From: Nocardioides rubriscoriae
GTDB taxonomy: Bacteria > Actinomycetota > Actinomycetes > Propionibacteriales > Nocardioidaceae
Reading direction: 5' to 3'
Length of the DNA: 64,000 bases
Assembly: GCF_008087085.1 (NCBI RefSeq)
Contig: NZ_VIYJ01000002.1
Location: 62,001 to 126,000, forward strand
Shown: piece after piece, positions 1 to 64,000 of the stretch
Layout: every line of letters begins with the position of its first letter
Numbering within the stretch: the stretch's first letter is position 1
Notes under the pieces: model-generated
Seen by the model: only the letters and a program-made list of their open reading frames with translations
Database searches by the model: none
What the model was told of the DNA's origin: nothing
Made by a program: the position numbers and the translations under genes

Positions 1-2
1 GG

Positions 3-260
3 CTGGCGTTCACACGGAACGGGCGACGGCTGCGATCTGTGCTTGTCCAGCCGGACGCCGTCGGGCTGGCAACCCTCTCGTCGTGGGCCAGCCAGGGGGA
101 CCTGCGCCCAGTGGTCGAGCGCAGCTACCCACTCGAGCAGGCGTCGTCGGCGCACGAGCGCAGCCAGACCGGCCGGGTGCACGGCAAGCTGCTGTTAGTC
201 GCCGACGAGGCGCTCGCGGCGCACGTCCCAGGGTCGACCGGGTGGGCGGCTAGCGCGTAG
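3..260 (+). CDS. C-terminal fragment of a zinc-binding dehydrogenase / quinone oxidoreductase-type protein (cut by window edge)
   Basis: The reading frame is open from the first bases of the window to a stop at 258-260, so only the last ~85 residues are present. The pattern 'SVLVQPD.VGLATLSSWASQGDLRPVVERSYPLEQASSAHE' followed by 'TGRVHGKLLLV' is the usual end of MDR-superfamily NAD(P)H:quinone oxidoreductases: the last strand-helix, then a 'GK..L' tail. The catalytic and cofactor-binding parts lie upstream, outside the window. Substrate unknown. A long palindrome follows 213 bp downstream and may end its transcript. Confidence 0.7.
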   Translation: MAFTRNGRRLRSVLVQPDAVGLATLSSWASQGDLRPVVERSYPLEQASSAHERSQTGRVHGKLLLVADEALAAHVPGSTGWAASA

Positions 261-582
261 CCTCACGCGACCCGACGGCATGGCCGCCTGGTCCAGCCCA
301 TCCCGGATCCGACATCGGTGTGGCCCCCGCGCATCGTGTTGACCCTGCCATCTGGTTCGATCCGGAAATGAGCAACCGGGGGCAGATGCCAGGGCAGACG
401 CCATGCGCCGCGGGGGAGAGGCGACGGCCAACGAGACGATCGCAGGTCTCCGCGGTCCCCCCGCTACCACGGTTCAGGCCCGGGATCCAAGGATCCCGGG
501 CCTGAATGTTCTGTGTCCGCACGCGAGTCGCCTGGGCTCGAGGTAGTGGTCCGGGCAGTGCCGGACCCCGGCCTGCGACGAT
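261..582. other. Intergenic stretch, no gene seen
   Basis: No convincing coding signal on either strand. The only marked structure is the palindrome at 473-506, listed separately. The small frames here are shadows created by GC-rich composition. Confidence 0.5.
473..506. terminator. Perfect 16-bp inverted repeat (terminator-like hairpin or operator)
   Basis: Positions 473-488 are exactly reverse-complementary to 491-506 with two bases between, so an RNA hairpin of about 14 pairs with a small loop could form. It lies between the oxidoreductase tail and the MFS gene, both on the plus strand. The downstream bases (TGTTCTGT) are only moderately T-rich, so a terminator is likely but a dimeric repressor site for the transporter is also possible. 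Confidence 0.5.
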
Positions 583-1887
583 GTGACGGTGCCTGAGACC
601 ACTGGTTCGCGCTCGGCCCAGCCGGCCACGCGGGCCTGGAGCCCGTGGCGGACCGTGGTCGCCTTCGGGCTGGTCAGCCTGTCGGCCGACATGGTGTACG
701 AGGGCATGCGCTCGGTGGCCGGCCCGTTCCTGGGAACCCTCGGCGCGTCGGCGCTCACGGTCGGCATGGTCACGGGTGCGGGTGAGGCGATGGCCCTGGT
801 CCTACGACTGGTGACCGGGCCCTTGGCCGACAAGAGCCAGCGACACTGGCGGCTCACCGTGGTCGGCTACGCGATGACGGCCGTGTGCGTGCCGCTGCTC
901 GCAGTGGCCCCTGTGCTGGGAGCAGCAGGCGTCGCGGTGGCATCGACCCTGATCCTGCTCGAGAGGGCGGGCAAGGCCGTCCGCAGCCCGTCGAAGTCGG
1001 CCCTGCTCGCCCGGATGGCCAGCGCCACCGGCCGCGGCCGTGGGTTCGCGGTGCACAAGGCGCTGGACCAGGTCGGCGCGTTCGCCGGCCCGCTCCTGGT
1101 CGCCGCCGTGGCAGCGATGACCGGGGTGCTCTGGCCCGGGCTCGCGCTGCTCGCGATCCCCGGGCTGGTCTCGCTGCTGCTCCTGGTCCAGCTGCGCCGC
1201 CGAGTCCCGTCGATCGTCGAGCCCGACCCCGAGGACGCCGAGGACGCCGAGGACGCCGAGGACGCCGAGGACGCCGAGCCGACTGCCGCAGACCGGCCGA
1301 CGGGCCGCCTCTGGTCGGCTGTGCTCGGCGCCGACCTGCCACGCGACTTCCACCTGTTCTCGCTCGCGGTCGCCCTGACGACCGCCGGTCTGATGACGTT
1401 CGGGGTGATCTCGTTCCGGTTCGTGGACGCCGGCCTGATCCCGCTGGCTGCGGCACCCGTGGTCTACGCGATGGCGATGGGCGTGGAAGCCCTCGCTGCG
1501 CTGGCCACCGGTGACCTCTTCGACCGGTACGGCAGCAGGGTGCTGCTCGTGGTCCCGATCATCGTGGCGGCCGTCCCCCCGCTCGTCTTCGCGCCGAGCC
1601 TGGGTCCGGTCCTGGCCGGCGTCGTGCTGTGGGGCCTGACCACGGGGATCCAGGACTCGACCGTCAAGGCCTTCGTCGCCGACCTGGTTCCGTCCCGGCG
1701 GCGAGCCACCGCCTACGGCATCTTCGCCGCGGTCCAGGGGGTCGGCGCGATCGCCGGCGGCGTGCTCGCCGGTGCTCTCGTGACCGAGCGCCCAGGCCTG
1801 CTCACCGCCTGCGTGGTTGTGCTCCAGCTGGCGTCGTTCGTCCTGCTCCTCAGGCTGACGCGTCGCTCGACCGGGCCACGCACCTGA
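583..1887 (+). CDS. MFS transporter (DHA-type efflux family)
   Basis: The 434-residue product has about 12 hydrophobic segments in two halves, the arrangement of the major facilitator superfamily. The loop after the second helix contains 'RLVTGPLADKSQRHW', a form of the MFS loop 2-3 motif, and the 'VHKALDQVGAFAGPLL' region resembles the TM5 antiporter motif. It probably exports a small molecule across the cytoplasmic membrane; the substrate cannot be told. The central cytoplasmic loop (residues ~215-235) carries five copies of Glu-Asp-Ala encoded by a 9-bp tandem repeat. Start is GTG at 583; no strong ribosome-binding site is seen. Confidence 0.8.
   Translation: MTVPETTGSRSAQPATRAWSPWRTVVAFGLVSLSADMVYEGMRSVAGPFLGTLGASALTVGMVTGAGEAMALVLRLVTGPLADKSQRHWRLTVVGYAMTAVCVPLLAVAPVLGAAGVAVASTLILLERAGKAVRSPSKSALLARMASATGRGRGFAVHKALDQVGAFAGPLLVAAVAAMTGVLWPGLALLAIPGLVSLLLLVQLRRRVPSIVEPDPEDAEDAEDAEDAEDAEPTAADRPTGRLWSAVLGADLPRDFHLFSLAVALTTAGLMTFGVISFRFVDAGLIPLAAAPVVYAMAMGVEALAALATGDLFDRYGSRVLLVVPIIVAAVPPLVFAPSLGPVLAGVVLWGLTTGIQDSTVKAFVADLVPSRRRATAYGIFAAVQGVGAIAGGVLAGALVTERPGLLTACVVVLQLASFVLLLRLTRRSTGPRT
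1231..1275 (+). repeat. In-frame 9-bp tandem repeat (5 copies) in the MFS central loop
   Basis: Five perfect copies of GAGGACGCC encode (Glu-Asp-Ala)5 in the loop between the two transporter halves. Copy number is a multiple of three bases, so expansion or contraction would keep the frame. Confidence 0.9.
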
Positions 1888-2083
1888 CGTCGCAGTCGCG
1901 GAGCTCGTCCGACGACTGCCCGTCGAGCGAGGAGGGCCAGCAAGCCCCATCGCGAGACCAGGGTGCTGAGGGGAGGAGACGTCCGTCCGACCGCAGCACC
2001 ACGCGGCCATGGTCCCTCCGGGTGGCACGCCCCTGGCCCAGGTGGGCCTTGCGCCGTGCGGTGGGACGGCCGAGTCTCAGCGC

Positions 2084-2770
2084 ATGCGTCTCTCCCGCGC
2101 CGCCGTGGCGCTCGCGTTCGTGGTCATCAGCACCGTCGGCGGGTACGCCGCCGGGCACAGCACCCAGGCCAGGTCGGCTCCCGTGCCGGTGGGCGCCAAG
2201 GCGTGCCTGACCGCGCGCAACGTGCTGGTCCTGGCCCGCACGGACGGCACGTGCCCCCGACGCACCACGAAGGCGGTGCTGGGCAGCCGCGGGCCACGAG
2301 GTGTACGGGGTCCCGCGGGCCCGACGGGGCCACAGGGCCCGGGCGCCGTGGTGGTCAGCGGCGCGCTGAGCGCGGTCGGCACGACGCCGTCCGACACTCG
2401 CACCCAGGTCGCCCGCCTCGGCGACCTGAACGTGGAGCTGGCCTGCTTCAACCAGAACGGCATCACCGGCCAGCTCTTCCTGGTGCCCGACACCACGGCC
2501 AGGATCGCGGGGTCGGGCTGGAAGGGCTTCACCCAGCAGACCGCGGAGCCCCTCCGGTTGCTCGGGCCGCTGGGTGCCGACGCCCCGGTGCTCTCGACCA
2601 ACGCAGTCGGTCCCTCGATCCGGGTCGCCACGCTGGGGCCCGCGCTGGTGACCACACCCACCCAGACCGTCCTGGTCGACCTGTCGGTCGTCATGTCGTT
2701 CGTCGGGTCGATCAACCCCGACACTCCCGACGGCTGCCGGGTCGACGGTGCCCTGACGCCCGTCTCGTGA
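2084..2770 (+). CDS. Secreted protein with a short collagen-like Gly-X-Y stretch
   Basis: The product of 228 residues begins with a signal peptide or anchor (MRLSRAAVALAFVVISTVGG). Around residues 65-85 it has a short Gly-X-Y run (GPRGVRGPAGPTGPQGPG), followed by ~140 residues of probable beta structure that match no family I recognise. The ATG at 2084 is chosen because it places the signal sequence at the N-terminus; an upstream in-frame GTG/ATG at 2009 would add 25 residues. Small Gly-X-Y segments before a beta domain recur in exported actinobacterial proteins; function unknown. Confidence 0.65.
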   Translation: MRLSRAAVALAFVVISTVGGYAAGHSTQARSAPVPVGAKACLTARNVLVLARTDGTCPRRTTKAVLGSRGPRGVRGPAGPTGPQGPGAVVVSGALSAVGTTPSDTRTQVARLGDLNVELACFNQNGITGQLFLVPDTTARIAGSGWKGFTQQTAEPLRLLGPLGADAPVLSTNAVGPSIRVATLGPALVTTPTQTVLVDLSVVMSFVGSINPDTPDGCRVDGALTPVS

Positions 2771-2921
2771 GCACCGCTCTCGTCGGCGTCACGAGCTCCG
2801 ACCACCGCGCACCGAGCCGGCCGGCCTCTGGGCCAGCCCCGGGCGGCGCTGTCCTGGGCGGTGCTCGTGTCCCGATCTGTCCCACGCCCTAGGTCTCGGC
2901 GGGCGGCCGCGCCCGGAGGGG

Positions 2922-3314
2922 TCAGTCGTCGAGCCCGCTGAGGTCGGTCGGGACGTCGACGGCGTGCTCCCGCAGCACCTCGAGCGGCACCAGCCGCAGC
3001 ACCGACGCGTTCGTCGCCGCGAGCCGGACCGGCGCCGCCGCGCCGTCGTGGTGGGCGCGCAGCCAGTTGGGCGCGGTGACGCACCACGGGTCACCGGGGC
3101 GCAGCCCCGAGAAGCCGTACTCGGGCCGCGGGGTCGCCAGGTCGTTGCCGATCGACGCCTGGTGGGCCAGGAACTCCGCGGTGACGACCGCACAGACCGT
3201 GTGGACTACCCGGGGGTCGCCCTGGGTGTTGCAGCAGCCGTCGCGGAAGAATCCGGTCATCGGTTCGGTCCCGCACGGCTCGAGGTTGCCGCCGAGGACG
3301 TTGCGCTCAGTCAC
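2922..3314 (-). CDS. DUF2237 family protein
   Basis: The 130-residue product matches the compact DUF2237 family throughout: 'ERNVLGGNLEPCGTEPMTGFFRDGCC' at the N-terminus, 'HTVCAVVTAEFLAHQASIGNDL', then 'PEYGFSGLRPGDPWCVTAPNWL'. Conserved cysteines (EPCG, DGCC, TVCAVV) suggest a metal or redox centre, but no activity is established for the family. The GTG start at 3314 is chosen because the family begins just before 'ERNVLGG'; upstream residues of the open frame have no homologous look. Convergent with the collagen-like protein gene. Confidence 0.8.
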   Translation of the reverse strand: MTERNVLGGNLEPCGTEPMTGFFRDGCCNTQGDPRVVHTVCAVVTAEFLAHQASIGNDLATPRPEYGFSGLRPGDPWCVTAPNWLRAHHDGAAAPVRLAATNASVLRLVPLEVLREHAVDVPTDLSGLDD

Positions 3315-3591
3315 CGCGCCAGTCTGGCCCACCCCTCCCACCGCGCCCACGTCACCGCCCGGGCTCGCCCAGCCGCCGCGTCGCGACCGGGTCGTAGGCC
3401 GCGGGCAGGGTGCAGACCACGGTGACCCGGTGCGGTCGAGGAGTTCCGGGAACCCGGTCATCACGACGACGGTCACGACGATCGCCGCCTGGAGGTCGTG
3501 CGTCCGTCGGCCGCTGCGGCCCGGCGCAGCACCGACGAAGGTCGTCGACCAGGAGGACGTCGGCTCGGCCCGGCGAAGGAGGTCCCGGCGG

Positions 3592-4326
3592 TCACACGTG
3601 CCTCGTGCGCGGACGTGCCTGCAGCACGCCGTCGACCCACGTGTCCACCCGCTCGTCGTAGAAGGCCACCAGCCCGGCGATCAGGGCGACTGCGAGCGTC
3701 GGGAACTGGTAGGACCAGGCCACGTCCTGGTGCGAGGCCGTGGACCAGTAGCCGCTCGTGGTGCCTTTGTACGGGCACTCGCTGACGGTGTCGGTGGCCA
3801 CGAGGTGCTCCCAGGCGACGTCGGTGCGCGGCACGTAGGTGCGCGCGGGCAGCCCGGTCCCGATGAGCATCACCGGCGTCGAGGTCTCGGCCAGGGTGAC
3901 GCCGTCGAGACTCACGCGCACGTGGCGGCGCGAGCGCAGCGCGTCGACGCGGACGTAGGGGTTGCGGGGGTGCACGAACACCTCCTCGTCCTCCTCGAAC
4001 CACGTGTCGAGGGCCTTCCAGTCGAGGCGGACGGTGCCGGCCACCGGCGAGTCGACGTCGAGGTCGTGGACGCGCGCGGCGTGCGGCCGCACCTGGCCGT
4101 CGGCCCGGAGCGCATGGCGCCGGGCCCGGCCGAACGGCGTCGGCATCTCACGGTCCTCGTCGACCAGCACGCCGGGCGTGACGTCGGACCACGGCAGGTA
4201 GAGCTGCGGGTAGAAGGGGAACTCCCAGCCGTAGCGCGCCGCCGTGGTGTCGACGACGAGCTCGCCGCCGAGCCAGGCCCGCACCCGTCGCGGGCACGGC
4301 TCGACCCGGCCCTTCGCTGCGGCCAT
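3592..4326 (-). CDS. DUF427 domain protein (two-domain form)
   Basis: The 244-residue product contains two DUF427-like halves, each with the pattern 'P.RVRA.L.GE.V.DT..A..VWE....P.YY.P..DV' (first half 'RRVRAWLGGELVVDTTAARYGWEFPFYPQLYLPWSDV'; second half with 'HVRVSLDGVTLAETSTPVMLI', 'RTYVPRTDV' and 'CPYKGTTSGYWS'). The family is a small beta-tent fold of unknown enzymatic role, common in actinobacteria. The start is ATG at 4326; a GTG directly before it is equally possible. No operon partner is evident. Confidence 0.8.
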   Translation of the reverse strand: MAAAKGRVEPCPRRVRAWLGGELVVDTTAARYGWEFPFYPQLYLPWSDVTPGVLVDEDREMPTPFGRARRHALRADGQVRPHAARVHDLDVDSPVAGTVRLDWKALDTWFEEDEEVFVHPRNPYVRVDALRSRRHVRVSLDGVTLAETSTPVMLIGTGLPARTYVPRTDVAWEHLVATDTVSECPYKGTTSGYWSTASHQDVAWSYQFPTLAVALIAGLVAFYDERVDTWVDGVLQARPRTRHV

Positions 4327-4534
4327 CACCGGGTGGCCGCCTCCACGGCCGGCTGATCGGGCTCCGAGCCTCCCGTCCGTGTCTCGACCATCGTCCACGA
4401 CCTCCGCCTCCCGGGGCGCTGCGCCCCTGTCATCGGTTTCGTGGTCGGTCCGGACCCGGTCTTACGGTCCTGCCGGTAAGAATCTGCGGGTGGGCCGACG
4501 CTCACAGCAGCAGCCCGCGAGCCCAGGAGGACCC

Positions 4535-5854
4535 ATGCCCACGACCCGGCTGACGCTCACGTCACCCCACGGTGCCGCCCTGGCCGCTCGGTGGGACCGC
4601 CCCGACGACGAGACCCGGGCCACGGCGCTGCTTGCCCACTGCTTCACCTGCAGCAAGGACACGGTCGCCGCGGGCCGCATCACCCGACGACTCAACGAGC
4701 GGGGCATCGCGGTCGTGCGCTTCGACTTCACCGGCCTGGGCGGCTCCGGCGGTGACTTCGCCTCGACCGACTTCACCTCCGACGTCGCCGAGGTGGTGGC
4801 CGTCGGTGAGTACGTCGCGGGCGAGCTCGGCTCGCTCGACCTGCTCGTGGGGCACTCGCTGGGCGGCGCGGCGGTCCTGGCCGCGGCCGGGCAGCTGCCC
4901 GGCGTCCGCGGTGTCGTCACCATCGGCGCGCCGGCGAGTCCCGACCACGTGCTGCGCCTGTTCGCTGACGACGACCTCGCGGCCGTCCGGGCCGACGGGG
5001 AGGCGACGGTGCGCCTGGCGGGACGGTCCTTCACGATTCGCCGGCAGTTCGTCGACGACGTCTGCGGCCAGCGCCAGGCCGAGCGCATCACGAACCTCCG
5101 CCGCCCGTTGCTCCTGCTCCACTCGCCGCAGGACGACGTCGTCGGGGTCGACGACGCCCGCGTCATCTTCGACGCCGCGCGGCATCCCAAGTCGTTCATC
5201 GCCCTCGACGGCGCCGACCACCTGCTGACCACGCCCGGCGACGCCGAGCACGCCGCGAACCTGATCGCGACGTGGGCGGCGCGCTACGTGCCCGACCGGC
5301 CTGCGTCCCCGACGTCCCCGACGGTGCCGACGGTGCCGACGGTGCCGACGGTGCCGACGGTGCCGACGGTGCCGACGGGGAGCGTGCGGGTGAGCACCGC
5401 GGAGGGTCGGCTCGCGCAGACCGTGCAGGCCGGTCGCCACGAGCTGCTCGCCGACGAGCCGCGGCCCCTGGGGTCCGACGCCGGACCCTCGCCCTACGAC
5501 CTGCTGCTCGGCGCCCTCGGCACGTGCACCGCCATGACCCTTCAGCTCTACGCCCGGCGCAAGAAGTGGGCGCTGGACACGGTCGACGTCGAACTCCGCC
5601 ACACCCACGGGCACGCCGAGGAGTGCGCGGCGGCCTGCGACGACGAGGAGCGGCAGGGGAGGGCCGGGGTCATCACCCGGACGGTCCGGCTCGTCGGCGA
5701 CCTCGACGAGCAGCAGCGGGGGCGGTTGCTCGAGATCGCCGACCGCTGCCCGGTCCACCGGACCCTGTCGGCCGGGGTCGAGGTGCGCACCGTCGCCGCC
5801 CCTGCGTCCGACGCGGCCACCGAGGTCGCCGAGGTCGCGGAGGTCGCTGAGTAG
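4535..5854 (+). CDS. Bifunctional alpha/beta hydrolase - OsmC-family protein
   Basis: The N-terminal ~250 residues form an alpha/beta hydrolase: nucleophile elbow 'VGHSLGGAAV', oxyanion region 'HCFTCSKD', acid near 'HSPQDDVV' and His in 'GADHLL'. The C-terminal ~150 residues form an OsmC/Ohr domain ('GPSPYDLLLGALGTCTAMTLQLYARRKKW', ending in 'ADRCPVHRTL') with the two cysteines expected of peroxide-reducing OsmC proteins. Such fusions are a known bacterial architecture; a role in organic-peroxide or thioester detoxification is inferred. The domains are joined by a Pro-Thr-Val repeat and the protein ends in Glu-Val-Ala repeats. The ATG at 4535 has an AGGAGG four bases upstream. Confidence 0.88.
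   Translation: MPTTRLTLTSPHGAALAARWDRPDDETRATALLAHCFTCSKDTVAAGRITRRLNERGIAVVRFDFTGLGGSGGDFASTDFTSDVAEVVAVGEYVAGELGSLDLLVGHSLGGAAVLAAAGQLPGVRGVVTIGAPASPDHVLRLFADDDLAAVRADGEATVRLAGRSFTIRRQFVDDVCGQRQAERITNLRRPLLLLHSPQDDVVGVDDARVIFDAARHPKSFIALDGADHLLTTPGDAEHAANLIATWAARYVPDRPASPTSPTVPTVPTVPTVPTVPTVPTGSVRVSTAEGRLAQTVQAGRHELLADEPRPLGSDAGPSPYDLLLGALGTCTAMTLQLYARRKKWALDTVDVELRHTHGHAEECAAACDDEERQGRAGVITRTVRLVGDLDEQQRGRLLEIADRCPVHRTLSAGVEVRTVAAPASDAATEVAEVAEVAE
5318..5371 (+). repeat. In-frame 9-bp tandem repeat (6 copies) in the hydrolase-OsmC linker
   Basis: Six perfect copies of CCGACGGTG encode (Pro-Thr-Val)6 exactly at the boundary between the hydrolase and OsmC domains. It makes an extended, protease-resistant-looking linker whose length can change in three-residue steps by slippage. 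Confidence 0.92.
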
Positions 5855-6350
5855 TGGCGTCCCATTGGCGTGCGGGCGTGGAGGGGCCGGTCGACGAGGC
5901 CGGCACCCCCGCTCCACACGGCGCCGACCCGGCGTCCGACGGCTGGGTCGCGGCGCTGACCGGACCCGCGCGAGCAGGCCATCGAGGACCTGCACGCGCT
6001 GCTCCTGCGCGCTGCGCGCTGCGCGCCGCGAGGCCGGTCGACGGTCGGGACGGCACGGCGTCGCCGGGGCCGAGCTCGACGACGTCGCACACCAAGCGGC
6101 TCATGACGCGCTGCTCTCGGTGTTGCGCCGGTTGCCCGACTTCCGGGGCGAGAGCCGCTTCGCCACGTGGGCCTACCGCTTCGTGGTGCTCGAGGTCGCG
6201 AGCAAGGTGACCCGGCACGCCTGGCGGCGGCCGACGACGCCACTGGACGACGAGGGGTGGGGCCGTCTGACCCGACGCCCTGGCACCAACCGCAACGCGA
6301 TCTACAAGTGCCTCTTCGACGCGCGCGTGCTGGCCCACCGTCACCGGGCT
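5854..6350 (+). pseudogene. Decayed sigma-70-family RNA polymerase sigma factor
   Basis: Homology to an ECF-like sigma factor can be followed across three frames. A possible GTG start at 5854 overlaps the OsmC stop and gives 'DGWVAALTGPAR'. One frame over comes 'REQAIEDLHALLLRAARC' (from ~5970). The third frame (from ~6030) gives 'GVAGAELDDVAHQAAHDALLSVLRRLPDFRGESRFATWAYRF', typical sigma region 2. After 'TPLDDEGWGRL' the frame jumps to 'GTNRNAIYKCLFDAR', the sigma-4 recognition helix, so the region 2-4 linker and the first region-4 helices (about 70 residues) are deleted. Two frameshifts plus this deletion make it non-functional. Its placement suggests it was once translationally coupled to the hydrolase-OsmC gene. 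Confidence 0.75.
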
Positions 6351-6412
6351 CGCTGCGACCCGGCGCTCGGTCCGAGCGGAGCGGCCGGCATCCGGCGCGA
6401 CGAGGACCCGGG

Positions 6413-6676
6413 TCAGGCCAGGCTGAGGAAGAGCTTCTCCATCTGCTTCGCGTCGACGGAGTCCAGGCCCTCGCCGCGGGCGAGGCACTGCTGGAGCCCG
6501 GTCGCGACGATCGCGAACCCGGTGCGCTCGAGGGCCTTGAGGACCGCGGAGAGCTGGGTGACCACGTCCTCGCAGTCGCTGCCCTGCTCGAGCATCGCGA
6601 TCACCTTGCCGAGGTGGCCGTGGGCCCGCTTGGCGCGGTTGATGATGGCGCGCATCTCCTGCGGCTCGAGCTCCAT
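6413..6676 (-). CDS. CsoR/FrmR/CstR-family small metal- or persulfide-sensing repressor
   Basis: The 87-residue all-helical protein has the DUF156 signature 'INRAKRAHGHLGKVIAMLEQGSDCEDVVTQLSAV'. Cys35 and Cys64 align with the two copper-ligand cysteines of CsoR, but the histidine of the H-x-x-x-C pair is Gly60 (GLQQC). A Cys pair without that His is what persulfide-sensing CstR proteins have, so sulfur-species sensing is more likely than Cu(I). The start codon shares one base with the stop of the upstream DUF302 gene (TGATG), so the two are co-transcribed. The paired GC-tract palindromes at 7211-7245 are its likely operator. Confidence 0.85.
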   Translation of the reverse strand: MELEPQEMRAIINRAKRAHGHLGKVIAMLEQGSDCEDVVTQLSAVLKALERTGFAIVATGLQQCLARGEGLDSVDAKQMEKLFLSLA

Positions 6677-7086
6677 CAGGCCTCCGCACCAGCGACGACG
6701 AGCGCGTCGAGCGCGGCCCGCAGTCGTTGCCGGGCCTCGGTGGCGACCTCGCGCACGACAGGGGAGTCCTCGAGCCGGGCCATGGCGTCAGGGTCGATCG
6801 CCTCGACCACGGTGCGTCCGTCGTCGTCGGTGCGGACCACGACGTTGCAGGGCAGCATCGCTCCCAGCGAGGGGGTGGCGGTCAGGGCGCGGTGGGCGAG
6901 CTCGGGTCGGCAGGCGCCGAGGATGACCTGCGCCGGCACGTCGACGTCGAGCTTGGCCTTCATCGTGGCGCGCACGTCGATCTCGGTCAGGACGCCGAAG
7001 CCCTGGGTCTGCAGGGCCGCACGCACCGCGGTCACGGTCTCGTCGTAGGGCCGGTCGACGGTGACCGACATGGTGTAGTCGCTCAC
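6676..7086 (-). CDS. DUF302 domain protein
   Basis: The 136-residue product has the DUF302 pattern: 'TVDRPYDETVTAVRAALQTQGFGVLTEIDVRATMKAKLDV' followed by 'ILGACRPELAHRALTATPSLGAMLPCNVVVR'. This small alpha/beta fold is often encoded next to CsoR/CstR regulators and sulfur- or redox-related genes; its chemistry is unknown. The conserved Cys in 'GAC.P' and 'LPCN' could be reactive. GTG at 7086 is chosen as start: GGAG lies 7 nt upstream and the GTG overlaps by four bases (GTGA) the stop of a small leader ORF. An internal ATG (7071) is an alternative. Confidence 0.8.
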   Translation of the reverse strand: MSDYTMSVTVDRPYDETVTAVRAALQTQGFGVLTEIDVRATMKAKLDVDVPAQVILGACRPELAHRALTATPSLGAMLPCNVVVRTDDDGRTVVEAIDPDAMARLEDSPVVREVATEARQRLRAALDALVVAGAEA

Positions 7087-7172
7087 GACGTCGCTCCGGA
7101 CCGGGAACCGGTCAGCTGCCGGTCGCCGAGGGCGAACGGGGTGGGGATCGACGTGGTCTCGACGGGGCGCAT
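7083..7172 (-). CDS. Small leader ORF, 29 residues, coupled to the DUF302 gene
   Basis: On the minus strand an AGGAGG six bases before ATG (7170-7172) opens a 29-codon frame (MRPVETTSIPTPFALGDRQL...) that ends in a TGA overlapping the GTG of the DUF302 gene by four bases. This ribosome-binding site is the best in the region. It could be a leader peptide that feeds ribosomes to the DUF302-sensor pair, or the truncated N-terminus of an ancestral gene. No function can be assigned. Confidence 0.5.
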   Translation of the reverse strand: MRPVETTSIPTPFALGDRQLTGSRSGATS

Positions 7173-7210
7173 GGGCTTCCTCCTGGGCGTGGGGTGGTGA
7201 GGGGACCATC

Positions 7211-7245
7211 ATAACCCCTGGGGGGGATAACCCCCAGGGGGGTTA
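7211..7245. promoter_or_regulatory. Double CsoR/CstR-type operator
   Basis: Two adjacent palindromes, ATAACCCCTGGGGGGGAT (7211-7228) and TAACCCCCAGGGGGGTTA (7228-7245), are the classic AT-flanked GC-tract of CsoR-family operators. They sit upstream of the leader ORF-DUF302-sensor operon (minus strand) and 120 bp before the GMC oxidoreductase on the plus strand, so autoregulation is very likely and divergent control possible. Confidence 0.8.
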
Positions 7246-7365
7246 ACATGTTTGGATCGCACGACTGCGGGATGGGCTCGGGGTGAGGTGAGAGCCTGGC
7301 GTCGTAGGGCATGATGAGTGACGCCCGTCACACCGTCGGGCAGCACCGATCCGAGAGGTGTCCTG

Positions 7366-9237
7366 ATGACCACGTCCTCCACCGAGCACCCCCACCAGCC
7401 CGAGCGCTACGACGTGATCGTGGTCGGTGGTGGGTCCGCCGGCGCGGTGATCGCCGCCCGGCTCAGCGAGGACCCCGACGTCCGCGTGGCGCTCGTCGAG
7501 GCCGGGGGCACCCCGCCGCCCCACGAGGCGATGCCGGCGGCGGTGGCGTCGTTGCAGCTCGACCCCGAGGTCGACTGGATGTTCACCGGCGACCCTGGGG
7601 GAGCGGGCAAGGGGCTGACCGACGGGCGGATGATGGTGCCGCGCGGCAAGATGCTGGGCGGCTCGTCGGGGCTCAACTACATGGCCTACGTGCGCGGCCA
7701 CCCCGGTGACTTCGACGGTTGGGCCGCTGACGGCGGCAAGGGCTGGTCCTACGACGACGTCCTGCCCTACTTCGAGAAGAGCGAGGACCTCGCCCCGCCC
7801 GACCCGCCGGAGGGCGTGGTCATCGACGAGGAGGCCCACGGCACCGGCGGCCCCCTCGGGGTGTCGGTGCGGGCGCCGCGCACGCTCGCCGCCGAGCAGT
7901 TCGTCGAGGCCGCCGTCGCCGCGGGGATCCCGATGGGCGACTACAACGGTCGTGACCGTGGTGGCCCGACCGGGCTCAGCTCGTTGTTCCAGACCACCAC
8001 TCGCGACGGCAAGCGCTCCTCGACGTTCCACGCCTTCCTCGAGCCGGTCCTCGACCGGCCCAACCTCACCGTCCTCACGCACGCGCTCGTCGAGCGGGTG
8101 CTGCTCACCGCCGACGGCGCCGGCCCGCGCGCCACCGGGATCCGCTACCGCGACGCGCAGGGCGCCACCCACGAGATCCACGCCGACCGCGAGGTCGTCG
8201 TCAGCGCGGGCGCCATCGGCTCGCCCCAGCTGCTCCTGCTGTCGGGCATCGGCCCGCGGGCCGAGCTGGCCGAGGTCGGGGTCGAGTGCGTCGTCGACAA
8301 CCCCCACGTGGGCAAGCACCTCAAGGACCACCTGCACCTGCCGATGGCGTTCCCGGCCCCGGGCGTCGCGCTGACCATGACCGAGATCGCGATCTCGCTG
8401 GGGCCCGACGCCCTGCGCGCGCCCGCCGGGCCGCTGCCGGCCGACCCGGCCGACGACGCCGACCTCCCGCCCGAGCTCGCGGCTCTCAAGGCCGAGGCCG
8501 AGCGTCGGGTGATGGAGTGGGCCACCACGGGCAAGGGGTTGGCGTCGTCCTCCCTCTACGACGCCGTGGCGTTCTTCTCCACCGGGCTGGGCGACCTGCA
8601 CACCCACGACGGGCAGATCGGGCTGCTCGCCTGCGGCTACACCCCGGAGATCTGGCAGTACCTCTTCCGAGTCGACCCGGCCGACTACTTCGCCGACCCG
8701 GCGGCGGCGCTGTCGCCGGACGCCGAGACCGTCGTCGTGCTGCCCAACCCGGTGCAGCCGCACTCCGAGGGCGAGGTGCGCCTGGCCAGCGCCGACCCGA
8801 CGGACGCCCCGGTGATCGACCTGAACTACCTCGACGACCCCCACGACGTCGCCGTGTTCCTGGCCGTCATCCGCCGCGCGCTCGAGATCGTCGACCACTG
8901 GCCCGGCGCCGGCATCGGACCGCTCATGGTGCCGCCCGCCCTCGCCGAGGCGCACGGTCACACGACCGGCGACGTCCCGAGCGACGCCCTGCTCGAGGAC
9001 ATGTTCCGCCACTACGCGCTGACGGTCTACCACGAGACGTCGACCTGCCGGATGGGCAGCGTCGTCGACGCCGACCTGCGTGTCTACGGCGTCGCGGGGC
9101 TGCGGGTCGCCGACGCGAGCGTGATGCCGACGGTGGTCAGCGGCAACACCAACGCGGCCGCGATCATGATCGGCGAGAAGGCCGCCGAGATGATCGCCGA
9201 GGACCACGAGGTGCGTCTCGCGACCAGGGTGGGCTGA
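7366..9237 (+). CDS. GMC-family FAD-dependent oxidoreductase (choline dehydrogenase-like)
   Basis: The 623-residue product has the N-terminal FAD-binding 'YDVIVVGGGSAGAVIAARLSED', the GMC signature 'GKMLGGSSGLNYMAYVRG', the second signature 'GAIGSPQLLLLSGIGP' and the C-terminal substrate domain ending 'YHETSTCRMG......VADASVMPTVVSGNTNAAAIMIGEKAA'. It probably oxidises an alcohol to an aldehyde in the cytoplasm with FAD; the substrate is not predictable. An insertion around residues 350-400 with Pro/Ala-rich sequence is longer than in choline dehydrogenase. The ATG at 7366 has GAGAGG eight bases upstream; an in-frame start at 7318 is less likely. Confidence 0.88.
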   Translation: MTTSSTEHPHQPERYDVIVVGGGSAGAVIAARLSEDPDVRVALVEAGGTPPPHEAMPAAVASLQLDPEVDWMFTGDPGGAGKGLTDGRMMVPRGKMLGGSSGLNYMAYVRGHPGDFDGWAADGGKGWSYDDVLPYFEKSEDLAPPDPPEGVVIDEEAHGTGGPLGVSVRAPRTLAAEQFVEAAVAAGIPMGDYNGRDRGGPTGLSSLFQTTTRDGKRSSTFHAFLEPVLDRPNLTVLTHALVERVLLTADGAGPRATGIRYRDAQGATHEIHADREVVVSAGAIGSPQLLLLSGIGPRAELAEVGVECVVDNPHVGKHLKDHLHLPMAFPAPGVALTMTEIAISLGPDALRAPAGPLPADPADDADLPPELAALKAEAERRVMEWATTGKGLASSSLYDAVAFFSTGLGDLHTHDGQIGLLACGYTPEIWQYLFRVDPADYFADPAAALSPDAETVVVLPNPVQPHSEGEVRLASADPTDAPVIDLNYLDDPHDVAVFLAVIRRALEIVDHWPGAGIGPLMVPPALAEAHGHTTGDVPSDALLEDMFRHYALTVYHETSTCRMGSVVDADLRVYGVAGLRVADASVMPTVVSGNTNAAAIMIGEKAAEMIAEDHEVRLATRVG

Positions 9238-9244
9238 TCGTCGC

Positions 9245-10012
9245 GTGCGGGTCCTGCTGGCAGTGGCACTGGCGGTGGGGCTGGCGCTGCTCGCGCCGGC
9301 GGCGCCGGCAGCGGCACGGGTCGAGCCGCTGCCGGTCGGCGTCGACGTCGACTACCAGCTCGGTGGTGAGGACACCGTGCCCGCGGATGTCGGCATCGTG
9401 GTGCGCGACCGGACGGCCCGTCCGGTGCCGGGGGTCTACGACGTCTGCTACCTCAACGCCTTCCAGACCCAGCCCGGGCAGGCGCGGTTCTGGCGACGGC
9501 ACTGGCCCCTGGTGCTGAAGCAGCAGGGCCGGCCCGTCATCGACGCGGGCTGGGGCGAGTGGCTGCTCGACGTCGGCACCCCGGCCAAGCGACACCGGCT
9601 GGCCACGATCGTCGGCCGGTGGGTGGCGGGCTGCGCGCACGACGGGTTCCAGGGCGTCGAGCTCGACAACCTCGACTCCTTCACCCGGTCCCGGCGGTTG
9701 CTCGACCGGGCCGACGCGCTGGCCTTCGCCCGGCTGCTGGTGCGCCGGGCGCACGCAGTCGGTCTGGCGGTGGGTCAGAAGAACCTCGCGGGCTACGACG
9801 GCACCGGGCTGGGCTTCGACTTCGCCGTGGCCGAGTCCTGCGCGCGCTACGCCGAGTGCCACCGCTACGTGCGCCACTACGGCGACCAGGTCGTGATGGT
9901 CGAGTACCGCCGGGTCGACTTCGAGCGGGCCTGCGCGGCGTACGGCGCGACGCACGCGGTGGTGCTGCGCGACCGTGACCTCGACCCGTCCTTCAGCCCG
10001 TCGTTCTGCTGA
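9245..10012 (+). CDS. Secreted endo-alpha-1,4-polygalactosaminidase-like protein (GH114 family)
   Basis: A 255-residue product with a clear Sec signal peptide (MRVLLAVALAVGLALLAPAAPAAA). The mature part follows the GH114/TM1410 TIM-barrel pattern: 'DVDYQLGG', 'GVYDVCYLNAFQTQP', 'WGEWLLDV', 'GFQGVELDNLDSF' (the conserved E-D-N pair), 'GLAVGQKNLAG' and 'FDFAVAESCARYAECHRY'. The family cleaves galactosamine-rich exopolysaccharide; here that is a fold-based inference. It starts (GTG) 7 bp after the GMC gene, so the two may be co-transcribed. Confidence 0.75.
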   Translation: MRVLLAVALAVGLALLAPAAPAAARVEPLPVGVDVDYQLGGEDTVPADVGIVVRDRTARPVPGVYDVCYLNAFQTQPGQARFWRRHWPLVLKQQGRPVIDAGWGEWLLDVGTPAKRHRLATIVGRWVAGCAHDGFQGVELDNLDSFTRSRRLLDRADALAFARLLVRRAHAVGLAVGQKNLAGYDGTGLGFDFAVAESCARYAECHRYVRHYGDQVVMVEYRRVDFERACAAYGATHAVVLRDRDLDPSFSPSFC

Positions 10013-10030
10013 CGGGGTCGTGGGCGTCAG
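10009..10030. terminator. Short hairpin between convergent genes
   Basis: CTGACG at 10009-10014 pairs with CGTCAG at 10025-10030 around a 10-nt loop. Weak, but placed exactly between two convergent genes. Confidence 0.35.
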
Positions 10031-10252
10031 TCAGGTCAGGGCGTCCTCGGCGTCGGCCTCGCCGGCATCGGCCTCGATCGCGGCCACGAGAGCACCGATC
10101 TGGTGATCGGTGAGCCGGATGCCGGCCTCGTCGAGGCCCTTGCGGAGCTCCGCGTCGAGCGTGCCCTCCTCCGCGGTCTCCTGGTAGGAGGAGACGCGGT
10201 CGAGGACCGCCTGGATCGCGGTGACCTGGTCGGGGTCGATCGTGGAAGCCAT
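10031..10252 (-). CDS. Small acidic hypothetical protein
   Basis: The 73-residue product (MASTIDPDQVTAIQAVLDRVSSYQ...) is acidic, predicted helical and ends in an Ala/Glu/Asp-rich tail. No family recognised. The ATG at 10252 is preferred because the codons upstream look non-coding. Confidence 0.55.
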   Translation of the reverse strand: MASTIDPDQVTAIQAVLDRVSSYQETAEEGTLDAELRKGLDEAGIRLTDHQIGALVAAIEADAGEADAEDALT

Positions 10253-10319
10253 GTGTCCTGTGTAGTCGAGGCGGGGGCGGCGACCGGCCACCTGCGGGGG
10301 TGAGAGGTCCGACCCCGGG

Positions 10320-11285
10320 TCAGGCCGCGGCCCACCCGGCGTACCAGCGGGAGACGTGGTCGAGGTACTCGGCCGGGTTCTCCATCATCAGTGCGTGGCG
10401 GCGTTCGTCGAGCACGTGGCCGTGCCAGTCGCCGCGCCGGGCCAGGACCTGGCGCAGCACCCGGGCGGGCACCAGCGCGTCGGCGGTGCCGCCCAGGATG
10501 ATCGTCGGGGCCTCGATGGCGTCGATCGCACGCCAGACCCGACGCGGGTCGATCCACGAGGCGCTGATCGAGCGCAGGGCGCTCAGCAGCGCGCGACGGC
10601 GGTCGGCGTCGCCGTCGGGGTCGCGGTCCTCGGCGAACTCGCGGGCCATCAGGTCGAGCAGGTCGGGGTTGACCTCGTCGGGCGCGCCGAAGATCAGCCC
10701 GAGCAGCGCTCGCTTGCGCCGCTGGTCGAGCGCCTCGGGCACCGCTCCGAGCAGTCCGAGGACCGCGGCCGACCCGGTCGACACGAGGATGGGTCCGAGG
10801 CCCGCGATCGTCGCCCGGCTGGGCAGCAGGATGCGCAGGGGGACCGTGGGCGGCAGTGCGGGGGAGACCAGGACGAGGCTGGTGACCCGCTCGGGGTGCG
10901 ACGCGGCGAGCAGGGTGGCGATCAGCCCACCCATCGAGTTGCCGTGCAGGGTGAACCGCGCCCAGCCCAGGGTGTCGGCCACGGCGACCACGAGCTCGGC
11001 GTAGGCGTCGATCGTCAGCGGCTCGCCGGCGACCACCGAGGTCGCGCCGAAGCCCGGGAGGTCGATGGCGACGACCGGGCCGCGCTCGGCCAGGCCGCTC
11101 ATCACCTCGACCCAGGTGACCGCCGAGCCACCCAGGCCGTGGACGAGGAGCTGCGGCTCGCCGGCACCGGCCCCGTGCCGGCCGGCCACCCGCAGGGCGC
11201 GGACCGGGCGGCCGCCGACCTCGATCACGGTGTCGACGACGTCGGGCCAGGCGCTGCCGATCGGGCGGCCCGCGGTGGAGGTCAT
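10320..11285 (-). CDS. Alpha/beta hydrolase
   Basis: The 321-residue product is a classic cytoplasmic alpha/beta hydrolase. It has 'LLVHGLGGSAVTW' (oxyanion), 'VAIDLPGFGATS', the nucleophile elbow 'LHGNSMGGLIATLLA' with Ser, 'IILGGTADALVP' (catalytic Asp) and 'LDERRHALMMENP' (His). The lid between the two halves is hydrophobic, fitting a lipid- or polyester-like substrate, but specificity is open. ATG at 11285 is the first start that gives the homologous N-terminus; the SRPBCC gene lies 53 bp upstream on the same strand. Confidence 0.85.
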   Translation of the reverse strand: MTSTAGRPIGSAWPDVVDTVIEVGGRPVRALRVAGRHGAGAGEPQLLVHGLGGSAVTWVEVMSGLAERGPVVAIDLPGFGATSVVAGEPLTIDAYAELVVAVADTLGWARFTLHGNSMGGLIATLLAASHPERVTSLVLVSPALPPTVPLRILLPSRATIAGLGPILVSTGSAAVLGLLGAVPEALDQRRKRALLGLIFGAPDEVNPDLLDLMAREFAEDRDPDGDADRRRALLSALRSISASWIDPRRVWRAIDAIEAPTIILGGTADALVPARVLRQVLARRGDWHGHVLDERRHALMMENPAEYLDHVSRWYAGWAAA

Positions 11286-11338
11286 GTGGTCATCGTCGCG
11301 GAGAGGAGCCGGGCGCGGGTGACGGTCCGCGGGTCGGT

Positions 11339-11776
11339 TCACGCGGCCAGGGCGTTGAGCACCTCGGTCAGCTGCTTCTCGGTCTTGGTGCCGATGCGCT
11401 CGAAGAGCAGCTTGAGCAGCGGCTCGCCGAGCTTGCCGGCTCCCTTGGGCTCGATCACGGCCTCGTAGGTGACCTCGCTGCCGCCGCCCTTGGCCTGCAC
11501 GGTGATCGTGTCGGTCGAGGTGGCGGAGTCGTTCTCGCCGACGAAGACCAGACGACCGGGCGTGAGCGTCTGCAGGGTGTAGGTGAGCTCGGTGGTCACG
11601 CCGGCGATCTTGGACACGTTGTGCCAGCGGGTGCCGACCCGGACCTCGCCGCCGGACTCCTGCGTGCACGACTCGGTGCCGGGGTCCCAGGCCTCGGCGT
11701 GGGCGAAGTCCTTGAGGTAGTCGACGACCGTGGCCGGATCGGGGATGACGGTGAACGTGCGGGTGATCGTGGTCAT
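11339..11776 (-). CDS. SRPBCC family protein (polyketide cyclase/dehydrase-like fold)
   Basis: The 145-residue product follows the START/Bet v1-like fold: 'TRTFTVIPDPATVVDYLKDFAHAEAWDPGTESC', 'VGTRWHNVSK', 'LTYTLQTLTPGRLVFVGEN', 'EVTYEAVIEPKGAGKLGEPLLKLLFERIG'. Such proteins bind hydrophobic ligands in a helix-grip cavity; no enzyme role can be read. A TAGCGT box seven bases before the ATG (11784-11789) suggests a leaderless mRNA that may continue into the downstream hydrolase. Confidence 0.8.
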   Translation of the reverse strand: MTTITRTFTVIPDPATVVDYLKDFAHAEAWDPGTESCTQESGGEVRVGTRWHNVSKIAGVTTELTYTLQTLTPGRLVFVGENDSATSTDTITVQAKGGGSEVTYEAVIEPKGAGKLGEPLLKLLFERIGTKTEKQLTEVLNALAA

Positions 11777-11858
11777 GTCCTCGACGCTAGGTACGCCGGT
11801 CGACAGCCGGCTCACCCGCGCGGGCTCACCCCCTCGGGGTGGCCCGGGCGCCGGCAGG

Positions 11859-12395
11859 TCAGCCCGCCGCCTGCCGGGCCCGGTAGGCCGCGACGGCGTT
11901 GCGGTTGCCGCAGGCCGTGGAGCAGAAGCGCCGCGACCGGTTGCGCGACAGGTCGAGGACGACGCCCTCGCAGTCGTCGTCGGCGCACACGCCCAGACGC
12001 GAGAGCTCGTCGGCGCGGATGACGTCGATCATGGCCATCGCGGTCTCGACCCGGATCCGGCTCGGCCAGGGCGCGTCGGCGCGGGTGGCGTGCAGGTGCC
12101 AGTCGAAGTCGTCGTGACGCACGAGCTGGGGGAGCGCCCGCTCCTCGTCGAGCATCCGGTTGACCAGGGTGACGGCGTGGTCGCGGTCGGCGGTGAGCAG
12201 GTCGCGCAGCTCGCCGCGCAGGGCCTGGACGGCGGCGAGCTCGGCCCGGTCGCCGTCGTGGCGTCCGGTGTAGGCGAACTCGGTGAAGAACTGCGAGAGC
12301 TCCTCGGGGCTGGTCAGGGTCTCGGGCTCGAGGGCACTGTTGGCGAGCACGACCGCGGCCTGCAGGGCCAGCTCGACGTCATGGGCGAATACCAC
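11859..12395 (-). CDS. CGNR zinc-finger / ABATE-domain regulator
   Basis: The 178-residue product has an N-terminal ABATE helical domain ('ALQAAVVLANSALEPETLTSPEELSQFFTEFAYTGR') and a C-terminal CGNR finger: 'LGVCADDDCEGVVLDLSRNRSRRFCSTACGNRNAVAAYRAR', with Cys pairs C..C and C...CGNR for zinc. The family is thought to consist of stress-linked DNA-binding regulators. It is transcribed away from an EamA transporter from a shared 38-bp region, so it may control that gene. GTG start, leaderless (TAATCT six bases upstream). Confidence 0.82.
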   Translation of the reverse strand: MVFAHDVELALQAAVVLANSALEPETLTSPEELSQFFTEFAYTGRHDGDRAELAAVQALRGELRDLLTADRDHAVTLVNRMLDEERALPQLVRHDDFDWHLHATRADAPWPSRIRVETAMAMIDVIRADELSRLGVCADDDCEGVVLDLSRNRSRRFCSTACGNRNAVAAYRARQAAG

Positions 12396-12396
12396 G

Positions 12397-12425
12397 TTGA
12401 CAGATTACTGCACCGTCCCTACGGT
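12397..12425 (+). promoter_or_regulatory. Promoter of the EamA gene, overlapping a divergent -10
   Basis: TTGACA (12397-12402), 17-bp spacer and TACGGT (12420-12425) precede the EamA ATG by 8 nt. On the other strand TAATCT (12407-12402) lies 6 nt before the CGNR gene GTG. The two promoters overlap, so firing should be mutually exclusive. Confidence 0.65.
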
Positions 12426-12433
12426 CATGAGCC

Positions 12434-13408
12434 ATGACGACTTTCGCTGATGACGCGGCCCTCGTCGGCGGCCGTCGGGGACCAGCGGCCGGCGGGGTCG
12501 TGCTCGCGCTCGTCTCGGCGGTCGCCTTCGGCCTGTCCGGCGCCCTGGCGCGCCCCCTGCTCGACGCCGGGTGGAGCGCCGGCTCGGTGGTCCTGTGCCG
12601 GATCGCCCTCGGCGCGCTGGTCGTCGTCCCCTTCGGCGTCCGGGCGCTGCGCGGGCAGTGGTCGCTGGTCCGCGACAACGCCGCGCTCATTGGGCTCTAC
12701 GGGCTGCTGGCCGTGGCCGGCGCCCAGTTCGGCTACTTCTCGGCCGTCGCGCACATGCAGGTCGGCCCGGCCCTGCTGATCGAGTACACCGCCCCCGCCG
12801 CCGTCGTCGTGTGGTTCTGGGTGCGTCACGGCCACCGTCCCGGGGCGATCACCCTGGCCGGCGCCGGGGTCTGCGCCCTCGGCCTCGTGCTGGTGCTCGA
12901 CCTGCTCTCGGGCGCCGACCTCAGCACGACCGGCGTCCTGTGGGCGCTGGGCGCGATGGTCGGCTGCGCGACCTACTTCATCATCAACGGCGACGACTCC
13001 ACCGGTCTGCCGCCGATCAGCCTGGCCGCCGGCGGCCTGGTCGTCGGTACGGCGGCCCTCGGCCTGCTCGGTGTCGTCGGCCTGATGCCCGTGCGGGCGG
13101 CCTCGACCCCGGTGGCCTACGCCGGCGTCACCGTCGACTGGTGGTGGCCGCTGCTCGCCCTCGGCCTGGTGACCGCCGCCGTCGCCTACGTCACCGGCAT
13201 CGGCGCGGCCCGCCGCCTGGGCGCGCGCCTGGCCTCCTTCGTCGCGCTCAGCGAGGTCGTCGTCGGCGTGCTCTGGGCCTGGCTCCTCCTCGACCAGCTG
13301 CCCGCCCCGGTGCAGCTGCTCGGCGGTGCGCTGATCCTGCTCGGCGTCGTCGCCGTCAAGCTCGGCGAGCGCGACGTCGCGGCCGTCGAGCCCGACCTCA
13401 AGCTCTGA
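12434..13408 (+). CDS. EamA/DMT-family transporter
   Basis: A 324-residue membrane protein with ten predicted helices arranged as two EamA repeats ('VLALVSAVAFGLSGALARPLLDAGWSAGSVVLCRI...' and 'GVLWALGAMVGCATYFIINGD...'). The second half ends with 'FVALSEVVVGVLWAWLLLDQLPAPVQLLGGALILLGVVAVKL', the typical DMT close. Probable export of a metabolite; substrate unknown. Leaderless promoter at 12397-12425. Divergent from the CGNR regulator and followed by a double hairpin. Confidence 0.85.
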   Translation: MTTFADDAALVGGRRGPAAGGVVLALVSAVAFGLSGALARPLLDAGWSAGSVVLCRIALGALVVVPFGVRALRGQWSLVRDNAALIGLYGLLAVAGAQFGYFSAVAHMQVGPALLIEYTAPAAVVVWFWVRHGHRPGAITLAGAGVCALGLVLVLDLLSGADLSTTGVLWALGAMVGCATYFIINGDDSTGLPPISLAAGGLVVGTAALGLLGVVGLMPVRAASTPVAYAGVTVDWWWPLLALGLVTAAVAYVTGIGAARRLGARLASFVALSEVVVGVLWAWLLLDQLPAPVQLLGGALILLGVVAVKLGERDVAAVEPDLKL

Positions 13409-13417
13409 CCGACCGCC

Positions 13418-13485
13418 GACCCGTCGCGTAGACGCGACGGGTCGATCTCCATCCACGCCGACCCGTCGCGTAGACGCGACGGGTC
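13418..13485. terminator. Two near-identical bidirectional terminator hairpins in tandem
   Basis: The same 26-nt palindrome (12-bp arms beginning GACCCGTCGCGT) occurs at 13418-13443 and 13460-13485, separated by 16 bases. They lie between the convergent EamA and AI-2E transporter genes and can fold in both transcripts. Confidence 0.75.
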
Positions 13486-13549
13486 GGCCCGGCCAGACCA
13501 ACGAGCACGGGGACACGGCTCGAGAGCACCCGAGCCCCGACCAGACCGA

Positions 13550-14806
13550 CTAGCGCGTGTCCTGGCGCTTGACGACGACCTCGCGTCCGATCAGGAGCAG
13601 GGCGGCGGCGGTGGGGATGGCGAGCAGCGCCCCGACGATGCCGAGCAGGGCCGTGCCGACGAGCGCCGCGATGACGGTGACGGCACCGGGCACGTCGACC
13701 GACTTCTTCATCACCCGCGGGTAGAGCACGTAGTTCTCGAGCTGCTGGTAGACGACGTAGAAGACGATGCAGGCCAGGCCGGCGTTGACGTCGGTGGCGA
13801 AGGCGATCGCGGTGACGACGACGGCACCGAGGGTGGCGCCGATCATCGGGATGATGTCGAGCAGGGCCACGACGAAGGCCAGCGCGACGGCGTACTGCTC
13901 GAGCCCGATGACGAACAGGAAGACCAGCGACGTGAGCCCGGCGCACAGGGCGACGACGAACGCGCCGGAGACGTAGCCGCCGATGTTGCGGATGATCCGG
14001 TCGCCGAGCCGGCTGACCCGGTCGCGGCGCGAGGCCGGGGCCAGGCTGTAGAGCGCCTTCTTGGTGGTCTCGAGCGAGGCGAGGAAGTAGAGCGTCAGCA
14101 CGATCACGATGAAGCCGTTGAACAACGCCGAGAGCACGCGCAGGCCGAAGCCGAGCGCCCCACCGAACAGACCGCTGAGGAAGTCGCCGTTGGCGACGTA
14201 GTCCTTGAGCTTGTCGATGACGTCGTACTCGTCGTCGAGCTTCTGGATCTCCCGGTTGCGCTGCAGGTCGTCGAGGTAGCCGGGGACGTTGGTGGACAGG
14301 GCGGTCACCTGGTCGGTGATGACCGGGACGATCGCGACGACGAACAGCGCGACCGTCAGCAGGAACGCCACGATCACCACCGCGCACGCCCACGAGCGCC
14401 GCAGCCCGCGTCGGCCCAACAGCTCGACGGCGGGGTTGAGGCCGGCGGCGAGGAACAGCGAGACGACGACGAGCAGCAGCACCGAGCCGATGCCGACGAT
14501 CGCCTCGAACAGGAACCACGCGGTCAGGGCGCCGAAGCCGCCGACGAACCCGAGGTAGAAGGGGTTGCGCTTCTCGAACGGCGCCCCCTGCGGGCCGAAC
14601 TCGCCGCCGTCGTGAGGTAGGTGGGCGGCGTCCTCGGCCCGGTCGGCGGCATCCTCGGCGCGGTCGGCGGCGTCCTCGGCCCGGTCGGCTGCCCCGATGA
14701 TCTCCTCGACGATCTCCTCGGTGATCTCGTCGGTCACCTCGTCGGTCACCTTGCCGGGGGTCCCGTCGGCGAGCGGGGGCGCAGCGCGACCGGGCTCGGG
14801 GGTCAA
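13550..14806 (-). CDS. AI-2E family transporter (PerM/YdiK-like)
   Basis: The 418-residue product has about eight membrane segments after an acidic cytoplasmic N-terminus. The family core is present: 'LLVVVSLFLAAGLNPAVELLGRRGLRRSWACAVVIV', a long amphipathic insert (residues ~150-200) and the C-terminal 'DIIPMIGATLGAVVVTAIAF......YQQLENYVLYPRVM'. Roles claimed for relatives range from autoinducer export to sodium/proton transport; none can be chosen here. The N-terminus carries three 7-residue repeats (ADRAEDA). The predicted start is TTG, overlapping the upstream stop by four bases (TTGA), hence translationally coupled to the coiled-coil gene. Confidence 0.83.
   Translation of the reverse strand: MTPEPGRAAPPLADGTPGKVTDEVTDEITEEIVEEIIGAADRAEDAADRAEDAADRAEDAAHLPHDGGEFGPQGAPFEKRNPFYLGFVGGFGALTAWFLFEAIVGIGSVLLLVVVSLFLAAGLNPAVELLGRRGLRRSWACAVVIVAFLLTVALFVVAIVPVITDQVTALSTNVPGYLDDLQRNREIQKLDDEYDVIDKLKDYVANGDFLSGLFGGALGFGLRVLSALFNGFIVIVLTLYFLASLETTKKALYSLAPASRRDRVSRLGDRIIRNIGGYVSGAFVVALCAGLTSLVFLFVIGLEQYAVALAFVVALLDIIPMIGATLGAVVVTAIAFATDVNAGLACIVFYVVYQQLENYVLYPRVMKKSVDVPGAVTVIAALVGTALLGIVGALLAIPTAAALLLIGREVVVKRQDTR
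14627..14689 (-). repeat. In-frame 21-bp tandem repeat (3 copies) in the AI-2E transporter N-terminus
   Basis: Three copies of a 21-bp unit encode Ala-Asp-Arg-Ala-Glu-Asp-Ala heptads before the first membrane helix; the periodicity would suit a short coiled coil that could pair with the coiled-coil protein encoded upstream. Confidence 0.85.
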
Positions 14807-16119
14807 CTGTCGCTCGTGCCGCTCGGCTCGGCGGAGTCGTCGTCGCCGGCGAACCCGGCGACCACGTCACGCAGCGAGGCCAGCTGGGCGGTGATCGAGT
14901 CGCGGCGCTTGACCAGGCGGTCGAGCTCGGCGCGCTTGGCGGCGATCTCACGGGCCACGGCGTCGTCGCTGCTGGCGGTGATGGCCTCGGCCTTCTGCTT
15001 AGCGGCGGCCACGATCTGCTCGGCCTCCCGCTTGGCGCGGTGCAGGGCGGCCTCGGCCTCGGCGGTCGACGCGGCCCGGCTCTCGGCCGACTGCTTGGCC
15101 GCGGCGGCGGCGCGCTCCTCGGCTGCGGCCGCGCGACGCTCGGCCTCCTCGACCAGCCGCTTGGTCTCGGCGACGGCGCTGTTGTGGTGGTCGGTGGCCT
15201 CGCGGGCCAGCCGCTCCTTCTCGACCGCGAGGGTACGGCGGGCCTCGGCGACCTCGCGGTCGGCCGCGGCGCGGGCCTGCTCGACCTCACGGGTCGCGCC
15301 GGTGCGCATCTCGCTGGTCTCCTGCTGGGCGGCCAGGCGCAGCTGGTCGGCCTCGCGCTGGGCGGCGGCGACGATGTCGGTCGCCTCGGCCCGGGCCAGC
15401 GCGCGCTCCTGCTCGGCGTCGGCCGAGAGGCGGGCGCGGGTCTCGTCGAGCTCGCGCAGCTGCACGATCTTCATGTCCTCGACCTCGCGCGCGGCGTCGG
15501 CGCGGATCGCCTTGGCGTCGCGCTCGGCCTGGGCGCGGATCTCGCCGGCGTCGCGCTGGGCGATCCCGCGGATCTCGTCGGCCTCCTCCTCGGCCAGGCG
15601 CAGCATCGTGCTGGCGCGGCCACCGAGACCGGCGTACGACGGGGTCTTCTGCTCGGCCAGCTGCTGCTGCAGGTCGGCGAGCTGCTTCTCGAGGTCGATC
15701 GCACGGCGCTCGGACTCGGTCAGGCTGGCGCTCAGGCCGGCCTTCTCGCTGCTGAGCTGACGCACCCGCGCGTCGACCGACGCACGGTCGTAGCCGTTGC
15801 GGCGTACGACGGGGAAGGTGCTCTGCGCCGCGGTCGTCGCGGGTCCGGGGGTGCCCCCAGGAGCGGCGGGCGGCAGGACGGGCCGTCCCTGCGGGTCGCC
15901 GGACCCGGCGCCGGGGGCGACCGGCTGGGCCGGCCGCACCTGGGTCGTCGTGGCGGAGGGGCCCGCCGCGGGGGTCACGGTGGGGATGACCTGCGTGCGC
16001 TGGGAGTCGGGATCTGGGGAACCGGCCACCGGGCCGCCCTTCTGGAGGCTCGGCGACTCCTCGGGGGACTCGGTCTCGTCCGGCTCCTCGTCGAAGATGG
16101 ACAGGCCTCGGTCGTTCAT
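14803..16119 (-). CDS. DivIVA-like long coiled-coil protein
   Basis: The 438-residue product has a disordered acidic/Pro-rich N-terminus (~1-110), a short DivIVA-type segment ('FPVVRRNGYDRASVDARVRQLSSEKAGLSASL', compare G-Y-D-...-V-D), then ~280 residues of heptad-rich coiled coil full of Ala, Glu and Arg. It ends in an acidic tail. This resembles polar-growth scaffold proteins of actinobacteria (DivIVA/FilP/Scy-like), so a cytoskeletal or envelope-scaffold role is inferred. ATG at 16119 is chosen over 16194 because of the MNDRGLSIFDEEP start. Overlaps the transporter start, so the pair is made together. Confidence 0.72.
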   Translation of the reverse strand: MNDRGLSIFDEEPDETESPEESPSLQKGGPVAGSPDPDSQRTQVIPTVTPAAGPSATTTQVRPAQPVAPGAGSGDPQGRPVLPPAAPGGTPGPATTAAQSTFPVVRRNGYDRASVDARVRQLSSEKAGLSASLTESERRAIDLEKQLADLQQQLAEQKTPSYAGLGGRASTMLRLAEEEADEIRGIAQRDAGEIRAQAERDAKAIRADAAREVEDMKIVQLRELDETRARLSADAEQERALARAEATDIVAAAQREADQLRLAAQQETSEMRTGATREVEQARAAADREVAEARRTLAVEKERLAREATDHHNSAVAETKRLVEEAERRAAAAEERAAAAAKQSAESRAASTAEAEAALHRAKREAEQIVAAAKQKAEAITASSDDAVAREIAAKRAELDRLVKRRDSITAQLASLRDVVAGFAGDDDSAEPSGTSDS

Positions 16120-16261
16120 CCGGTGAACCTCACTGGGGGTCGGGGGTGGTGGGGAAGTGGCCCCATCCTCCCTGATCGGAGCCCCCGATCCCACCCCGAC
16201 CCGGCCGCAGGAACGGCCGGGTCCGGGTGAGAGACCTCTCAGTCGGGCAGCACGCCCCGGA

Positions 16262-17602
16262 TCACACGCCGCGGAAGCGGTTGATCGCGTCGAGGTGCTG
16301 GGCGCGCAGCTCGTGGTCGCGCACGCCGAGGCCCTCCTCGGGGGCCAGGCAGAGCACGCCGACCTTGCCCTGGTGGAGGTTGTGGTGGACGTCGAGCGCG
16401 GCCTGGCCGACCTCGTCGAGGGTGTAGGTCTTCGACAGGGTGGGGTGGATCTTGGCCTGGGCGATGAGGCGGTTGGCCTCGAAGGCCTCGCGGTAGTTGG
16501 CGAAGTGGCTGGAGACGATGCGCTTGAGGTTCATCCACAGGTAGCGGTTGTCGTACTCGTGCATGTAGCCGGTGGTCGAGGCGCAGGTGGTGATGGTGCC
16601 GCCCTTGCGGGTGACGTAGACCGACGCACCGAAGGTCTCGCGGCCGGGGTGCTCGAAGACGATGTCGATGTCCTCGCCGCCGGTGAGCTCACGGATCCGC
16701 TTGCCCAGGCGCTGCCACTCCTTGGGGTTCTGCTCGGTGCCGTCCTCGTTCCAGAACTTCCACTGCTCCTCGGAGCGGTTGATGATCATCGTGGCGCCCA
16801 TCGAGCGCACGATCTCGGCCTTCTCCTCGTTGGAGACCACGCAGATCGGGTTGGCGCCGCCGTTGAGGGCGTACTGCGTCGCGAACCCGCCCAGGCCGCC
16901 GGAGGCGCCCCAGATGAGGACGTTGTCGCCCTGCTTCATCTGACCGGCGTTCTTGGAGACCAGCTGGCGGTACGCCGTGGCGTTGACCAGGCCGGGGGAG
17001 GCGGCCTCCTCCCACGTCAGGTGGGCGGGCTTGTCGAGGAGCTGGTTGGACTTGACCAGCGCGATGTGGGCCAGGCCGCCGAAGTTGGTCTCGAAGCCCC
17101 AGATGCGCTGCTGGGGGTCCATCATCGTGTCGTCGTGGCCGGCGGGGTCCTCGAGCTCGACGGACAGGCAGTGAGCCACGACCTCGGCGCCGGGCTTCCA
17201 CCGGGTGACCCCGGGGCCGGTCTTGAGCACGACGCCGGCCAGGTCGGAGCCGACCACGTGGTAGGGCAGGTCGTGGCGCTTGGTGAGCTCGGAGAGGCGG
17301 CCGTAGCGCTCGAGGAAGCCGAAGGTGGAGACCGGCTCGAAGATCGAGGTCCACACGGTGTTGTAGTTGATGGCCGAGGCCATCACGGCCACGAAGGCCT
17401 CACCGGGGCCGAGCTCGGGCAGGGCGACGTCCTCGACGTGCAGGGACTTGCGGGGGTCCTTGTCGCGGGTGGCGAGGCCCTCGAACATGTCGACCTCGTC
17501 CTTGTGGACCGTCACGGCCCGGTAGGACTCGGGCAGGGCGAGGGCGGCGAAGTCCTCGCTCGAGGTGTCACCAGCCTGGATGGCGTCAAGAATGTGCTGC
17601 AC
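16262..17602 (-). CDS. ccrA: Crotonyl-CoA carboxylase/reductase
   Basis: The 446-residue MDR-type enzyme reductively carboxylates crotonyl-CoA to ethylmalonyl-CoA with NADPH and CO2. It matches Ccr throughout: 'ALPESYRAVTVHKDEVDMFEG', 'FVAVMASAINYNTVWTSIFEPVSTFGFLERYGR', 'LPYHVVGSDLAGVVLKTGPGV', the Rossmann motif 'LIWGASGGLGGFATQYALNGGANPICVVSNEEKAEIVRSMGA' and 'DIVFEHPGRETFGASV'. The length is normal. GTG start at 17602 with AGGAG upstream. It belongs with the nearby epimerase, thiolase and meaB: ethylmalonyl-CoA pathway or extender-unit supply. A TetR-like half-site palindrome lies ~60 bp upstream. Confidence 0.95.
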   Translation of the reverse strand: MQHILDAIQAGDTSSEDFAALALPESYRAVTVHKDEVDMFEGLATRDKDPRKSLHVEDVALPELGPGEAFVAVMASAINYNTVWTSIFEPVSTFGFLERYGRLSELTKRHDLPYHVVGSDLAGVVLKTGPGVTRWKPGAEVVAHCLSVELEDPAGHDDTMMDPQQRIWGFETNFGGLAHIALVKSNQLLDKPAHLTWEEAASPGLVNATAYRQLVSKNAGQMKQGDNVLIWGASGGLGGFATQYALNGGANPICVVSNEEKAEIVRSMGATMIINRSEEQWKFWNEDGTEQNPKEWQRLGKRIRELTGGEDIDIVFEHPGRETFGASVYVTRKGGTITTCASTTGYMHEYDNRYLWMNLKRIVSSHFANYREAFEANRLIAQAKIHPTLSKTYTLDEVGQAALDVHHNLHQGKVGVLCLAPEEGLGVRDHELRAQHLDAINRFRGV

Positions 17603-17660
17603 GGTCCTGAGTCTCCTGTACGTGTCGACGAGGTGGTCGGGGCGCGACCAGCCCGCAAGA

Positions 17661-17672
17661 TACCGGTCGGTA
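17661..17672. promoter_or_regulatory. Palindrome TACCGGTCGGTA upstream of ccrA
   Basis: TACCG and CGGTA flank two bases 59 bp before the ccrA start. Sites of this shape are common TetR-family operators in actinobacterial acyl-CoA genes. A partial match (ATCGGTAAC) lies before the thiolase gene, near 18588-18596. Confidence 0.4.
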
Positions 17673-17727
17673 ACTCCCCGGCGTGGCCACTGTGCCGGAC
17701 GTCACCCGGTCACGGACGCCGTCGGCG

Positions 17728-17958
17728 TCACAGGGTCGTGCGGCCCTCGGCCACCCAACCGGTGAAGTAGCGCGGCTGTGAGGAGACGACCGCCGTACGC
17801 CGGGCGACGGCCGTCGCGCGACGGAACCGCGGGACCCAGACCCGCAGCAGGACGCGTTGGCCCGGGCGCACCGCGGCGGGCATGCTGTGGCCCGCCAGGG
17901 TGAGCCGGACCCGACCGGTGCCGACGGCGGTCGTGCGCAGGACGACGTAGTGGCCCAC
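17728..17958 (-). CDS. Possible small or truncated protein, unknown
   Basis: Downstream of the epimerase a minus-strand frame from a GTG at 17958 gives 76 residues (VGHYVVLRTTAVGTGRVRLT..., ending WVAEGRTTL) with alternating hydrophobic and basic residues, as in the last beta-strands of an exported Ig-like domain. It may be the remnant C-terminus of a lost gene. No ribosome-binding site; frame openness alone is weak evidence at this GC content. Confidence 0.3.
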   Translation of the reverse strand: MGHYVVLRTTAVGTGRVRLTLAGHSMPAAVRPGQRVLLRVWVPRFRRATAVARRTAVVSSQPRYFTGWVAEGRTTL

Positions 17959-18050
17959 GCGGCGCAGCGAGACCGGGCCTGGCAGCAGTCGGCCCCGTGA
18001 CTCCAGGTCGCGGCAGGTCGGTCGGAGCCGACGGATCGGCTTGTACGGGC

Positions 18051-18506
18051 TCAGTGCGCGGCGGAGGCCGCCGGCTCGACGAGCTCCACTAGGACGCCGC
18101 CGGCGTCCTTGGGGTGCACGAAGTTGATGCGCGAGTCGGAGGTGCCGCGCTTCGGGGCGTCGTAGAGCAGGCGCAGCCCGCGCTCGCGCAAGATCGCGCT
18201 GACCTGCTCGACGTCGATCACGCGGTACGCGACCTGCTGGCAGCCGGGGCCGTTGCGTCCGATGAACTTCGCGATCGTCGACTCCTCGCTCAGCGGGGCG
18301 AGCAGCTGGACGTGGGAGCCCGACTCGCCGACGGCCATCATGGCCTCGCGCACGCCCTGCTCCTGGTTGGTCTCCTCGTGGGCCAGCGTCATGCCGAAGG
18401 TGTCGCGGTAGAACGCGATGGCCTCGTCGAGGTCGGGCACGGCCATGCCGACGTGGTCGATCGCGGTGAAGAGGTGGTCGGGGATCTCGAGCGTCATGGG
18501 GCCCAT
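18051..18506 (-). CDS. mce: Methylmalonyl-CoA epimerase
   Basis: The 151-residue vicinal-oxygen-chelate protein interconverts (2R)- and (2S)-methylmalonyl-CoA (and ethylmalonyl-CoA). Metal-binding pattern: His in 'FTAIDHVGMAVPDLDEAIAFYRDTFGM', Gln in 'SHVQLLAPL', and the C-terminal 'INFVHPKDAGGVLVELVEP' with His and Glu. Length is normal. It lies in the same orientation as ccrA and divergent from the thiolase, supporting work on Ccr products or propionyl-CoA. A second ATG nine bases in is an equally good start. Confidence 0.92.
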   Translation of the reverse strand: MGPMTLEIPDHLFTAIDHVGMAVPDLDEAIAFYRDTFGMTLAHEETNQEQGVREAMMAVGESGSHVQLLAPLSEESTIAKFIGRNGPGCQQVAYRVIDVEQVSAILRERGLRLLYDAPKRGTSDSRINFVHPKDAGGVLVELVEPAASAAH

Positions 18507-18639
18507 TGTCGCCGTACGACGGTGTGACGTGTGCCTCGTGGTCGGTCACGGACAGCCCTGTCCCCGGTCGGTGAATGATCGGTAACCTCACGACAGACAG
18601 CACCCGACCCCACGACCCACAGTCCCGCGGAGGCACCTC

Positions 18640-19830
18640 ATGTCCGGATCCGTCATCGTCGCCGGAGCGCGCACCCCGATCGGCCGCCTCCTCGGCGGCC
18701 TGAAGTCGCTCAAGGCGACCGACCTCGGCGGCGTCGCCATCAAGGGCGCCCTCGAGAAGGCCGGCGTGACCGGCGAGCAGGTCGACTACGTGATCATGGG
18801 CCAGGTCATCCTGGCCGGCGCGGGCCAGAACCCCGCGCGCGAGGCCGCGGTGGCCGGTGGCGTGCCGATGGGCGTCCCGTCGATCACCATCAACAAGGTC
18901 TGCCTGTCGGGCCTCAACGCGATCGCGATGGCCGACCAGCTGATCCGTGCCGGCGAGTGCGAGATCGTCGTGGCCGGCGGCATGGAGTCGATGACCAACG
19001 CGCCCCACCTGCTGATGGGCTCGCGCGAGGGCACCAAGTTCGGTGACACCACGCTCGTTGACTCGATGGCCTACGACGCCCTCTTCGACCAGGTCACCCA
19101 GCAGGCCATGGGCCTGCTCACCGAGGAGGTCAACGCCGCCGGGGCCAACCTGACCCGCGAGGAGCAGGACGAGTTCTCGGCGCAGTCGCACCAGAAGGCC
19201 GCTGCCGCCTGGAAGAACGGCATCTTCGACGACGAGGTCGTCCCGGTCTCGATCCCGCAGCGCAAGGGCGACCCGGTCGTCATCACCCAGGACGAGGGCG
19301 TGCGCGGCGACACCACCGCCGAGTCCCTGTCCAAGCTGCGCCCGGCGTTCTCCAAGACGGGCACCGTCACGGCCGGCTCCTCCTCGCAGATCTCCGACGG
19401 CGCCGCCGCCGTCGTCGTGATGAGCAAGGCCAAGGCCGAGGAGCTCGGGCTGACCTGGCTGGCCGAGATCGGTGCCCACGGCATGGTCGCCGGCCCCGAC
19501 TCCTCGCTGCAGCTGCAGCCCGCCAACGCGACCGCGTTGGCCTGCCGCAAGGAGGGCATCGAGCCCACGGACCTCGACCTCGTCGAGTTCAACGAGGCCT
19601 TCGCCGCCGTCGGCATCTCCTCGGCCCGCGAGCTCGGCCTGCCCGACGACAAGGTCAACGTCAACGGCGGCGCCATCGCACTGGGCCACCCGGTCGGCAT
19701 GTCCGGCGCCCGCGTCGTGCTCCACCTGGCGCTCGAGCTGCAGCGCCGCGGTGGCGGCGTCGGTGCGGCCGCGCTGTGCGGTGGCGGTGGCCAGGGTGAC
19801 GCGCTGATCGTGCGTGTCCCGCAGCGCTAG
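18640..19830 (+). CDS. Acetyl-CoA C-acetyltransferase (thiolase)
   Basis: The 396-residue product has the complete thiolase set: nucleophile Cys88 in '[14 protein letters not shown]', '[13 protein letters not shown]', the catalytic His in '[21 protein letters not shown]' and Cys380 in '[10 protein letters not shown]'. It condenses two acetyl-CoA to acetoacetyl-CoA, the entry to the crotonyl-CoA/Ccr route, or runs in reverse in beta-oxidation. The ATG at 18640 has GCGGAGG seven bases upstream. It overlaps the next gene (meaB) by 17 bp, so they form an operon. Confidence 0.93.
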
Positions 19831-20794
19831 TCGGGGGCGGGCTGACCGTCGTCAGTTCGACGTACCCGACCTCGTCGCGCGGGCCCGGGGCGGTGAGCCC
19901 CGGGCCGTCGCCCGGCTGATCTCGCTGGTCGAGGACGAGTCGTCGGCCCTGCGTGAGGCGATGGGCCTGCTGGCCCCCCACACCGGGCGGGCCCAGGTCG
20001 TCGGCATCACCGGTGCCCCCGGCGTCGGCAAGTCGACCTCGACCAACGCGATCGTCACGGCGGTGCGCGCCGGCGGCCGCCGCGTGGGCGTGCTCGCCGT
20101 CGACCCGTCGTCGCCGTTCTCGGGCGGAGCGCTGCTCGGTGACCGGATCCGGATGGGTGACCACGCCGGCGACAAAGGCGTCTTCATCCGCTCCATGGCC
20201 GCCCGCGGCCACCTCGGCGGGCTGTCCTGGTCGACGCCCCAGGCGGTGCGTGTGCTCGACGCCGCGGGCTTCGACGTCGTCCTGATCGAGACCGTCGGTG
20301 TCGGGCAGAGCGAGGTCGAGGTCGCGGGTCTCGCCGACTCCACGATCGTGCTGCTCGCCCCCGGCATGGGTGACGGCATCCAGGCCGCCAAGGCCGGCAT
20401 CCTCGAGGTCGGCGACCTCTACGTCGTCAACAAGGCCGACCGCGACGGTGCGGCCCAGGTGGCCCGCGACCTGCGCTCGATGCTCGCCCTCGCCCAACGC
20501 CGCCCCGACGCCTGGCACCCGCCGGTCCTCAAGACCGTCGCCGCGTCCGGCGACGGCGTGGCCGAGGTCGTCACCGCCCTCGACGAGCACCGCGCCTGGT
20601 CGATCGCGACCGGCGAGCTGCAACGACGTCGCGAGCGTCGGGCCCGCGCGGAGGTCGAGGCCATCGCCGTGGCCGCGCTGCGGGCGCGCTTGGCGCAGGT
20701 CGGCGACCACGCCGAGATCGGCGCGCTCGCTGCGGCCGTGGTGGCGGGGGAGTCCGACCCCTACACCGCCGCCGACCGCCTGCTCGAGGGCTGA
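19814..20794 (+). CDS. meaB: Methylmalonyl-CoA mutase-associated GTPase MeaB
   Basis: The 326-residue G3E-family GTPase has Walker A '[18 protein letters not shown]', '[22 protein letters not shown]', '[15 protein letters not shown]', the Walker B-like '[18 protein letters not shown]', and the base-specificity motif 'VVNKADRDG'. MeaB gates cofactor loading and protects the B12-dependent methylmalonyl- or ethylmalonyl-CoA mutase; the mutase gene itself is not in this window. The GTG at 19814 overlaps the thiolase end; the true start may be slightly downstream, as homology begins near '[13 protein letters not shown]'. Confidence 0.93.
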
Positions 20795-20883
20795 CGGTGG
20801 TCGAGGAGCAACGGACCGAGTTGACCTGGCCGTTGCGGGCGGGTGGTCTCGTGACGGCCGCGGGCGGCCTCCTCGACCACCGT
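20794..20883. repeat. REP-like palindromic element between convergent genes
   Basis: ACGGTGGTCGAGGAG at 20794-20808 is the exact reverse complement of 20869-20883. The inner right part (20842-20884) recurs, inverted, at 51297-51339. It sits between meaB and the exported endonuclease/phosphatase gene and may act as terminator for both. Confidence 0.7.
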
Positions 20884-20896
20884 GGGGTGGGGTCGT

Positions 20897-22156
20897 TCAG
20901 CGCAGGTCGAGGTCGACCCAGACCGTGCGGTGGTCCGACGACGGGAACGGGAAGCTGCCCGTCAGGCGGGAGAGCGGGTCGGACGACACCGGCCAGAAGA
21001 TCCCGGCGTCGCGCACCTGCAGGCCGCGGCGCGACGGCAGGACGTAGTCGGCGCGCAGGTTGCCCGGAGCGGGAGAGTCGTTGAAGTCGGCGGTGTCGAA
21101 GCGCGGGTCGCCACGGTGGGTGGCGTTGGCGCCGCCCTGGAGCACGGCCGCCTCGGGGCCGCCGGCCGAGGTGGGCAGCGGGTCGACGACGCGCGGGTTG
21201 TCGAGCAGCTGGTCGACGGCTGCGGCGACGGAGTCGCCGTCGAGGGGGTCGGCGTTCTGGTCGCCGGAGATCACGAACGACGCACCCTGGGCCAGGCCAC
21301 CGCGACGCCCGTGGTCGTCGTAGACGTAGCGGGCGGCCGCGCCGCCGGTGACGTAGTCGGACCAGAAGCGTATCTCGTCGTGGTTGCGTCGACCGTTGCG
21401 GTCCTCGGGGCCGTCGAAGGTCGGCGGGGTGGGGTGGGACACCAGGAAGTGCACCGTCCGGTGCCCGATCCGGATCGGCAGGTCCCAGTGGCTCTTGCTC
21501 GACAGCCGCAGGGCGGCCTGCTCCTCGGGGGTGTAGAAGTCGGTGGGGATCAGGTTGCCCGGCATGTCGGCCCACCTGAAGAGGCGGAACGTGCGGACCT
21601 GCTGGGTCCGGATCGGGTACTTGCTCAGCACGACCATGCCGTACTGGCCCTCGAAGTCGCCGAAGCCGTAGGCGTCGTTGCCGCCGCCGACGGTCCCGTT
21701 GTCGTCGAGGTCGAGGCCGGTCGGCACGCCGGTGTTGGACGGGGCGACGTAGGCGTAGGGGTAGTCGATCGGCGCGGCGCCGTCGTGGGCCCGCGCGAGG
21801 TAGTTGTCGCGGAACAGGTCGACCGCCGTGCCGTCGGGGACGTAGTCGAACTCGTTGAGCAGCAGCACGTCGGGCCGCGTGCGCTGGATGATCTCGGCGA
21901 CCGCGGCGGCCTGGGCGTCGTCGGGGGTCGACAGGTCGGTGACCAGCTGTCCGGCGCGCGCCCGGTTGAGGGAGGCGTTGAAGGTCTGGAACCGGACCGT
22001 GTGGGTGCGGCCCGCGTCGTCCGCGCGGTGGTGGGCGGGGTGCCCGGCGCCGGCGGCGGGGCGTACGGCGTCCGCGGGCGTGGTGGTCAGCAGGCCGGCA
22101 CCGAGCAGCAGCAGGGAGGGCAGCGCGACGAGGCGCGCCCGAGAAAGCGTCGTCAT
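20897..22156 (-). CDS. Exported endonuclease/exonuclease/phosphatase-family protein
   Basis: The 419-residue product starts with a signal peptide (MTTLSRARLVALPSLLLLGAGLLTTTPADA). It follows the DNase I-like fold: 'RFQTFNASLNRA', 'PDVLLLNEFDYV' (metal-binding Glu), 'GQYGMVVLSKYPI', 'VHFLVSHPTPP', 'FVISGDQNADPLDGDS' (catalytic D-x-N) and the terminal 'SSDHRTVWVDLDL' (His). Probably an extracellular phosphodiesterase or nuclease. ATG at 22156 is chosen to place the signal peptide first. Confidence 0.85.
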   Translation of the reverse strand: MTTLSRARLVALPSLLLLGAGLLTTTPADAVRPAAGAGHPAHHRADDAGRTHTVRFQTFNASLNRARAGQLVTDLSTPDDAQAAAVAEIIQRTRPDVLLLNEFDYVPDGTAVDLFRDNYLARAHDGAAPIDYPYAYVAPSNTGVPTGLDLDDNGTVGGGNDAYGFGDFEGQYGMVVLSKYPIRTQQVRTFRLFRWADMPGNLIPTDFYTPEEQAALRLSSKSHWDLPIRIGHRTVHFLVSHPTPPTFDGPEDRNGRRNHDEIRFWSDYVTGGAAARYVYDDHGRRGGLAQGASFVISGDQNADPLDGDSVAAAVDQLLDNPRVVDPLPTSAGGPEAAVLQGGANATHRGDPRFDTADFNDSPAPGNLRADYVLPSRRGLQVRDAGIFWPVSSDPLSRLTGSFPFPSSDHRTVWVDLDLR

Positions 22157-22226
22157 GCGGCCACCCTGCCACGGGCCGGCCGGGCCCCGGGCCAACGCCA
22201 GGTGAACGCCCCGGTGCACGCATCCC

Positions 22227-22232
22227 TAGGAT
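22227..22232 (+). promoter_or_regulatory. -10 box (TAGGAT) of a leaderless promoter
   Basis: TAGGAT lies seven bases before the ATG at 22240 with no ribosome-binding site between, so the thioredoxin-TPR mRNA probably starts at or next to its start codon. Confidence 0.5.
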
Positions 22233-22239
22233 TGCCCGC

Positions 22240-23178
22240 ATGACGCAACAGCCGTTCACCCGTCGTGGCGCCATCGACCTGTCGGCCCTCAAGCGCCCGG
22301 CCGCGCCGCCGCCGTCCTCGGGCCCGGGCGCGGGGGGTGCCGCGCCTGCTGGTTCCTACACCGTGCAGGTCACCGCCCAGACCCTGCAGCAGGTCGTCGA
22401 GGCATCGATGACCGCGCCGGTGCTGATGGTCGTCTACTCCGCGAGCCAGGTGCCCGAGAGCGCGACGTACGCCGCCGACGTGGCCGCGCTGACCGAGCGC
22501 TACGAGGGTCGCTTCCTGGCCGGGCTGGTCGACCTCGACACCGCGCCCGAGCTCGGTCAAGCCCTCCAGATCACCCAGGTCCCGGTCCTGCTGGTGCTGC
22601 TCGACGGCCGCCCGGTCACCCAGCCCATCCCCGGCGTCGTGCCGAGCGACGAGCTCAGCGCCTTGTTCAACCAGCTCGGTCAGCAGCTGACCCAGCAGGG
22701 CGTCACCGGACGCCACCAGCCGCAGGGGGCGCCCGCCCCGGCCGGTGCGGGCGACGAGCCCGCGGTCGACCCGCGCTATGCCGCCGCCGAGGACGCGCTG
22801 GCCCGCAACGACATCGCGGCCGCGGTCGCCGAGTACAAGAAGCTCGTCGACGCCAACCCCGCCGACCACGAGGCCGCCGCCGGGCTGGCCATGGCCACGA
22901 TCCTGCACCGCACCCAGGGGGTCGACCCGGCCGCTGCCCGCGCCGCGGCCGACGCCGCCCCCGCCGACGTCGACGCCCAGACCCTCGTCGCCGACCTCGA
23001 CCTGTCCGAGGGGCGCGTCCAGGAGGCTTTCGCCCGGCTCGTCGAGCTGGTCCGGGTCACCTCCGACAAGGAGCGCGACCGCGCGCGCGAGCACCTGATC
23101 AGCCAGTTCGCCGCGGTCGGTCACGACGACCCGCTCGTGCTGGCGGCCCGCCGCAACCTCGCCTCCGCCCTCTTCTGA
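22240..23178 (+). CDS. Thioredoxin-TPR protein lacking the CXXC pair (CnoX/YbbN-like)
   Basis: The 312-residue product has an N-terminal linker, a thioredoxin fold (residues ~40-150: 'PVLMVVYSASQVPESATYAADVAALTERYEGRFLAGLVDLDTAPELGQALQITQVPVLLVLLDGRP') and a C-terminal TPR region ('AAEDALARNDIAAAVAEYKKLVDANPADHEAAAGLAMATIL'). Where thioredoxin has WCGPC this protein has SASQVPES, so it cannot do dithiol chemistry; the cis-Pro (QVPVLL) remains. It resembles YbbN/CnoX, a holdase that passes clients to chaperones. Leaderless. Confidence 0.8.
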   Translation: MTQQPFTRRGAIDLSALKRPAAPPPSSGPGAGGAAPAGSYTVQVTAQTLQQVVEASMTAPVLMVVYSASQVPESATYAADVAALTERYEGRFLAGLVDLDTAPELGQALQITQVPVLLVLLDGRPVTQPIPGVVPSDELSALFNQLGQQLTQQGVTGRHQPQGAPAPAGAGDEPAVDPRYAAAEDALARNDIAAAVAEYKKLVDANPADHEAAAGLAMATILHRTQGVDPAAARAAADAAPADVDAQTLVADLDLSEGRVQEAFARLVELVRVTSDKERDRAREHLISQFAAVGHDDPLVLAARRNLASALF

Positions 23179-23221
23179 GCCGGGTCGTGGCCGAGCGTGG
23201 CACCGCGCGGCGAGGCCCGGC

Positions 23222-24004
23222 GTGCGTGACTTCGTAGCTGGGGCAGCGTGCCTGGGACGTGGCTGGCGGCTCCTCGGCCAGCGGCCCCGGCTGCTGCTGC
23301 TCGGCATGGTGCCGGCGCTGGTGGTCTGGGTGCTGCTGGCCGCCGCGTTCGTCGCGCTCGTCCTGCACCTGGGCGACGTGGCCGCCTGGCTGACGCCGTT
23401 CGCCGACGACTGGGTCGACGGCGCCCGTCAGGCGGTGCGGTTCTTCCTCGGCCTGGCCCTGGTCGTGGGCTCGGTGCTGCTGTGGTCGGCGGTCTTCACG
23501 GGCTTGACCCTCACGATCGGTGACCCGTTCTACGAGCGGATCTGGCGGGCCGTCGAGGACATGCTCGGCCCGGTCAAGCTCGGCGACGGCCTGGGCTTCT
23601 GGCACTCGGCGCTCGACGGTCTCAGGCTCGCCGCCGTGGGCGTCGCCTCCTCGCTGCTGGTGCTCCTGAGTGGTCTCGTCCCCGTCCTCGGACCGGTGCT
23701 CGGCATCGTCCTGGGGCTGCTGCTCTCAGGGCGGCTGCTGGCCCGCGAGCTGGTCAGCCGGCCGCTCGAGGCGCGGGGGATGGACGCAGCGGCTCAGAAG
23801 GCCCTACTCGCCCCCCATCGGCGCAGGGTGCTCGGGCTCGGCATCGCCACGCAGGCCTGCTTCTTCGTGCCTTTCGGCGGGGTGTTGGTCATGCCGGTCG
23901 CCGTCGCCGGCGCGACCGTGCTGGCGCGCGACGTCCTGCCCGACGAGCGCGGGCCCGCCTACCGGCCGCACGCGACTAGCACCGACCCTGCGCCCCGGGG
24001 CTGA
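23222..24004 (+). CDS. EI24 / CysZ-like membrane protein
   Basis: The 260-residue product has four to five membrane segments and the EI24 pattern 'GDPFYERIWRAVEDMLG' followed by 'GLVPVLGPVLGIVLGLLLSGRLLARELVSRPLEARGM' and 'FFVPFGGVLVMPVAVAGATVLARD'. CysZ relatives import sulfate; others have no assigned role. GTG start at 23222. Its 3' end overlaps the 3' end of the convergent LysR gene by 29 bp. Confidence 0.8.
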   Translation: MRDFVAGAACLGRGWRLLGQRPRLLLLGMVPALVVWVLLAAAFVALVLHLGDVAAWLTPFADDWVDGARQAVRFFLGLALVVGSVLLWSAVFTGLTLTIGDPFYERIWRAVEDMLGPVKLGDGLGFWHSALDGLRLAAVGVASSLLVLLSGLVPVLGPVLGIVLGLLLSGRLLARELVSRPLEARGMDAAAQKALLAPHRRRVLGLGIATQACFFVPFGGVLVMPVAVAGATVLARDVLPDERGPAYRPHATSTDPAPRG

Positions 24005-24881
24005 GGGCGGCGAGCGCAGCGCGGACGGCGGGAGAGTCGGCGAGCGTACTCCGGTGCACTGCCACGACCTCGCGGGTCGGCACCGGGTCGTGGGCGGGCA
24101 GGGCGACCAGCTGGTCGTCGAGCTCGGCGCGCCCGAGCCGCGGGACCAGGGCGATGCCGAGGCCGGCGCGCACCAGCGCCAGGTGGGAGTCGAACTCCAT
24201 CGCGACGTGGGCGATCCGCGGTCGGCGTCCGGTGCCGTCGTACATCCGACCCAGCCACTGGCGGCAGATCGTGCCCTCGGGGGTCGCGATCCAGCCCTCG
24301 TCGACCAGGTCGGCCGGGGTCACCCGAGGCCGGCGCGCCAGCGGGTGGTCTCGGTGGACCACGACGTCCGCGACGTCCTGGGCGACCGAGGTGCGCACGA
24401 GGTGGTCCGGCACGTCGATCGCCACGTCGCCCCACGTGTGGACGAGTCCGAGCTCAAGCTGACCGGTCGCCACCAGGTCGATGGTGTCCCACGGCTCGTG
24501 CTCGACCAGCGACACCCGCAGGTCGGGGTGGGCGTCGAGCAGACCCCGGACCGCGGTGGCCACGAGCCCGCGCATCGCGGTGGAGAACGCCGCGATGCGC
24601 AGGTGCCCGGCCACGACGCCGGCGCGTCGGTGCAGCTGCGACTCGACCTGCTCGAGGTCGTCGAGCAGTCGGCCGCCGGTGTCGAGGAGGTGGCGTCCGT
24701 CCTCGGTGAGCATCACGCCGCGGCCGACGCGCTCGAGCAGCGTGACGCCGGTCTGCCGCTCCAGACGCTTGACCTGCTGCGACACGGCACTGGGGGTGTA
24801 GCCCAGCGCGTCGGCGGCGGCCACGACCGAGCCATGGGTGTCGACGGCGCTCAGCGAGCGCAGCGCGGCGAGATCGATCAT
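23976..24881 (-). CDS. LysR-family transcriptional regulator
   Basis: The 301-residue product has an N-terminal winged helix ('LAALRSLSAVDTHGSVVAAADALGYTPSAVSQQVKRLERQTGVTLLER') and a LysR effector domain ('AGHLRIAAFSTAMRGLVATAV...LVEHEPWDTIDLVATGQLELGLVH'). It is divergent from an EamA transporter 73 bp away, the usual position for a LysR regulator and its target. A TAGCAT box (24893-24888) six bases before the ATG suggests a leaderless message. Confidence 0.9.
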   Translation of the reverse strand: MIDLAALRSLSAVDTHGSVVAAADALGYTPSAVSQQVKRLERQTGVTLLERVGRGVMLTEDGRHLLDTGGRLLDDLEQVESQLHRRAGVVAGHLRIAAFSTAMRGLVATAVRGLLDAHPDLRVSLVEHEPWDTIDLVATGQLELGLVHTWGDVAIDVPDHLVRTSVAQDVADVVVHRDHPLARRPRVTPADLVDEGWIATPEGTICRQWLGRMYDGTGRRPRIAHVAMEFDSHLALVRAGLGIALVPRLGRAELDDQLVALPAHDPVPTREVVAVHRSTLADSPAVRAALAALSPGAQGRC

Positions 24882-24954
24882 GAAGTGATGCTACCGAGAG
24901 GCATGCACGATCATTCGCTGGTGCTGCACGGTCGAGGCGACGAGGTTGGGGCCC

Positions 24955-25884
24955 ATGAGTCGTCGGGACTGCCTGCTCGCTGCCCTCGTGGCGTCGATCT
25001 GGGGCTTCAACTTCGTGGTGATCGACTGGGGCATGGACGACGTGCCGCCGCTGCTGTTCGTGGCGGTCCGCTTCACCGTCGTGCTCGTGCCGGCGGTGTT
25101 CCTGCTGCCGCGTCCCGACCTGCCGTGGCGCACTCTTGCAGCCGTCGGCTTCTTCATGTCCCTGGGCCAGTTCGGGTTTCTCTACGTCGCCATGGACGCC
25201 GGGCTGCCGCCCGGTCTCGCGGCGCTCGTGCTGCAGGCCCAGGTGATCTTCACGGTCGTGATCGCGGCCGGGGTACTGCGGGAGCGTCCCTCCGTGGCCC
25301 AGGCGTCGGGGGTCCTGGTCGGTTCGGTCGGCCTGGTGGTCGTCGCGGTCGGACGGGGAGGCCAGGTGTCGGCCCTCGCCCTCGGCCTGTGCCTGCTCGG
25401 GGCCCTGTCCTGGGCGATCGGCAACGTCGTCTCCCGCTCGTCGGGCGCGTCCGGAGGCCTGGCCCTGACGGTGTGGTCGGCCGTCGTCGTCCCGGTGCCC
25501 CTGCTGGTGCTCGCGATGGTCGTGGACGGCCCCTCGACGGTGGTCGACGGCGTGGCGGCGTTCGGCTGGCAGGCGGCGTTGTCGACGCTCTACACCGCCG
25601 GGCTCGCCTCCCTGGTCGGCTACGGGATCTTCAACACCCTGCTCTCCCGCAACCCCTCCGCGGCCGTCGTGCCCTGGGTGCTGCTGGCCCCGGTGGTGGC
25701 GATGGCCTCGGCCGCGGTGCTGCTGGACCAGTGGCCCAACGCGGCCGAGGCGACGGGTGGCGCGGCCATGGTGGCCGGGGTGCTGGTGGCGCTGCGGACC
25801 GGGCGGCGGCCCCTCACGTATGGACCTCGACCCCCTGTGAGCGCAGGTGGTCGACCAGGACGGAGCGTGCGGCCGGTGCGGTGA
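24955..25884 (+). CDS. EamA-family amino-acid/metabolite exporter
   Basis: The 309-residue, ten-helix protein resembles the O-acetylserine/cysteine exporter group of EamA transporters: 'LLAALVASIWGFNFVVIDWGMDDVPPLLFVAVRF', 'FGFLYVAMDAGLPPGLAALVLQAQVIFTVVIAAGVLRERPS' and, in the second repeat, 'PSAAVVPWVLLAPVVAMASAAVLLDQWPNAAEATGGAAMVAGVLV'. ATG at 24955 is preferred; a TTG three codons earlier is possible. Its last 71 bp overlap the 3' end of the convergent TetR gene, giving a Pro/Arg-rich tail that may be dispensable. Probably controlled by the divergent LysR. Confidence 0.87.
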   Translation: MSRRDCLLAALVASIWGFNFVVIDWGMDDVPPLLFVAVRFTVVLVPAVFLLPRPDLPWRTLAAVGFFMSLGQFGFLYVAMDAGLPPGLAALVLQAQVIFTVVIAAGVLRERPSVAQASGVLVGSVGLVVVAVGRGGQVSALALGLCLLGALSWAIGNVVSRSSGASGGLALTVWSAVVVPVPLLVLAMVVDGPSTVVDGVAAFGWQAALSTLYTAGLASLVGYGIFNTLLSRNPSAAVVPWVLLAPVVAMASAAVLLDQWPNAAEATGGAAMVAGVLVALRTGRRPLTYGPRPPVSAGGRPGRSVRPVR

Positions 25885-26461
25885 GCCTGCCGGTGCACAC
25901 CCCGAGCACGAGACCGTCGACCAGGGCATGCACCGCGTCGACGAGGTCGGCGCGCTCACCCACCAGCCGGGAGACGAGCGCCACGGTGCTCGCGTCCTCG
26001 TCGCTGAAGTAGCCGGCGAGCGCGACCCGGTCGGGGTCGACGTCCTCGACCGGCGCCGCCGCGCCCGTGCCCGGTGTCACGGGGTCGCACCAGCCGCGGG
26101 TGGCGACCTGGTAGCGCTCGGCGAGGTCGTGCGCGCCCTGCTTGGACGGAATGGTCCCGTGCTGGATCCGCAGTCGCAGCCAGACGATCGCGGCGTCGGT
26201 CGCCTCGGTGTCGGGCAGGAGCTGTTCGAGGACGGGGAGGTGGTGCCGCCTGCGGCGCCGGTGGGTCTCGCACGCCTTGGCCGCCAGGGCCGGCAAGGAC
26301 ACGTGGTCGCCCAAGGTGCGCCGGGCCATGGCGTCCGACGCCCCGAGCTCGGCGGCCAGGCCACGTCGGCTCAGGACGGCCGGTCCTTCGCGCCGGACGA
26401 CCTCGAACGCGGCCTCGGCCAGCAGCTCCAGCTGGGCTGCGTACCTCTCCCACCGCTTCAT
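25814..26461 (-). CDS. TetR-family transcriptional regulator
   Basis: The 215-residue product has an N-terminal TetR-like DNA-binding domain ('YAAQLELLAEAAFEVVRREGPAVLSRRGLAAELGASDAMARRTLGDHVSLPALAAKACE'; the usual F-x-K/Y recognition-helix residues are altered) and a helical ligand domain ending 'VDAVHALVDGLVLGVCTGRLTAPAARSVLVDHLRSQGV'. The target is unknown. A TAGAAC box (26473-26468) six bases before the ATG fits a leaderless mRNA. Overlaps the EamA gene tail to tail. Confidence 0.8.
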   Translation of the reverse strand: MKRWERYAAQLELLAEAAFEVVRREGPAVLSRRGLAAELGASDAMARRTLGDHVSLPALAAKACETHRRRRRHHLPVLEQLLPDTEATDAAIVWLRLRIQHGTIPSKQGAHDLAERYQVATRGWCDPVTPGTGAAAPVEDVDPDRVALAGYFSDEDASTVALVSRLVGERADLVDAVHALVDGLVLGVCTGRLTAPAARSVLVDHLRSQGVEVHT

Positions 26462-26563
26462 GCCGCTGTTCTACCGGCATCGGCACCCCGCGCGCTCCGG
26501 TCATCCACAGGCTCCACGACACGCGCAGCCCACGTCGTGCTCGCCCCCGCGGCGCGGCGCCAA

Positions 26564-26763
26564 GTGACTCAGGGTGCGTCGTGTTCTGGGGGTGCTGCTG
26601 GGGTCGGGTGACTCGGGGTGCGTCGTGTTCTGGGGGTGGTGCTGGGGTCGGGTGACTCGGGGTGCGTCGTGTTCTGGGGGTGGTGCTGGGGTCGGGTGAC
26701 TCGGGGTGCGTCGTGTTCTGGGGGTGGTGCTGGGGTCGGGCGACTCGGGGTGCGTCGTGTTCG
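26564..26763. repeat. 44-bp minisatellite A: four full units and a partial fifth
   Basis: Units start at 26564, 26608, 26652 and 26696; a fifth breaks off at 26763. They begin GTGACTCGGGGTGCGTCGTG. Units 2-4 are almost identical. The period is not a multiple of three, so successive units read in different frames; it is not coding. G-rich on the plus strand. Confidence 0.92.
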
Positions 26764-26850
26764 GCCGGTCCCTCGGGCGTGCGATGACCAGCGCGGGCGG
26801 TGTCCGCAGGCAGCCCCCGAGGCACACTGCGCTGCCGTCCTCTAGGACCA

Positions 26851-27035
26851 GAAGTCGACGCGGGATGGGTCAGTCGATGTGTCCGGGGTGGGGCGAAGTC
26901 GATGCGGGGTGGGTCAGTCGATGTGTCCGGGGTGGGGCGAAGTCGACGCGGGGTGGGTCAGTCGATGTGTCCGGGGTGGGGCGAAGTCGACGCGGGGTGG
27001 GTCAGTCGCGGCGTCCGGGGTGGGGAGAAGTCGAC
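26851..27035. repeat. 44-bp minisatellite B: four full units and a short partial
   Basis: Units start at 26851, 26895, 26939 and 26983; 9 bases of a fifth follow. They begin GAAGTCGACGCGGGGTGGGT. The sequence is unrelated to array A, 87 bp away, yet the period is again exactly 44 bp and the plus strand again G-rich. It ends 11 bp from the stop codon of the convergent GNAT-Nudix gene. Confidence 0.92.
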
Positions 27036-27045
27036 AGACTGCTCG

Positions 27046-27990
27046 TCAGCCCATCCCGCTCTCGGTGTAGGCCGGCCCCGAGCCCAGGTTGGCCAGGGCC
27101 GCCGCGATCCGGCGCGCGGTGAAGTCGGCGCAGCGTGCGGCGACCTGCTCGGGCGTCAGGAACTCCGCGGTGCGGATCTCCCGGGCCTGGGGGACGATCT
27201 GCTCGGTGATCGCCGCTGGGACGACACCGCCGTCGAAGACCAGGCACAGCGCGTCGTCCCACCCGCCCCATGGCGGCAACCAGTCGGTGAGGACCAGGGG
27301 GCCGGCCGGGATCGATAAGGCCAGCTCCTCGGTCACTTCGCGCGACACGGCGAGCTGGGGCGACTCGCCGACCTCGACGACGCCGCCCGGGAGGTCCCAG
27401 TCCTGCTTGTAGGTGAGCTGGCAGCACAGCACCCGCCCGGACTCGTCGCGGATCAGCATCTGGCTGATCGCGCGCTTGCGCGGCAGGAACGAGTTGAGCA
27501 GCGAGCGGAACGCCCCCGGCTCGCTCAACGGCGGGTCGCTCGCGAGACGGGCGAGCACGACGTACTCCTCGGTCTCGGGGCGTTCGCCGGTGCCGGGGGC
27601 CACCCGCTTGAGGCCCTCGCGGCGCAGGCCCGAACGGGTCGCCACACGCAGCGCGGACTCTGCCGTGACATCGACCTGCGCTTGGACCCGGCTGAAGCCA
27701 CGGCCCCCCAACGGCTCCTCGGTCAGCGCCCAGTCGGTGGCGACGCGTACCGCACGGGTGGCCCAGCCGTGCCCGCGGTGCCCGGCGTCGAGGGCGTAGG
27801 TCAGCTCGCCGGTGTGCTGGTCGACCGTGCGCAGCTCCACCGTGCCGACCACCTCGCCGTCGACCTCGACGACGAACCTCGCCAGGTCGGCCGGGTCGGC
27901 GCTCCGGTCCGTGCTCGCGTCACCGGCGTGTGGACGCAGGGTCACCGACCCGTCGGTGAGCGTGGGCTGCTCGGCGCGCTGGTGACTCAC
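27046..27990 (-). CDS. GNAT acetyltransferase - Nudix hydrolase fusion
   Basis: The 314-residue product joins two domains. Residues ~5-150 are a GNAT domain ('GEVVGTVELRTVDQHTGELTYALDAGHRGHGWATRAVRVATDWAL', acetyl-CoA loop R-G-H-G-W-A). Residues ~165-300 are a Nudix domain with the box 'GGVVEVGESPQLAVSREVTEEL'. The substrate is unknown; Nudix domains hydrolyse nucleoside-diphosphate-linked compounds. The GTG at 27990 is chosen because a TAACCT box ends six bases upstream (leaderless) inside the glgB stop region; a GTG one codon earlier exists. It follows glgB by 9 bp, so read-through from the glgE operon is likely. Confidence 0.8.
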   Translation of the reverse strand: MSHQRAEQPTLTDGSVTLRPHAGDASTDRSADPADLARFVVEVDGEVVGTVELRTVDQHTGELTYALDAGHRGHGWATRAVRVATDWALTEEPLGGRGFSRVQAQVDVTAESALRVATRSGLRREGLKRVAPGTGERPETEEYVVLARLASDPPLSEPGAFRSLLNSFLPRKRAISQMLIRDESGRVLCCQLTYKQDWDLPGGVVEVGESPQLAVSREVTEELALSIPAGPLVLTDWLPPWGGWDDALCLVFDGGVVPAAITEQIVPQAREIRTAEFLTPEQVAARCADFTARRIAAALANLGSGPAYTESGMG

Positions 27991-27999
27991 CACGCCAGG

Positions 28000-30264
28000 T
28001 TAGTCGGCCGGGTCAGCCGGTCGGGTGGTCGCCGGCCTGCGCGGCCCGACCAGCCACAGCGACGCCAGGGGCGGCACGACGATGTCGGCGTGGGCCGGCA
28101 TCGACCCGTGCGGCCCCTCGACCGCGAGCACGGAGCCGAGGTTGCCGACGCCGGAGCCGCCGTAGGCCGTGGCGTCGGTGTTGAGCGCCTCGGTCCACAG
28201 CCCGGCCGAGGGCAGACCCAGGCGGTAGCCGTCGTGCGGGACCGAGGCGAAGTTGGTGACGCAGACCAGGTCGGGGGCATCGGAGGCGGCCGGAGCGCGG
28301 CGCACGAACGAGTAGGTGTTGCGGCCGCTGTCGTCGGCGTCGACCCACTCGAACCCGGCGGCCGACACGTCCCCGGCCCACGCGGCCGGTGTCGCGACGT
28401 AGGCCGCGTTGAGGTCGCGCACCAGGTCGGACAGGCCGCGGTGCTCGGGGTGCTCGAGCAGCCACCAGTCGAGCTCGCGGGACTCCGCCCACTCCGACTC
28501 CTGACCCAGCTCGGCGCCCATGAAGACCAGCTGCTTGCCCGGGTGGGCCCACATGAAGGCGTAGTAGGCGCGCAGCGTCGCCAGCTGCTGCCAGCGGTCG
28601 CCCGGCATCTTGCGCAGCAGGGAGCCCTTGCCGTGCACGACCTCGTCGTGCGACAGCGGCAGGACGAAGTTCTCGGTCCAGGCGTAGGTGATCGCGAAGG
28701 TCAGGTCGTGGTGGTGCCACTGACGGTGCACCGGCTCACGCGCGAGGTAGTCGAGCGTGTCGTGCATCCAGCCCATGTTCCACTTGAAGCCGAAGCCCAG
28801 GCCGCCGGCCGACGTCGGTGCGGTGACGCCGGGCCACGACGTCGACTCCTCGGCGATGGTGCAGACGCCGGGGACCCGCTTGTAGACGGTGGCGTTCATC
28901 TCCTGCAGGAACTGCACGGCCTCGAGGTTCTCGCGGCCCCCGTGCTTGTTGGGCTGCCACTCGCCCTCCTCGCGGGCGTAGTCGAGGTAGAGCATCGAGG
29001 CCACGCCGTCGACGCGTAGGCCGTCGGCGTGGAACTCCTCGAGCCAGTAGAGCGCGTTGGCGTAGAGGAAGTTGCGGACCTCGGGCCGACCGAAGTTGAA
29101 GATGTGGGAGCCCCACTCCTGGTGCCACCCCCGCTGCGGGTTGGGGTCCTCGTAGAGGGGGGTGCCGTCGAACTTGACCAGCGCCCACTCGTCGGTGGCG
29201 AAGTGGCCGGGCACCCAGTCGAGGATGACGCCGATGCCGGCGCGATGCAGCGCGTCGACCAGCCGCTTGAACCCGTCAGGGTCGCCGAAGCGGGAGTCGG
29301 GGGCGAAGTACGACGTGACGTGGTAGCCCCACGAGCCGCCGAACGGGTGCTGCATCACCGGCATCAGCTCGACGTGGGTGAACCCCAGGTCGGCCAGGTA
29401 GGGGACCAGCCCCTCGGCCATCTCGTCGTAGGACCAGAAACGGCCGCCCGGGTGCCGCTTCCACGAGCCCAGGTGCATCTCGTAGACCGACATCGGCTCG
29501 TCGACCTGGTTGCGGGCGGCCCGCGCGGTCATCCACTCGTGGTCGGCCCACGTGTGGGTCGACTCGAAGACGCGGGAGGCCGTGTCGGGGGAGACCTCGC
29601 AGTAGGCCGCCATCGGGTCGGCCTTCTCGCGCCACTGGTCGTCGGCGCCCAGCACCTGCAGCTTGTACGACGTCCCGGAGGCGACGCCGGGCACGAAGAG
29701 CTCCCAGACCCCCGACTGGCCCAGCTGGCGCATCGGGTGCTCGCGGCCGTCCCAGCTGTTGAAGTCGCCCTTGACCCGCACCGCGCGCGCCGACGGCGCC
29801 CACACCGCGAACGAGGTGCCGGTGACGGTCCCGCCGAGCGGCTCCGCGTAGTGGTGGACGCGGGCGCCCAGGACCTGCCAGAGGTTCTCGTGGCGCCCCT
29901 CGTTGACCAGGTGCAGGTCGACCTCACCCAGGGTCGGCAGGAACCGGAACGGGTCGTCGACGACGATCTCGCCCTGGCCGTAGTCGACCACGAGCCGGTA
30001 GCCCGGGACCTCGGCGATCGCCGCGGCACCCACCCAGATGCCGCCGTGCTCGTGGGTGAGCGGCACGTCGGCGTCACCGAAGCGGACCACGACCCGCTGC
30101 GCCAGCGGCTTGAGGACGCGGAACGTCACCTGGCCGTCGTGGGCGTGCGGTCCGAGGATCGCGTGCGGGTGCCCGTGCTCACCGCGGATGATCTGGTCGA
30201 GCTCGCCCCGGGGGACCTCGAGCGGGACGGGCGTGGCGGCGGGGGTGGGCTTGGTGGTGCTCAT
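28000..30264 (-). CDS. glgB: 1,4-alpha-glucan branching enzyme
   Basis: The 754-residue GH13/CBM48 enzyme adds alpha-1,6 branches. It has N-terminal beta domains ('HPHAILGPHAHDGQVTFRVLKP', 'FAVWAPSARAVRVKGDFNSWDGREHPM'), then the barrel with nucleophile Asp419 in 'GLRVDGVASMLYLD' and acid/base Glu472 in 'CTIAEESTSWP'. Their spacing of 53 residues equals that of E. coli GlgB. 'LPLSHDEVVHGKGSLL' is also present. The ATG at 30264 overlaps the maltokinase stop by four bases (ATGA). It is the last enzyme of the GlgE pathway operon and branches the maltose-1-phosphate-derived chains. Confidence 0.96.
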   Translation of the reverse strand: MSTTKPTPAATPVPLEVPRGELDQIIRGEHGHPHAILGPHAHDGQVTFRVLKPLAQRVVVRFGDADVPLTHEHGGIWVGAAAIAEVPGYRLVVDYGQGEIVVDDPFRFLPTLGEVDLHLVNEGRHENLWQVLGARVHHYAEPLGGTVTGTSFAVWAPSARAVRVKGDFNSWDGREHPMRQLGQSGVWELFVPGVASGTSYKLQVLGADDQWREKADPMAAYCEVSPDTASRVFESTHTWADHEWMTARAARNQVDEPMSVYEMHLGSWKRHPGGRFWSYDEMAEGLVPYLADLGFTHVELMPVMQHPFGGSWGYHVTSYFAPDSRFGDPDGFKRLVDALHRAGIGVILDWVPGHFATDEWALVKFDGTPLYEDPNPQRGWHQEWGSHIFNFGRPEVRNFLYANALYWLEEFHADGLRVDGVASMLYLDYAREEGEWQPNKHGGRENLEAVQFLQEMNATVYKRVPGVCTIAEESTSWPGVTAPTSAGGLGFGFKWNMGWMHDTLDYLAREPVHRQWHHHDLTFAITYAWTENFVLPLSHDEVVHGKGSLLRKMPGDRWQQLATLRAYYAFMWAHPGKQLVFMGAELGQESEWAESRELDWWLLEHPEHRGLSDLVRDLNAAYVATPAAWAGDVSAAGFEWVDADDSGRNTYSFVRRAPAASDAPDLVCVTNFASVPHDGYRLGLPSAGLWTEALNTDATAYGGSGVGNLGSVLAVEGPHGSMPAHADIVVPPLASLWLVGPRRPATTRPADPAD

Positions 30265-31676
30265 GTGGAGGCTCCGATCCGCGCGACGGCGGCCAGGGGG
30301 ATGTCGACCCAGGTCGGTCGGTTGCGGGTCTCGTAGACGGACTCGTAGACGGCCTTGTCGGCGGTGTAGGCGGTGACGAGGGTGCGCTCGTCGGGGGTCA
30401 GGTCGCCACCGGCGTAGGAGGCGAGGAAGTAGCGCTGGTTGCGCTCGACCCACTCGGCCCCACGCAGGCGGATCTCGGCCAAGGCGGTCTCGTCGAGCTC
30501 GTCGTGCGAGCGCTCGACGGCGTGCGCGGCGTAGTCGAAGGACCGGAGCATCCCGGCGACGTCGCGCCACGGGGAGTCGGGGAGAAGCCGCTCGGCGAGG
30601 GTCTTGGCGGGCTCGCCCTCGAAGTCGACGATCTTCCACCCCAGTGCCGTGCGCAGGGTCTGGCCGAGGTGGAGGTCGCCGTGGACCCGCTGGACCGGGA
30701 GGTCGCCGAGCCCGGCGAGCCGGTCGAACAGGGCGCGCAGCGCGGCCTCGTGGGGCGCCAGCAGCGGTGCCACCGGGAGGGCGGCGTCGAGCCGGGCGTG
30801 CATCTGGCCGGCGGTGAACGAGGCCGGCACCGTCGAGGTCTCGAAGCGCTCGCGCAGCACGGCGTGGACCTCGCGCAGGGTGTCGCCTAGCCGCCCGGCC
30901 TCGCCGGAGAAGTCGCCCCCGGCCTCGCGCGCGGCGAGCTCGGGGTCGGCGTACAGGTTGCGGACGCTGGTCAGGGCCAGGTCCCAGCCGTCGGTGGCCG
31001 TGCGCAGGAACTGCTGCAGCATGCCGAGGTGGACGGTGGTCGAGGAGGTTGCGCCGGCAGCCGGCTCGAGGCCACGCCACTCCACCCAGCCGTAGAGGTG
31101 CGCGACGTCGGGGGAGTCGGCCAGGGTCAGCGCCTCGTGGGTGGTGATGTCGGGGTTGGGCCCCGCGGTCACCTTGCGGAACACCTTGAGCACCGAGTCC
31201 TCGCCGAAGGCGATCGAGGAGTTGGACTGCTCGCCGGTGAAGAGCGTGCCGGCGGCCTCGAGGTCGAGGTCGTGGCCGGGGGTGCGGTGGAAGACCAGGC
31301 CGCCCACCTCGGCGGGCCCGTCGGCGGCCGCGCCGAACGCCTGCAGCCACAGCCGGGTCGCGGCCCGGTCGTGCAGGGCGTCGTAGGCGTGCACCCAGCC
31401 GAGGTCGGGGTCCCCCCACCAGCCGACGAAGGCGTGGTCGAGCCGGTGCTCGGGCTCGGTGTAGTAGGACAACGGCACCTGGTAGAGCTCGGTGGTGGCG
31501 TCGTCGGCGTAGGTCAGCTCGACCAGCAGCACGTCGAGGACGGGGTTGCCGTCGCCCAGCAGGCCTAGGCGGCGTACGTCGCTGACCGCGAAGTCACGGC
31601 CCTTGCCGCCGAACCAGCGGGTCCGGGTGAGGTAGGGCCCGAAGACGGTCGGGTCGATGCCCGGATGGCCGCTCAC
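30261..31676 (-). CDS. mak: Maltokinase
   Basis: The 471-residue product phosphorylates maltose to alpha-maltose-1-phosphate with ATP, supplying GlgE. The fold is that of aminoglycoside phosphotransferases: '[19 protein letters not shown]' at the N-terminus (Mak/Pep2 cap), '[18 protein letters not shown]', the catalytic loop His332-Gly-Asp334-Leu-His-Leu-Gly-Gln, and the metal-binding Asp351 in '[10 protein letters not shown]'. The GTG start overlaps the treS stop (GTGA). TreS and Mak are separate genes here, not the fused TreS-Pep2 of some actinobacteria. Confidence 0.94.
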
Positions 31677-33445
31677 AGCAGCTGCCCCTCGTCGGGGCGC
31701 TCGCTCGGCACCAGACGGAACCAGTAGAAGCCGTAGCCGCTGAGGGTGAGCAGGTAGGGCAGCTCGCCGACGGCGGGGAACTGCACGCCGCCGAGCAGCT
31801 CGATCGGCACCATCCCCTCGAAGCGGCGCAGGTCGAGCTCGACCGGCTGCGGGAAGCGCGACAGGTTGTTGACGCAGAGGATCACGTCGCCCTGGTGCTC
31901 GCGCGTGTAGGACAGCACGGTGGAGTTGGAGCCGCCGAGGTCGTGGAACTCGCCGAGGCCGAACGCCGGGTGCTGGCGTCGCGCGTGGATCATCCGACGC
32001 GTCCAGTGCAGCAACGAGGAGGGGTTCTCCAGCTGGGCCTCGACGTTGACGCTCTGGTAGCCGTAGACGGGGTCCTGGATCGCGGGCAGGAACAACTTGC
32101 CCGGCGTCGCGGACGAGAAGCCCGCGTTGCGGTCGGGGGTCCACTGCATCGGGGTGCGGACCCCGTCGCGGTCGCCGAGCCAGATGTTGTCCCCCATCCC
32201 GATCTCGTCGCCGTAGTAGAGGACGGGGGAGCCCGGCAGCGACAGCAGCAGCGCGTTGAAGAGCTCGATCTGGTTGACGTCGTTGTCGAGCAGGGGCGCC
32301 AGCCGCCGGCGGATGCCGATGTTGGCCTTCATCCGCGGGTCCTTGGCGTACTCGTCCCACATGTAGTCGCGGTCCTCGTCGCTGACCATCTCGAGGGTGA
32401 GCTCGTCGTGGTTGCGCAGGAAGATGCCCCACTGGCAGCCCGACGGGATCGGCGGCGTCTGCTCGAGGATCTCGGAGATCGGGAAGCGCGACTCGCGGCG
32501 CACCGCCATGAAGATGCGCGGCATCACCGGGAAGTGGAAGCACATGTGGCACTCGTCGCCGCCGGACTCGAAGTCGCCGAAGTAGTCGACGACGTCGGCC
32601 GGCCACTGGTTGGCCTCGGCGAGCAGCACCTTGCCGGGGTACTTCTCGTCGACGAAGCGGCGCACCTTGCGCAGGAACTCGTGGGTCTCGGGGAGGTTCT
32701 CGCCGTTGGTGCCCTCGCGCACGTAGAGGTAGGGGACCGCGTCGAGCCGGAACCCGTCGAGGCCCATGTCGAACCAGAACGAGATCGCCTCGAGGATCGC
32801 GTCGTGGACCGCGGGGTTGTCGTAGTTGAGGTCGGGCTGGTGGGAGAAGAACCGGTGCCAGAAGTACTGCTGGCGCACGGGGTCCCAGGTCCAGTTGGAC
32901 GGCTCGGTGTCGACGAAGATGACGCGGGCGTCCTGGTACTTGTCGTCGGTGTCGGACCACACGTAGAAGTCGCCGTAGGGGCCCTCGGGGTCCTCGCGGC
33001 TGGCCTTGAACCAGGCGTGCTGGTCGCTGGTGTGGTTGGCGACGAAGTCGATGATCACCCGGATGCCGCGGGCGTGGGCCTCGTCGAGGAAGTGGTGGAA
33101 GTCGTCGACGGTGCCGGCCTCGGGCAGGATGTCGGTGTAGTCGGCGACGTCGTAGCCCCCGTCGCGCAGCGGCGAGGAGAAGAACGGCGGCACCCACAGG
33201 CAGTCGACCCCCAGCCACTGCAGGTAGTCGAGCTTCTCGGTGAGGCCCTTGAAGTCGCCGGTGCCGTCGCCGTTGGAGTCACGGAAGCTGCGGACCATCA
33301 CCTCGTAGAAGACGGCGGTCTTGAACCAGTCGGGGGTCTGGTTGACCGGCTCGCCGGGCGCGGCGGGCAGCACCGGCTGCTCCACCGGTGCGCCGGTCGT
33401 GGGCGGGCTGACGTCGATCTCGGTCGTGACGGGAGGGGTGTTCAC
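31673..33445 (-). CDS. treS: Trehalose synthase (maltose alpha-D-glucosyltransferase)
   Basis: The 590-residue GH13_16 enzyme isomerises trehalose and maltose. Its N-terminal ~35 residues are a Pro/Thr/Val-rich extension. The barrel begins '[29 protein letters not shown]'; the nucleophile is Asp235 in '[11 protein letters not shown]', the acid/base Glu277 in '[10 protein letters not shown]', and '[13 protein letters not shown]' supplies the third acid. GTG at 33445 is chosen because it overlaps the glgE stop by four bases (GTGA), as at each junction in this operon. Together with Mak it feeds maltose-1-phosphate to GlgE. Confidence 0.96.
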
Positions 33446-35409
33446 TGAGCCTTCCTGATCGTCATGACGTGGGCCGGCTCGTCGTGGGGGTCGAGACGCA
33501 CGTAGTCGTGCTCGCCCCACTGCCAGTCGGCGCCGGTGATCTCGTCGTGGGCGACGAAGGTGTCGTTCCAGTCCAGGCCCAGGGCGGGCATGTCGAGGTG
33601 GACCGTGGTCTCGCGGACGCCGTGCGGGTCGAGGTTGATCACGACGACGACCACGTCGTCGTCGGCCCGCTTCGAGAACACCAGCACGTTCTCGTCGTCG
33701 GCGGCGTGGATCGTGATGTTGCGCAGCTGCTGCAGCGCGGGGTGCGCGCGGCGGATCTCGTTGAGCCGGGTGAGGTAGGGCGCCAGCGAGCGGCCCTCGG
33801 CCTCGGCGGCGTCCCAGTCACGGATGCGGATCTGGTACTTCTCGGAGTCGAGGTACTCCTCGCTGCCCGGCTTGACCGCCACGTGCTCGTAGAGCTCGTA
33901 GCCGGCGTAGACCCCCCAGCTGGGGACGCTCGTGGCCGCCAGGGCCGCGCGGATCTTGAACGCCGGCGGGCCGCCGTACTGCAGGTGCTCGGGGAGGATG
34001 TCGGGGGTGTTGACGAAGAAGTTGGGCCGCATCACGTGGTCGGACTCGCTGCTGACCTCGCGCAGGTAGTCCTCGATCTCCCAGCGCGCCACCCGCCACG
34101 TGAAGTAGGTGTAGCTCTGGTGGTAGCCGACGGCGCCGAGCCCGTGCATCATCGGCGGCCGGGTGAACGCCTCGGAGAGGAAGAGCACGTCGGGGTCGGT
34201 ACGCCGCACCTCGCGCAGCAGCCACTCCCAGAACGCCAGCGGCTTGGTGTGCGGGTTGTCGACGCGGAAGATCCGCACTCCGTGGCTCATCCACAGCCGC
34301 ACGATGCGCAGCACCTCGCGGCAGATGCCGGTGGGGTCGTTGTCGAAGTTGACCGGGTAGATGTCCTGGTACTTCTTCGGCGGGTTCTCGGCGTAGGCGA
34401 TGCTGCCGTCGGCGCGGGTGGTGAACCACTGCGGGTTGCTCGTCACCCACGGGTGGTCGGGCGCCGCCTGCAACGCGAGGTCGAGCGCGACCTCGAGGCC
34501 GAGCTCACCGGCCCGGGCCACGAACGCGTCGAAGTCGGCGAACGTGCCGAGGTCGGGGTGGATCGCGTCGTGGCCGCCGTCCTTGCTGCCGATCGCCCAC
34601 GGCGAGCCGGTGTCGTCGGGGCCCGGGGTGAGCGTGTTGTTGGGGCCCTTGCGGTTGACCTCGCCGATCGGGTGGATCGGCGGCAGGTAGATGACGTCGA
34701 ACCCCATCGCGGCCACGCCCTCGAGCCGCTTGGCGGCGGTGGCGAAGGTGCCGCTGGTGACCTTGCCGGTCACCTCGTCACGCACGGCGCCCTCCGAGCG
34801 CGGGAAGAACTCGTACCAGCTGCCGAACAGCGCACGCTCGCGGTCGACGTAGGCCGGGAAGGGGCCGACGACGCTGAGCAGGTCGCGCAGGGGGTAGGCC
34901 GTGAGGACCTCCGCGAGGTCGTCGGCCTGCAGTTGTGCCAGCCGGGCCTCGGCCGGGCGCGTGGTGTCGGCGGCCGCGGCGATCGCGGCGTCGACCACGG
35001 CGACCGCGGGACCCTTGGGCAGCGAGGCGCGCACGCGCTCGAGCAGCAGCCGCCCCTCGGTGAACATGAGCTCGACGTCGATGCCGGCGGGGACCTTGAT
35101 GCCGGCCGCGTGCTGCCAGGTCGCGACCGGGTCGGACCAGGCCTGGATCTCGAAGGCCCACGGGCCGGGGGAGTCGGGCCGGGCCCACGCGAGGTAGCGG
35201 TCGACGGGGTCGGCCTGCTTCACCATCCGCACCGGAGGCTGCCGCTCACCGCTCGGCGAGACGAGGACCACCTCCGCCCCGAGGCTGTCGTGACCCTCGC
35301 GGAAGATGGTCGCCGAGACCGGGAAGGGCTCGCCGACGGTTGCCTTTGCTGGGAGCCGTCCGAGGTCCACCACGGGGTGGACGTCCATGACGGGAATGCG
35401 TCCGACCAT
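33442..35409 (-). CDS. glgE: Maltosyltransferase GlgE (alpha-1,4-glucan:maltose-1-phosphate)
   Basis: The 655-residue GH13_3 enzyme extends alpha-glucan with maltosyl units from maltose-1-phosphate. It has the N-terminal beta domain ('[21 protein letters not shown]'), the helical insert, '[18 protein letters not shown]', nucleophile Asp384 in '[17 protein letters not shown]' and acid/base Glu413 in '[14 protein letters not shown]'. Their 29-residue spacing matches Streptomyces GlgE. ATG at 35409 is chosen ([17 protein letters not shown]). First gene of the four-gene operon glgE-treS-mak-glgB, all joined by 4-base overlaps. Confidence 0.96.
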
Positions 35410-35564
35410 GCGTTCCACCCTTGCTGGTCCCACCGACACCTGCAACCTCAGGCGGGGTGAAGACCGCAGCCCGCCCCCGGCGGCGTGCACAAAGCCGCAC
35501 CGGGCGCGGTGGGCCCCCGTAGGTCCACCCCGCCCGGTGCGGTGGTGCAGTGGTGCGGTGCCGG

Positions 35565-38500
35565 CTAGCGGAACGACCGCTGCGGGTTGTCGATGCCGTA
35601 CGACGACTTCCAGCTGGGGAAGGACGTCGTGAAGGCCTGGAACTCCGCGACGTGGGCGATGGTGCCGCGGTCGGAGCCGGCCTTGCAGTCGGTCGTGTTG
35701 GCCGGGTCGGAGTCGAGCTCACCGGCGTAGCCGGCGAAGCCGGTGCACTGGTTCTCGAGCACGACCAGCCGCAGCGCGGCCGCCCGGGTCGGCTTGATCG
35801 CGAACGCCCGCATGTTGAGCGTCGGGGCGACCGGACGCGGCCGTGAGGCCGGGAAGGCGTTGCTCGGCGAGACGTAGACGCGCTTCCAGCGGGCCTTGGG
35901 CGAGGCGCAGGCCTTGACGCACGCCTCGACGGCGAACTTGCGCAGCGCGGTGAAGCGCGACCCGGCGTCCTGGTCCTCGCGGTACTTCGGGCGCAGCAGG
36001 GCGCTGACGGCCACCGTCTTGATCACGACAGGCTTCTTGCCGGCCAGGTCGATGTCGACCGAGGGGTGCGAGACGTCCACGTTGGCGCTGGTCGCGACGC
36101 CCCAGCCGTAGTTCTCGGTGCCGTCGATGAGTTGGCCCGGACGGCGAGAACCGCCGGTCGCCCGGATGATCTTGGCACCGGAGGGGGCCGAGGCGTAGTT
36201 CTTCGAGGTCCTGATGCGCACGACCTGGACCTTCTGGCCCTTCTTCACGGTCATGTGGAAGCGCATGAAGCCGTGGCGGAAGCTCGTCAGGAGCATGTCG
36301 TAGCGCCCGGGGGTGAAGAAGGCGACGTTGGACTTGGTCTTGGTCTTGGGCGTGTTGTCGGCGATGCTGCGCGACCGCGCCATGTAGTCACCGACGAAGA
36401 CCGACGCACCGGGCTTCATCTTGAACACGACCTTGGTGTTGCCCTTGGCGCCGCCGATGGACTTGAAGCTCGGCACCGGACGGATGTCCTCGCCGTCCTT
36501 GGCGTGCGCACCGACACCCATGCCCCGACGGGCAAAGGCGTCCCACAGCAGCTTGGTGTCGGCGCCCTTGAAGCGGATCTTGTCGGCGGCGATCATGCCG
36601 TCGCGGGCGTCGAGCATCGTCGTGGCACCCTGCTGCAGCAGGAACGAGTCGAAGACCAGCTGGATCCAGCGACGGTTGCCCGGGCACTTGTCGGCGGCCA
36701 GCGGGCTGGCGTCGGCGCGGCCCTCGGCACAGCGCAGCTGCAGCGCCTTGTTGCGGTAGGGGAACTGCTTGTCGTACTTCTTCACCAGCGCCTGGCGGAC
36801 CTCCCACTGGGTGCCGTTCCAGATCTCGCCGTCGGCGTGCACCTCGGGTCCGGTGGTGTCGAAGCCGTAGTTGCTGTAGTTGAGCGGGTTGTGGTTGATC
36901 GCGTAGTCGCGGATGGCCACGGTCTTGTTGCCGGTGGCGTAGGCGCCCACGGCCCAGACGTTGCCGCCGTTGGAGTAGCCGTGCGCGAACTGGTACTCGG
37001 CCGCGTCCTGGTCGCTCCAGGACTCACCCATGGCACCGCCCTGCTCGGACGTCAGGCCCTCGTCGGGCCCGCCGACCATGCGGTTGCTGATGGCGTGGGT
37101 GTACTCGTGGCCGACGATGCCCATGTCGAGGCCACCGTCGGTGCACGGTGAGTAGAAGGCGCCGGCGATCGGCTGGAAGAGGTACTGGTTGGTGATGCCG
37201 GCGACGCCGTCCTGCATGGCGATCTGGTTGGCGTTGTCGCGGCCCAGGCCGGTCTGCAGACCGCCGAGGGCACCGGCCTGGACGTTGCCGATCTCGGCGT
37301 CCGCCCCGACACCGCCGCGGCCGCCGTTGTCGGTCTGCAGGTTGTAGTTGGCCTCGGTGAACCCGAGGTAGTAGGACCAGTCGTGCATCCGGTTGTGGAC
37401 GACGAACAGGTTGGCGACCGAGAAGTTGATGTCGTTGCCGCCGGGGACCAGCTCTGCCGGGTTGCAGCGGGAGTTGTTCCACGCGTCGGTGAAGGTCTGC
37501 CGGTAGTCACCCGTTGCCGAGACGGGGGCCTGGAAGAGCCCGCCCGGGGTGAGCGGGCTGACCCAGGCCTCGTGGGAGTTGGCGTTGTTGCCGACGGTCG
37601 TGTTGCTCGAGACGCCGGAGGGGCTCAGGACGTCCCAGGGCGCGAAGGCCTGGATGTTCTTGAGCTGTCCGGTCGGCAGTGTGCAGCCTGCGACCTGGAG
37701 CCAGCAGCCGACCACGGCGTTGCGCGGGGTCTGCGTGGAGGAGTCGAGCGTCGGGTTGGCGGTGAAGAAGCGCCACTTGGGGTTGTAGGAGTTGGCGAGC
37801 GACGGAGCGCCCTGGTCGGTGGTGTTGACCGTCAGCGCGTAGTTGAACGGCGGCAGGGTGGCCGCGCCGTCGAAGGGGCAGACCTCGGCCTTCCAGGAGC
37901 CGGCCGGGATCGGGGTGCCCGGGGTGTAGGTCAGCACCTCGGGGCTGGTGGCCAGGTCCTGCGAGGCCACCACGACGCCGGACGGGTCGTAGAGGTTGAT
38001 CGTGATGTCGTCGGCGGAGTTGACCATGGCGGCGACCGCGGTGATGGTCGTGGTGGCGCCGTTGGTGATGTTGAAGGCGTGCTTCGGTCCGCAGGCGCTC
38101 GCGGTGATCGAGCCGCTGAACGGGAAGGTGCCGTTGCTGCGCGGTGCCACCACGACGCCCTGGGGCATCCCGGTCAGGGTGCTGGGGCCCGCGGCGTCCG
38201 CGGCGTTCTCGACCTTGTTCTCGCGGTGCAGGATGCGGCCGTCGACGGCGTCGACCAGCACGGTGTAGCCGAGGGTCTTGCCGCCCTGGACGTCGATGAC
38301 GTTGGCTTCGAGCACCGGACGCACCGAGCCGTCGGCGTTGGCGAGGGCCCGCACGCGCACCAGCTGCTCTTGCACCAGGCCCGGCACCGTGAGCCGGGTC
38401 CAGCCGCCGCTGACGCTGCGGGTGAGGGTGCTGAGGTCGGCCGGGACGGCGACCCCGACGTCGGCAGCGGCCTTCAGCCAGCCGGCGGCCGGGCTGATCC

Positions 38501-39119
38501 GTGCGGCCGGGATCTGCTGGGTGGTCTTGGTGATCGACGAGGAGACGTAGACGATCTCGCCGTCGGACACCGCGACGGTCACGGCACTGCCGATCGCCGG
38601 GAGGAGCCCGCCGAAGGTCTGGCGGAAGAACACCGCGTGCCCGTCGGTGCCGACGAGCTTCTGGTCGATGGCCTGCATGCCCGCGACCTGGGCCCGCGAG
38701 ATGCCGAAGACGTCGGCGTTGTCGCTGAGCCAGGCGCGGGCGGCGACGACGGGGTCCTGGGAGGTCGCCCGGGCCAGCACGCCGTCGGCGGGGAGGATCG
38801 AGGCGGGCGTGCCGAACGCGTTCCAGCGCATCTCGACGGCACCCAGACGCGCCACGGCCCGCTGCTGGGCCGGGCTCGGGAGGGCCCGGCCGCGGGTGTC
38901 GACGTCGGGCTTGCCGGCGACGGGGTCGCCGATGCCGCGGAACGTGGTCGACAGGTCCGGCACCTTGCCCGTGGCGGGCTTGAGGGGCGCGGGCGCCGGG
39001 GCGGGGGTCGCGTCGTCGGCGAGCGCCGGCAGCTGGGTGAGGCCCGGGACCAGGGTGGCGGTCAGCAGGGCGATCGCCGCGAGCCGGTAGCGGCTGCGAC
39101 GAGACGAGATCGAGGTCAT
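35565..39119 (-). CDS. Secreted M36 (fungalysin-type) zinc metalloprotease
   Basis: The 1184-residue product has a Sec signal peptide (residues ~1-35), a long FTP/pro region (~50-310) and a beta-sandwich insert (~320-430, PPC-like: 'ITINLYDPSGVVVASQDLAT'). The M36 catalytic domain has His671-Glu-Tyr-Thr-His675 in 'GIVGHEYTHAISNRM' and the third zinc ligand Glu699 in 'GGAMGESWSDQDAAEY'. A C-terminal ~250 residues include a discoidin-like segment ('WGVATSANVDVSHPSVDIDL'). It is probably cell-wall-near or extracellular and self-processed. It lies divergent from glgP and is unrelated to glucan metabolism by sequence. Confidence 0.9.
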   Translation of the reverse strand: MTSISSRRSRYRLAAIALLTATLVPGLTQLPALADDATPAPAPAPLKPATGKVPDLSTTFRGIGDPVAGKPDVDTRGRALPSPAQQRAVARLGAVEMRWNAFGTPASILPADGVLARATSQDPVVAARAWLSDNADVFGISRAQVAGMQAIDQKLVGTDGHAVFFRQTFGGLLPAIGSAVTVAVSDGEIVYVSSSITKTTQQIPAARISPAAGWLKAAADVGVAVPADLSTLTRSVSGGWTRLTVPGLVQEQLVRVRALANADGSVRPVLEANVIDVQGGKTLGYTVLVDAVDGRILHRENKVENAADAAGPSTLTGMPQGVVVAPRSNGTFPFSGSITASACGPKHAFNITNGATTTITAVAAMVNSADDITINLYDPSGVVVASQDLATSPEVLTYTPGTPIPAGSWKAEVCPFDGAATLPPFNYALTVNTTDQGAPSLANSYNPKWRFFTANPTLDSSTQTPRNAVVGCWLQVAGCTLPTGQLKNIQAFAPWDVLSPSGVSSNTTVGNNANSHEAWVSPLTPGGLFQAPVSATGDYRQTFTDAWNNSRCNPAELVPGGNDINFSVANLFVVHNRMHDWSYYLGFTEANYNLQTDNGGRGGVGADAEIGNVQAGALGGLQTGLGRDNANQIAMQDGVAGITNQYLFQPIAGAFYSPCTDGGLDMGIVGHEYTHAISNRMVGGPDEGLTSEQGGAMGESWSDQDAAEYQFAHGYSNGGNVWAVGAYATGNKTVAIRDYAINHNPLNYSNYGFDTTGPEVHADGEIWNGTQWEVRQALVKKYDKQFPYRNKALQLRCAEGRADASPLAADKCPGNRRWIQLVFDSFLLQQGATTMLDARDGMIAADKIRFKGADTKLLWDAFARRGMGVGAHAKDGEDIRPVPSFKSIGGAKGNTKVVFKMKPGASVFVGDYMARSRSIADNTPKTKTKSNVAFFTPGRYDMLLTSFRHGFMRFHMTVKKGQKVQVVRIRTSKNYASAPSGAKIIRATGGSRRPGQLIDGTENYGWGVATSANVDVSHPSVDIDLAGKKPVVIKTVAVSALLRPKYREDQDAGSRFTALRKFAVEACVKACASPKARWKRVYVSPSNAFPASRPRPVAPTLNMRAFAIKPTRAAALRLVVLENQCTGFAGYAGELDSDPANTTDCKAGSDRGTIAHVAEFQAFTTSFPSWKSSYGIDNPQRSFR

Positions 39120-39199
39120 GACGGTCTCAACGCCTGCGCCGCCCAGACGTTATGCGTCTTGTCAGACGAAACATGAACGTCACCGAACTTCGTCGTTCT

Positions 39200-39230
39200 C
39201 TTGGATCGATCCAAGGATCGGCGCTAGCGT
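39200..39230 (+). promoter_or_regulatory. glgP promoter with a palindromic operator over the -35
   Basis: The 16-bp perfect palindrome CTTGGATCGATCCAAG (39200-39215) contains a -35-like TTGGAT (39201-39206). TAGCGT (39225-39230) follows after 18 bp, and the glgP GTG is six bases further on. A repressor bound here would block RNA polymerase directly. The CG-centred palindrome has the shape of a LacI-family site, which would fit sugar control. Confidence 0.65.
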
Positions 39231-39236
39231 CGTCCC

Positions 39237-41837
39237 GTGCGCGCTATCCGTCGGTTCACCGTCCGTCCTGTCCTGCCCCCGGCCCTGGCCGCGTTGGGCG
39301 ACCTCGCCGGCAACCTGCGGTGGTCGTGGCACCCCGAGACGCAGGACGTCTTCGCCGAGGTCGACCCCGGTCTGTGGGACGCCACCGGGCGCGACCCGGT
39401 GCGCCTGCTGGGGGAGGTGAGCCGCGACCGCTTCGACGAGCTGGCCGCCGACGAGGGCTTCCTGGAGCGGCTGCGGGTCGCACGCGCCGACCTCGAGCAC
39501 TACCTGACCGACGACCGCTGGTACCAGCGGCGCGTGGCTGCCGACGGCGGGTCGGGCGGACCCGGCCCGCGTGCGATCGCCTACTTCTCTCCCGAGTTCG
39601 GCATCACCGCGGTGCTGCCGCAGTACTCCGGTGGCCTCGGCATCCTGGCCGGCGACCACCTCAAGGCCGCCAGCGACCTCGGCGTCCCGATCGTCGGCGT
39701 CGGGCTGCTCTACAAGCACGGCTACTTCAAGCAGTCGCTGTCGCGTGAGGGCTGGCAGCAGGAGACCTACCCCGTCCTGGACCCCGACGAGCTGCCGATC
39801 TCGCTGCTGCGCGAGCCCGACGGGTCGCGGGCCTCGATCTCGATCCAGATGCCCGACGGCCCCGACCTGGTCGCCCGCATCTGGGTCGCCAGCGTCGGCC
39901 GGGTGCCGCTGCTGATGCTCGACACCGACGTCGAGGGCAACCCCGACCACTACGTCGACGTCACCGACCGGCTCTACGGCGGCACCTCCGAGCACCGTCT
40001 GCGCCAGGAGCTGCTCCTCGGGGTCGGGGGCGTCCGCGCGCTGCGCGTCTTCTCGCGCATCACCGGTGCTCCCGAGCCCGAGGTGTTCCACACCAACGAG
40101 GGCCACGCCGGCTTCCTGGGCATCGAGCGCATCCGGGAGCTGACGGTGGCCGAGGGCGGGCCGGGTCTCGACTTCGACACCGCGGTCGAGGTCGGCCGCG
40201 CCTCCACGGTGTTCACCACCCACACCCCCGTCCCGGCCGGCATCGACCGCTTCCCGCGCTCGTTGGTCGAGCAGTACCTCAACGACGACGGCGGCGCGAC
40301 CCCCGGCGTACCGACCGGGCGCATCCTGGCCCTGGGGGCCGAGGACTACGCCGGCGGTGACGCCGGTGTCTTCAACATGGCCGTCATGGGCTTCCGCCTG
40401 GCCCAGCGCGCCAACGGGGTCTCGAAGCTGCACGGCGAGGTCAGCCGCGGCATGTTCCAGGGCCTGTGGCCGGCCTTTGACGAGGCCGAGGTGCCGATCG
40501 GCTCGATCACCAACGGCGTCCACGCGCCGACCTGGGTCGCCCGCGAGGTCTTCGGGCTGGCGACCGTCCAGGGCGCCGACGGCGACGCCGACGACCCCGA
40601 GAGCTTCTGGAACGCCGTCGACAAGGTGCCGGCCACCGACGTCTGGTCGGTCAAGCGACTGCTGCGCGAGCGCCTGGTCGTCGACGCCCGCAAGCGGCTG
40701 GCCAGGTCGTGGGAGAAGCGCGGCGCGGCCAAGGCCGAGCTGAAGTGGATCGACGAGGCGCTCGACCCCGACGTGCTGACGATCGGCTTCGCCCGGCGTG
40801 CGGCGTCGTACAAGCGGCTGACGCTGATGATGCGCGAGCCCGAGCGCCTCAAGGCTTTGCTGCTGCACCCCGAGCGGCCGATCCAGCTCGTCATCGCCGG
40901 CAAGGCCCACCCGGCCGACGACGGCGGCAAGAAGCTCATCCAGGACATCGTGCGGCTCTCCGACGACCCCGAGGTCCGCCACCGCATCGTGTTCCTGCCC
41001 AACTACGACATCGCGATGGCCAAGCCGCTCTACCCCGGCTGCGACGTCTGGCTCAACAACCCCCTGCGCCCCTACGAGGCCTGCGGCACCTCGGGCATGA
41101 AGGCCGCGCTCAACGGCGGCCTCAACCTCTCGGTCCTCGACGGCTGGTGGGACGAGTGGTACGACGGCGACAACGGCTGGGCCATCCCCACCGCCGACGG
41201 CGTCGACGACATCGACAAGCGCGACGACCTCGAGGCCGCGGCCCTCTACGACCTGATCGAGAACGACGTCGCCCCCCGCTTCTACGACGTCGACCACGAC
41301 GGGGTGCCGACCCGCTGGGTCGAGATGCTGCGCCACACCCTCAAGTCCCTGGGCCCCAAGGTGCTCGCCACCCGCATGGTCCGCGACTACGTGCGCCAGC
41401 TCTACGCCCCGGCAGCGGTCAACGCCCGCGCCCTCAACAACGACTACGCCGGCGCCCGCGAGCTCGCGGCGTGGAAGGCCAAGGTCAAGGCCGGGTGGCC
41501 CGAGGTGCGCGTCGAGCACGTCGAGTCCAGCGGTGTCGGCGACGCCGCCGAGGTCGGCGTGAGCCTCACCGTGCGTGCCTTCGTCTGCCTCGGCGACCTG
41601 GACCCCGCCGACGTCGAGGTCCAGCTCGTCCACGGCCGCGCCAAGTCCGACGACACCCTCGTCGACACCACCGCGGTCGCGCTGACCCGCGCCGAGTCCT
41701 ACGACGGAGGCCGCCACCGCTTCGACGGCGAGATCGCCCTCACCCGCAGCGGCCCCTTCGGCTACACCGTCCGCATCGTCCCCAGCAACGGCCTCCTCAC
41801 GTCGTACGCCGAGCTCGGGGTCGTCGCGACGGCCTAG
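39237..41837 (+). CDS. glgP: Alpha-glucan (glycogen) phosphorylase
   Basis: The 866-residue GT35 enzyme, of the actinobacterial/archaeal type with an N-terminal DUF3417, releases glucose-1-phosphate from alpha-glucan. Seen in the sequence: 'PALAALGDLAGNLRWSWHPETQDVF' (DUF3417), 'YFSPEFGITAVLPQYSGGLGILAGDHLKAASDLG', 'HTNEGHAGFLGIERIREL', and the pyridoxal-phosphate lysine in 'PYEACGTSGMKAALNGGLNLSVLDGWWDEW'. Start is GTG, with its -10 six bases upstream. Convergent with glgX; together they degrade the polymer made by the glgE operon. Confidence 0.95.
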   Translation: MRAIRRFTVRPVLPPALAALGDLAGNLRWSWHPETQDVFAEVDPGLWDATGRDPVRLLGEVSRDRFDELAADEGFLERLRVARADLEHYLTDDRWYQRRVAADGGSGGPGPRAIAYFSPEFGITAVLPQYSGGLGILAGDHLKAASDLGVPIVGVGLLYKHGYFKQSLSREGWQQETYPVLDPDELPISLLREPDGSRASISIQMPDGPDLVARIWVASVGRVPLLMLDTDVEGNPDHYVDVTDRLYGGTSEHRLRQELLLGVGGVRALRVFSRITGAPEPEVFHTNEGHAGFLGIERIRELTVAEGGPGLDFDTAVEVGRASTVFTTHTPVPAGIDRFPRSLVEQYLNDDGGATPGVPTGRILALGAEDYAGGDAGVFNMAVMGFRLAQRANGVSKLHGEVSRGMFQGLWPAFDEAEVPIGSITNGVHAPTWVAREVFGLATVQGADGDADDPESFWNAVDKVPATDVWSVKRLLRERLVVDARKRLARSWEKRGAAKAELKWIDEALDPDVLTIGFARRAASYKRLTLMMREPERLKALLLHPERPIQLVIAGKAHPADDGGKKLIQDIVRLSDDPEVRHRIVFLPNYDIAMAKPLYPGCDVWLNNPLRPYEACGTSGMKAALNGGLNLSVLDGWWDEWYDGDNGWAIPTADGVDDIDKRDDLEAAALYDLIENDVAPRFYDVDHDGVPTRWVEMLRHTLKSLGPKVLATRMVRDYVRQLYAPAAVNARALNNDYAGARELAAWKAKVKAGWPEVRVEHVESSGVGDAAEVGVSLTVRAFVCLGDLDPADVEVQLVHGRAKSDDTLVDTTAVALTRAESYDGGRHRFDGEIALTRSGPFGYTVRIVPSNGLLTSYAELGVVATA

Positions 41838-41850
41838 GGTCACAGCACAC

Positions 41851-41887
41851 CGGGCCCCTCGCAACAGACCGCCCCCAAAGGCCCGGC
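41851..41887. terminator. Weak inverted repeat between glgP and glgX
   Basis: CCGGGCC at 41851-41857 pairs with GGCCCGG at 41881-41887 around a 23-nt loop, between two convergent genes. Weak as a terminator. Confidence 0.3.
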
Positions 41888-41890
41888 CCC

Positions 41891-44044
<2,154 letters not shown>

Positions 44045-44107
44045 CCGGTGAATGATAGGGAAGGGTGCGTCCCGGCGTCGCCGAGCGACCGACGAGAGGA
44101 ACAGACC

Positions 44108-44887
44108 ATGGGTGAGTTCGTACGGCTGGAGGTCGCCGACGGGGTCGGCACGATCCGGCTCGACCGGCCGAAGATGAACGCGATCAGCGTCCAGGTGCAG
44201 GGTGAGCTGCGCGAGGCGGCCGCCGAGGCCACCGAGCGCGACGACGTGCGGGCGGTCGTCGTCTACGGCGGCGAGCGCGTCTTCGCCGCGGGCAACGACG
44301 TCAAGGAGATGGCCGACCTGTCCTACACCGACATGGTCAAGATCTCGGCCTCGGTGCAGTCCGCGGTGACCGCGGTCGCCCGCATCCCCAAGCCCGTCGT
44401 CGCCGCGGTGACCGGCTACGCCCTCGGCGGGGGCTGCGAGCTCGCGCTCGCGGCCGACTACCGCATCGCCGCCGACGACGCGACGTTCGGTCAGCCCGAG
44501 GTGCTCCTCGGCATCATCCCCGGGGCCGGCGGCACCCAGCGGCTGACCCGGTTGGTCGGCCCCAGCAAGGCCAAGGACCTCATCTTCACCGGGCGCTTCG
44601 TCAAGGCCGACGAGGCCCTCGCGATCGGCCTGGCCGACCGGCTGGTCCCCGCCGCCGAGGTGTACGACGCCGCGGTGGCCTGGGCGGGGCAGTTCACCCG
44701 CGCCGCGGCGTACGCCCTGCGTGCGGCCAAGGAGAGCATCGACCGCGGGCTCGAGGTCGACCTCGACACGGGCCTCGAGATCGAGCGGATCCAGTTCGCG
44801 GCCGCGTTCGCCACCGCCGACCGGACCACCGGTATGCGATCGTTCCTGGAGAACGGTCCGGGCAAGGCAGAGTTCGAAGGGCGCTGA
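44108..44887 (+). CDS. Enoyl-CoA hydratase/isomerase family protein
   Basis: The 259-residue crotonase-fold enzyme probably hydrates enoyl-CoA. First oxyanion segment 'VYGGERVFAAGNDVKEMADL', second 'GYALGGGCELALAADYRIA', and catalytic-side glutamate in 'FGQPEVLLGIIPGAGGTQRL', with the C-terminal 'ALRAAKESIDRGLEVDLDTGLEIERIQFAAAFATADRTTGMRSFLE'. These motifs are those of the short-chain enoyl-CoA hydratase (crotonase/PaaF-like) group. ATG at 44108, with GAGAGGAAC upstream. A small membrane protein follows after 5 bp, so they are probably co-transcribed. Confidence 0.9.
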   Translation: MGEFVRLEVADGVGTIRLDRPKMNAISVQVQGELREAAAEATERDDVRAVVVYGGERVFAAGNDVKEMADLSYTDMVKISASVQSAVTAVARIPKPVVAAVTGYALGGGCELALAADYRIAADDATFGQPEVLLGIIPGAGGTQRLTRLVGPSKAKDLIFTGRFVKADEALAIGLADRLVPAAEVYDAAVAWAGQFTRAAAYALRAAKESIDRGLEVDLDTGLEIERIQFAAAFATADRTTGMRSFLENGPGKAEFEGR

Positions 44888-44892
44888 CGACG

Positions 44893-45327
44893 ATGGCAGA
44901 CGACACGACGACACAGCAGGACACGGCGACGGCGGCCGCCACCAAGCGCCGTCCGTGGCAGCGGGGTTCCGGCGGTTCCGGCGGTTCAGGCGGTTCCGGC
45001 GGCCCGGCCCTCGACGCCACCAGGCTGCGCGCGGTCCTGGCGCAGGTGCTGTGGGGCGTGTGCGTGCTGTTCGCGCTGATCCTGGCGGTGGCCGTGCTGC
45101 TGATCGCGGTCGACGCCAACGTCAAGAACGACCTGGTCCTGTGGGTCATCCACCGGGCCGACGACGTCGACCTGGGGTTCTTCGACCTCAACAACCCCGT
45201 CAAGGACTGGGACCTCGCCGAGACCAACCCCGCCGAGGACGTCAAGACCGCGCTGTTCAACTACGGCATCGCCGCGATCATCTGGCTCGGGCTGGGCAAG
45301 TTCCTCGACAAGGTCGTGCGCGCCTGA
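44893..45327 (+). CDS. Hypothetical two-helix membrane protein with a Gly/Ser linker
   Basis: The 144-residue product has a hydrophilic N-terminus and a flexible (Gly-Ser-Gly)n stretch at residues ~25-37 encoded by short repeats. A membrane helix (~48-73: 'VLWGVCVLFALILAVAVLLIAV') follows, then a soluble loop 'NVKNDLVLWVIHRADDVDLGFFDLNNP' and a second hydrophobic segment (~120-140). No family I can name. It starts 5 bp after the enoyl-CoA hydratase gene. Confidence 0.75.
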   Translation: MADDTTTQQDTATAAATKRRPWQRGSGGSGGSGGSGGPALDATRLRAVLAQVLWGVCVLFALILAVAVLLIAVDANVKNDLVLWVIHRADDVDLGFFDLNNPVKDWDLAETNPAEDVKTALFNYGIAAIIWLGLGKFLDKVVRA

Positions 45328-45435
45328 GCCTCGTCGCGGGCCGGTCGGACCGCCTTGGATCGTTCACACCGACCGCCGCGGCGTGATGTCGCGCACGTCA
45401 CCCGCCCCGGGCTGCGGATGGGTGGTCCCAACGCG

Positions 45436-45464
45436 TTGACACGGCGGTAACCTGCGGGTGTCTA
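45436..45464 (+). promoter_or_regulatory. Putative promoter of etfBA
   Basis: TTGACA (45436-45441), 17-bp spacer and TGTCTA (45459-45464) lie 84 bp before the etfB ATG. The -35 is consensus, the -10 only fair. Confidence 0.5.
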
Positions 45465-45547
45465 GCAGCCGCATCATCTGGATCGGGCCGCCCGCGTGCG
45501 TCCTGCCCACCGAGTGCATCAGGAGGGGCCCTCCGGGCCACACCACC

Positions 45548-46336
45548 ATGAACATTGTCGTCTGTGTGAAGTACGTTCCCGACGCCACCGCCGACCGGCG
45601 GTTCGAGTCGGACAACACCGTGGACCGCGTCGGCGTCGACGGGCTGCTCTCCGAGCTCGACGAGTACGCCGTGGAGCAGGCCCTCCAGATCAAGGAGAAG
45701 GCTGACGGCGACGTCACCGTGACCGCGCTGTGCGTCGGTCCCGAGAAGGCCGTCGACGCTGTCCGCAAGGCCCTGCAGATGGGTGCCGACCAGGGCGTCC
45801 ACGTCACCGACGAGGCCATCGCGGGTTCCGACTACATCGCGACCTCGCTGGTGCTGGCCAAGGCCATCGAGAAGATCGGCATCCCCGACCTGGTGATGTG
45901 CGGGATGGCGTCGACCGACGCCTCCGGCAGCGTCGTGCCGGCCATGCTCGCCGAGCGTCTCGACCTGCCGCAGGTCACGTTCGCCGCGGTCGTCGAGACC
46001 CAGGGCGACCAGGTCCGCGTCAAGCGCGACGGCGACATCGCCACCGAGGTCATCGGCGGCACGATGCCGCTGGTCCTGTCGGTCACCGACCAGACCGGCG
46101 AGGCGCGCTACCCGTCGTTCAAGGGCATCATGGCGGCCAAGAAGAAGCCGCTGGAGACCTACTCGCTCAGCGACATCGGTGTCGACCCCGCCCAGGTCGG
46201 CCTGTCGGTGGCCTGGAGCAGCGTCGAGGACGCCACGGCGCGTCCGCCGCGGACCGCCGGCGAGATCGTCAAGGACGAGGACGGGTCGGGTGCCTCGGCG
46301 CTCACCGAGTTCCTCGTGTCCAAGAAGTTCATCTGA
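45548..46336 (+). CDS. etfB: Electron transfer flavoprotein subunit beta
   Basis: The 262-residue product carries AMP and half of the FAD site in the heterodimeric ETF, which takes electrons from acyl-CoA dehydrogenases. Family marks: 'MNIVVCVKYVPDAT', 'LLSELDEYAVEQALQIKEK', 'ALQMGADQGVHVTDEAIAGSDYIATSLVLAKAIEKIG', 'VMCGMASTDASGSVVPAMLAERLDLPQVTFA' and 'GIMAAKKKPLETYSLSDIGVD'. ATG at 45548; the upstream open frame is not homologous. Followed after 18 bp by etfA. Confidence 0.95.
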   Translation: MNIVVCVKYVPDATADRRFESDNTVDRVGVDGLLSELDEYAVEQALQIKEKADGDVTVTALCVGPEKAVDAVRKALQMGADQGVHVTDEAIAGSDYIATSLVLAKAIEKIGIPDLVMCGMASTDASGSVVPAMLAERLDLPQVTFAAVVETQGDQVRVKRDGDIATEVIGGTMPLVLSVTDQTGEARYPSFKGIMAAKKKPLETYSLSDIGVDPAQVGLSVAWSSVEDATARPPRTAGEIVKDEDGSGASALTEFLVSKKFI

Positions 46337-46354
46337 AGTCGCGAGGAGCCACAC

Positions 46355-47308
46355 ATGTCTGAAGTCCTGGTCGTCGTCGAGCACGTCGACGGCGCGGTCA
46401 AGAAGCCGACCTACGAGCTCCTGACCATCGCGCGTCGCCTCGGCGAGCCGTCCGCGGTGTTCTTCGGCTCGGCCGACAAGGGTGCCGAGGCGGCCGAGAA
46501 GCTCGGCCAGCACGGTGCCGACAAGGTCTACGTCGTCGACGACGCCGAGATCAAGGGCTACCTCGTGGCCCCCAAGGCCGAGGCCCTGCAGCAGCTGGTC
46601 GACAAGACCTCGCCCGCCGCGGTGCTGTTCGTCTCCGGCTACGAGGGCAAGGAGATCGCGGCCCGCCTCGCCATCAAGATCGGCGCCGGCCTCATCACCG
46701 ACGCCGTCGACGTCGAGGAGGGCGCGGTCACCACGCAGAGCGTGTTCGCCGGCAGCTACACCGTCAAGGCCAAGGTCAACCACGGCGTGCCGCTGATCAC
46801 GGTCAAGCCCAACTCGGCCCCCGTCGAGGAGGTCGGCGCCGCCGGCACCGTCGAGGCGTTCACCGCGACCATCTCCGACAGCGCCAAGAAGGCCCAGATC
46901 GTGGCCTCGCAGCCCCGCAAGGCCTCGGGTCGCCCCGAGCTCGCCGAGGCGGCCATCGTCGTGTCCGGAGGTCGCGGCACCGGCGGCGACTTCGCCCCGA
47001 TCGAGGGCCTGGCCGACGCGCTCGGTGCCGCCGTCGGCGCCTCGCGCGCCGCGGTCGACTCCGGCTGGATGCCGCACAGCTTCCAGGTCGGCCAGACCGG
47101 CAAGGTCGTCTCGCCGCAGCTCTACGTCGCCAACGGTATCTCCGGCGCCATCCAGCACCGGGCCGGTATGCAGACCTCCAAGACCATCGTCGCGGTCAAC
47201 AAGGACGAGGAGGCACCGATCTTCGAGCTCGTCGACTTCGGCGTCGTCGGTGACCTCCACAAGGTCCTGCCCGCCGCCACCGACGCCATCGAGGCGCGCA
47301 AGGGCTGA
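46355..47308 (+). CDS. etfA: Electron transfer flavoprotein subunit alpha
   Basis: The 317-residue partner of EtfB binds FAD in its C-terminal domain: '[106 protein letters not shown]' is the canonical ETF-alpha signature, shown here to place it. ATG with GAGGAG seven bases upstream. The pair links acyl-CoA oxidation in this neighbourhood to the respiratory chain. A strong hairpin follows. Confidence 0.96.
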
Positions 47309-47322
47309 CCGGCCCTCGTCGT

Positions 47323-47363
47323 ACGACGCCCCGCCGTGTCCTCCGGGACGGGCGGGGCGTCGT
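47323..47363 (+). terminator. Terminator after etfBA
   Basis: Thirteen bases at 47323-47335 pair perfectly with 47351-47363 around a 15-nt loop, 15 bp after the etfA stop. Three perfect 11-bp direct repeats (TCTACGGCCCG, 47368-47400) follow and run into the stop of the convergent anti-sigma gene. Confidence 0.7.
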
Positions 47364-47401
47364 CACGTCTACGGCCCGTCTACGGCCCGTCTACGGCCCG
47401 T

Positions 47402-48262
47402 CTAGGGCGCGTCGCGCAGGTCGCCGTCGTCGCTCGGCTCGACGCCGGGGTCCTCGGTCGGATCGGTCCGAGGGTCGTCGGTGAGGTCGTCGGGCAGGTC
47501 GTCGGCCGGCTCCTCGCCGAGGTCGTCGGTGGGGTCCTCGGTCGGGTCGCCCGGGTCCTCGCTCGCGTCGTCGGGTCCCTCGGACCCACCGGAGCCGCTG
47601 GGACCGCTGCTGGGGTCGTCGTCCGGCGACGACGACGGCCCGGACCCGGGTGAGCCGGTCGCGGGCTGGTCAGGCGCGTCACCGGTGTCGGTGTCACGGG
47701 GCCCGGCCGGGTCGTCGTCCTGGGGTGCGGTGGTGGTGTCGTCGCCGCCCGACCCGACGGGCACGTCCTGGGCGGCGGGCGGCTCGGACTGCGTCCCGGC
47801 CCGGGCAGGCTTCGGGGGCACTGTGTCCTGGCGCCCGGCCGGCGTGGGCGACGGCGCGGGGGAGGTCGTCGGCGTGGTGGTGGTCGGGCTCTGGGCCGGC
47901 CCGGGCGCGTCCGGGCGCCGAGGGTCGTCGTCGGTGCGCACGCCGTACTGGACGGCGGCGACGACCGCTGCCGCGGCGACCGCCGCCAGCACGGCTCCCA
48001 CCTCGGGGCGCAGCCCGCCCAGGCGGGGCACGGACCGGGGGACCAGCCGCGACATCAGGCCGGACGCGGTCGGACCGGGCAGCAGGGGAGCGCCGGCGAA
48101 CAGCGCGAGCATCTCGGGGCCGGGCTGCGCCGGGCCCGCCACCACTCCGGCGCGGGTGGCGGCCAGCCGGTCGGCCAGCTCGCGCAGGTCGGGCGGCAGG
48201 TCGGGGGGCGTGCTGCCGAGCGCGCCCTGCAGGACCTGCTCGGACTCGAGGTGGGTGATCAT
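47402..48262 (-). CDS. Probable anti-sigma factor with an Asp/Pro/Ser-rich outer domain
   Basis: The 286-residue product has a short cytoplasmic helical N-terminus (1-90: 'MITHLESEQVLQGALGSTPPDLPPDLRELADRLAA'), one membrane helix (~88-106: 'VGAVLAAVAAAAVVAAVQYGV') and ~180 residues of low-complexity Pro/Thr then Asp/Glu/Ser. The ATG overlaps the sigma-factor stop by four bases (ATGA), the standard sigma-anti-sigma layout. No HxxxCxxC zinc motif is seen, so it is not a ZAS-type anti-sigma. The acidic outer region may bind cations or wall polymers. Confidence 0.65.
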   Translation of the reverse strand: MITHLESEQVLQGALGSTPPDLPPDLRELADRLAATRAGVVAGPAQPGPEMLALFAGAPLLPGPTASGLMSRLVPRSVPRLGGLRPEVGAVLAAVAAAAVVAAVQYGVRTDDDPRRPDAPGPAQSPTTTTPTTSPAPSPTPAGRQDTVPPKPARAGTQSEPPAAQDVPVGSGGDDTTTAPQDDDPAGPRDTDTGDAPDQPATGSPGSGPSSSPDDDPSSGPSGSGGSEGPDDASEDPGDPTEDPTDDLGEEPADDLPDDLTDDPRTDPTEDPGVEPSDDGDLRDAP

Positions 48263-48858
48263 CGCGCTGCCCTCTCGTGGGGATGGGTCGGGGGCGTGGA
48301 AGCAGGAGCGGCACCAAGGGCGCGCCGCAGGGAGTCGAGGCCGCGGCGCTGCAGCGACTTGACCGTGCCCGGCCGCTTGCCGAGCACGCCGGCCACCTCC
48401 TCGATGGACAGATCGGCGACCAGGCGGAGCAGGATCACGTCGCGTTGGTCGGCGGTGAGGTCGTCGACCAGGCGCAGCAGGTCGTCCTGGGCCGCCCGGC
48501 CGATCACGAAGTCCTCCGCGCTCGGCGCGAGCGCGGACCCGTCGTCGGCGGGGGACCAGGAGACGACGGCGACGCGTCGCGACCGACGCCTCAGGTCGTC
48601 GGACACGCGTCGCCGGGCGATGGTGAACAGCAGGGCCCGGAAGCCGGCGACGTCACCCTCGAAGTCGCCGACGCAGCGGAAGGCCGCGAGGAAGACGTCG
48701 TTGGTGACCTCGTCGGGGTCGGCGGCGCCGCGGGCCCGGGCGAAGGCCGCGACCGCCCCCGAGAACTGGTGCCAGAGCGACGCGAGCGCCGACGAGTCGC
48801 CCTCCCGTGCTGCGCGCAGGAGGGCGTCGAAGGCGCTCGCGTCGGTCTCGTCGCTCAC
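48259..48858 (-). CDS. ECF-type sigma-70 family RNA polymerase sigma factor
   Basis: The 199-residue product has region 2 ('DALLRAAREGDSSALASLWHQFSGAVAAFARARGAADPDEVTNDVFLAAFRCVGDFEGDVAGFRALLFTIARRRVSD') and region 4 ('DDLTADQRDVILLRLVADLSIEEVAGVLGKRPGTVKSLQRRGLDSLRRAL'). It is coupled to a membrane protein that probably sequesters it. Likely regulon members include its own operon; the adjacent acidic exported protein gene, 51 bp downstream of the first gene's start on the same strand, is a candidate. Confidence 0.9.
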   Translation of the reverse strand: MSDETDASAFDALLRAAREGDSSALASLWHQFSGAVAAFARARGAADPDEVTNDVFLAAFRCVGDFEGDVAGFRALLFTIARRRVSDDLRRRSRRVAVVSWSPADDGSALAPSAEDFVIGRAAQDDLLRLVDDLTADQRDVILLRLVADLSIEEVAGVLGKRPGTVKSLQRRGLDSLRRALGAAPASTPPTHPHERAAR

Positions 48859-48909
48859 GGTCGGAGGGGTGCCCCGTCCGAGGTCGTCGCGGTCGTCAGC
48901 CGCACCTGG

Positions 48910-49635
48910 TCAGCCGACCGTCCACCACGACGAGCCGCGCATCGCGACAGCGCCGCCCGCGGACTGCATCCGTCCGTTGTCGTCGCTCTCGTTGCTCCCG
49001 TCGTCGTCGGAGTCCTCGTTCTCGTCGTCGTCGCAGTCGTCGCTGGCCGAGTCGTCCTCGTCCTCGTCGTCGACGGAGTCGTGGTCGGCGTCCTCGTTGC
49101 CGTCCTCGACGCCGTCGTCGTCGCTGTCGTCGTCGTGGACCCGGGTGCCGTTCTCGTTCTCGTCCTCGTCGTCGACGCCGTCGGAGTCGGCGTCCGGGTC
49201 GTCGGCGACGCAGGTCTCGGTGGCGTCGTCCTCGTCCTCGTTGTCGGTGCCGTCGTGGTCGGCGTCCTCGTCACCGTCGACCGTGCCGTCGTCGTCGGTG
49301 TCGGCGTCGTCGGGGTCGGTCGAGGCGCTGCCGTCGGTGACCTCGTCGCCGTCGTCGTCGCCGTCGTTGTCGCTGTCCTGGTCGCGGGGGTCGAGGTGGC
49401 GGCGGTACTCCGCGATGTTGCGCAGCCCGTCGTGGTCGGCGTCGCCGCCGGCGTTCGCGCGCTGCGGGTTGAGGTGGTGCACCCGCTCCCAGCGGTTGGG
49501 CATGCCGTCGCGGTCGCTGTCGGCGCGGGCCGCCGACGCCGGGCTCGCGAGCCCGAGCGCCAACGGGGCCGCCATGGCCGCCAGGCCGGAGGCGACGAGG
49601 GCGACGGAACGGCGGTGGAAGGGGGAGCTGGTCAT
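48910..49635 (-). CDS. Exported Asp-rich protein with thrombospondin type 3-like calcium-binding repeats
   Basis: The 241-residue product has a signal peptide (MTSSPFHRRSVALVASGLAAMAAPLALGLASPASA). An EF-like start follows ('DSDRDGMPNRWERVHHLNPQRANAGGDADHDGLRNIAEYRRHLDPRDQDSDNDG'), then ~130 residues composed almost only of Asp, Glu, Gly, Asn and Thr with the D-x-D-x-D-G spacing of TSP3 repeats. It should bind many Ca2+ ions outside the cell. Start ATG at 49635 places the signal peptide first. Lies upstream of the sigma/anti-sigma pair on the same strand. Confidence 0.75.
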   Translation of the reverse strand: MTSSPFHRRSVALVASGLAAMAAPLALGLASPASAARADSDRDGMPNRWERVHHLNPQRANAGGDADHDGLRNIAEYRRHLDPRDQDSDNDGDDDGDEVTDGSASTDPDDADTDDDGTVDGDEDADHDGTDNEDEDDATETCVADDPDADSDGVDDEDENENGTRVHDDDSDDDGVEDGNEDADHDSVDDEDEDDSASDDCDDDENEDSDDDGSNESDDNGRMQSAGGAVAMRGSSWWTVG

Positions 49636-49770
49636 GAGGGCCTCCGGGGCTGTGTGTGGGGGGCGTACGGGGTTCTGTGACGAAGATCGCCCGGGAGCCC
49701 CCTCAGGATACGGCCGCGCGCGATCTGGCGTGCGTGGTCCAGACATGTTGGGCTGACACGACCGTCCTTC

Positions 49771-49850
49771 ACGGTGGTCGAGGAGGTCGTGACAGACCGA
49801 CCGTCACCCACGGTGGTCGAGGAGGTCGCGCTAGCGACCGTCTCGAGACC
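49771..49850. repeat. Two copies of the dispersed REP-like element
   Basis: ACGGTGGTCGAGGAGGTCG occurs at 49771-49789 and again at 49810-49828. The second continues with GCGCTAGCGACCGTCTCGAGACC to 49850, forming the full ~41-bp palindromic unit. It lies in the 302-bp gap between the acidic protein gene and the HNH gene. Confidence 0.8.
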
Positions 49851-49901
49851 CACGACCCCCAACCAACCCAAGAAACTCATCCACAAATCTCTCGCTCAGA
49901 C

Positions 49902-49931
49902 TTTCGAATGCAGACAATCACGGCGTAGAAT
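49902..49931 (+). promoter_or_regulatory. Leaderless promoter of the DUF222/HNH gene
   Basis: TTTCGA (49902-49907), 18-bp spacer and TAGAAT (49926-49931) end six bases before the ATG at 49938; the transcript probably begins at the start codon. The local DNA is AT-rich for this genome. Confidence 0.6.
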
Positions 49932-49937
49932 GAACGC

Positions 49938-51197
49938 ATGAGCACCCGCACTAGGACCCGTAGCAGCGACCCGCTGCTGGAGTCCGTGCGCGCACAGTGC
50001 GACGACGAGTCCAGGGCCCAGGTCGCGAAGCTGAACGCCGTTCTCGACTGGGCGATGGTCAACACCGCTGACGCCGAGGAGACGGCAGCGTTGTTGGACC
50101 CGATGGAGGAGCCGGCGCTGCACCTGGGTGGCGCGGGGTGTCCGGTGATCGGTGAGTACGCCGCCCTCGATCTGGCGTTGTCGTTGGGGATGTCGTTGGG
50201 GATGTCGACCGACGCGGGTCTGGCCTACCTGGGCAAGGCGTTGGAGCTGCGCTACCGCCTCCCGCGCCTATACGCCCGGGTGGTGAACCGCGAGGTGCCG
50301 GTGTGGAAGGCGTTCCGCGTCGCCGAGCACACCACCGACCTCCCTCTGGCCGGAGCCGGGGACGTCGACAAGGACATCGCCCCATTCCTGCACACCTGCT
50401 CCTGGGCGCAGGTCGACCGCGCCGTCGACGCAGCGAGGGCCAAGCACGACCCCGACGAAGCCGAACGCCGTAGGAAGAAGGCCGCCGAGCACCGCCACGC
50501 CGACGTCCACCTCGGTCACGCCAACACCTCGGGGACCGTCGAGATGACCGCGACGTTGGACCTGGCCGACGCGATCGACCTGGAAGCGGCGTTGAAGAAC
50601 GGCGCCCAGGCGCTGGCCGACCTCGGCTCTACCGAGTCACTGGACGTGCGCCGCTCACAGGCTCTAGGCGAGATGGGCCGCCAACAGCTCGCCCTGGACC
50701 TGCTCACCGGTGGCACTGGGCGTGGGGTCACGCTGTACGCGCACCTGGACGCCGAGCACCCCGACCTGCCCGGGTTCCTGGACAACACCTGGTCCCCGGT
50801 CCTCATCCAGCAGATCCGCGCCTGGTGCCAGCAAGCCGGGACCAAGGTCACGATCAAGCCGGTCATCGACCTCGCCGCCGACCCGTCCACCGAGGCCTAC
50901 GAGCCCACCGACGCCATCCGTGAGCTCGTACGACTCAGGGACCACACCTGCGTGTTCCCCGGCTGCACCAGGCGCCGCGTCGACCTCGACCACATCGTCC
51001 CGTTCTCAGCCGGTGGTCCTACGTCGGCCCACAATCTCGCGATGCTGTGCCGACGACACCACCGCGCCAAGACCCACTCCCGGTGGCGCTACGTGATGCT
51101 GCGACCTGGGCTCCACCACTGGACCAGCCCCACCGGCGCGACGTTCCTCGTCGACCGCAGGCCACCACTACTCCGCCCACCACGCCGACGACCCTGA
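49938..51197 (+). CDS. DUF222 / HNH-endonuclease signature protein (13E12 repeat family)
   Basis: The 419-residue product has the helical DUF222 region (~30-290, e.g. 'AYLGKALELRYRLPRLYARVVNREVPVWKAFRVAEHTTDLPLA') and a C-terminal HNH nuclease motif ('RLRDHTCVFPGCTRRRVDLDHIVPFSAGGPTSAHNLAMLCRRHHRAKTH', with zinc-binding Cys and the D-H...N...H triad). Such genes are multicopy in actinobacterial genomes and behave like selfish or mobile elements; their cellular role is unsettled. Dispersed REP-like repeats flank it on both sides. Confidence 0.88.
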   Translation: MSTRTRTRSSDPLLESVRAQCDDESRAQVAKLNAVLDWAMVNTADAEETAALLDPMEEPALHLGGAGCPVIGEYAALDLALSLGMSLGMSTDAGLAYLGKALELRYRLPRLYARVVNREVPVWKAFRVAEHTTDLPLAGAGDVDKDIAPFLHTCSWAQVDRAVDAARAKHDPDEAERRRKKAAEHRHADVHLGHANTSGTVEMTATLDLADAIDLEAALKNGAQALADLGSTESLDVRRSQALGEMGRQQLALDLLTGGTGRGVTLYAHLDAEHPDLPGFLDNTWSPVLIQQIRAWCQQAGTKVTIKPVIDLAADPSTEAYEPTDAIRELVRLRDHTCVFPGCTRRRVDLDHIVPFSAGGPTSAHNLAMLCRRHHRAKTHSRWRYVMLRPGLHHWTSPTGATFLVDRRPPLLRPPRRRP

Positions 51198-51252
51198 ACG
51201 CCCCACCGACCCCGCCCAGCACCACCACGGCGGGGTCACCGGCACGCCCACA

Positions 51253-51496
51253 CCTCCTCGACCACCGTCGGGTGACGTGGTGGGCCGACCCGACCACACG
51301 GAGGTTGAGGAGGCCGCCCGCGGCCGTCACGAGACCACCCAGCCGCAGGGCTCAGGTCAGGCCGACCATGTCAGCGCCGGTCGGCGGGGGTCTCGAGACG
51401 GTCGCGGGCGACCTCCCCGACCACCGTGGAGTCGAGCCGGCAGCGCCGGTGACAGCGGTCTCGAGGCTCGGTCGCGGGCGACCTCCTCGGCCACCG
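51253..51496. repeat. Cluster of dispersed REP-like elements (320-bp intergenic region)
   Basis: The gap 51198-51517 holds no gene but several repeat units: CCTCCTCGACCACCGT at 51253-51268; 51297-51339, which is the near-exact reverse complement of 20842-20884; 51389-51429, similar to the reverse complement of 49810-49850; and 51457-51496, a diverged copy. Confidence 0.8.
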
Positions 51497-51517
51497 CGCG
51501 CAGTCGGCCCGGACCCC

Positions 51518-51997
51518 TCAATCGCGCCGTACAGCCTCGGCGATCACGGGCAGGAGGACGTCGTAGGCCTCGCCGGTCAGGTGCAGCCCGTCGGGGAGGA
51601 ACGCACCGCCGCCCAGCGGCTCGAGGAGCGCGGGGGTGTCGACGACGACGAGCGAGCCGGTGGCGTCGAGCGCCGCGACCGCGGCGCCGCCGTGGGCGGC
51701 TGACTCCGGGAGCGGGGGCAGGAGGTAGACCCAGCGGGCGGGGCGGACCCGGGCGGCGACGTCGGTCAGGGCCGCTCGCACCGACTCGGGGGCGATGGCG
51801 TGCACCGGCATCCCGTCGTTGGTGCCGATCGAGAGCACCACGACGTCGGTCGGTGTCACCGGGACGCGCACGGCCTGCGCCGCGACGTCGGTGGCGACGG
51901 CGCCGCCGACGGCGGCGTTGACCACGTCCGGACCGATCCGGGGGAGCGCCCGCTGGAGCCGGGCGAGATGACTGTCACCGAGCAAGACGACCCGCAC
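51518..51997 (-). CDS. SGNH/GDSL-type hydrolase
   Basis: The 159-residue product has block I '[18 protein letters not shown]' (catalytic Ser), block II '[11 protein letters not shown]' (Gly), block III '[12 protein letters not shown]' (Asn) and block V '[21 protein letters not shown]' (Asp and His). It probably hydrolyses an ester on a small molecule or glycan. At 159 residues it is short but complete for SGNH. GTG at 51997 is chosen because homology begins there. Divergent from proA, 31 bp apart. Confidence 0.82.
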
Positions 51998-52028
51998 ACG
52001 CCGATCCTGCCGCACTAGCCTCGACGAC

Positions 52029-53288
52029 GTGAGCACCACCGACCCCACCCACGACGTCCGCGCGCTGGCGGCGCGCGCCCGCGAGGCGTCGTACGACCTG
52101 GCTCTCGCGACCCGCGCGGCCAAGGACGCCGCGCTGCACGCGATGGCCGACGCCCTGATGGAGCGCGCTGCCGAGGTGCTCCACGCCAACGCGGAGGACG
52201 TCGCCGCCGCCGAGGCCGAGGGCACCCCTGCCAACGTGGTCGACCGGCTGCGGCTGACCGACGAGCGGCTCGCGGGGATGGCCCAGGGACTGCGCGACGT
52301 CGCCGGACTGCCCGACCCGGTCGGCGAGGTGGTGCGCGGCAGCACCCTGGCCAACGGGCTCGAGCTGCGGCAGGTGCGGGTGCCGTTCGGGGTGGTCGGG
52401 ATGATCTACGAGGCGCGGCCCAACGTCACGGCCGACGCCGCCGGGATCTGCCTGAAGTCCGGCAACGCGGTGCTGCTGCGCGGCAGCCGCAGCGCCGCAG
52501 CCTCCAACGCCGCGATCGTGGCGGTGCTGCGCGATGCCGTCGCCGGCAGCGGCCTGCCCGCCGACGCCATGCAGCTGGTGCCGGCCGACACGCGCGAGAC
52601 CGTCACGGCCCTGATGACCGCCCGCGGCCTGGTCGACGTGCTGATCCCGCGCGGGGGAGCGGGCCTGATCCAGAGCGTCGTCGACGGGTCCACGGTGCCG
52701 GTCATCGAGACCGGCGTCGGCAACTGCCACGTCTACGTCGACGCCAGCGCCGACCAGGACCAGGCGCTGGCCGTCGTGCTCAACGCCAAGACGCACCGCA
52801 CCAGCGTCTGCAACGCCGCCGAGTCGCTGCTCGTGCACGCCGACCTCGTCGACACCTTCCTGCCGCGTGTCGTGACCGCGCTGCAGGAGGCGGGCGTCAC
52901 CGTGCACGGTGACCAGACCGTCGCACGCCTGGCCGGCGTCGTCGCCGCCACCGACGACGACCACGCGCGCGAGTACCTCTCGATGGACATCTCCGCGGCC
53001 GTCGTCCCCGACGTCGACGCGGCCGTGGCCCACATCCGCCGGTTCTCCAGCGGGCACACCGAGGCGATCCTCACCCGCGACCAGGCGTCGGCCCGCCGGT
53101 TCGTCGCGGCCGTCGACAGTGCCGCGGTCCTGGTCAACGCCAGCACCCGCTTCACCGACGGCGGCGAGTTCGGGTTCGGCGCCGAGATCGGGATCAGCAC
53201 CCAGAAGCTGCACGCCCGCGGCCCGATGGGGCTGCCCGAGATGACGTCGACCAAGTACGTCGTCACGGGCGACGGGCACGTCCGCTGA
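52029..53288 (+). CDS. proA: Glutamate-5-semialdehyde dehydrogenase (gamma-glutamyl phosphate reductase)
   Basis: The 419-residue enzyme makes glutamate-5-semialdehyde in proline synthesis with NADPH. Catalytic Cys261 lies in '[19 protein letters not shown]'; others are '[37 protein letters not shown]', '[33 protein letters not shown]' and '[63 protein letters not shown]'. GTG start; a TAGCCT box seven bases upstream suggests a leaderless mRNA. proB is not adjacent within this window. Confidence 0.96.
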
Positions 53289-53306
53289 GGCCGGGAGCCC
53301 GGCAGG

Positions 53307-53312
53307 TAAGGT
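53307..53312 (+). promoter_or_regulatory. -10 box (TAAGGT) of a leaderless promoter
   Basis: TAAGGT lies six bases before the GTG at 53319, so the phosphatidyltransferase gene can be transcribed independently of proA. Confidence 0.5.
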
Positions 53313-53318
53313 CCTACC

Positions 53319-53942
53319 GTGCCTGACGCTGAGCGCGCGACCCACGCCGACCCAGCCGTCGAGCGGTTCTGGACCGGGGCCACCGTGATCACCCTCGTGC
53401 GCACGGTGGCGTCCTTCGTGCTCTGCCTGGTCGGTCTGTGGCAGCAGGAGCTGGCGTGGCTCGTCGTCGGCCTCGGGGTCTACTGGCTCGGCGACATGGC
53501 CGACGGCGCCTACGCCCGGCTGCGCGACTGCGAGACCCGCATCGGCGGTGTCGTCGACATGCTGTGCGACCGCATCAACTGCGCGGCGTTCTACCTCTGC
53601 TTCGCCTCGCTGCAGCACGAGATGATCCTGCCGGTCGCGGTCTACCTCTTCGAGTTCATGGTCATCGACTTCTTCTTGTCGCTGGCATTCCTCGCCTGGC
53701 CCATCCGCAGCCCCAACTACTTCTACGAGATCGACCAGCGCATCTACACCTGGAACTGGTCCAAGCCCGCCAAGGCCGTCAACTCCTCGCTGTTCGCCGT
53801 GCTGCTGCTCGTGACCGGCTGGTGGTGGCTCGGTCTGGCGATCGCCACTGGACTGCTCGTCCTCAAGTGCGTCTCGCTGCGCTGGCTCCTCCAGCTCGGG
53901 CTGCCCGTGCCCGAGCGGATGACCCAGCCCGTGGTGGCCTAG
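53319..53942 (+). CDS. CDP-alcohol phosphatidyltransferase family protein
   Basis: The 207-residue integral membrane enzyme has the full family motif D-G-x2-A-R-x8-G-x3-D-x3-D in 'DMADGAYARLRDCETRIGGVVDMLCDRIN', which binds metal and the CDP group. About six membrane helices. It transfers a phosphatidyl or similar group from a CDP-lipid to an alcohol; the acceptor (inositol phosphate, glycerophosphate or other) cannot be decided. A small membrane protein follows after 6 bp. Confidence 0.88.
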   Translation: MPDAERATHADPAVERFWTGATVITLVRTVASFVLCLVGLWQQELAWLVVGLGVYWLGDMADGAYARLRDCETRIGGVVDMLCDRINCAAFYLCFASLQHEMILPVAVYLFEFMVIDFFLSLAFLAWPIRSPNYFYEIDQRIYTWNWSKPAKAVNSSLFAVLLLVTGWWWLGLAIATGLLVLKCVSLRWLLQLGLPVPERMTQPVVA

Positions 53943-53948
53943 CCCGCC

Positions 53949-54413
53949 GTGGTCCTGCTCTGGCTGAGCATGTTCGGTCTCAGCATCGCCTCGGCGCTGC
54001 TGCCGTTCCTGCCCATGGAGGCGATCATCGTGGGCGGGGCCGCGGCCCAGCCCGGCGTGCCCGCCGCGATCTCGCTCGGCATCGCCGCGGGCGCAGGGGC
54101 CACGATCGGCAAGCTCGTCTGGTACCACCTGGCCCTGCGGGGGGCGAACTCGGCGTGGGCGCAACGCAAGCTGAGCTCGCCCAAGGTCAAGGCCGGTTTC
54201 GAGCGCTGGACCGCGCGCATGGAGGGACGACCGGCGTACGCCGGGGGCGTGATGTTCATCGCCGCCTCGGCCGGTGTCCCGCCGCTGCTCGCGATGGCGG
54301 CCGTGGCCGGGGCGCTGCGGATGCCGTTGTGGGTGTTCGTGCCGACGGTGCTGGTCGGGCGCTCGCTGCGCTTCGGGCTGCTCTTCCTCGGCGCCGACCT
54401 GGCGCTGCACTGA
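53949..54413 (+). CDS. Small DedA/VTT-like membrane protein
   Basis: The 154-residue product has about four hydrophobic segments ('LLWLSMFGLSIASALLPFLPMEAIIVGGAA', 'ISLGIAAGAGATIGKLVWYHLA', 'AGGVMFIAASAGVPPLLAMAAVAGALRMPLWVFVPTVLVGRSLRF'). The Pro-Met-Glu segment and the central amphipathic loop recall the YqaA/VTT (DedA-like) fold. The start GTG lies 6 bp after the phosphatidyltransferase stop, so a joint role in membrane lipid handling is inferred. Confidence 0.7.
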   Translation: MVLLWLSMFGLSIASALLPFLPMEAIIVGGAAAQPGVPAAISLGIAAGAGATIGKLVWYHLALRGANSAWAQRKLSSPKVKAGFERWTARMEGRPAYAGGVMFIAASAGVPPLLAMAAVAGALRMPLWVFVPTVLVGRSLRFGLLFLGADLALH

Positions 54414-54452
54414 TGGGTGGGTCCCGTGGCGGTCGTCGGGCGCACGGGGCGA

Positions 54453-54458
54453 TAGGCT
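54453..54458 (+). promoter_or_regulatory. -10 box (TAGGCT) of a leaderless promoter
   Basis: TAGGCT ends six bases before the ATG of the 55-residue protein at 54465. Confidence 0.45.
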
Positions 54459-54464
54459 GCGGTC

Positions 54465-54632
54465 ATGTCGCTGAGCACCCTTCCGGCCCTGCTGTCGGCC
54501 GCCGCCGCCGAGTCCGAGCAGCTCTCCGACCCGGCCGTCCCAGCCTGGGCCATCGGCCTGCTGGCCTTCGGCATCCTGCTGTCGCTGCTGATCGGGCTGG
54601 TCGCGTTCGGCGGAGGACGCGAGCACTCCTGA
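54465..54632 (+). CDS. Small single-helix membrane protein, 55 residues
   Basis: An ATG at 54465 opens 55 codons (MSLSTLPALLSAAAAESEQL...) ending at TGA 54630-54632. The second half is one membrane helix ('PAWAIGLLAFGILLSLLIGL') with a short Gly/Arg/Glu-His tail. Third-position GC and the -10 box six bases upstream support a real gene. Function unknown; located just before nadD. Confidence 0.7.
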   Translation: MSLSTLPALLSAAAAESEQLSDPAVPAWAIGLLAFGILLSLLIGLVAFGGGREHS

Positions 54633-54642
54633 CGTGCGCCGG

Positions 54643-54688
54643 ATGAGGGTGGCCGGATGAGGGTGGCCGCGTGAGGGTGGCCCGATGA
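54643..54688 (+). promoter_or_regulatory. Chain of three overlapping 5-codon ORFs leading into nadD
   Basis: A ~14-bp unit (ATGAGGGTGGCCGG) is repeated three times. Each copy reads start-Arg-Val-Ala-x-TGA, and each TGA overlaps the next start: ATG 54643, ATG 54657, GTG 54671, then the nadD ATG 54685. Each copy also carries a GAGGGTGG Shine-Dalgarno-like sequence. It may pass terminating ribosomes on to nadD, or be a slippage duplication of its initiation region. Confidence 0.6.
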
Positions 54689-55296
54689 CCGAGCCGACCG
54701 GTCGGCGCCGCATCGGCGTCATGGGCGGCACGTTCGACCCCATCCACCACGGCCACCTGGTGGCGGCGTCCGAGGTGCAGTCGTGGTTCGACCTCGACGA
54801 GGTCGTCTTCGTGCCGACGGGTCGACCGTGGCAGAAGTCCGACCGCACCGTGTCGCCCGCCGAGCACCGCTACCTGATGACGGTCGTCGCGACCGCCGCC
54901 AACCCGCGGTTCCAGGTCTCGCGCGTCGACATCGACCGGCAGGGGCCGACGTACACGATCGACACCCTGCAGGACCTCGCCGAGCAGTACCCCGACGCCG
55001 ACCTGTTCTTCATCACCGGCGCCGACGCCCTGTCGGAGATCTTCAGCTGGCGCGACGCCGGTCGGCTCTTCGAACTGGCCCACTTCGTCGGCTGCACCCG
55101 ACCTGGGGCCGACCTGCCGTCGGCCACCGTCGAGGCCATCCCGCGCGACCGCGTCACCCTGCTCGAGGTGCCGGCCCTGGCCATCAGCTCGACCGACTGC
55201 CGCGAGCGGCAGCGCGCCGGCCGTCCCGTCTGGTACCTCGTGCCCGACGGTGTGGTCCAGTACATCCACAAGCACCACCTCTATTCGGAAGCCTGA
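54685..55296 (+). CDS. nadD: Nicotinate-nucleotide adenylyltransferase
   Basis: The 203-residue enzyme makes deamido-NAD+ from nicotinate mononucleotide and ATP. Nucleotidyltransferase motif '[21 protein letters not shown]' (H-x-G-H), '[12 protein letters not shown]', '[15 protein letters not shown]', '[17 protein letters not shown]', and the C-terminal '[36 protein letters not shown]', where the usual ISSTxIR is ISSTDCR. First gene of the nadD-rsfS-histidine phosphatase set conserved in actinobacteria. Confidence 0.95.
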
Positions 55297-55305
55297 GTCC
55301 CCTTC

Positions 55306-55683
55306 ATGACAGCCACCGACCACGCCCTCGAGCTCGTCGTCGCCGCCGCCCGTGCGTGCAGCGACAAGCTTGCGCAGCAGATCATCGCCTTCGACGTCAG
55401 CGAGCAGCTCGCCATCACCGACGCGTTCGTGCTCGCCTCGGCGACCAACGACCGCCAGGTCAAGGCCATCGTCGACGAGGTCGAGGACAAGCTGCGCGAG
55501 ATCGGCGCCAAGCCGATCCGCCGCGAGGGCGAGCGCGACGGCCGCTGGGTGCTCATCGACTACGGCGAGATCGTCGTGCACGTCCAGCACGAGGAGGAGC
55601 GGCAGTTCTACGCCCTCGAGCGGCTGTGGCGCGACTGCCCGATGATCAAGCTGCCCGCCGACGTGGTCTCCCACGAGCGGTGA
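55306..55683 (+). CDS. rsfS: Ribosomal silencing factor
   Basis: The 125-residue product binds ribosomal protein uL14 and blocks subunit joining when nutrients are short. Family pattern: 'ACSDKLAQQIIAFDVSEQLAITDAFVLASATNDRQVKAIVDEVEDKLRE', 'REGERDGRWVLIDYGEIVVHVQHEEERQFYALERLW'. Starts 9 bp after nadD; its stop overlaps the GTG of the next gene (GTGA). Confidence 0.95.
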   Translation: MTATDHALELVVAAARACSDKLAQQIIAFDVSEQLAITDAFVLASATNDRQVKAIVDEVEDKLREIGAKPIRREGERDGRWVLIDYGEIVVHVQHEEERQFYALERLWRDCPMIKLPADVVSHER

Positions 55684-56297
55684 GCGACGGCGTCCGCACG
55701 CTCGTCCTGCTTCGCCACGGCCGCACGCCGTGGAACCACGAGGGCCGCATCCAGGGCCACCAGGACGTCGGTCTCGACGACGAGGGCCAGGCCCAGGCCC
55801 GTCGTACGGCGCCCGCGATCGCGGCGCTCGAACCGACCCTGATCTGGTCCTCCGACCTCGAGCGCACCCGCCAGACGGTCGCGCCGATCGTCGAGGCGTG
55901 CCGGGTCGAGGCCGACTTCGACCCCCGGCTGCGTGAGTTCGGGTTCGGGCCCTACGAGGGCCTCAGCCACGCCGACCTCGAGGCGCGCGACCCCGCGAGC
56001 CACGCCGCCCTGCGCCGCGGCGACTACGAGTCCGTCACGCACGCCGAGGACACCGCCGCCGTGCGCGACCGGATGGTCGCGGTGCTCTCCGACCTCCTGT
56101 CCGCGCTCGAGCCCGGCCAGACCGGTCTCGCCGTCAGCCACGGCGCCGCCCTGCGCCTGGCCACCGGCGCCCTGCTCGGATGGCCCGAGCACCAGTTCCG
56201 CACGCTGCAGGGCCTGCACAACTGCGGCTGGGTCGTCCTGCGCCAGCACGCGCACGACGGCCTGCTGCGCCTCGAGGCCTACAACCGCACCGCCTGA
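55680..56297 (+). CDS. Histidine phosphatase family protein (phosphoglycerate mutase-like)
   Basis: The 205-residue product has the phosphohistidine motif 'LLRHGRTPWNHEGRIQGHQD', the acid/base region 'FGFGPYEGLSHADLEAR' and the second His in 'GLAVSHGAALRLATGALLG'. In mycobacteria the gene after nadD-rsfS encodes glucosyl-3-phosphoglycerate phosphatase (GpgP); by position this could be the same, but the sequence alone does not prove it. Start GTG overlaps rsfS by four bases. Confidence 0.88.
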   Translation: MSDGVRTLVLLRHGRTPWNHEGRIQGHQDVGLDDEGQAQARRTAPAIAALEPTLIWSSDLERTRQTVAPIVEACRVEADFDPRLREFGFGPYEGLSHADLEARDPASHAALRRGDYESVTHAEDTAAVRDRMVAVLSDLLSALEPGQTGLAVSHGAALRLATGALLGWPEHQFRTLQGLHNCGWVVLRQHAHDGLLRLEAYNRTA

Positions 56298-56318
56298 CCC
56301 GCCGTGAGGGGACCCGAT

Positions 56319-56348
56319 TTCACATCGTCGGGAGAGGTTGGCTAAAGT
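56319..56348 (+). promoter_or_regulatory. Promoter of tRNA-Ala
   Basis: TTCACA (56319-56324), 18-bp spacer and TAAAGT (56343-56348) end 13 bases before the tRNA. Confidence 0.6.
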
Positions 56349-56361
56349 ACGACGAGTTCGC

Positions 56362-56434
56362 GGGGGTGTGGCGCAGCTGGTAGCGCACCTGCATGGCATG
56401 CAGGGGGTCAGGGGTTCGAGTCCCCTCACCTCCA
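56362..56434 (+). tRNA. tRNA-Ala (anticodon GGC)
   Basis: Full cloverleaf of 73 nt. The acceptor GGGGGTG pairs with CACCTCC, with one G-T pair. The anticodon stem CCTGC/GCAGG holds the loop ATGGCAT with anticodon GGC (alanine), and the T arm contains GGTTCGAGTCC. The discriminator is A; CCA is not encoded. Followed by a strong terminator. Confidence 0.95.
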
Positions 56435-56445
56435 CCCGAACACGA

Positions 56446-56469
56446 GGCCCGGTCCGTCAGGACCGGGCC
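56446..56469 (+). terminator. Terminator of tRNA-Ala (copy 1)
   Basis: GGCCCGGTCC and GGACCGGGCC form a perfect 10-bp stem with a GTCA loop, followed by TTCGTCGTT. An identical hairpin with the same downstream bases stands at 61401-61424. Confidence 0.85.
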
Positions 56470-56481
56470 TTCGTCGTTGTC

Positions 56482-56523
56482 CACGGTGGCTGAGGTGCGA
56501 GCGCAGCGAGCCTCGAAGCCCAG
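56482..56523. repeat. REP-like element next to tRNA-Ala (copy 1)
   Basis: The 42 bases starting CACGGTGGCTGAGGTGCGAG form an imperfect palindrome and recur exactly at 61441-61482. The left arm resembles the CACGGTGGTCGAGG units elsewhere in the window. Confidence 0.8.
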
Positions 56524-56533
56524 GTGCGGTCGG

Positions 56534-56608
56534 CGTGTGGGGCGCAGCTGGTAGCGGCTGTGCTGGAGGGGCATGCAGGGGGTCAGGGGTTCGATTCCCC
56601 TCACCTCT
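56534..56608 (+). pseudogene. Damaged second tRNA-Ala copy
   Basis: The D-stem and 3' half of tRNA-Ala are recognisable (GGCGCAGCTGGTAGCG, GCATGCAGGGGGTCAGGGG, TTCGATTCCCCTCACCT). The anticodon stem-loop is replaced by GGCTGTGCTGGAGGG, the acceptor 5' strand is altered and the 3' end diverges after CACCTC. It cannot fold into a tRNA. Confidence 0.8.
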
Positions 56609-56860
56609 GTCGTTCTCAGCACCGCGTTGGGCATGTCGGGTGGCCACGGCCGACCGGACGGCTGCGCTGATGGGCTCACGCTCCGGCTCCACATCGGTGA
56701 CCGTCATGCCGTCCTCGTCCTTGGTGATGATCAACTGCGTGAACCCGGACCGGTCCATGGACCGTCGAAGTGCTGCAGCGGCACTGCTCGATGTCGCCCA
56801 GAGCCCCTCTGTCTCGGTCGGGAACGGGGCCTGTTGCCGCTCGCGTTGACACGTACGCAC
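56609..56860 (-). pseudogene. Possible gene fragment abutting the damaged tRNA
   Basis: A minus-strand frame reads 'ALRRSMDRSGFTQLIITKDEDGMTVTDVEPEREPISAAVRSAV', protein-like in composition, then runs without a stop into the antisense of the damaged tRNA ('GEGNRTPDPLHA', a known false peptide of reversed tRNAs). It looks like the 5' part of a gene that lost its end at the island junction. Not recognised; the remaining bases up to 57081 show no gene. Confidence 0.35.
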
Positions 56861-56983
56861 GTTGGTCCGAGCATCAACCGGACGAAGCGCGAATGCAACA
56901 ACCGGATCCGGTCGAACGACGTCACAACAGCGCTGGGGCCAGGCAGCCGCTTAGAGCCATTGGCCTGGTCCATGGCGGTCCGA

Positions 56984-57011
56984 TTGAAACTCTCGGGGCC
57001 GCAGCTATAGC
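56984..57011 (+). promoter_or_regulatory. Putative promoter of the island operon
   Basis: TTGAAA (56984-56989), 16-bp spacer and TATAGC (57006-57011) lie 71 bp before the first island gene; the surrounding DNA is clearly AT-richer than the rest of the window. Confidence 0.45.
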
Positions 57012-57081
57012 TCACAGAGTCAGACTGTGACATCTCGTGTCCATCCGCTGCCATAATGCGAACGAACTGGTAGGTCTCGAA

Positions 57082-57903
57082 GTGAGAACAAGCTGGAAAG
57101 TCCTTGCGTCCGCAGTAGCGGTCGGTCTAGTCATTGCCCTTGGTGTCTCACTCGGGAAATTATCTGCCTCCCCGGCGGGTTCGCGTCAGCAACGCGCCCC
57201 GCTGCCCGCTGCTGCCGTACCGGAGGAGGCGACGCCGCCACAGCTGTTTGCCTCCGGTCCGCTGACAGTGCTAAACCCCTTCCTCGTGGATCGGACAGAT
57301 AAGCGACTGGTCCTGGATTTCTCGCGGGACGCAGCAGCGGCGGAACGCGCGCTTGCCTCCATCGGGGATGCTCTTGACGGATACACGATAGCAATCGAAG
57401 GAATGTCCGTAGCTGGATCGGATGCTCGACGTGCTCGTGATAAGTCCGACGCGAGCAACTTGGCGGTCCCCGCAATGCCACTCCGGGACTGTGCCGCGAG
57501 GTTCTTCTCCATCACGGTCGTGGCGACGCCGTTCGCTGGCTGTGAACCGGTTGCTCCGTCCACAGATCCCCTACGCCTCGGTCGGATCACGGAGGCCGTC
57601 GAATACTCGTTGTCTGGACTGGTCGGCCAGCTGTTCACCGGTGTGAGGATCACTAATGACACCACGACGCCCGGCGGCGTCATCGTTACTGCTCCCAATG
57701 ATCTGCTGACGGCGACGGTTGGGGCAATGCCGCCGTCCTTGGACATCGGGGAGCTTCTGTATCTGAACGCGTTTTCGGACCGTTCAGTCACTGCCGTGAG
57801 ACTTGGGTCTGGCAGTGACTGTCTCAGGATGGCGTACGCAACCGGAGGTGATTCATGCCCAGGGGTTGTGACTCGAAGCGAATTTGCGGAGGTATGGAAG
57901 TGA
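57082..57903 (+). CDS. Membrane-anchored or secreted protein of unknown function (island gene 1)
   Basis: The 273-residue product begins with an uncleaved-looking signal anchor ('VRTSWKVLASAVAVGLVIALGVSLGKL'), then a Pro/Ala linker and an exported domain with four cysteines ('LRDCAARFF', 'FAGCEPVAP', 'SDCLRMAY', 'DSCPGVV') that could form two disulfides. No family is recognised. Lower GC and mixed codon use set it apart from neighbouring genes. GTG at 57082 is chosen to start at the anchor; an upstream GTG at 57037 is possible. The stop overlaps the next gene by four bases (GTGA). Confidence 0.7.
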   Translation: MRTSWKVLASAVAVGLVIALGVSLGKLSASPAGSRQQRAPLPAAAVPEEATPPQLFASGPLTVLNPFLVDRTDKRLVLDFSRDAAAAERALASIGDALDGYTIAIEGMSVAGSDARRARDKSDASNLAVPAMPLRDCAARFFSITVVATPFAGCEPVAPSTDPLRLGRITEAVEYSLSGLVGQLFTGVRITNDTTTPGGVIVTAPNDLLTATVGAMPPSLDIGELLYLNAFSDRSVTAVRLGSGSDCLRMAYATGGDSCPGVVTRSEFAEVWK

Positions 57904-58619
57904 ACGTACGTCGGCTTGGACGGCTAGCATTGAGCTTCATGGTAGCGGTGTGTGCGCTCATCACATTGAGCGTCGCCCCAAGTCAAGCGGACGAGCAGTA
58001 TGACCCGCCGAGCGGCACCTGGAACGGCAAGGTCGTATACATGTCTCGTGCGTGTCACGACCGCGGCAGTGGTGCGTGTATCACGAACTACGGGTGTGAT
58101 GGGGCGGCGGGCCTGACCTATAGCGAGAACCTCGGCTCGAGGAACATCATTCGCAAGGCGACCTACGGCGGTGGCGGTCAGTTCAACCTTCTCGAGCGCG
58201 GTTATCGCGTTGTGATTGGCAACGGGTTACTGCAGGAGAACATCAACAATTCTAACGCTCGGAATATCGCAGTCCACATGCCAGTCCATAGCGATGCTCC
58301 GGGAGATGGCCAACTGCATTGTCCGGGTAACGATCCCAGCATTTTCGGGACGCTTGGCCTCTATCGATACACGGGACAGCGCAACTGCGCAAACATGATC
58401 GTTAGCCACCTTGGGCCGATGGGTCCCGGTCCCAACGACGTGATGCTCTCTAAGACGGATCTCGGCGAACTGAATTACGTAGACGCGGTAACCTGTTATG
58501 TCGAAGCGGAGGCCCACACTTGGGCTCGTGGCGTCAACTGGCTCCGTGAAGGTGCAGAGGACGGAGGGTGGTCGTGGGCGCTCGGGTATGTCATCGACGA
58601 CTATTTGAACTGTCCGTAG
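57900..58619 (+). CDS. Secreted N-acetylmuramoyl-L-alanine amidase-like protein (amidase_3 fold; island gene 2)
   Basis: The 239-residue product has a signal peptide (residues 1-30, ending SQA) and resembles amidase_3 zinc enzymes. His53 lies in 'VVYMSRACHDRG', Glu76 in 'GLTYSENLGSRN', His130 in 'NIAVHMPVHSDA' and a C-terminal Glu202 in 'CYVEAEAHTW'. 'GNGLLQENINNSNA' sits where the family has its N-N-S-N-A segment. It would cleave the lactyl-amide bond between MurNAc and the stem peptide. GTG at 57900 is favoured: GGAGG lies 8 nt upstream and it overlaps the previous stop (GTGA). Extra cysteines suggest disulfides. Confidence 0.65.
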   Translation: MNVRRLGRLALSFMVAVCALITLSVAPSQADEQYDPPSGTWNGKVVYMSRACHDRGSGACITNYGCDGAAGLTYSENLGSRNIIRKATYGGGGQFNLLERGYRVVIGNGLLQENINNSNARNIAVHMPVHSDAPGDGQLHCPGNDPSIFGTLGLYRYTGQRNCANMIVSHLGPMGPGPNDVMLSKTDLGELNYVDAVTCYVEAEAHTWARGVNWLREGAEDGGWSWALGYVIDDYLNCP

Positions 58620-59422
58620 GTTTCATCGCTGTTCTGGCCGTCGTGGTCGGTTGTTCCACACCAAAGCAGAGCGCGCCGTCGGCTGACAGCAGTAGCGTCC
58701 CAACGGCGACTGTGACAGACGGAGTCACGGTTGAACTGCCGGAAACTGTGGGTGTTGACGAGCAGGCTCCAGTCAAGGTCACAGCGCTTGCGCCGAATGC
58801 TTACTACTACGTCGCACAGTGTGTGGCGTCGTCACAACCAATTACGAGTCTCCTGAGTCGGTGTGATGTCAGTAAGTCCCGGATCGTTCAGGCCGAGGAG
58901 TCGGGTCAACTGAACACCGACATCCGGCTGCACGGTGCGATCCTGCTGGCCGTGGATGGAGGGAGGAGAGAGTTCGATTGTCTCGAATCGAGCTGCGTCG
59001 TCGCCGTCGGCGAGGCAGACAACGGTCCGGCGCTCGTGACCACTGAAGCAATTCAGTGGGATGGTTCGCAAGCTACGCCGCGGCCGACGCTGCAGGCGAC
59101 CAATGCGACGACCGGAGAGTCACGTGACACTTTCGAGGTCACCGGATCCGGGTTCATGCCCGGTGAGCGTGTGTCTTTGGTGCAGTGTCCCGTGGCCATC
59201 GACTTCGTGGAGACTAGCGCTTGCCGATATGACGGTCCCGCTTATCAGGTCCGTGCGACTTCGTTCGGGTCAGTCACTCTACGAGCGACAGCAGTGCGCT
59301 ATCTCCGTGGCTCCGGAGGGAAGAGGATTGACTGCGCCCGCCAAAGGTGCGGATTCGCCTTCCTGCCCGGAGACAAGACCTCTTCAAGGATGAGTTGGGC
59401 GGGTTTCGGCTTCCCCGCCTGA
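58574..59422 (+). CDS. Lipoprotein with two neocarzinostatin-like domains (island gene 3)
   Basis: The 282-residue product has a lipoprotein signal (lipobox 'VVGC' at residue ~27). Two beta domains follow, each with the four-Cys arrangement of enediyne-binding apoproteins (QC...C......DC....C). Domain 1 has 'YYVAQCVAS...SRCDVS' and 'FDCLESSCVV'; domain 2 has 'TFEVTGSGFMPGERVSLVQCPV', 'TSACRYDG' and 'IDCARQRCGFAF'. Neocarzinostatin-fold proteins bind a ligand or wrap a toxin; here a binding or sensing role is inferred. GTG at 58574 has GGAGGG five bases upstream and overlaps the amidase-like gene. Confidence 0.6.
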   Translation: MGARVCHRRLFELSVGFIAVLAVVVGCSTPKQSAPSADSSSVPTATVTDGVTVELPETVGVDEQAPVKVTALAPNAYYYVAQCVASSQPITSLLSRCDVSKSRIVQAEESGQLNTDIRLHGAILLAVDGGRREFDCLESSCVVAVGEADNGPALVTTEAIQWDGSQATPRPTLQATNATTGESRDTFEVTGSGFMPGERVSLVQCPVAIDFVETSACRYDGPAYQVRATSFGSVTLRATAVRYLRGSGGKRIDCARQRCGFAFLPGDKTSSRMSWAGFGFPA

Positions 59423-59842
59423 TCCTCTGGGACCTCGAGGACGCGGCATCAGCCTGATCGACCGAAGCGCCAGTGAAGGGCCGCTCATGGCGCGTCAGTC
59501 CGAAAACTCAAAACCTGCACTCTTTCGGGACCGTCGAACGGGCTTGCTGATCTGGCCAATCTCTCGCCGGCTTCGTAGGCCGCGATCACTGCCCTGGTCT
59601 GGCCCCTCATTGAAGCGGAACGCTCGAGTCGAAGTCTGGCGTGACGGCTTTGCAGGAGTAATCGGAACGGAGGCCACTCCTTTGACAACGTCCCAAAGTC
59701 GTTTCGAAGTTGGTCCCGTTAGCCCGGATCGTTCACGGCTCGGCGGCCTGATCGGCGTGTAGAAGCACGGAAGTGCCCGTCCTGCTTGGGATTCTTGTTC
59801 TTGCGACAGTCCAAGAAGCTCGAGCTGGAGGGCACTCCGTAG
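59423..59842. other. Intergenic stretch between the island operon and the transposase
   Basis: 420 bp of lower-GC DNA. A plus-strand frame (59487-59762) and a minus-strand frame (59485-59688) are open, but neither looks like a known protein nor has a ribosome-binding site. The left end of the IS element must lie here, yet no terminal inverted repeat matching the right side can be found by eye, so it may be truncated. Confidence 0.4.
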
Positions 59843-61385
59843 GTGAAGCGTACTTCGTGGTCTACAGGCTTGTCCGTGTCCGCTGATGGTGGCGGCGTGG
59901 TGGCCCACGCGGGCAGCGTTGCGACTCGGCTCCTGGCCGACCGGACCGGGCTGACGGACGAGTTGTCCAAGGCGATGACCCGCCGCAACTTCAACCCCGG
60001 TCACGACCGCGGGCGGGTGCTGAGCGATGTTGCGGTGATGCTCGCCGACGGCGGTGAGGCGATCGCCGACATCGACGTGCTGCGCCACCAGAGCAGCGTG
60101 CTCGGCCCGGTCGCGTCGCCGCCGACGGTGTGGCGGACTCTGGACGAGGTCACGCCTGGAGGGTTGAAGAAGATCCAGAACGCGCGGGCCCGGGTCTGCC
60201 GGCACGTCTGTGCCCAACTGTCTGGTGGTGTCCCGGCCAGCCGGGTGGCGGGGACGGCCCTCGATGACGACCTGATCGTGCTCGATACCGACGCCACGAT
60301 CGTGGTCAGCCATAGTGAGAAGGAGAACGCAGCGCCCACGTTCAAGCGGACCTTCGGGTTCCACCCGCTCGGGGTGTGGTGCGACAACACCAGCGAGTTC
60401 CTCGCTGCGAAGCTGCGTGCTGGGAACGCCGGGTCGAACACTGCGGCTGACCACATCGAGGTCCTCACCGACGCGATCGCCCAGATTCCCGGCACCCACC
60501 GCCGCAAGGTGCTGATCCGTTCCGACGGTGCCGGCGCGTCCCACAAGCTGCTGGACTGGCTCACCGAGCAGAACCAGGTCCGTGGCCGCAGGGTGGAGTA
60601 CAGCGTCGGCTTTGCGATCACCGAGAAGATCCGTGACGCGATCGACCTGGTCCCCAAGAAGGTCTGGGCACCGGCACTCGATGCCGACGGGGGCGTGCGT
60701 GAGGGCGGTGACGTCGCCGAGCTCACCGGCCTGCTCGACCTGACCAAGTGGCCGGATGGGATGCGCGTCATCGTGCGCCGCGAACGCCCGCATCCCGGTG
60801 CGCAGTTGTCGCTGTTCGAGGAACGCGACGGGTGGCGCTACCAGGTCTTCGTCACCAACACCAAGGTCGGCCAGCTCGCCTTCCTCGAAGCGCGCCATCG
60901 TGCCCACGCTCGGGTCGAGGACCGCATCCGGCACGCCAAGGACTCCGGCCTGGGCCGGTTCCCCTCGCGAGAATTCGACATCAACCAGGTCTGGCTTCTG
61001 CTGGTCCAGATCGCCGCCGACCTGACCGCCTGGACCCGGCTCCTCGCGCTGGTCGGCGACGCCAAGATCCTCGCTACCTGTGAGCCCAAGGCGCTGCGCT
61101 ACCGCTTCCTTCACGTCCCCGCCCGCCTCATCCACAGCGGCCGGCGACGACGGTTGCGGATCCCCGAATCGTGGCCATGGGCGGCCGCGATCGTCGCGGT
61201 CTTCGCGAACATCACTGCGATCCCGCAACCAGCCTGACTCGACCCGCCCGCCAAACACATCACGACCCGGAGAACCGCAGCCCGGCAGCGCCAGCCGGTC
61301 CAACGTCGTACCTGTGGACCATCACCGACTCACCTCACGCAGCGATGCCGTCGTCGACGACGTCATGAAAGACCGGGGTTAGGAC
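59780..61385 (+). mobile_element. IS1380-family insertion sequence (ends approximate)
   Basis: Defined by the intact transposase gene at 59843-61237. The right end is probably at 61384-61385, where the reverse complement begins CCTAACCCCGGTCTTTCATG, an end typical in starting with CCT. The left end is not resolved and no target duplication could be identified. Confidence 0.55.
59843..61237 (+). CDS. IS1380-family transposase
   Basis: The 464-residue DDE transposase looks complete. N-terminal 'SADGGGVVAHAGSVATRLLADRTGLTDELSKAM', 'HDRGRVLSDVAVMLADGGEAIADIDVLRHQ', first Asp in 'DLIVLDTDATIVVSHSEKENAAPTFKRTFGFHPL', second Asp in 'VLIRSDGAGASHKLLDWL', and the final Glu region 'ARVEDRIRHAKDSGLGRFPSREFDINQVWLLLVQIAADLTAW'. 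GTG start. High GC like the host, unlike the island genes before it, so it probably arrived separately. Confidence 0.92.
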   Translation: MKRTSWSTGLSVSADGGGVVAHAGSVATRLLADRTGLTDELSKAMTRRNFNPGHDRGRVLSDVAVMLADGGEAIADIDVLRHQSSVLGPVASPPTVWRTLDEVTPGGLKKIQNARARVCRHVCAQLSGGVPASRVAGTALDDDLIVLDTDATIVVSHSEKENAAPTFKRTFGFHPLGVWCDNTSEFLAAKLRAGNAGSNTAADHIEVLTDAIAQIPGTHRRKVLIRSDGAGASHKLLDWLTEQNQVRGRRVEYSVGFAITEKIRDAIDLVPKKVWAPALDADGGVREGGDVAELTGLLDLTKWPDGMRVIVRRERPHPGAQLSLFEERDGWRYQVFVTNTKVGQLAFLEARHRAHARVEDRIRHAKDSGLGRFPSREFDINQVWLLLVQIAADLTAWTRLLALVGDAKILATCEPKALRYRFLHVPARLIHSGRRRRLRIPESWPWAAAIVAVFANITAIPQPA

Positions 61386-61400
61386 CACCAGAACACGCTG

Positions 61401-61482
61401 GGCCCGGTCCGTCAGGACCGGGCCTTCGTCGTTGCGGCTGCACGGTGGCTGAGGTGCGAGCGCAGCGAGCCTCGAAGCCCAG
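61401..61482. repeat. Second copy of the tRNA terminator - REP module
   Basis: 61401-61424 repeats the tRNA-Ala terminator at 56446-56469 and 61441-61482 repeats 56482-56523 exactly. The bases before them (GAACACG) also match. The module therefore flanks the island directly, in the same orientation, about 4.9 kb apart. The 249-bp gap 61238-61486 contains no gene. Confidence 0.85.
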
Positions 61483-61486
61483 ATGC

Positions 61487-61819
61487 TCAGGCCCCCGGCG
61501 TCGAGCCGCCGGCCACCTCGTAGTTCCAGACCTCGCTGTGGGTCGACACCGGGCGCGGGGCGTCGCCGCCGGCACGCTCGGCGGCCGAGCGGTGACCCTC
61601 GGCGAAGCCGGGGGAGGACAGCCACGCCTGGAACGACTCCTCGTCGCGCCAGCGGGTGATGACGAGCCACTGGTCACGGTCGTCGGTGGGCTTGAGCAGC
61701 TCGAAGCCCTCGAACCCGTCGGCGCCGTCGACGGCACCCGCGCGGGCGGCGAAGCGGTGGGCGAGCTCGTCGCCGGAGCCGGCGGGGACGGTGATGGCGT
61801 TGATCTTGATCGTGGTCAC
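61487..61819 (-). CDS. Antibiotic biosynthesis monooxygenase-type (ABM/HmoB-like) protein
   Basis: The 110-residue product matches the dimeric alpha/beta ABM fold: 'KINAITVPAGSGDELAHRFAARAGAVDGADGFEGFELLKPTDDRDQWLVITRWRDEESFQAWLSS', then a His-containing tail. Members include cofactor-free monooxygenases and haem-degrading IsdG/MhuD-like enzymes; here 'GFEGFELLKP' and 'W.VITRW' support the latter, but the activity is open. GTG at 61819. Divergent from the polymerase gene, 36 bp apart. Confidence 0.82.
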   Translation of the reverse strand: MTTIKINAITVPAGSGDELAHRFAARAGAVDGADGFEGFELLKPTDDRDQWLVITRWRDEESFQAWLSSPGFAEGHRSAAERAGGDAPRPVSTHSEVWNYEVAGGSTPGA

Positions 61820-61855
61820 GGACCCCAGCCTGCCAGGGCCTGCCAGGGTGTCCCC

Positions 61856-63520
61856 ATGACCCGGGTCCGTCTCTCGCGCCGGCCCGGCGAGCGGGTGCTG
61901 GTGATCGACGACGACCGGCCCGGCGAGCCGCACGAGCTGGCCCTGGCCGACCTCGCGGCGTACGTCGCCGGGCGCGAGCCCGACGGGCCGCGCTGGGTCT
62001 GGGACGACACCGCGCGGTGGTACCCGTCGCTGCTGGCGGCCGGGGTACGGGTCGCGCGCTGCCACGACCTGCGCCTGGGCCACCACCTGCTGCGGCGCGC
62101 GCCCGCGGTCGACGCCGCGCTGCTGAGCGGGGAGGAGTCGGAGCACTGGGACCGTCTCGGCCCGGCCCAACCCTCGCACCCGACGCTCTTCTCGGTCGAC
62201 GACGCCGCCGAGCACCTGCGCGCCGACCTCGAGGACGACCGGCAGCTCGCGGCGGTGGCGGCCTCCGGCGAGGCCACCCGGCTGGGGCTGCTGCTGGCCG
62301 CGGAGTCGTCGGGCGCCCTGGTCGCCGTCGAGATGACCCACGCCGGCCTGCCGTGGCGCGTCGACGTGCACGAGCGCCTGCTCATCGACCTGCTGGGCCC
62401 GCGACCGCCGCGCGGGGCCCGCCCGCAGCGGCTCGAGGCCCTGGTCGAGGAGGTGCGCACGGCGTTCGTCGCCCCCGGTCTCAACCCCGACTCGCGCCAC
62501 GAGCTGCTGGGCGCCCTGCGGCGCGCCGGGCTCGAGGTCGCCGACACCCGGGCCTCGTCACTGCGGGCGCTCGACCACCCGGGCATCGAGCCGCTGCTGC
62601 GCTACAAGCACCTCGCGCACCTGTTCTCGACCAACGGCTGGGCGTGGATCGACCAGTGGGTCAGCGGCGGCCGGTTCCGGCCGTCGTACCAGCCGGCCGG
62701 GTCGACCACCGGCCGCTGGTCCTCCAACGGGGGCGGCGCACTGTCGATCCCCGTGCAGGTCCGGCCCGCGGCCGTGGCCGACGACGGCTGGGTGCTCGTG
62801 GTCGCCGACGTCGCCCAGCTCGAGCCGCGCGTGCTCGCCGGGATGAGCGGCGACCGGGCGCTGGCCCGCTCGGCGCGCGGCAACGACCTCTACCAGGGCA
62901 TGGTCGACGACGGCGCGGTCGCGACCCGCAGCGACGCCAAGCTCGGCCTGCTCGGGGCGATGTACGGCGCCACGAGCGGCGAGAGCGGACGGATGGTCGC
63001 CGGGCTCACCCGGCGCTACCCGGCGGCGTTCGGGCTCGTCGAGGACGCTGCGCGGGCCGGCGAGCGCGGCCAGGTGGTGCGCACGCTGCTGGGCCGCGGG
63101 TCGCCGGGGCTGGGGGAGGCCTGGGACCGCGACCCCGACGCGGTGCCGCTCGACCCCGACAGCCAGGCCCGCTACCGGCGCGCCTACGGCCGCTTCACCC
63201 GCAACTTCGTGGTGCAGGGCACCGGTGCCGAGTGGGCGCTGTGCTGGATCGCCGACCTGCGCAACCGGCTGTGGCGCCTGGGGGGCGACGGTCCGCTCAC
63301 GGCCCGCCCCCACCTGGTGTTCTTCCTGCACGACGAGGTCGTCGTGCACACCCCGGCCGCGTTGGCCGACGAGGTCGTGGCCGCGACCGGCGAGGCCGCG
63401 TCGACGGCGGCGGGTCTGCTCTTCCGCGAGATCGGCATCGACTTCCCCCTCACCACCTCGGTCGTCCGGTCCTACGCCGAGGCCGGCAAGGCGGGTGTGA
63501 GCACCGACGACCCGGCCTGA
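61856..63520 (+). CDS. Bifunctional 3'-5' exonuclease/DNA polymerase-type protein (Pol I family A, no 5'-3' exonuclease)
   Basis: The 554-residue product has a diverged N-terminal exonuclease-like region (~1-190). The family A polymerase domain has 'AGSTTGRWSSNGGGALSIP' (T/R motif), motif A 'VVADVAQLEPRVLAGMSGD', the O-helix region 'RSDAKLGLLGAMYGATSG' and motif C 'FFLHDEVVVHTP'. It lacks the 5'-3' nuclease of PolA and is shorter than Klenow-size Pol I. Actinobacteria carry such a second Pol I-like protein; its role (repair or damage tolerance) is not settled. Third-position GC is host-like. Confidence 0.85.
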   Translation: MTRVRLSRRPGERVLVIDDDRPGEPHELALADLAAYVAGREPDGPRWVWDDTARWYPSLLAAGVRVARCHDLRLGHHLLRRAPAVDAALLSGEESEHWDRLGPAQPSHPTLFSVDDAAEHLRADLEDDRQLAAVAASGEATRLGLLLAAESSGALVAVEMTHAGLPWRVDVHERLLIDLLGPRPPRGARPQRLEALVEEVRTAFVAPGLNPDSRHELLGALRRAGLEVADTRASSLRALDHPGIEPLLRYKHLAHLFSTNGWAWIDQWVSGGRFRPSYQPAGSTTGRWSSNGGGALSIPVQVRPAAVADDGWVLVVADVAQLEPRVLAGMSGDRALARSARGNDLYQGMVDDGAVATRSDAKLGLLGAMYGATSGESGRMVAGLTRRYPAAFGLVEDAARAGERGQVVRTLLGRGSPGLGEAWDRDPDAVPLDPDSQARYRRAYGRFTRNFVVQGTGAEWALCWIADLRNRLWRLGGDGPLTARPHLVFFLHDEVVVHTPAALADEVVAATGEAASTAAGLLFREIGIDFPLTTSVVRSYAEAGKAGVSTDDPA

Positions 63521-63538
63521 CCCGGGTTACGGTGGGCC

Positions 63539-64000
63539 ATGCGCGTGGGGGGCCAGGCCGGCAGACGCGCGTCCGCGCGCCCACGCGGACGCGTCGTCGT
63601 GGCGCTCGTCGCGCTGCTGCTGGTGGTCGTGACCCTGCGGGCGCGGTCCGACGCCGGCCCCGTAGCCCAGCCCTCGGCCGGCCACACCGGCCACGACGCC
63701 ATGCAGATGGTCGCGGCCAGCGCGGCGTCGTACGCCGCCTCGGCCCCCGACCTGCCCCGGCGCGGCTGGACCGCGCGGGCCGACACGGCCACCCGCGGCC
63801 ACCGCCCCGCCGCCGCGGTCGACGGTCGCCGCGGCACCTCGTGGCTGACCCGCCCCGGGGCGCGTGCCCCGCACGTGCTGACCCTCGACACCCGGCGTCT
63901 GCAACCCATGTCGGGCCTGCGCTACACCCCCGAGACCCGCCGCGCCGACCGACGGATCGGGCGCTACACGGTGCAGCTGAGCCGCGACGGCCGCCGGTTC
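63539..64000 (+). CDS. Secreted or anchored discoidin (F5/8 type C)-like protein, N-terminal part
   Basis: An ATG at 63539 opens a frame that runs off the window after 154 codons. A signal anchor ('VVVALVALLLVVVTLRARSDA') is followed by the start of an F5/8C domain: 'MVAASAASYAA', 'RRGWTARADTATRGHRPAAAVDGRRGTSWLTR', 'HVLTLDTRRLQPMSGLRYTPE' and 'IGRYTVQLSRDGRRF'. Such domains bind carbohydrate and are joined to glycosidases or oxidases, so the missing part probably holds the catalytic unit. A TACGGT box five bases before the ATG suggests a leaderless mRNA. Confidence 0.7.
   Translation, partial: MRVGGQAGRRASARPRGRVVVALVALLLVVVTLRARSDAGPVAQPSAGHTGHDAMQMVAASAASYAASAPDLPRRGWTARADTATRGHRPAAAVDGRRGTSWLTRPGARAPHVLTLDTRRLQPMSGLRYTPETRRADRRIGRYTVQLSRDGRRF

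Follow-up and report, generated by a model that had tools for sequence, protein, structure and literature searches.

REP/BIME elements, which go with RAYT transposases, are extragenic imperfect palindromes found near gene ends. The repeats described here share these traits, but nearly all of their copies lie in arrays of fixed spacing, alongside a TetR-like gene that itself bears an array. Non-coding satellite families are known from Leptospira interrogans (37, 46 and 69 nt) and Methanocella conradii (37 nt) (PMC6749651). Like our repeats they are intergenic, have long units, occur at several loci per genome and mostly have a period not divisible by 3, whereas a binding protein, a mirrored architecture and a species-specific core go unmentioned in the part of that account available to us (PMC6749651).

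Among TetR-family proteins, RefZ of Bacillus acts on division and has five near-palindromic RBM sites whose positions are conserved across species, SlmA of gammaproteobacteria is reported to spread on DNA, and both are able to act as chromosomal landmarks (available part of PMC6657595). RefZ resembles the present case in pairing a TetR-family protein with a handful of near-palindromic chromosomal sites, and it is not a classical repressor; its five motifs are placed relative to oriC, whereas ours form mirrored 44-bp arrays (PMC6657595, same part). SlmA, too, is a DNA-binding protein of the TetR fold, with dispersed SBS motifs as landmarks (PMC6657595, same part); array binding in our case is predicted. 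In contrast to its dozens of chromosomal sites, we find few arrays, and the gene in 6 of 209 genus genomes. Among the matches listed in literature searches on tandem, intergenic and palindromic repeats and on TetR arrays, none described this system.

The locus lies in a stretch of 64,000 nucleotides of Nocardioides rubriscoriae (contig NZ_VIYJ01000002.1, positions 62,001 to 126,000), referred to as the window. The genome of the window is labelled G000, other G labels denote comparison genomes, and the genus is Nocardioides. The features discussed are as follows:

25814-26461, minus strand: gene for a divergent TetR-like protein of 215 aa (P0006), the proposed array-binding protein; start codon 103 bp from the array
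Residues 42-50 of P0006: predicted recognition helix SDAMARRTL, placed from the TetR-like layout and a low-confidence model
26564-26762, plus strand: left arm (array A), five L-type sites TGACTC-N5-GCGTCG (TRF and site scan)
26566, 26610, 26654, 26698 and 26742, plus strand: 15-bp cores of the left arm, 44 bp apart (site scan)
26763-26850, no strand: gap between the arms, with a weak off-phase match to the centre site at 26790 (3 mismatches; weak evidence)
26851-27035, minus strand: right arm (array B), four R-type sites, reverse complement TGACCC-N5-GCGTCGAcTTC (TRF and site scan)
26857, 26901, 26945 and 26989, minus strand: 15-bp cores of the right arm, 44 bp apart, plus a decayed fifth at the edge
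27046-27993, minus strand: gene with GNAT and NUDIX domains, the locus marker; stop codon 11 bp from the array edge

The initial annotation had described two unrelated minisatellites with the same 44-bp period. Both arrays are real by TRF (array A, 26564-26762, period 44, 4.5 copies, 98% matches, score 377; array B, 26851-27035, period 44, 4.2 copies, 95% matches, score 328), and their plus strands are G-rich, as had been noted. The remark that the period is not codon-related also holds, 44 being no multiple of 3, and a coding repeat was set aside for this reason. The arrays sit between the stop of the GNAT-NUDIX gene, which is not thought to be part of the array system, and the start of the 215-aa gene. 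The interval 26564-27035 holds both arms, but the feature belongs together with the gene at 25814-26461.

The claim that the arrays are unrelated did not survive comparison. On the same strand, units A and B match at 23 of 44 positions at the best circular offset (shuffle P 0.41), whereas unit A aligns with the reverse complement of unit B at 18 of 44 positions, over TGAC-C-N5-GCGTCG--TTC (shuffle P 0.014). Since this P-value alone is modest, the mirror relation rests more on the full set of arrays: L-type sites (GACCC-N5-GCGTC) stand ahead of R-type sites (the reverse complement) in 17/17 arrays of three species, weak off-phase edge matches aside. A symmetric centre, GACCC-N5-GGGTC, lies between the arms in 10 of these 17. 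It is frequent at other loci and not recognisable in the window gap, where the distance between arms, from site 26742 to site 26857, is 115 bp and out of the 44-bp phase. Arrays A and B are therefore two arms of a single dyad-organised array, whose repeated units we consider likely binding sites for the TetR-like protein encoded at 25814-26461.

When the units were sought elsewhere in G000, as the initial annotation had proposed, five further arrays came to light (C26:183.5 kb, C26:73.7 kb, C23:498 kb, C1:30.5 kb and C28:161.8 kb), which carry the core GACSC-RCCCC-GSGTC or close variants of it every 44 bp. This makes six arrays in G000, against eight in G133 and three in G215, one of them split across two contigs; a weak G215 array on C104 (L157) was excluded from the counts. 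The core with up to one mismatch matched G000 100 times, compared with 51 for a reversed control. Spread by a transposase as REP/BIME- or MITE-like mobile repeats, tolerated behind genes, would account for units that are palindromic, extragenic and abut 3' ends, and for the three solitary copies among the 23 exact 15-bp cores of G000. REP/BIME elements, however, are mainly palindromes that stand singly or in pairs and number from tens to hundreds, and here the other 20 exact cores all fall within the six arrays, outside which the best match to a two-site model has an E-value of 0.0055. Some array positions are, moreover, orthologous between species, and relatives of the protein were absent from searches of plasmids, phages and viral contigs (with P0006, P0004 and A2 as queries, respectively). 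We regard a mobile-repeat origin as very unlikely.

Two cores 44 bp apart, with up to 3 mismatches, occurred in 3 of 215 Nocardioides genomes, namely G000, G133 and G215; the reversed control of this pattern gave one match, in one of the 215. The same three were the only ones among 341 family genomes to match the two-site model R1 below an E-value of 1e-6. At an E-value of up to 0.01, 89/341 matched, the best beyond the top three being G196 (2.3e-5), G112 (2.9e-5) and G733 (3.9e-5), although these E-values are rough and weak ones were treated as unproven. On inspection the G196 match was a decayed array, while no cluster of three sites was found in the 11 kb around the weak G112 match. Over the phylum, a three-site pattern was found in 1/396 genomes, G000 itself, in a sample with few close relatives. 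An exact contig scan, which may omit records very near the window, returned G215 and one Streptomyces contig.

Three array loci have conserved gene context. At locus I (NUDIX gene, array, TetR-like gene) and locus II (rodA/mrdA), the array is present in G000, G133 and G215; at locus III (glyoxalase-like gene), it is present in G133, with a decayed one in G196. The remaining array loci had no common flanking gene in the comparison and are therefore not counted as orthologous. Between orthologous arrays the core, the period and the mirrored order are constant and the spacers differ. G163 and G086 have 81% identical NUDIX matches, yet no period-44 signal: reading of the sequence revealed that the NUDIX gene runs directly into the next gene and that array and TetR-like gene are both absent there. 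In a NUDIX tree, G000, G133, G196, G215, G086 and G163 form one clade with a support of 100/100. The three gene-bearing species were grouped in 0% of 200 bootstrap trees; a single origin in G000, G133 and G215 is nonetheless compatible with the well-supported branches taken alone.

We then considered the spacing of sites in three species, counted over 18 locus pieces that represent 17 arrays. Neighbouring sites were 43-45 bp apart in 106 of 119 cases (78 at 44, 24 at 43 and 4 at 45), several G133 arrays having 43-bp arms. The scan, which allowed up to 3 mismatches, also picks up weak off-phase sites at the edges of arrays; of the 13 spacings that fall outside 43-45, all of them counted, nine come from such edge sites and four lie within arrays (two in the window gap, 41 in L082 and 87 in L090). 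Spacings shifted by one turn were absent, with 0/119 at 33-35 and 0/119 at 53-56, so that the absolute distance, beyond phase alone, seems fixed. The initial annotation had suggested comparing period and copy number in relatives, with free variation as a sign that 44 bp is not constrained. Between species, free variation of the period was not seen: at the orthologous locus it is 43-44 in G000, G133 and G215 and 44 in G024 and G193, with about 5 to 10 recognisable sites.

The constancy of length is accompanied by replacement of the sequence between sites. Among arms of different loci (368 pairs, 28 arms), identity over the middle 13 bp of the spacer was 0.38, against 0.32 after shuffling, compared with 0.54 against 0.31 for the first 6 bp and 0.47 against 0.255 for the last 10 bp. 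Within arms (14 arms with 48 units; those with fewer than three 44-bp units were excluded), half-sites differed from their own arm consensus at 6/480 positions, a count biased downward because sites were chosen by core similarity; the six bases adjoining the core differed at 11/288 and the N5, middle and last-10 blocks at 90/1344. Functionless slippage minisatellites with a period inherited from a single ancestral array would give near-identical copies within an arm and a copy number that varies between species, both of which are seen. To this extent the earlier guess of a slippage hotspot fits, but it does not explain why arms with unlike spacers share one period: from locus to locus the mid-spacer sequence is almost random, whereas the repeat length of 43-45 bp and the half-sites stay constant. 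Slippage would leave the period free between loci, and 44 bp recurs even with the other cores of G193, G024 and G140 described below. The mirrored order in all 17 arrays, the co-occurrence of arrays with the protein and the change of the core together with the helix also speak against slippage, to which we give very little probability. A CRISPR array was set aside, the spacers here being near-copies within an arm rather than unique.

With the 215-aa protein as query, a genus search recovered 6/209 genomes at E<=1e-6. Identity was 57% for G215 and 59% for G133, and 33-38% for the distant G193, G024 and G140, whose proteins are 31-34% identical over alignment A2. At locus I, this protein identity of 57-59% between species compares with 90-92% for the nearby glgB-like gene. 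We name the protein TetR-like; its sequence scores fall under the Pfam curated cut-offs: TetR_N appears below threshold in G193 (13.6 bits) and G024 (14.3 bits) only, of six proteins (cut-off 24), and TetR_C_6 below threshold in 4/6 (best 26.0 bits, cut-off 27), with other sub-threshold family names also appearing. An NCBIfam search gave no match above cut-off. Profile A2 matches the solved bacterial 'Transcriptional regulator' chains 4jnn, 4kwa, 4nel and 4ich at E-values of 5e-6 to 3e-5, and SimReg2 2y2z at 0.005. An AlphaFold model of P0006 from a two-row alignment has a pLDDT of 49 and predicts helices at 3-25, 32-38, 43-50 and 56-69.

A seventh member, in G131 (93 bits), has its gene split in two frames. 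Beyond these, G163 and G112 gave weak profile matches (9.1e-7 and 2.2e-6; 30 and 29 bits) over the N-terminal half only, and no array of three or more sites was found in G163. No homologue was detected at an E-value of 1e-5 in G196, which has the decayed array and an assembly 89% complete. Around eight weaker TetR relatives of 44-53 bits (G992, G125, G825, G853, G847, G1073, G037 and G901), no 44-bp array was seen within 1.5 kb by autocorrelation, which can miss decayed arrays.

Presence of the protein coincides with that of the arrays. Close relatives were found in G000, G133 and G215 only, among 209 genus genomes, and these are the same three that carry a TGACCC-N5-GCGTCG pair at 44 bp. For the distant relatives in G193, G024 and G140, TRF and autocorrelation, both independent of the core, revealed a mirrored period-44 array directly upstream of the gene, at about 58-97 bp. 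In all seven gene-bearing genomes the distance from array to start is about 55-106 bp (for G215, by coordinate subtraction). In G131, three decayed sites exactly 44 bp apart lie upstream (spacing P 0.016; summed score in 0/2000 shuffles). Here the TetR-like gene extends across two reading frames (L203:1501-2151) and the upstream array is decayed, as if gene and array were being lost together.

The cores of the distant relatives are GTGGAAC-ACCCC-GTGCC in G193, TGGAAC-ACCCT-GT in G024 and GTGTCAC-GACCT-GGGTC in G140. In alignment A2, the helix SDAMARR or SEAMARR goes with the core GTGACCC, and VNTIRR or VNTVRR with GTGGAAC; ISTVRR or VSTIRR goes with GTGTCAC in A2 plus G131, where the decayed sites are less clear. 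In the sequences compared, core and predicted recognition helix change together over three protein groups. About three independent contrasts underlie this joint change, since members of the same helix/core class are in some cases closely related and in others may be: G000, G133 and G215 are close kin, and G193 and G024 share 83% identity in their glgB-like genes. The own core of G193 recurs in arrays at two further places, C364 and C183 (which overlaps C399 by 98.5% over 409 bp at the ends, the two being counted once), that of G024 in an array at one further place, and G140 has the array beside its own gene and none elsewhere. In this own-core pattern search, the reversed control matched G000 once, G193 twice and G133 once, and the pattern GTGKMAC gave five matches in G133, all within its own arrays and out of register.

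Of the three guesses in the initial annotation, protein-binding arrays are best supported by these comparisons. The sites are imperfect palindromes of about 22-25 bp, (gaa)GTGACCC-N5-GCGTCG(nnTTC), a size and symmetry that would suit a protein dimer. Most likely, one TetR-like dimer would bind each palindrome, with sites every 43-45 bp in two mirrored arms, and the protein would bind the remaining five arrays of G000 as well. Upstream of its own gene, the array would probably serve autoregulation. The constant pitch hints at contact between adjacent dimers, or at a set geometry. The proposal of four helical turns with repeated sites on one DNA face is not borne out, since 44 bp amounts to 4.19 turns at 10.5 bp per turn and neighbouring sites are not strictly on one face.

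We also examined the gene context of the arrays. Of 21 arrays with both neighbours called (locus pieces L089, L090, L238, L240 and L158 do not have both and were left out), 14 have co-directional genes on either side, 7 sit where two genes converge, and none is flanked by a divergent pair. The closest gene 3' end is within 83 bp for 21/21, with a median of 18 bp. Among ordinary gaps of at least 100 bp, 68/217 were divergent (Fisher P 0.0007 against 0/21), gene calls for the 3'-end statistic and the control coming from a home-made caller of the same design. As locus I is represented four times and locus II three times, distinct arrays number about 16, for which the chance of 0/16 divergent is about 0.002 from the control fraction.

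These positions bear on the reading that the protein is an ordinary TetR-type repressor, the arrays its unusually long operators and the flanking genes its targets. The TetR-like sequence, the array about 55-106 bp upstream of the gene in 7/7 genomes, and the 14 arrays between co-directional genes, where an adjoining promoter is possible, are compatible with such a regulon. The common operator position between divergent genes is, however, never used, and the 7 arrays between convergent genes have no neighbour promoter to control. The flanking genes, which we take from reading their proteins to be rodA, EF-P, a helicase, a glyoxalase and others, have no evident common theme by eye; all gene names used here except GNAT, NUDIX and TetR-like were assigned by such reading. 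We think a classical regulon unlikely.

The position behind stop codons could also point to an element acting at the RNA level, as terminator hairpins or structured repeat RNA, or to G-quadruplex DNA, given that the units are imperfect palindromes and that the window array has quadruplex-like runs (12 starts on the plus strand). Folding of the window array was, however, no better than that of shuffles on either strand (z -1.0 and -0.27), no terminator-like site was found, and Rfam gave no match within the array and none reaching a family threshold in 25500-28500. The quadruplex motif was present in 0/18 other arrays, and the half-sites conserve a mismatch of C against C that is unnecessary for a hairpin. 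An RNA or quadruplex element thus appears highly improbable.

Elsewhere than at its own gene, a bound array might form a local boundary, a roadblock or a chromosomal landmark. Such a role is favoured over the classical regulon because the arrays lie behind stop codons, none is between divergent genes and the adjoining genes are functionally unrelated; by analogy, we prefer it to operators of a metabolic regulon, tentatively and at less than even confidence. As with SlmA and RefZ, several near-palindromic sites go with one TetR-like gene (six arrays in G000, eight in G133), binding being predicted. For placement of arrays near the terminus or the origin, we sampled 20 stretches of 12 kb each in G024 and G140; the GC skew was noisy, and reading the opening 9 kb of the two contigs turned up no gene recognisable as dnaA. 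It is conceivable, though we hold this loosely, that we are dealing with a satellite-DNA system with a dedicated, fast-evolving binder, whose phased nucleoprotein blocks act as transcription or chromosome boundaries, or which is a self-maintaining pair of binder and satellite. If the boundary or landmark role is true, the protein would be another TetR-fold chromosome marker after SlmA and RefZ, and not a gene repressor, and this would explain why the sites keep their 44-bp pitch although the sequence separating them is replaced. The analysis proposes a concrete protein-to-DNA assignment for tandem repeats normally dismissed as minisatellites, and offers three natural pairs of recognition helix and half-site that can be swapped in vitro.

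Several further repeats were observed. In G196, the decayed array at the glyoxalase locus (L158:5558-5721) is of the GACTCGGGGTGAGTC type at 43-44 bp, the TetR-like gene not being detected in this 89% complete assembly. The same genome has an inverted repeat, CTCACTTGGCCGATG ... TCGGCCAAGTGAG, directly behind the NUDIX gene (L164:2394-2450), at the position of the array in other species. At the NUDIX locus of G013 (L171:1340-1507) and G079 (L172:2421-2640) we found mirrored arrays of the TGACCCGGCCC-GAACTTC type, with a unit of 22 bp, half of 44; no TetR-like homologue was detected in either genome. Streptomyces sp. NRRL WC-3626 (L075:5843-6033) carries five units of 44 bp in a single orientation, whose palindromes are of the TGACGC-AGGGY-GCGTCA type. 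We link it to the system at most tentatively, as the units are not mirrored and a TetR-like homologue was not found at an E-value of 1e-5 (150 of 174 first-look candidates scored). The arrays of G196, Streptomyces and G013/G079 could be relics or sites of other proteins. In G166, contig C1, the two-site model matches five stretches of 61 bp equally well (L161 and four further places, 23.3 bits each), which are probably a repeated element. Finally, TRF detected two shorter repeats in the window, neither with a period that is a multiple of 3: a 14-bp unit, GCCGGATGAGGGTG, with 3.6 copies at 54638-54688, and an 11-bp unit, CGTCTACGGCC, with 4.4 copies at 47366-47413.
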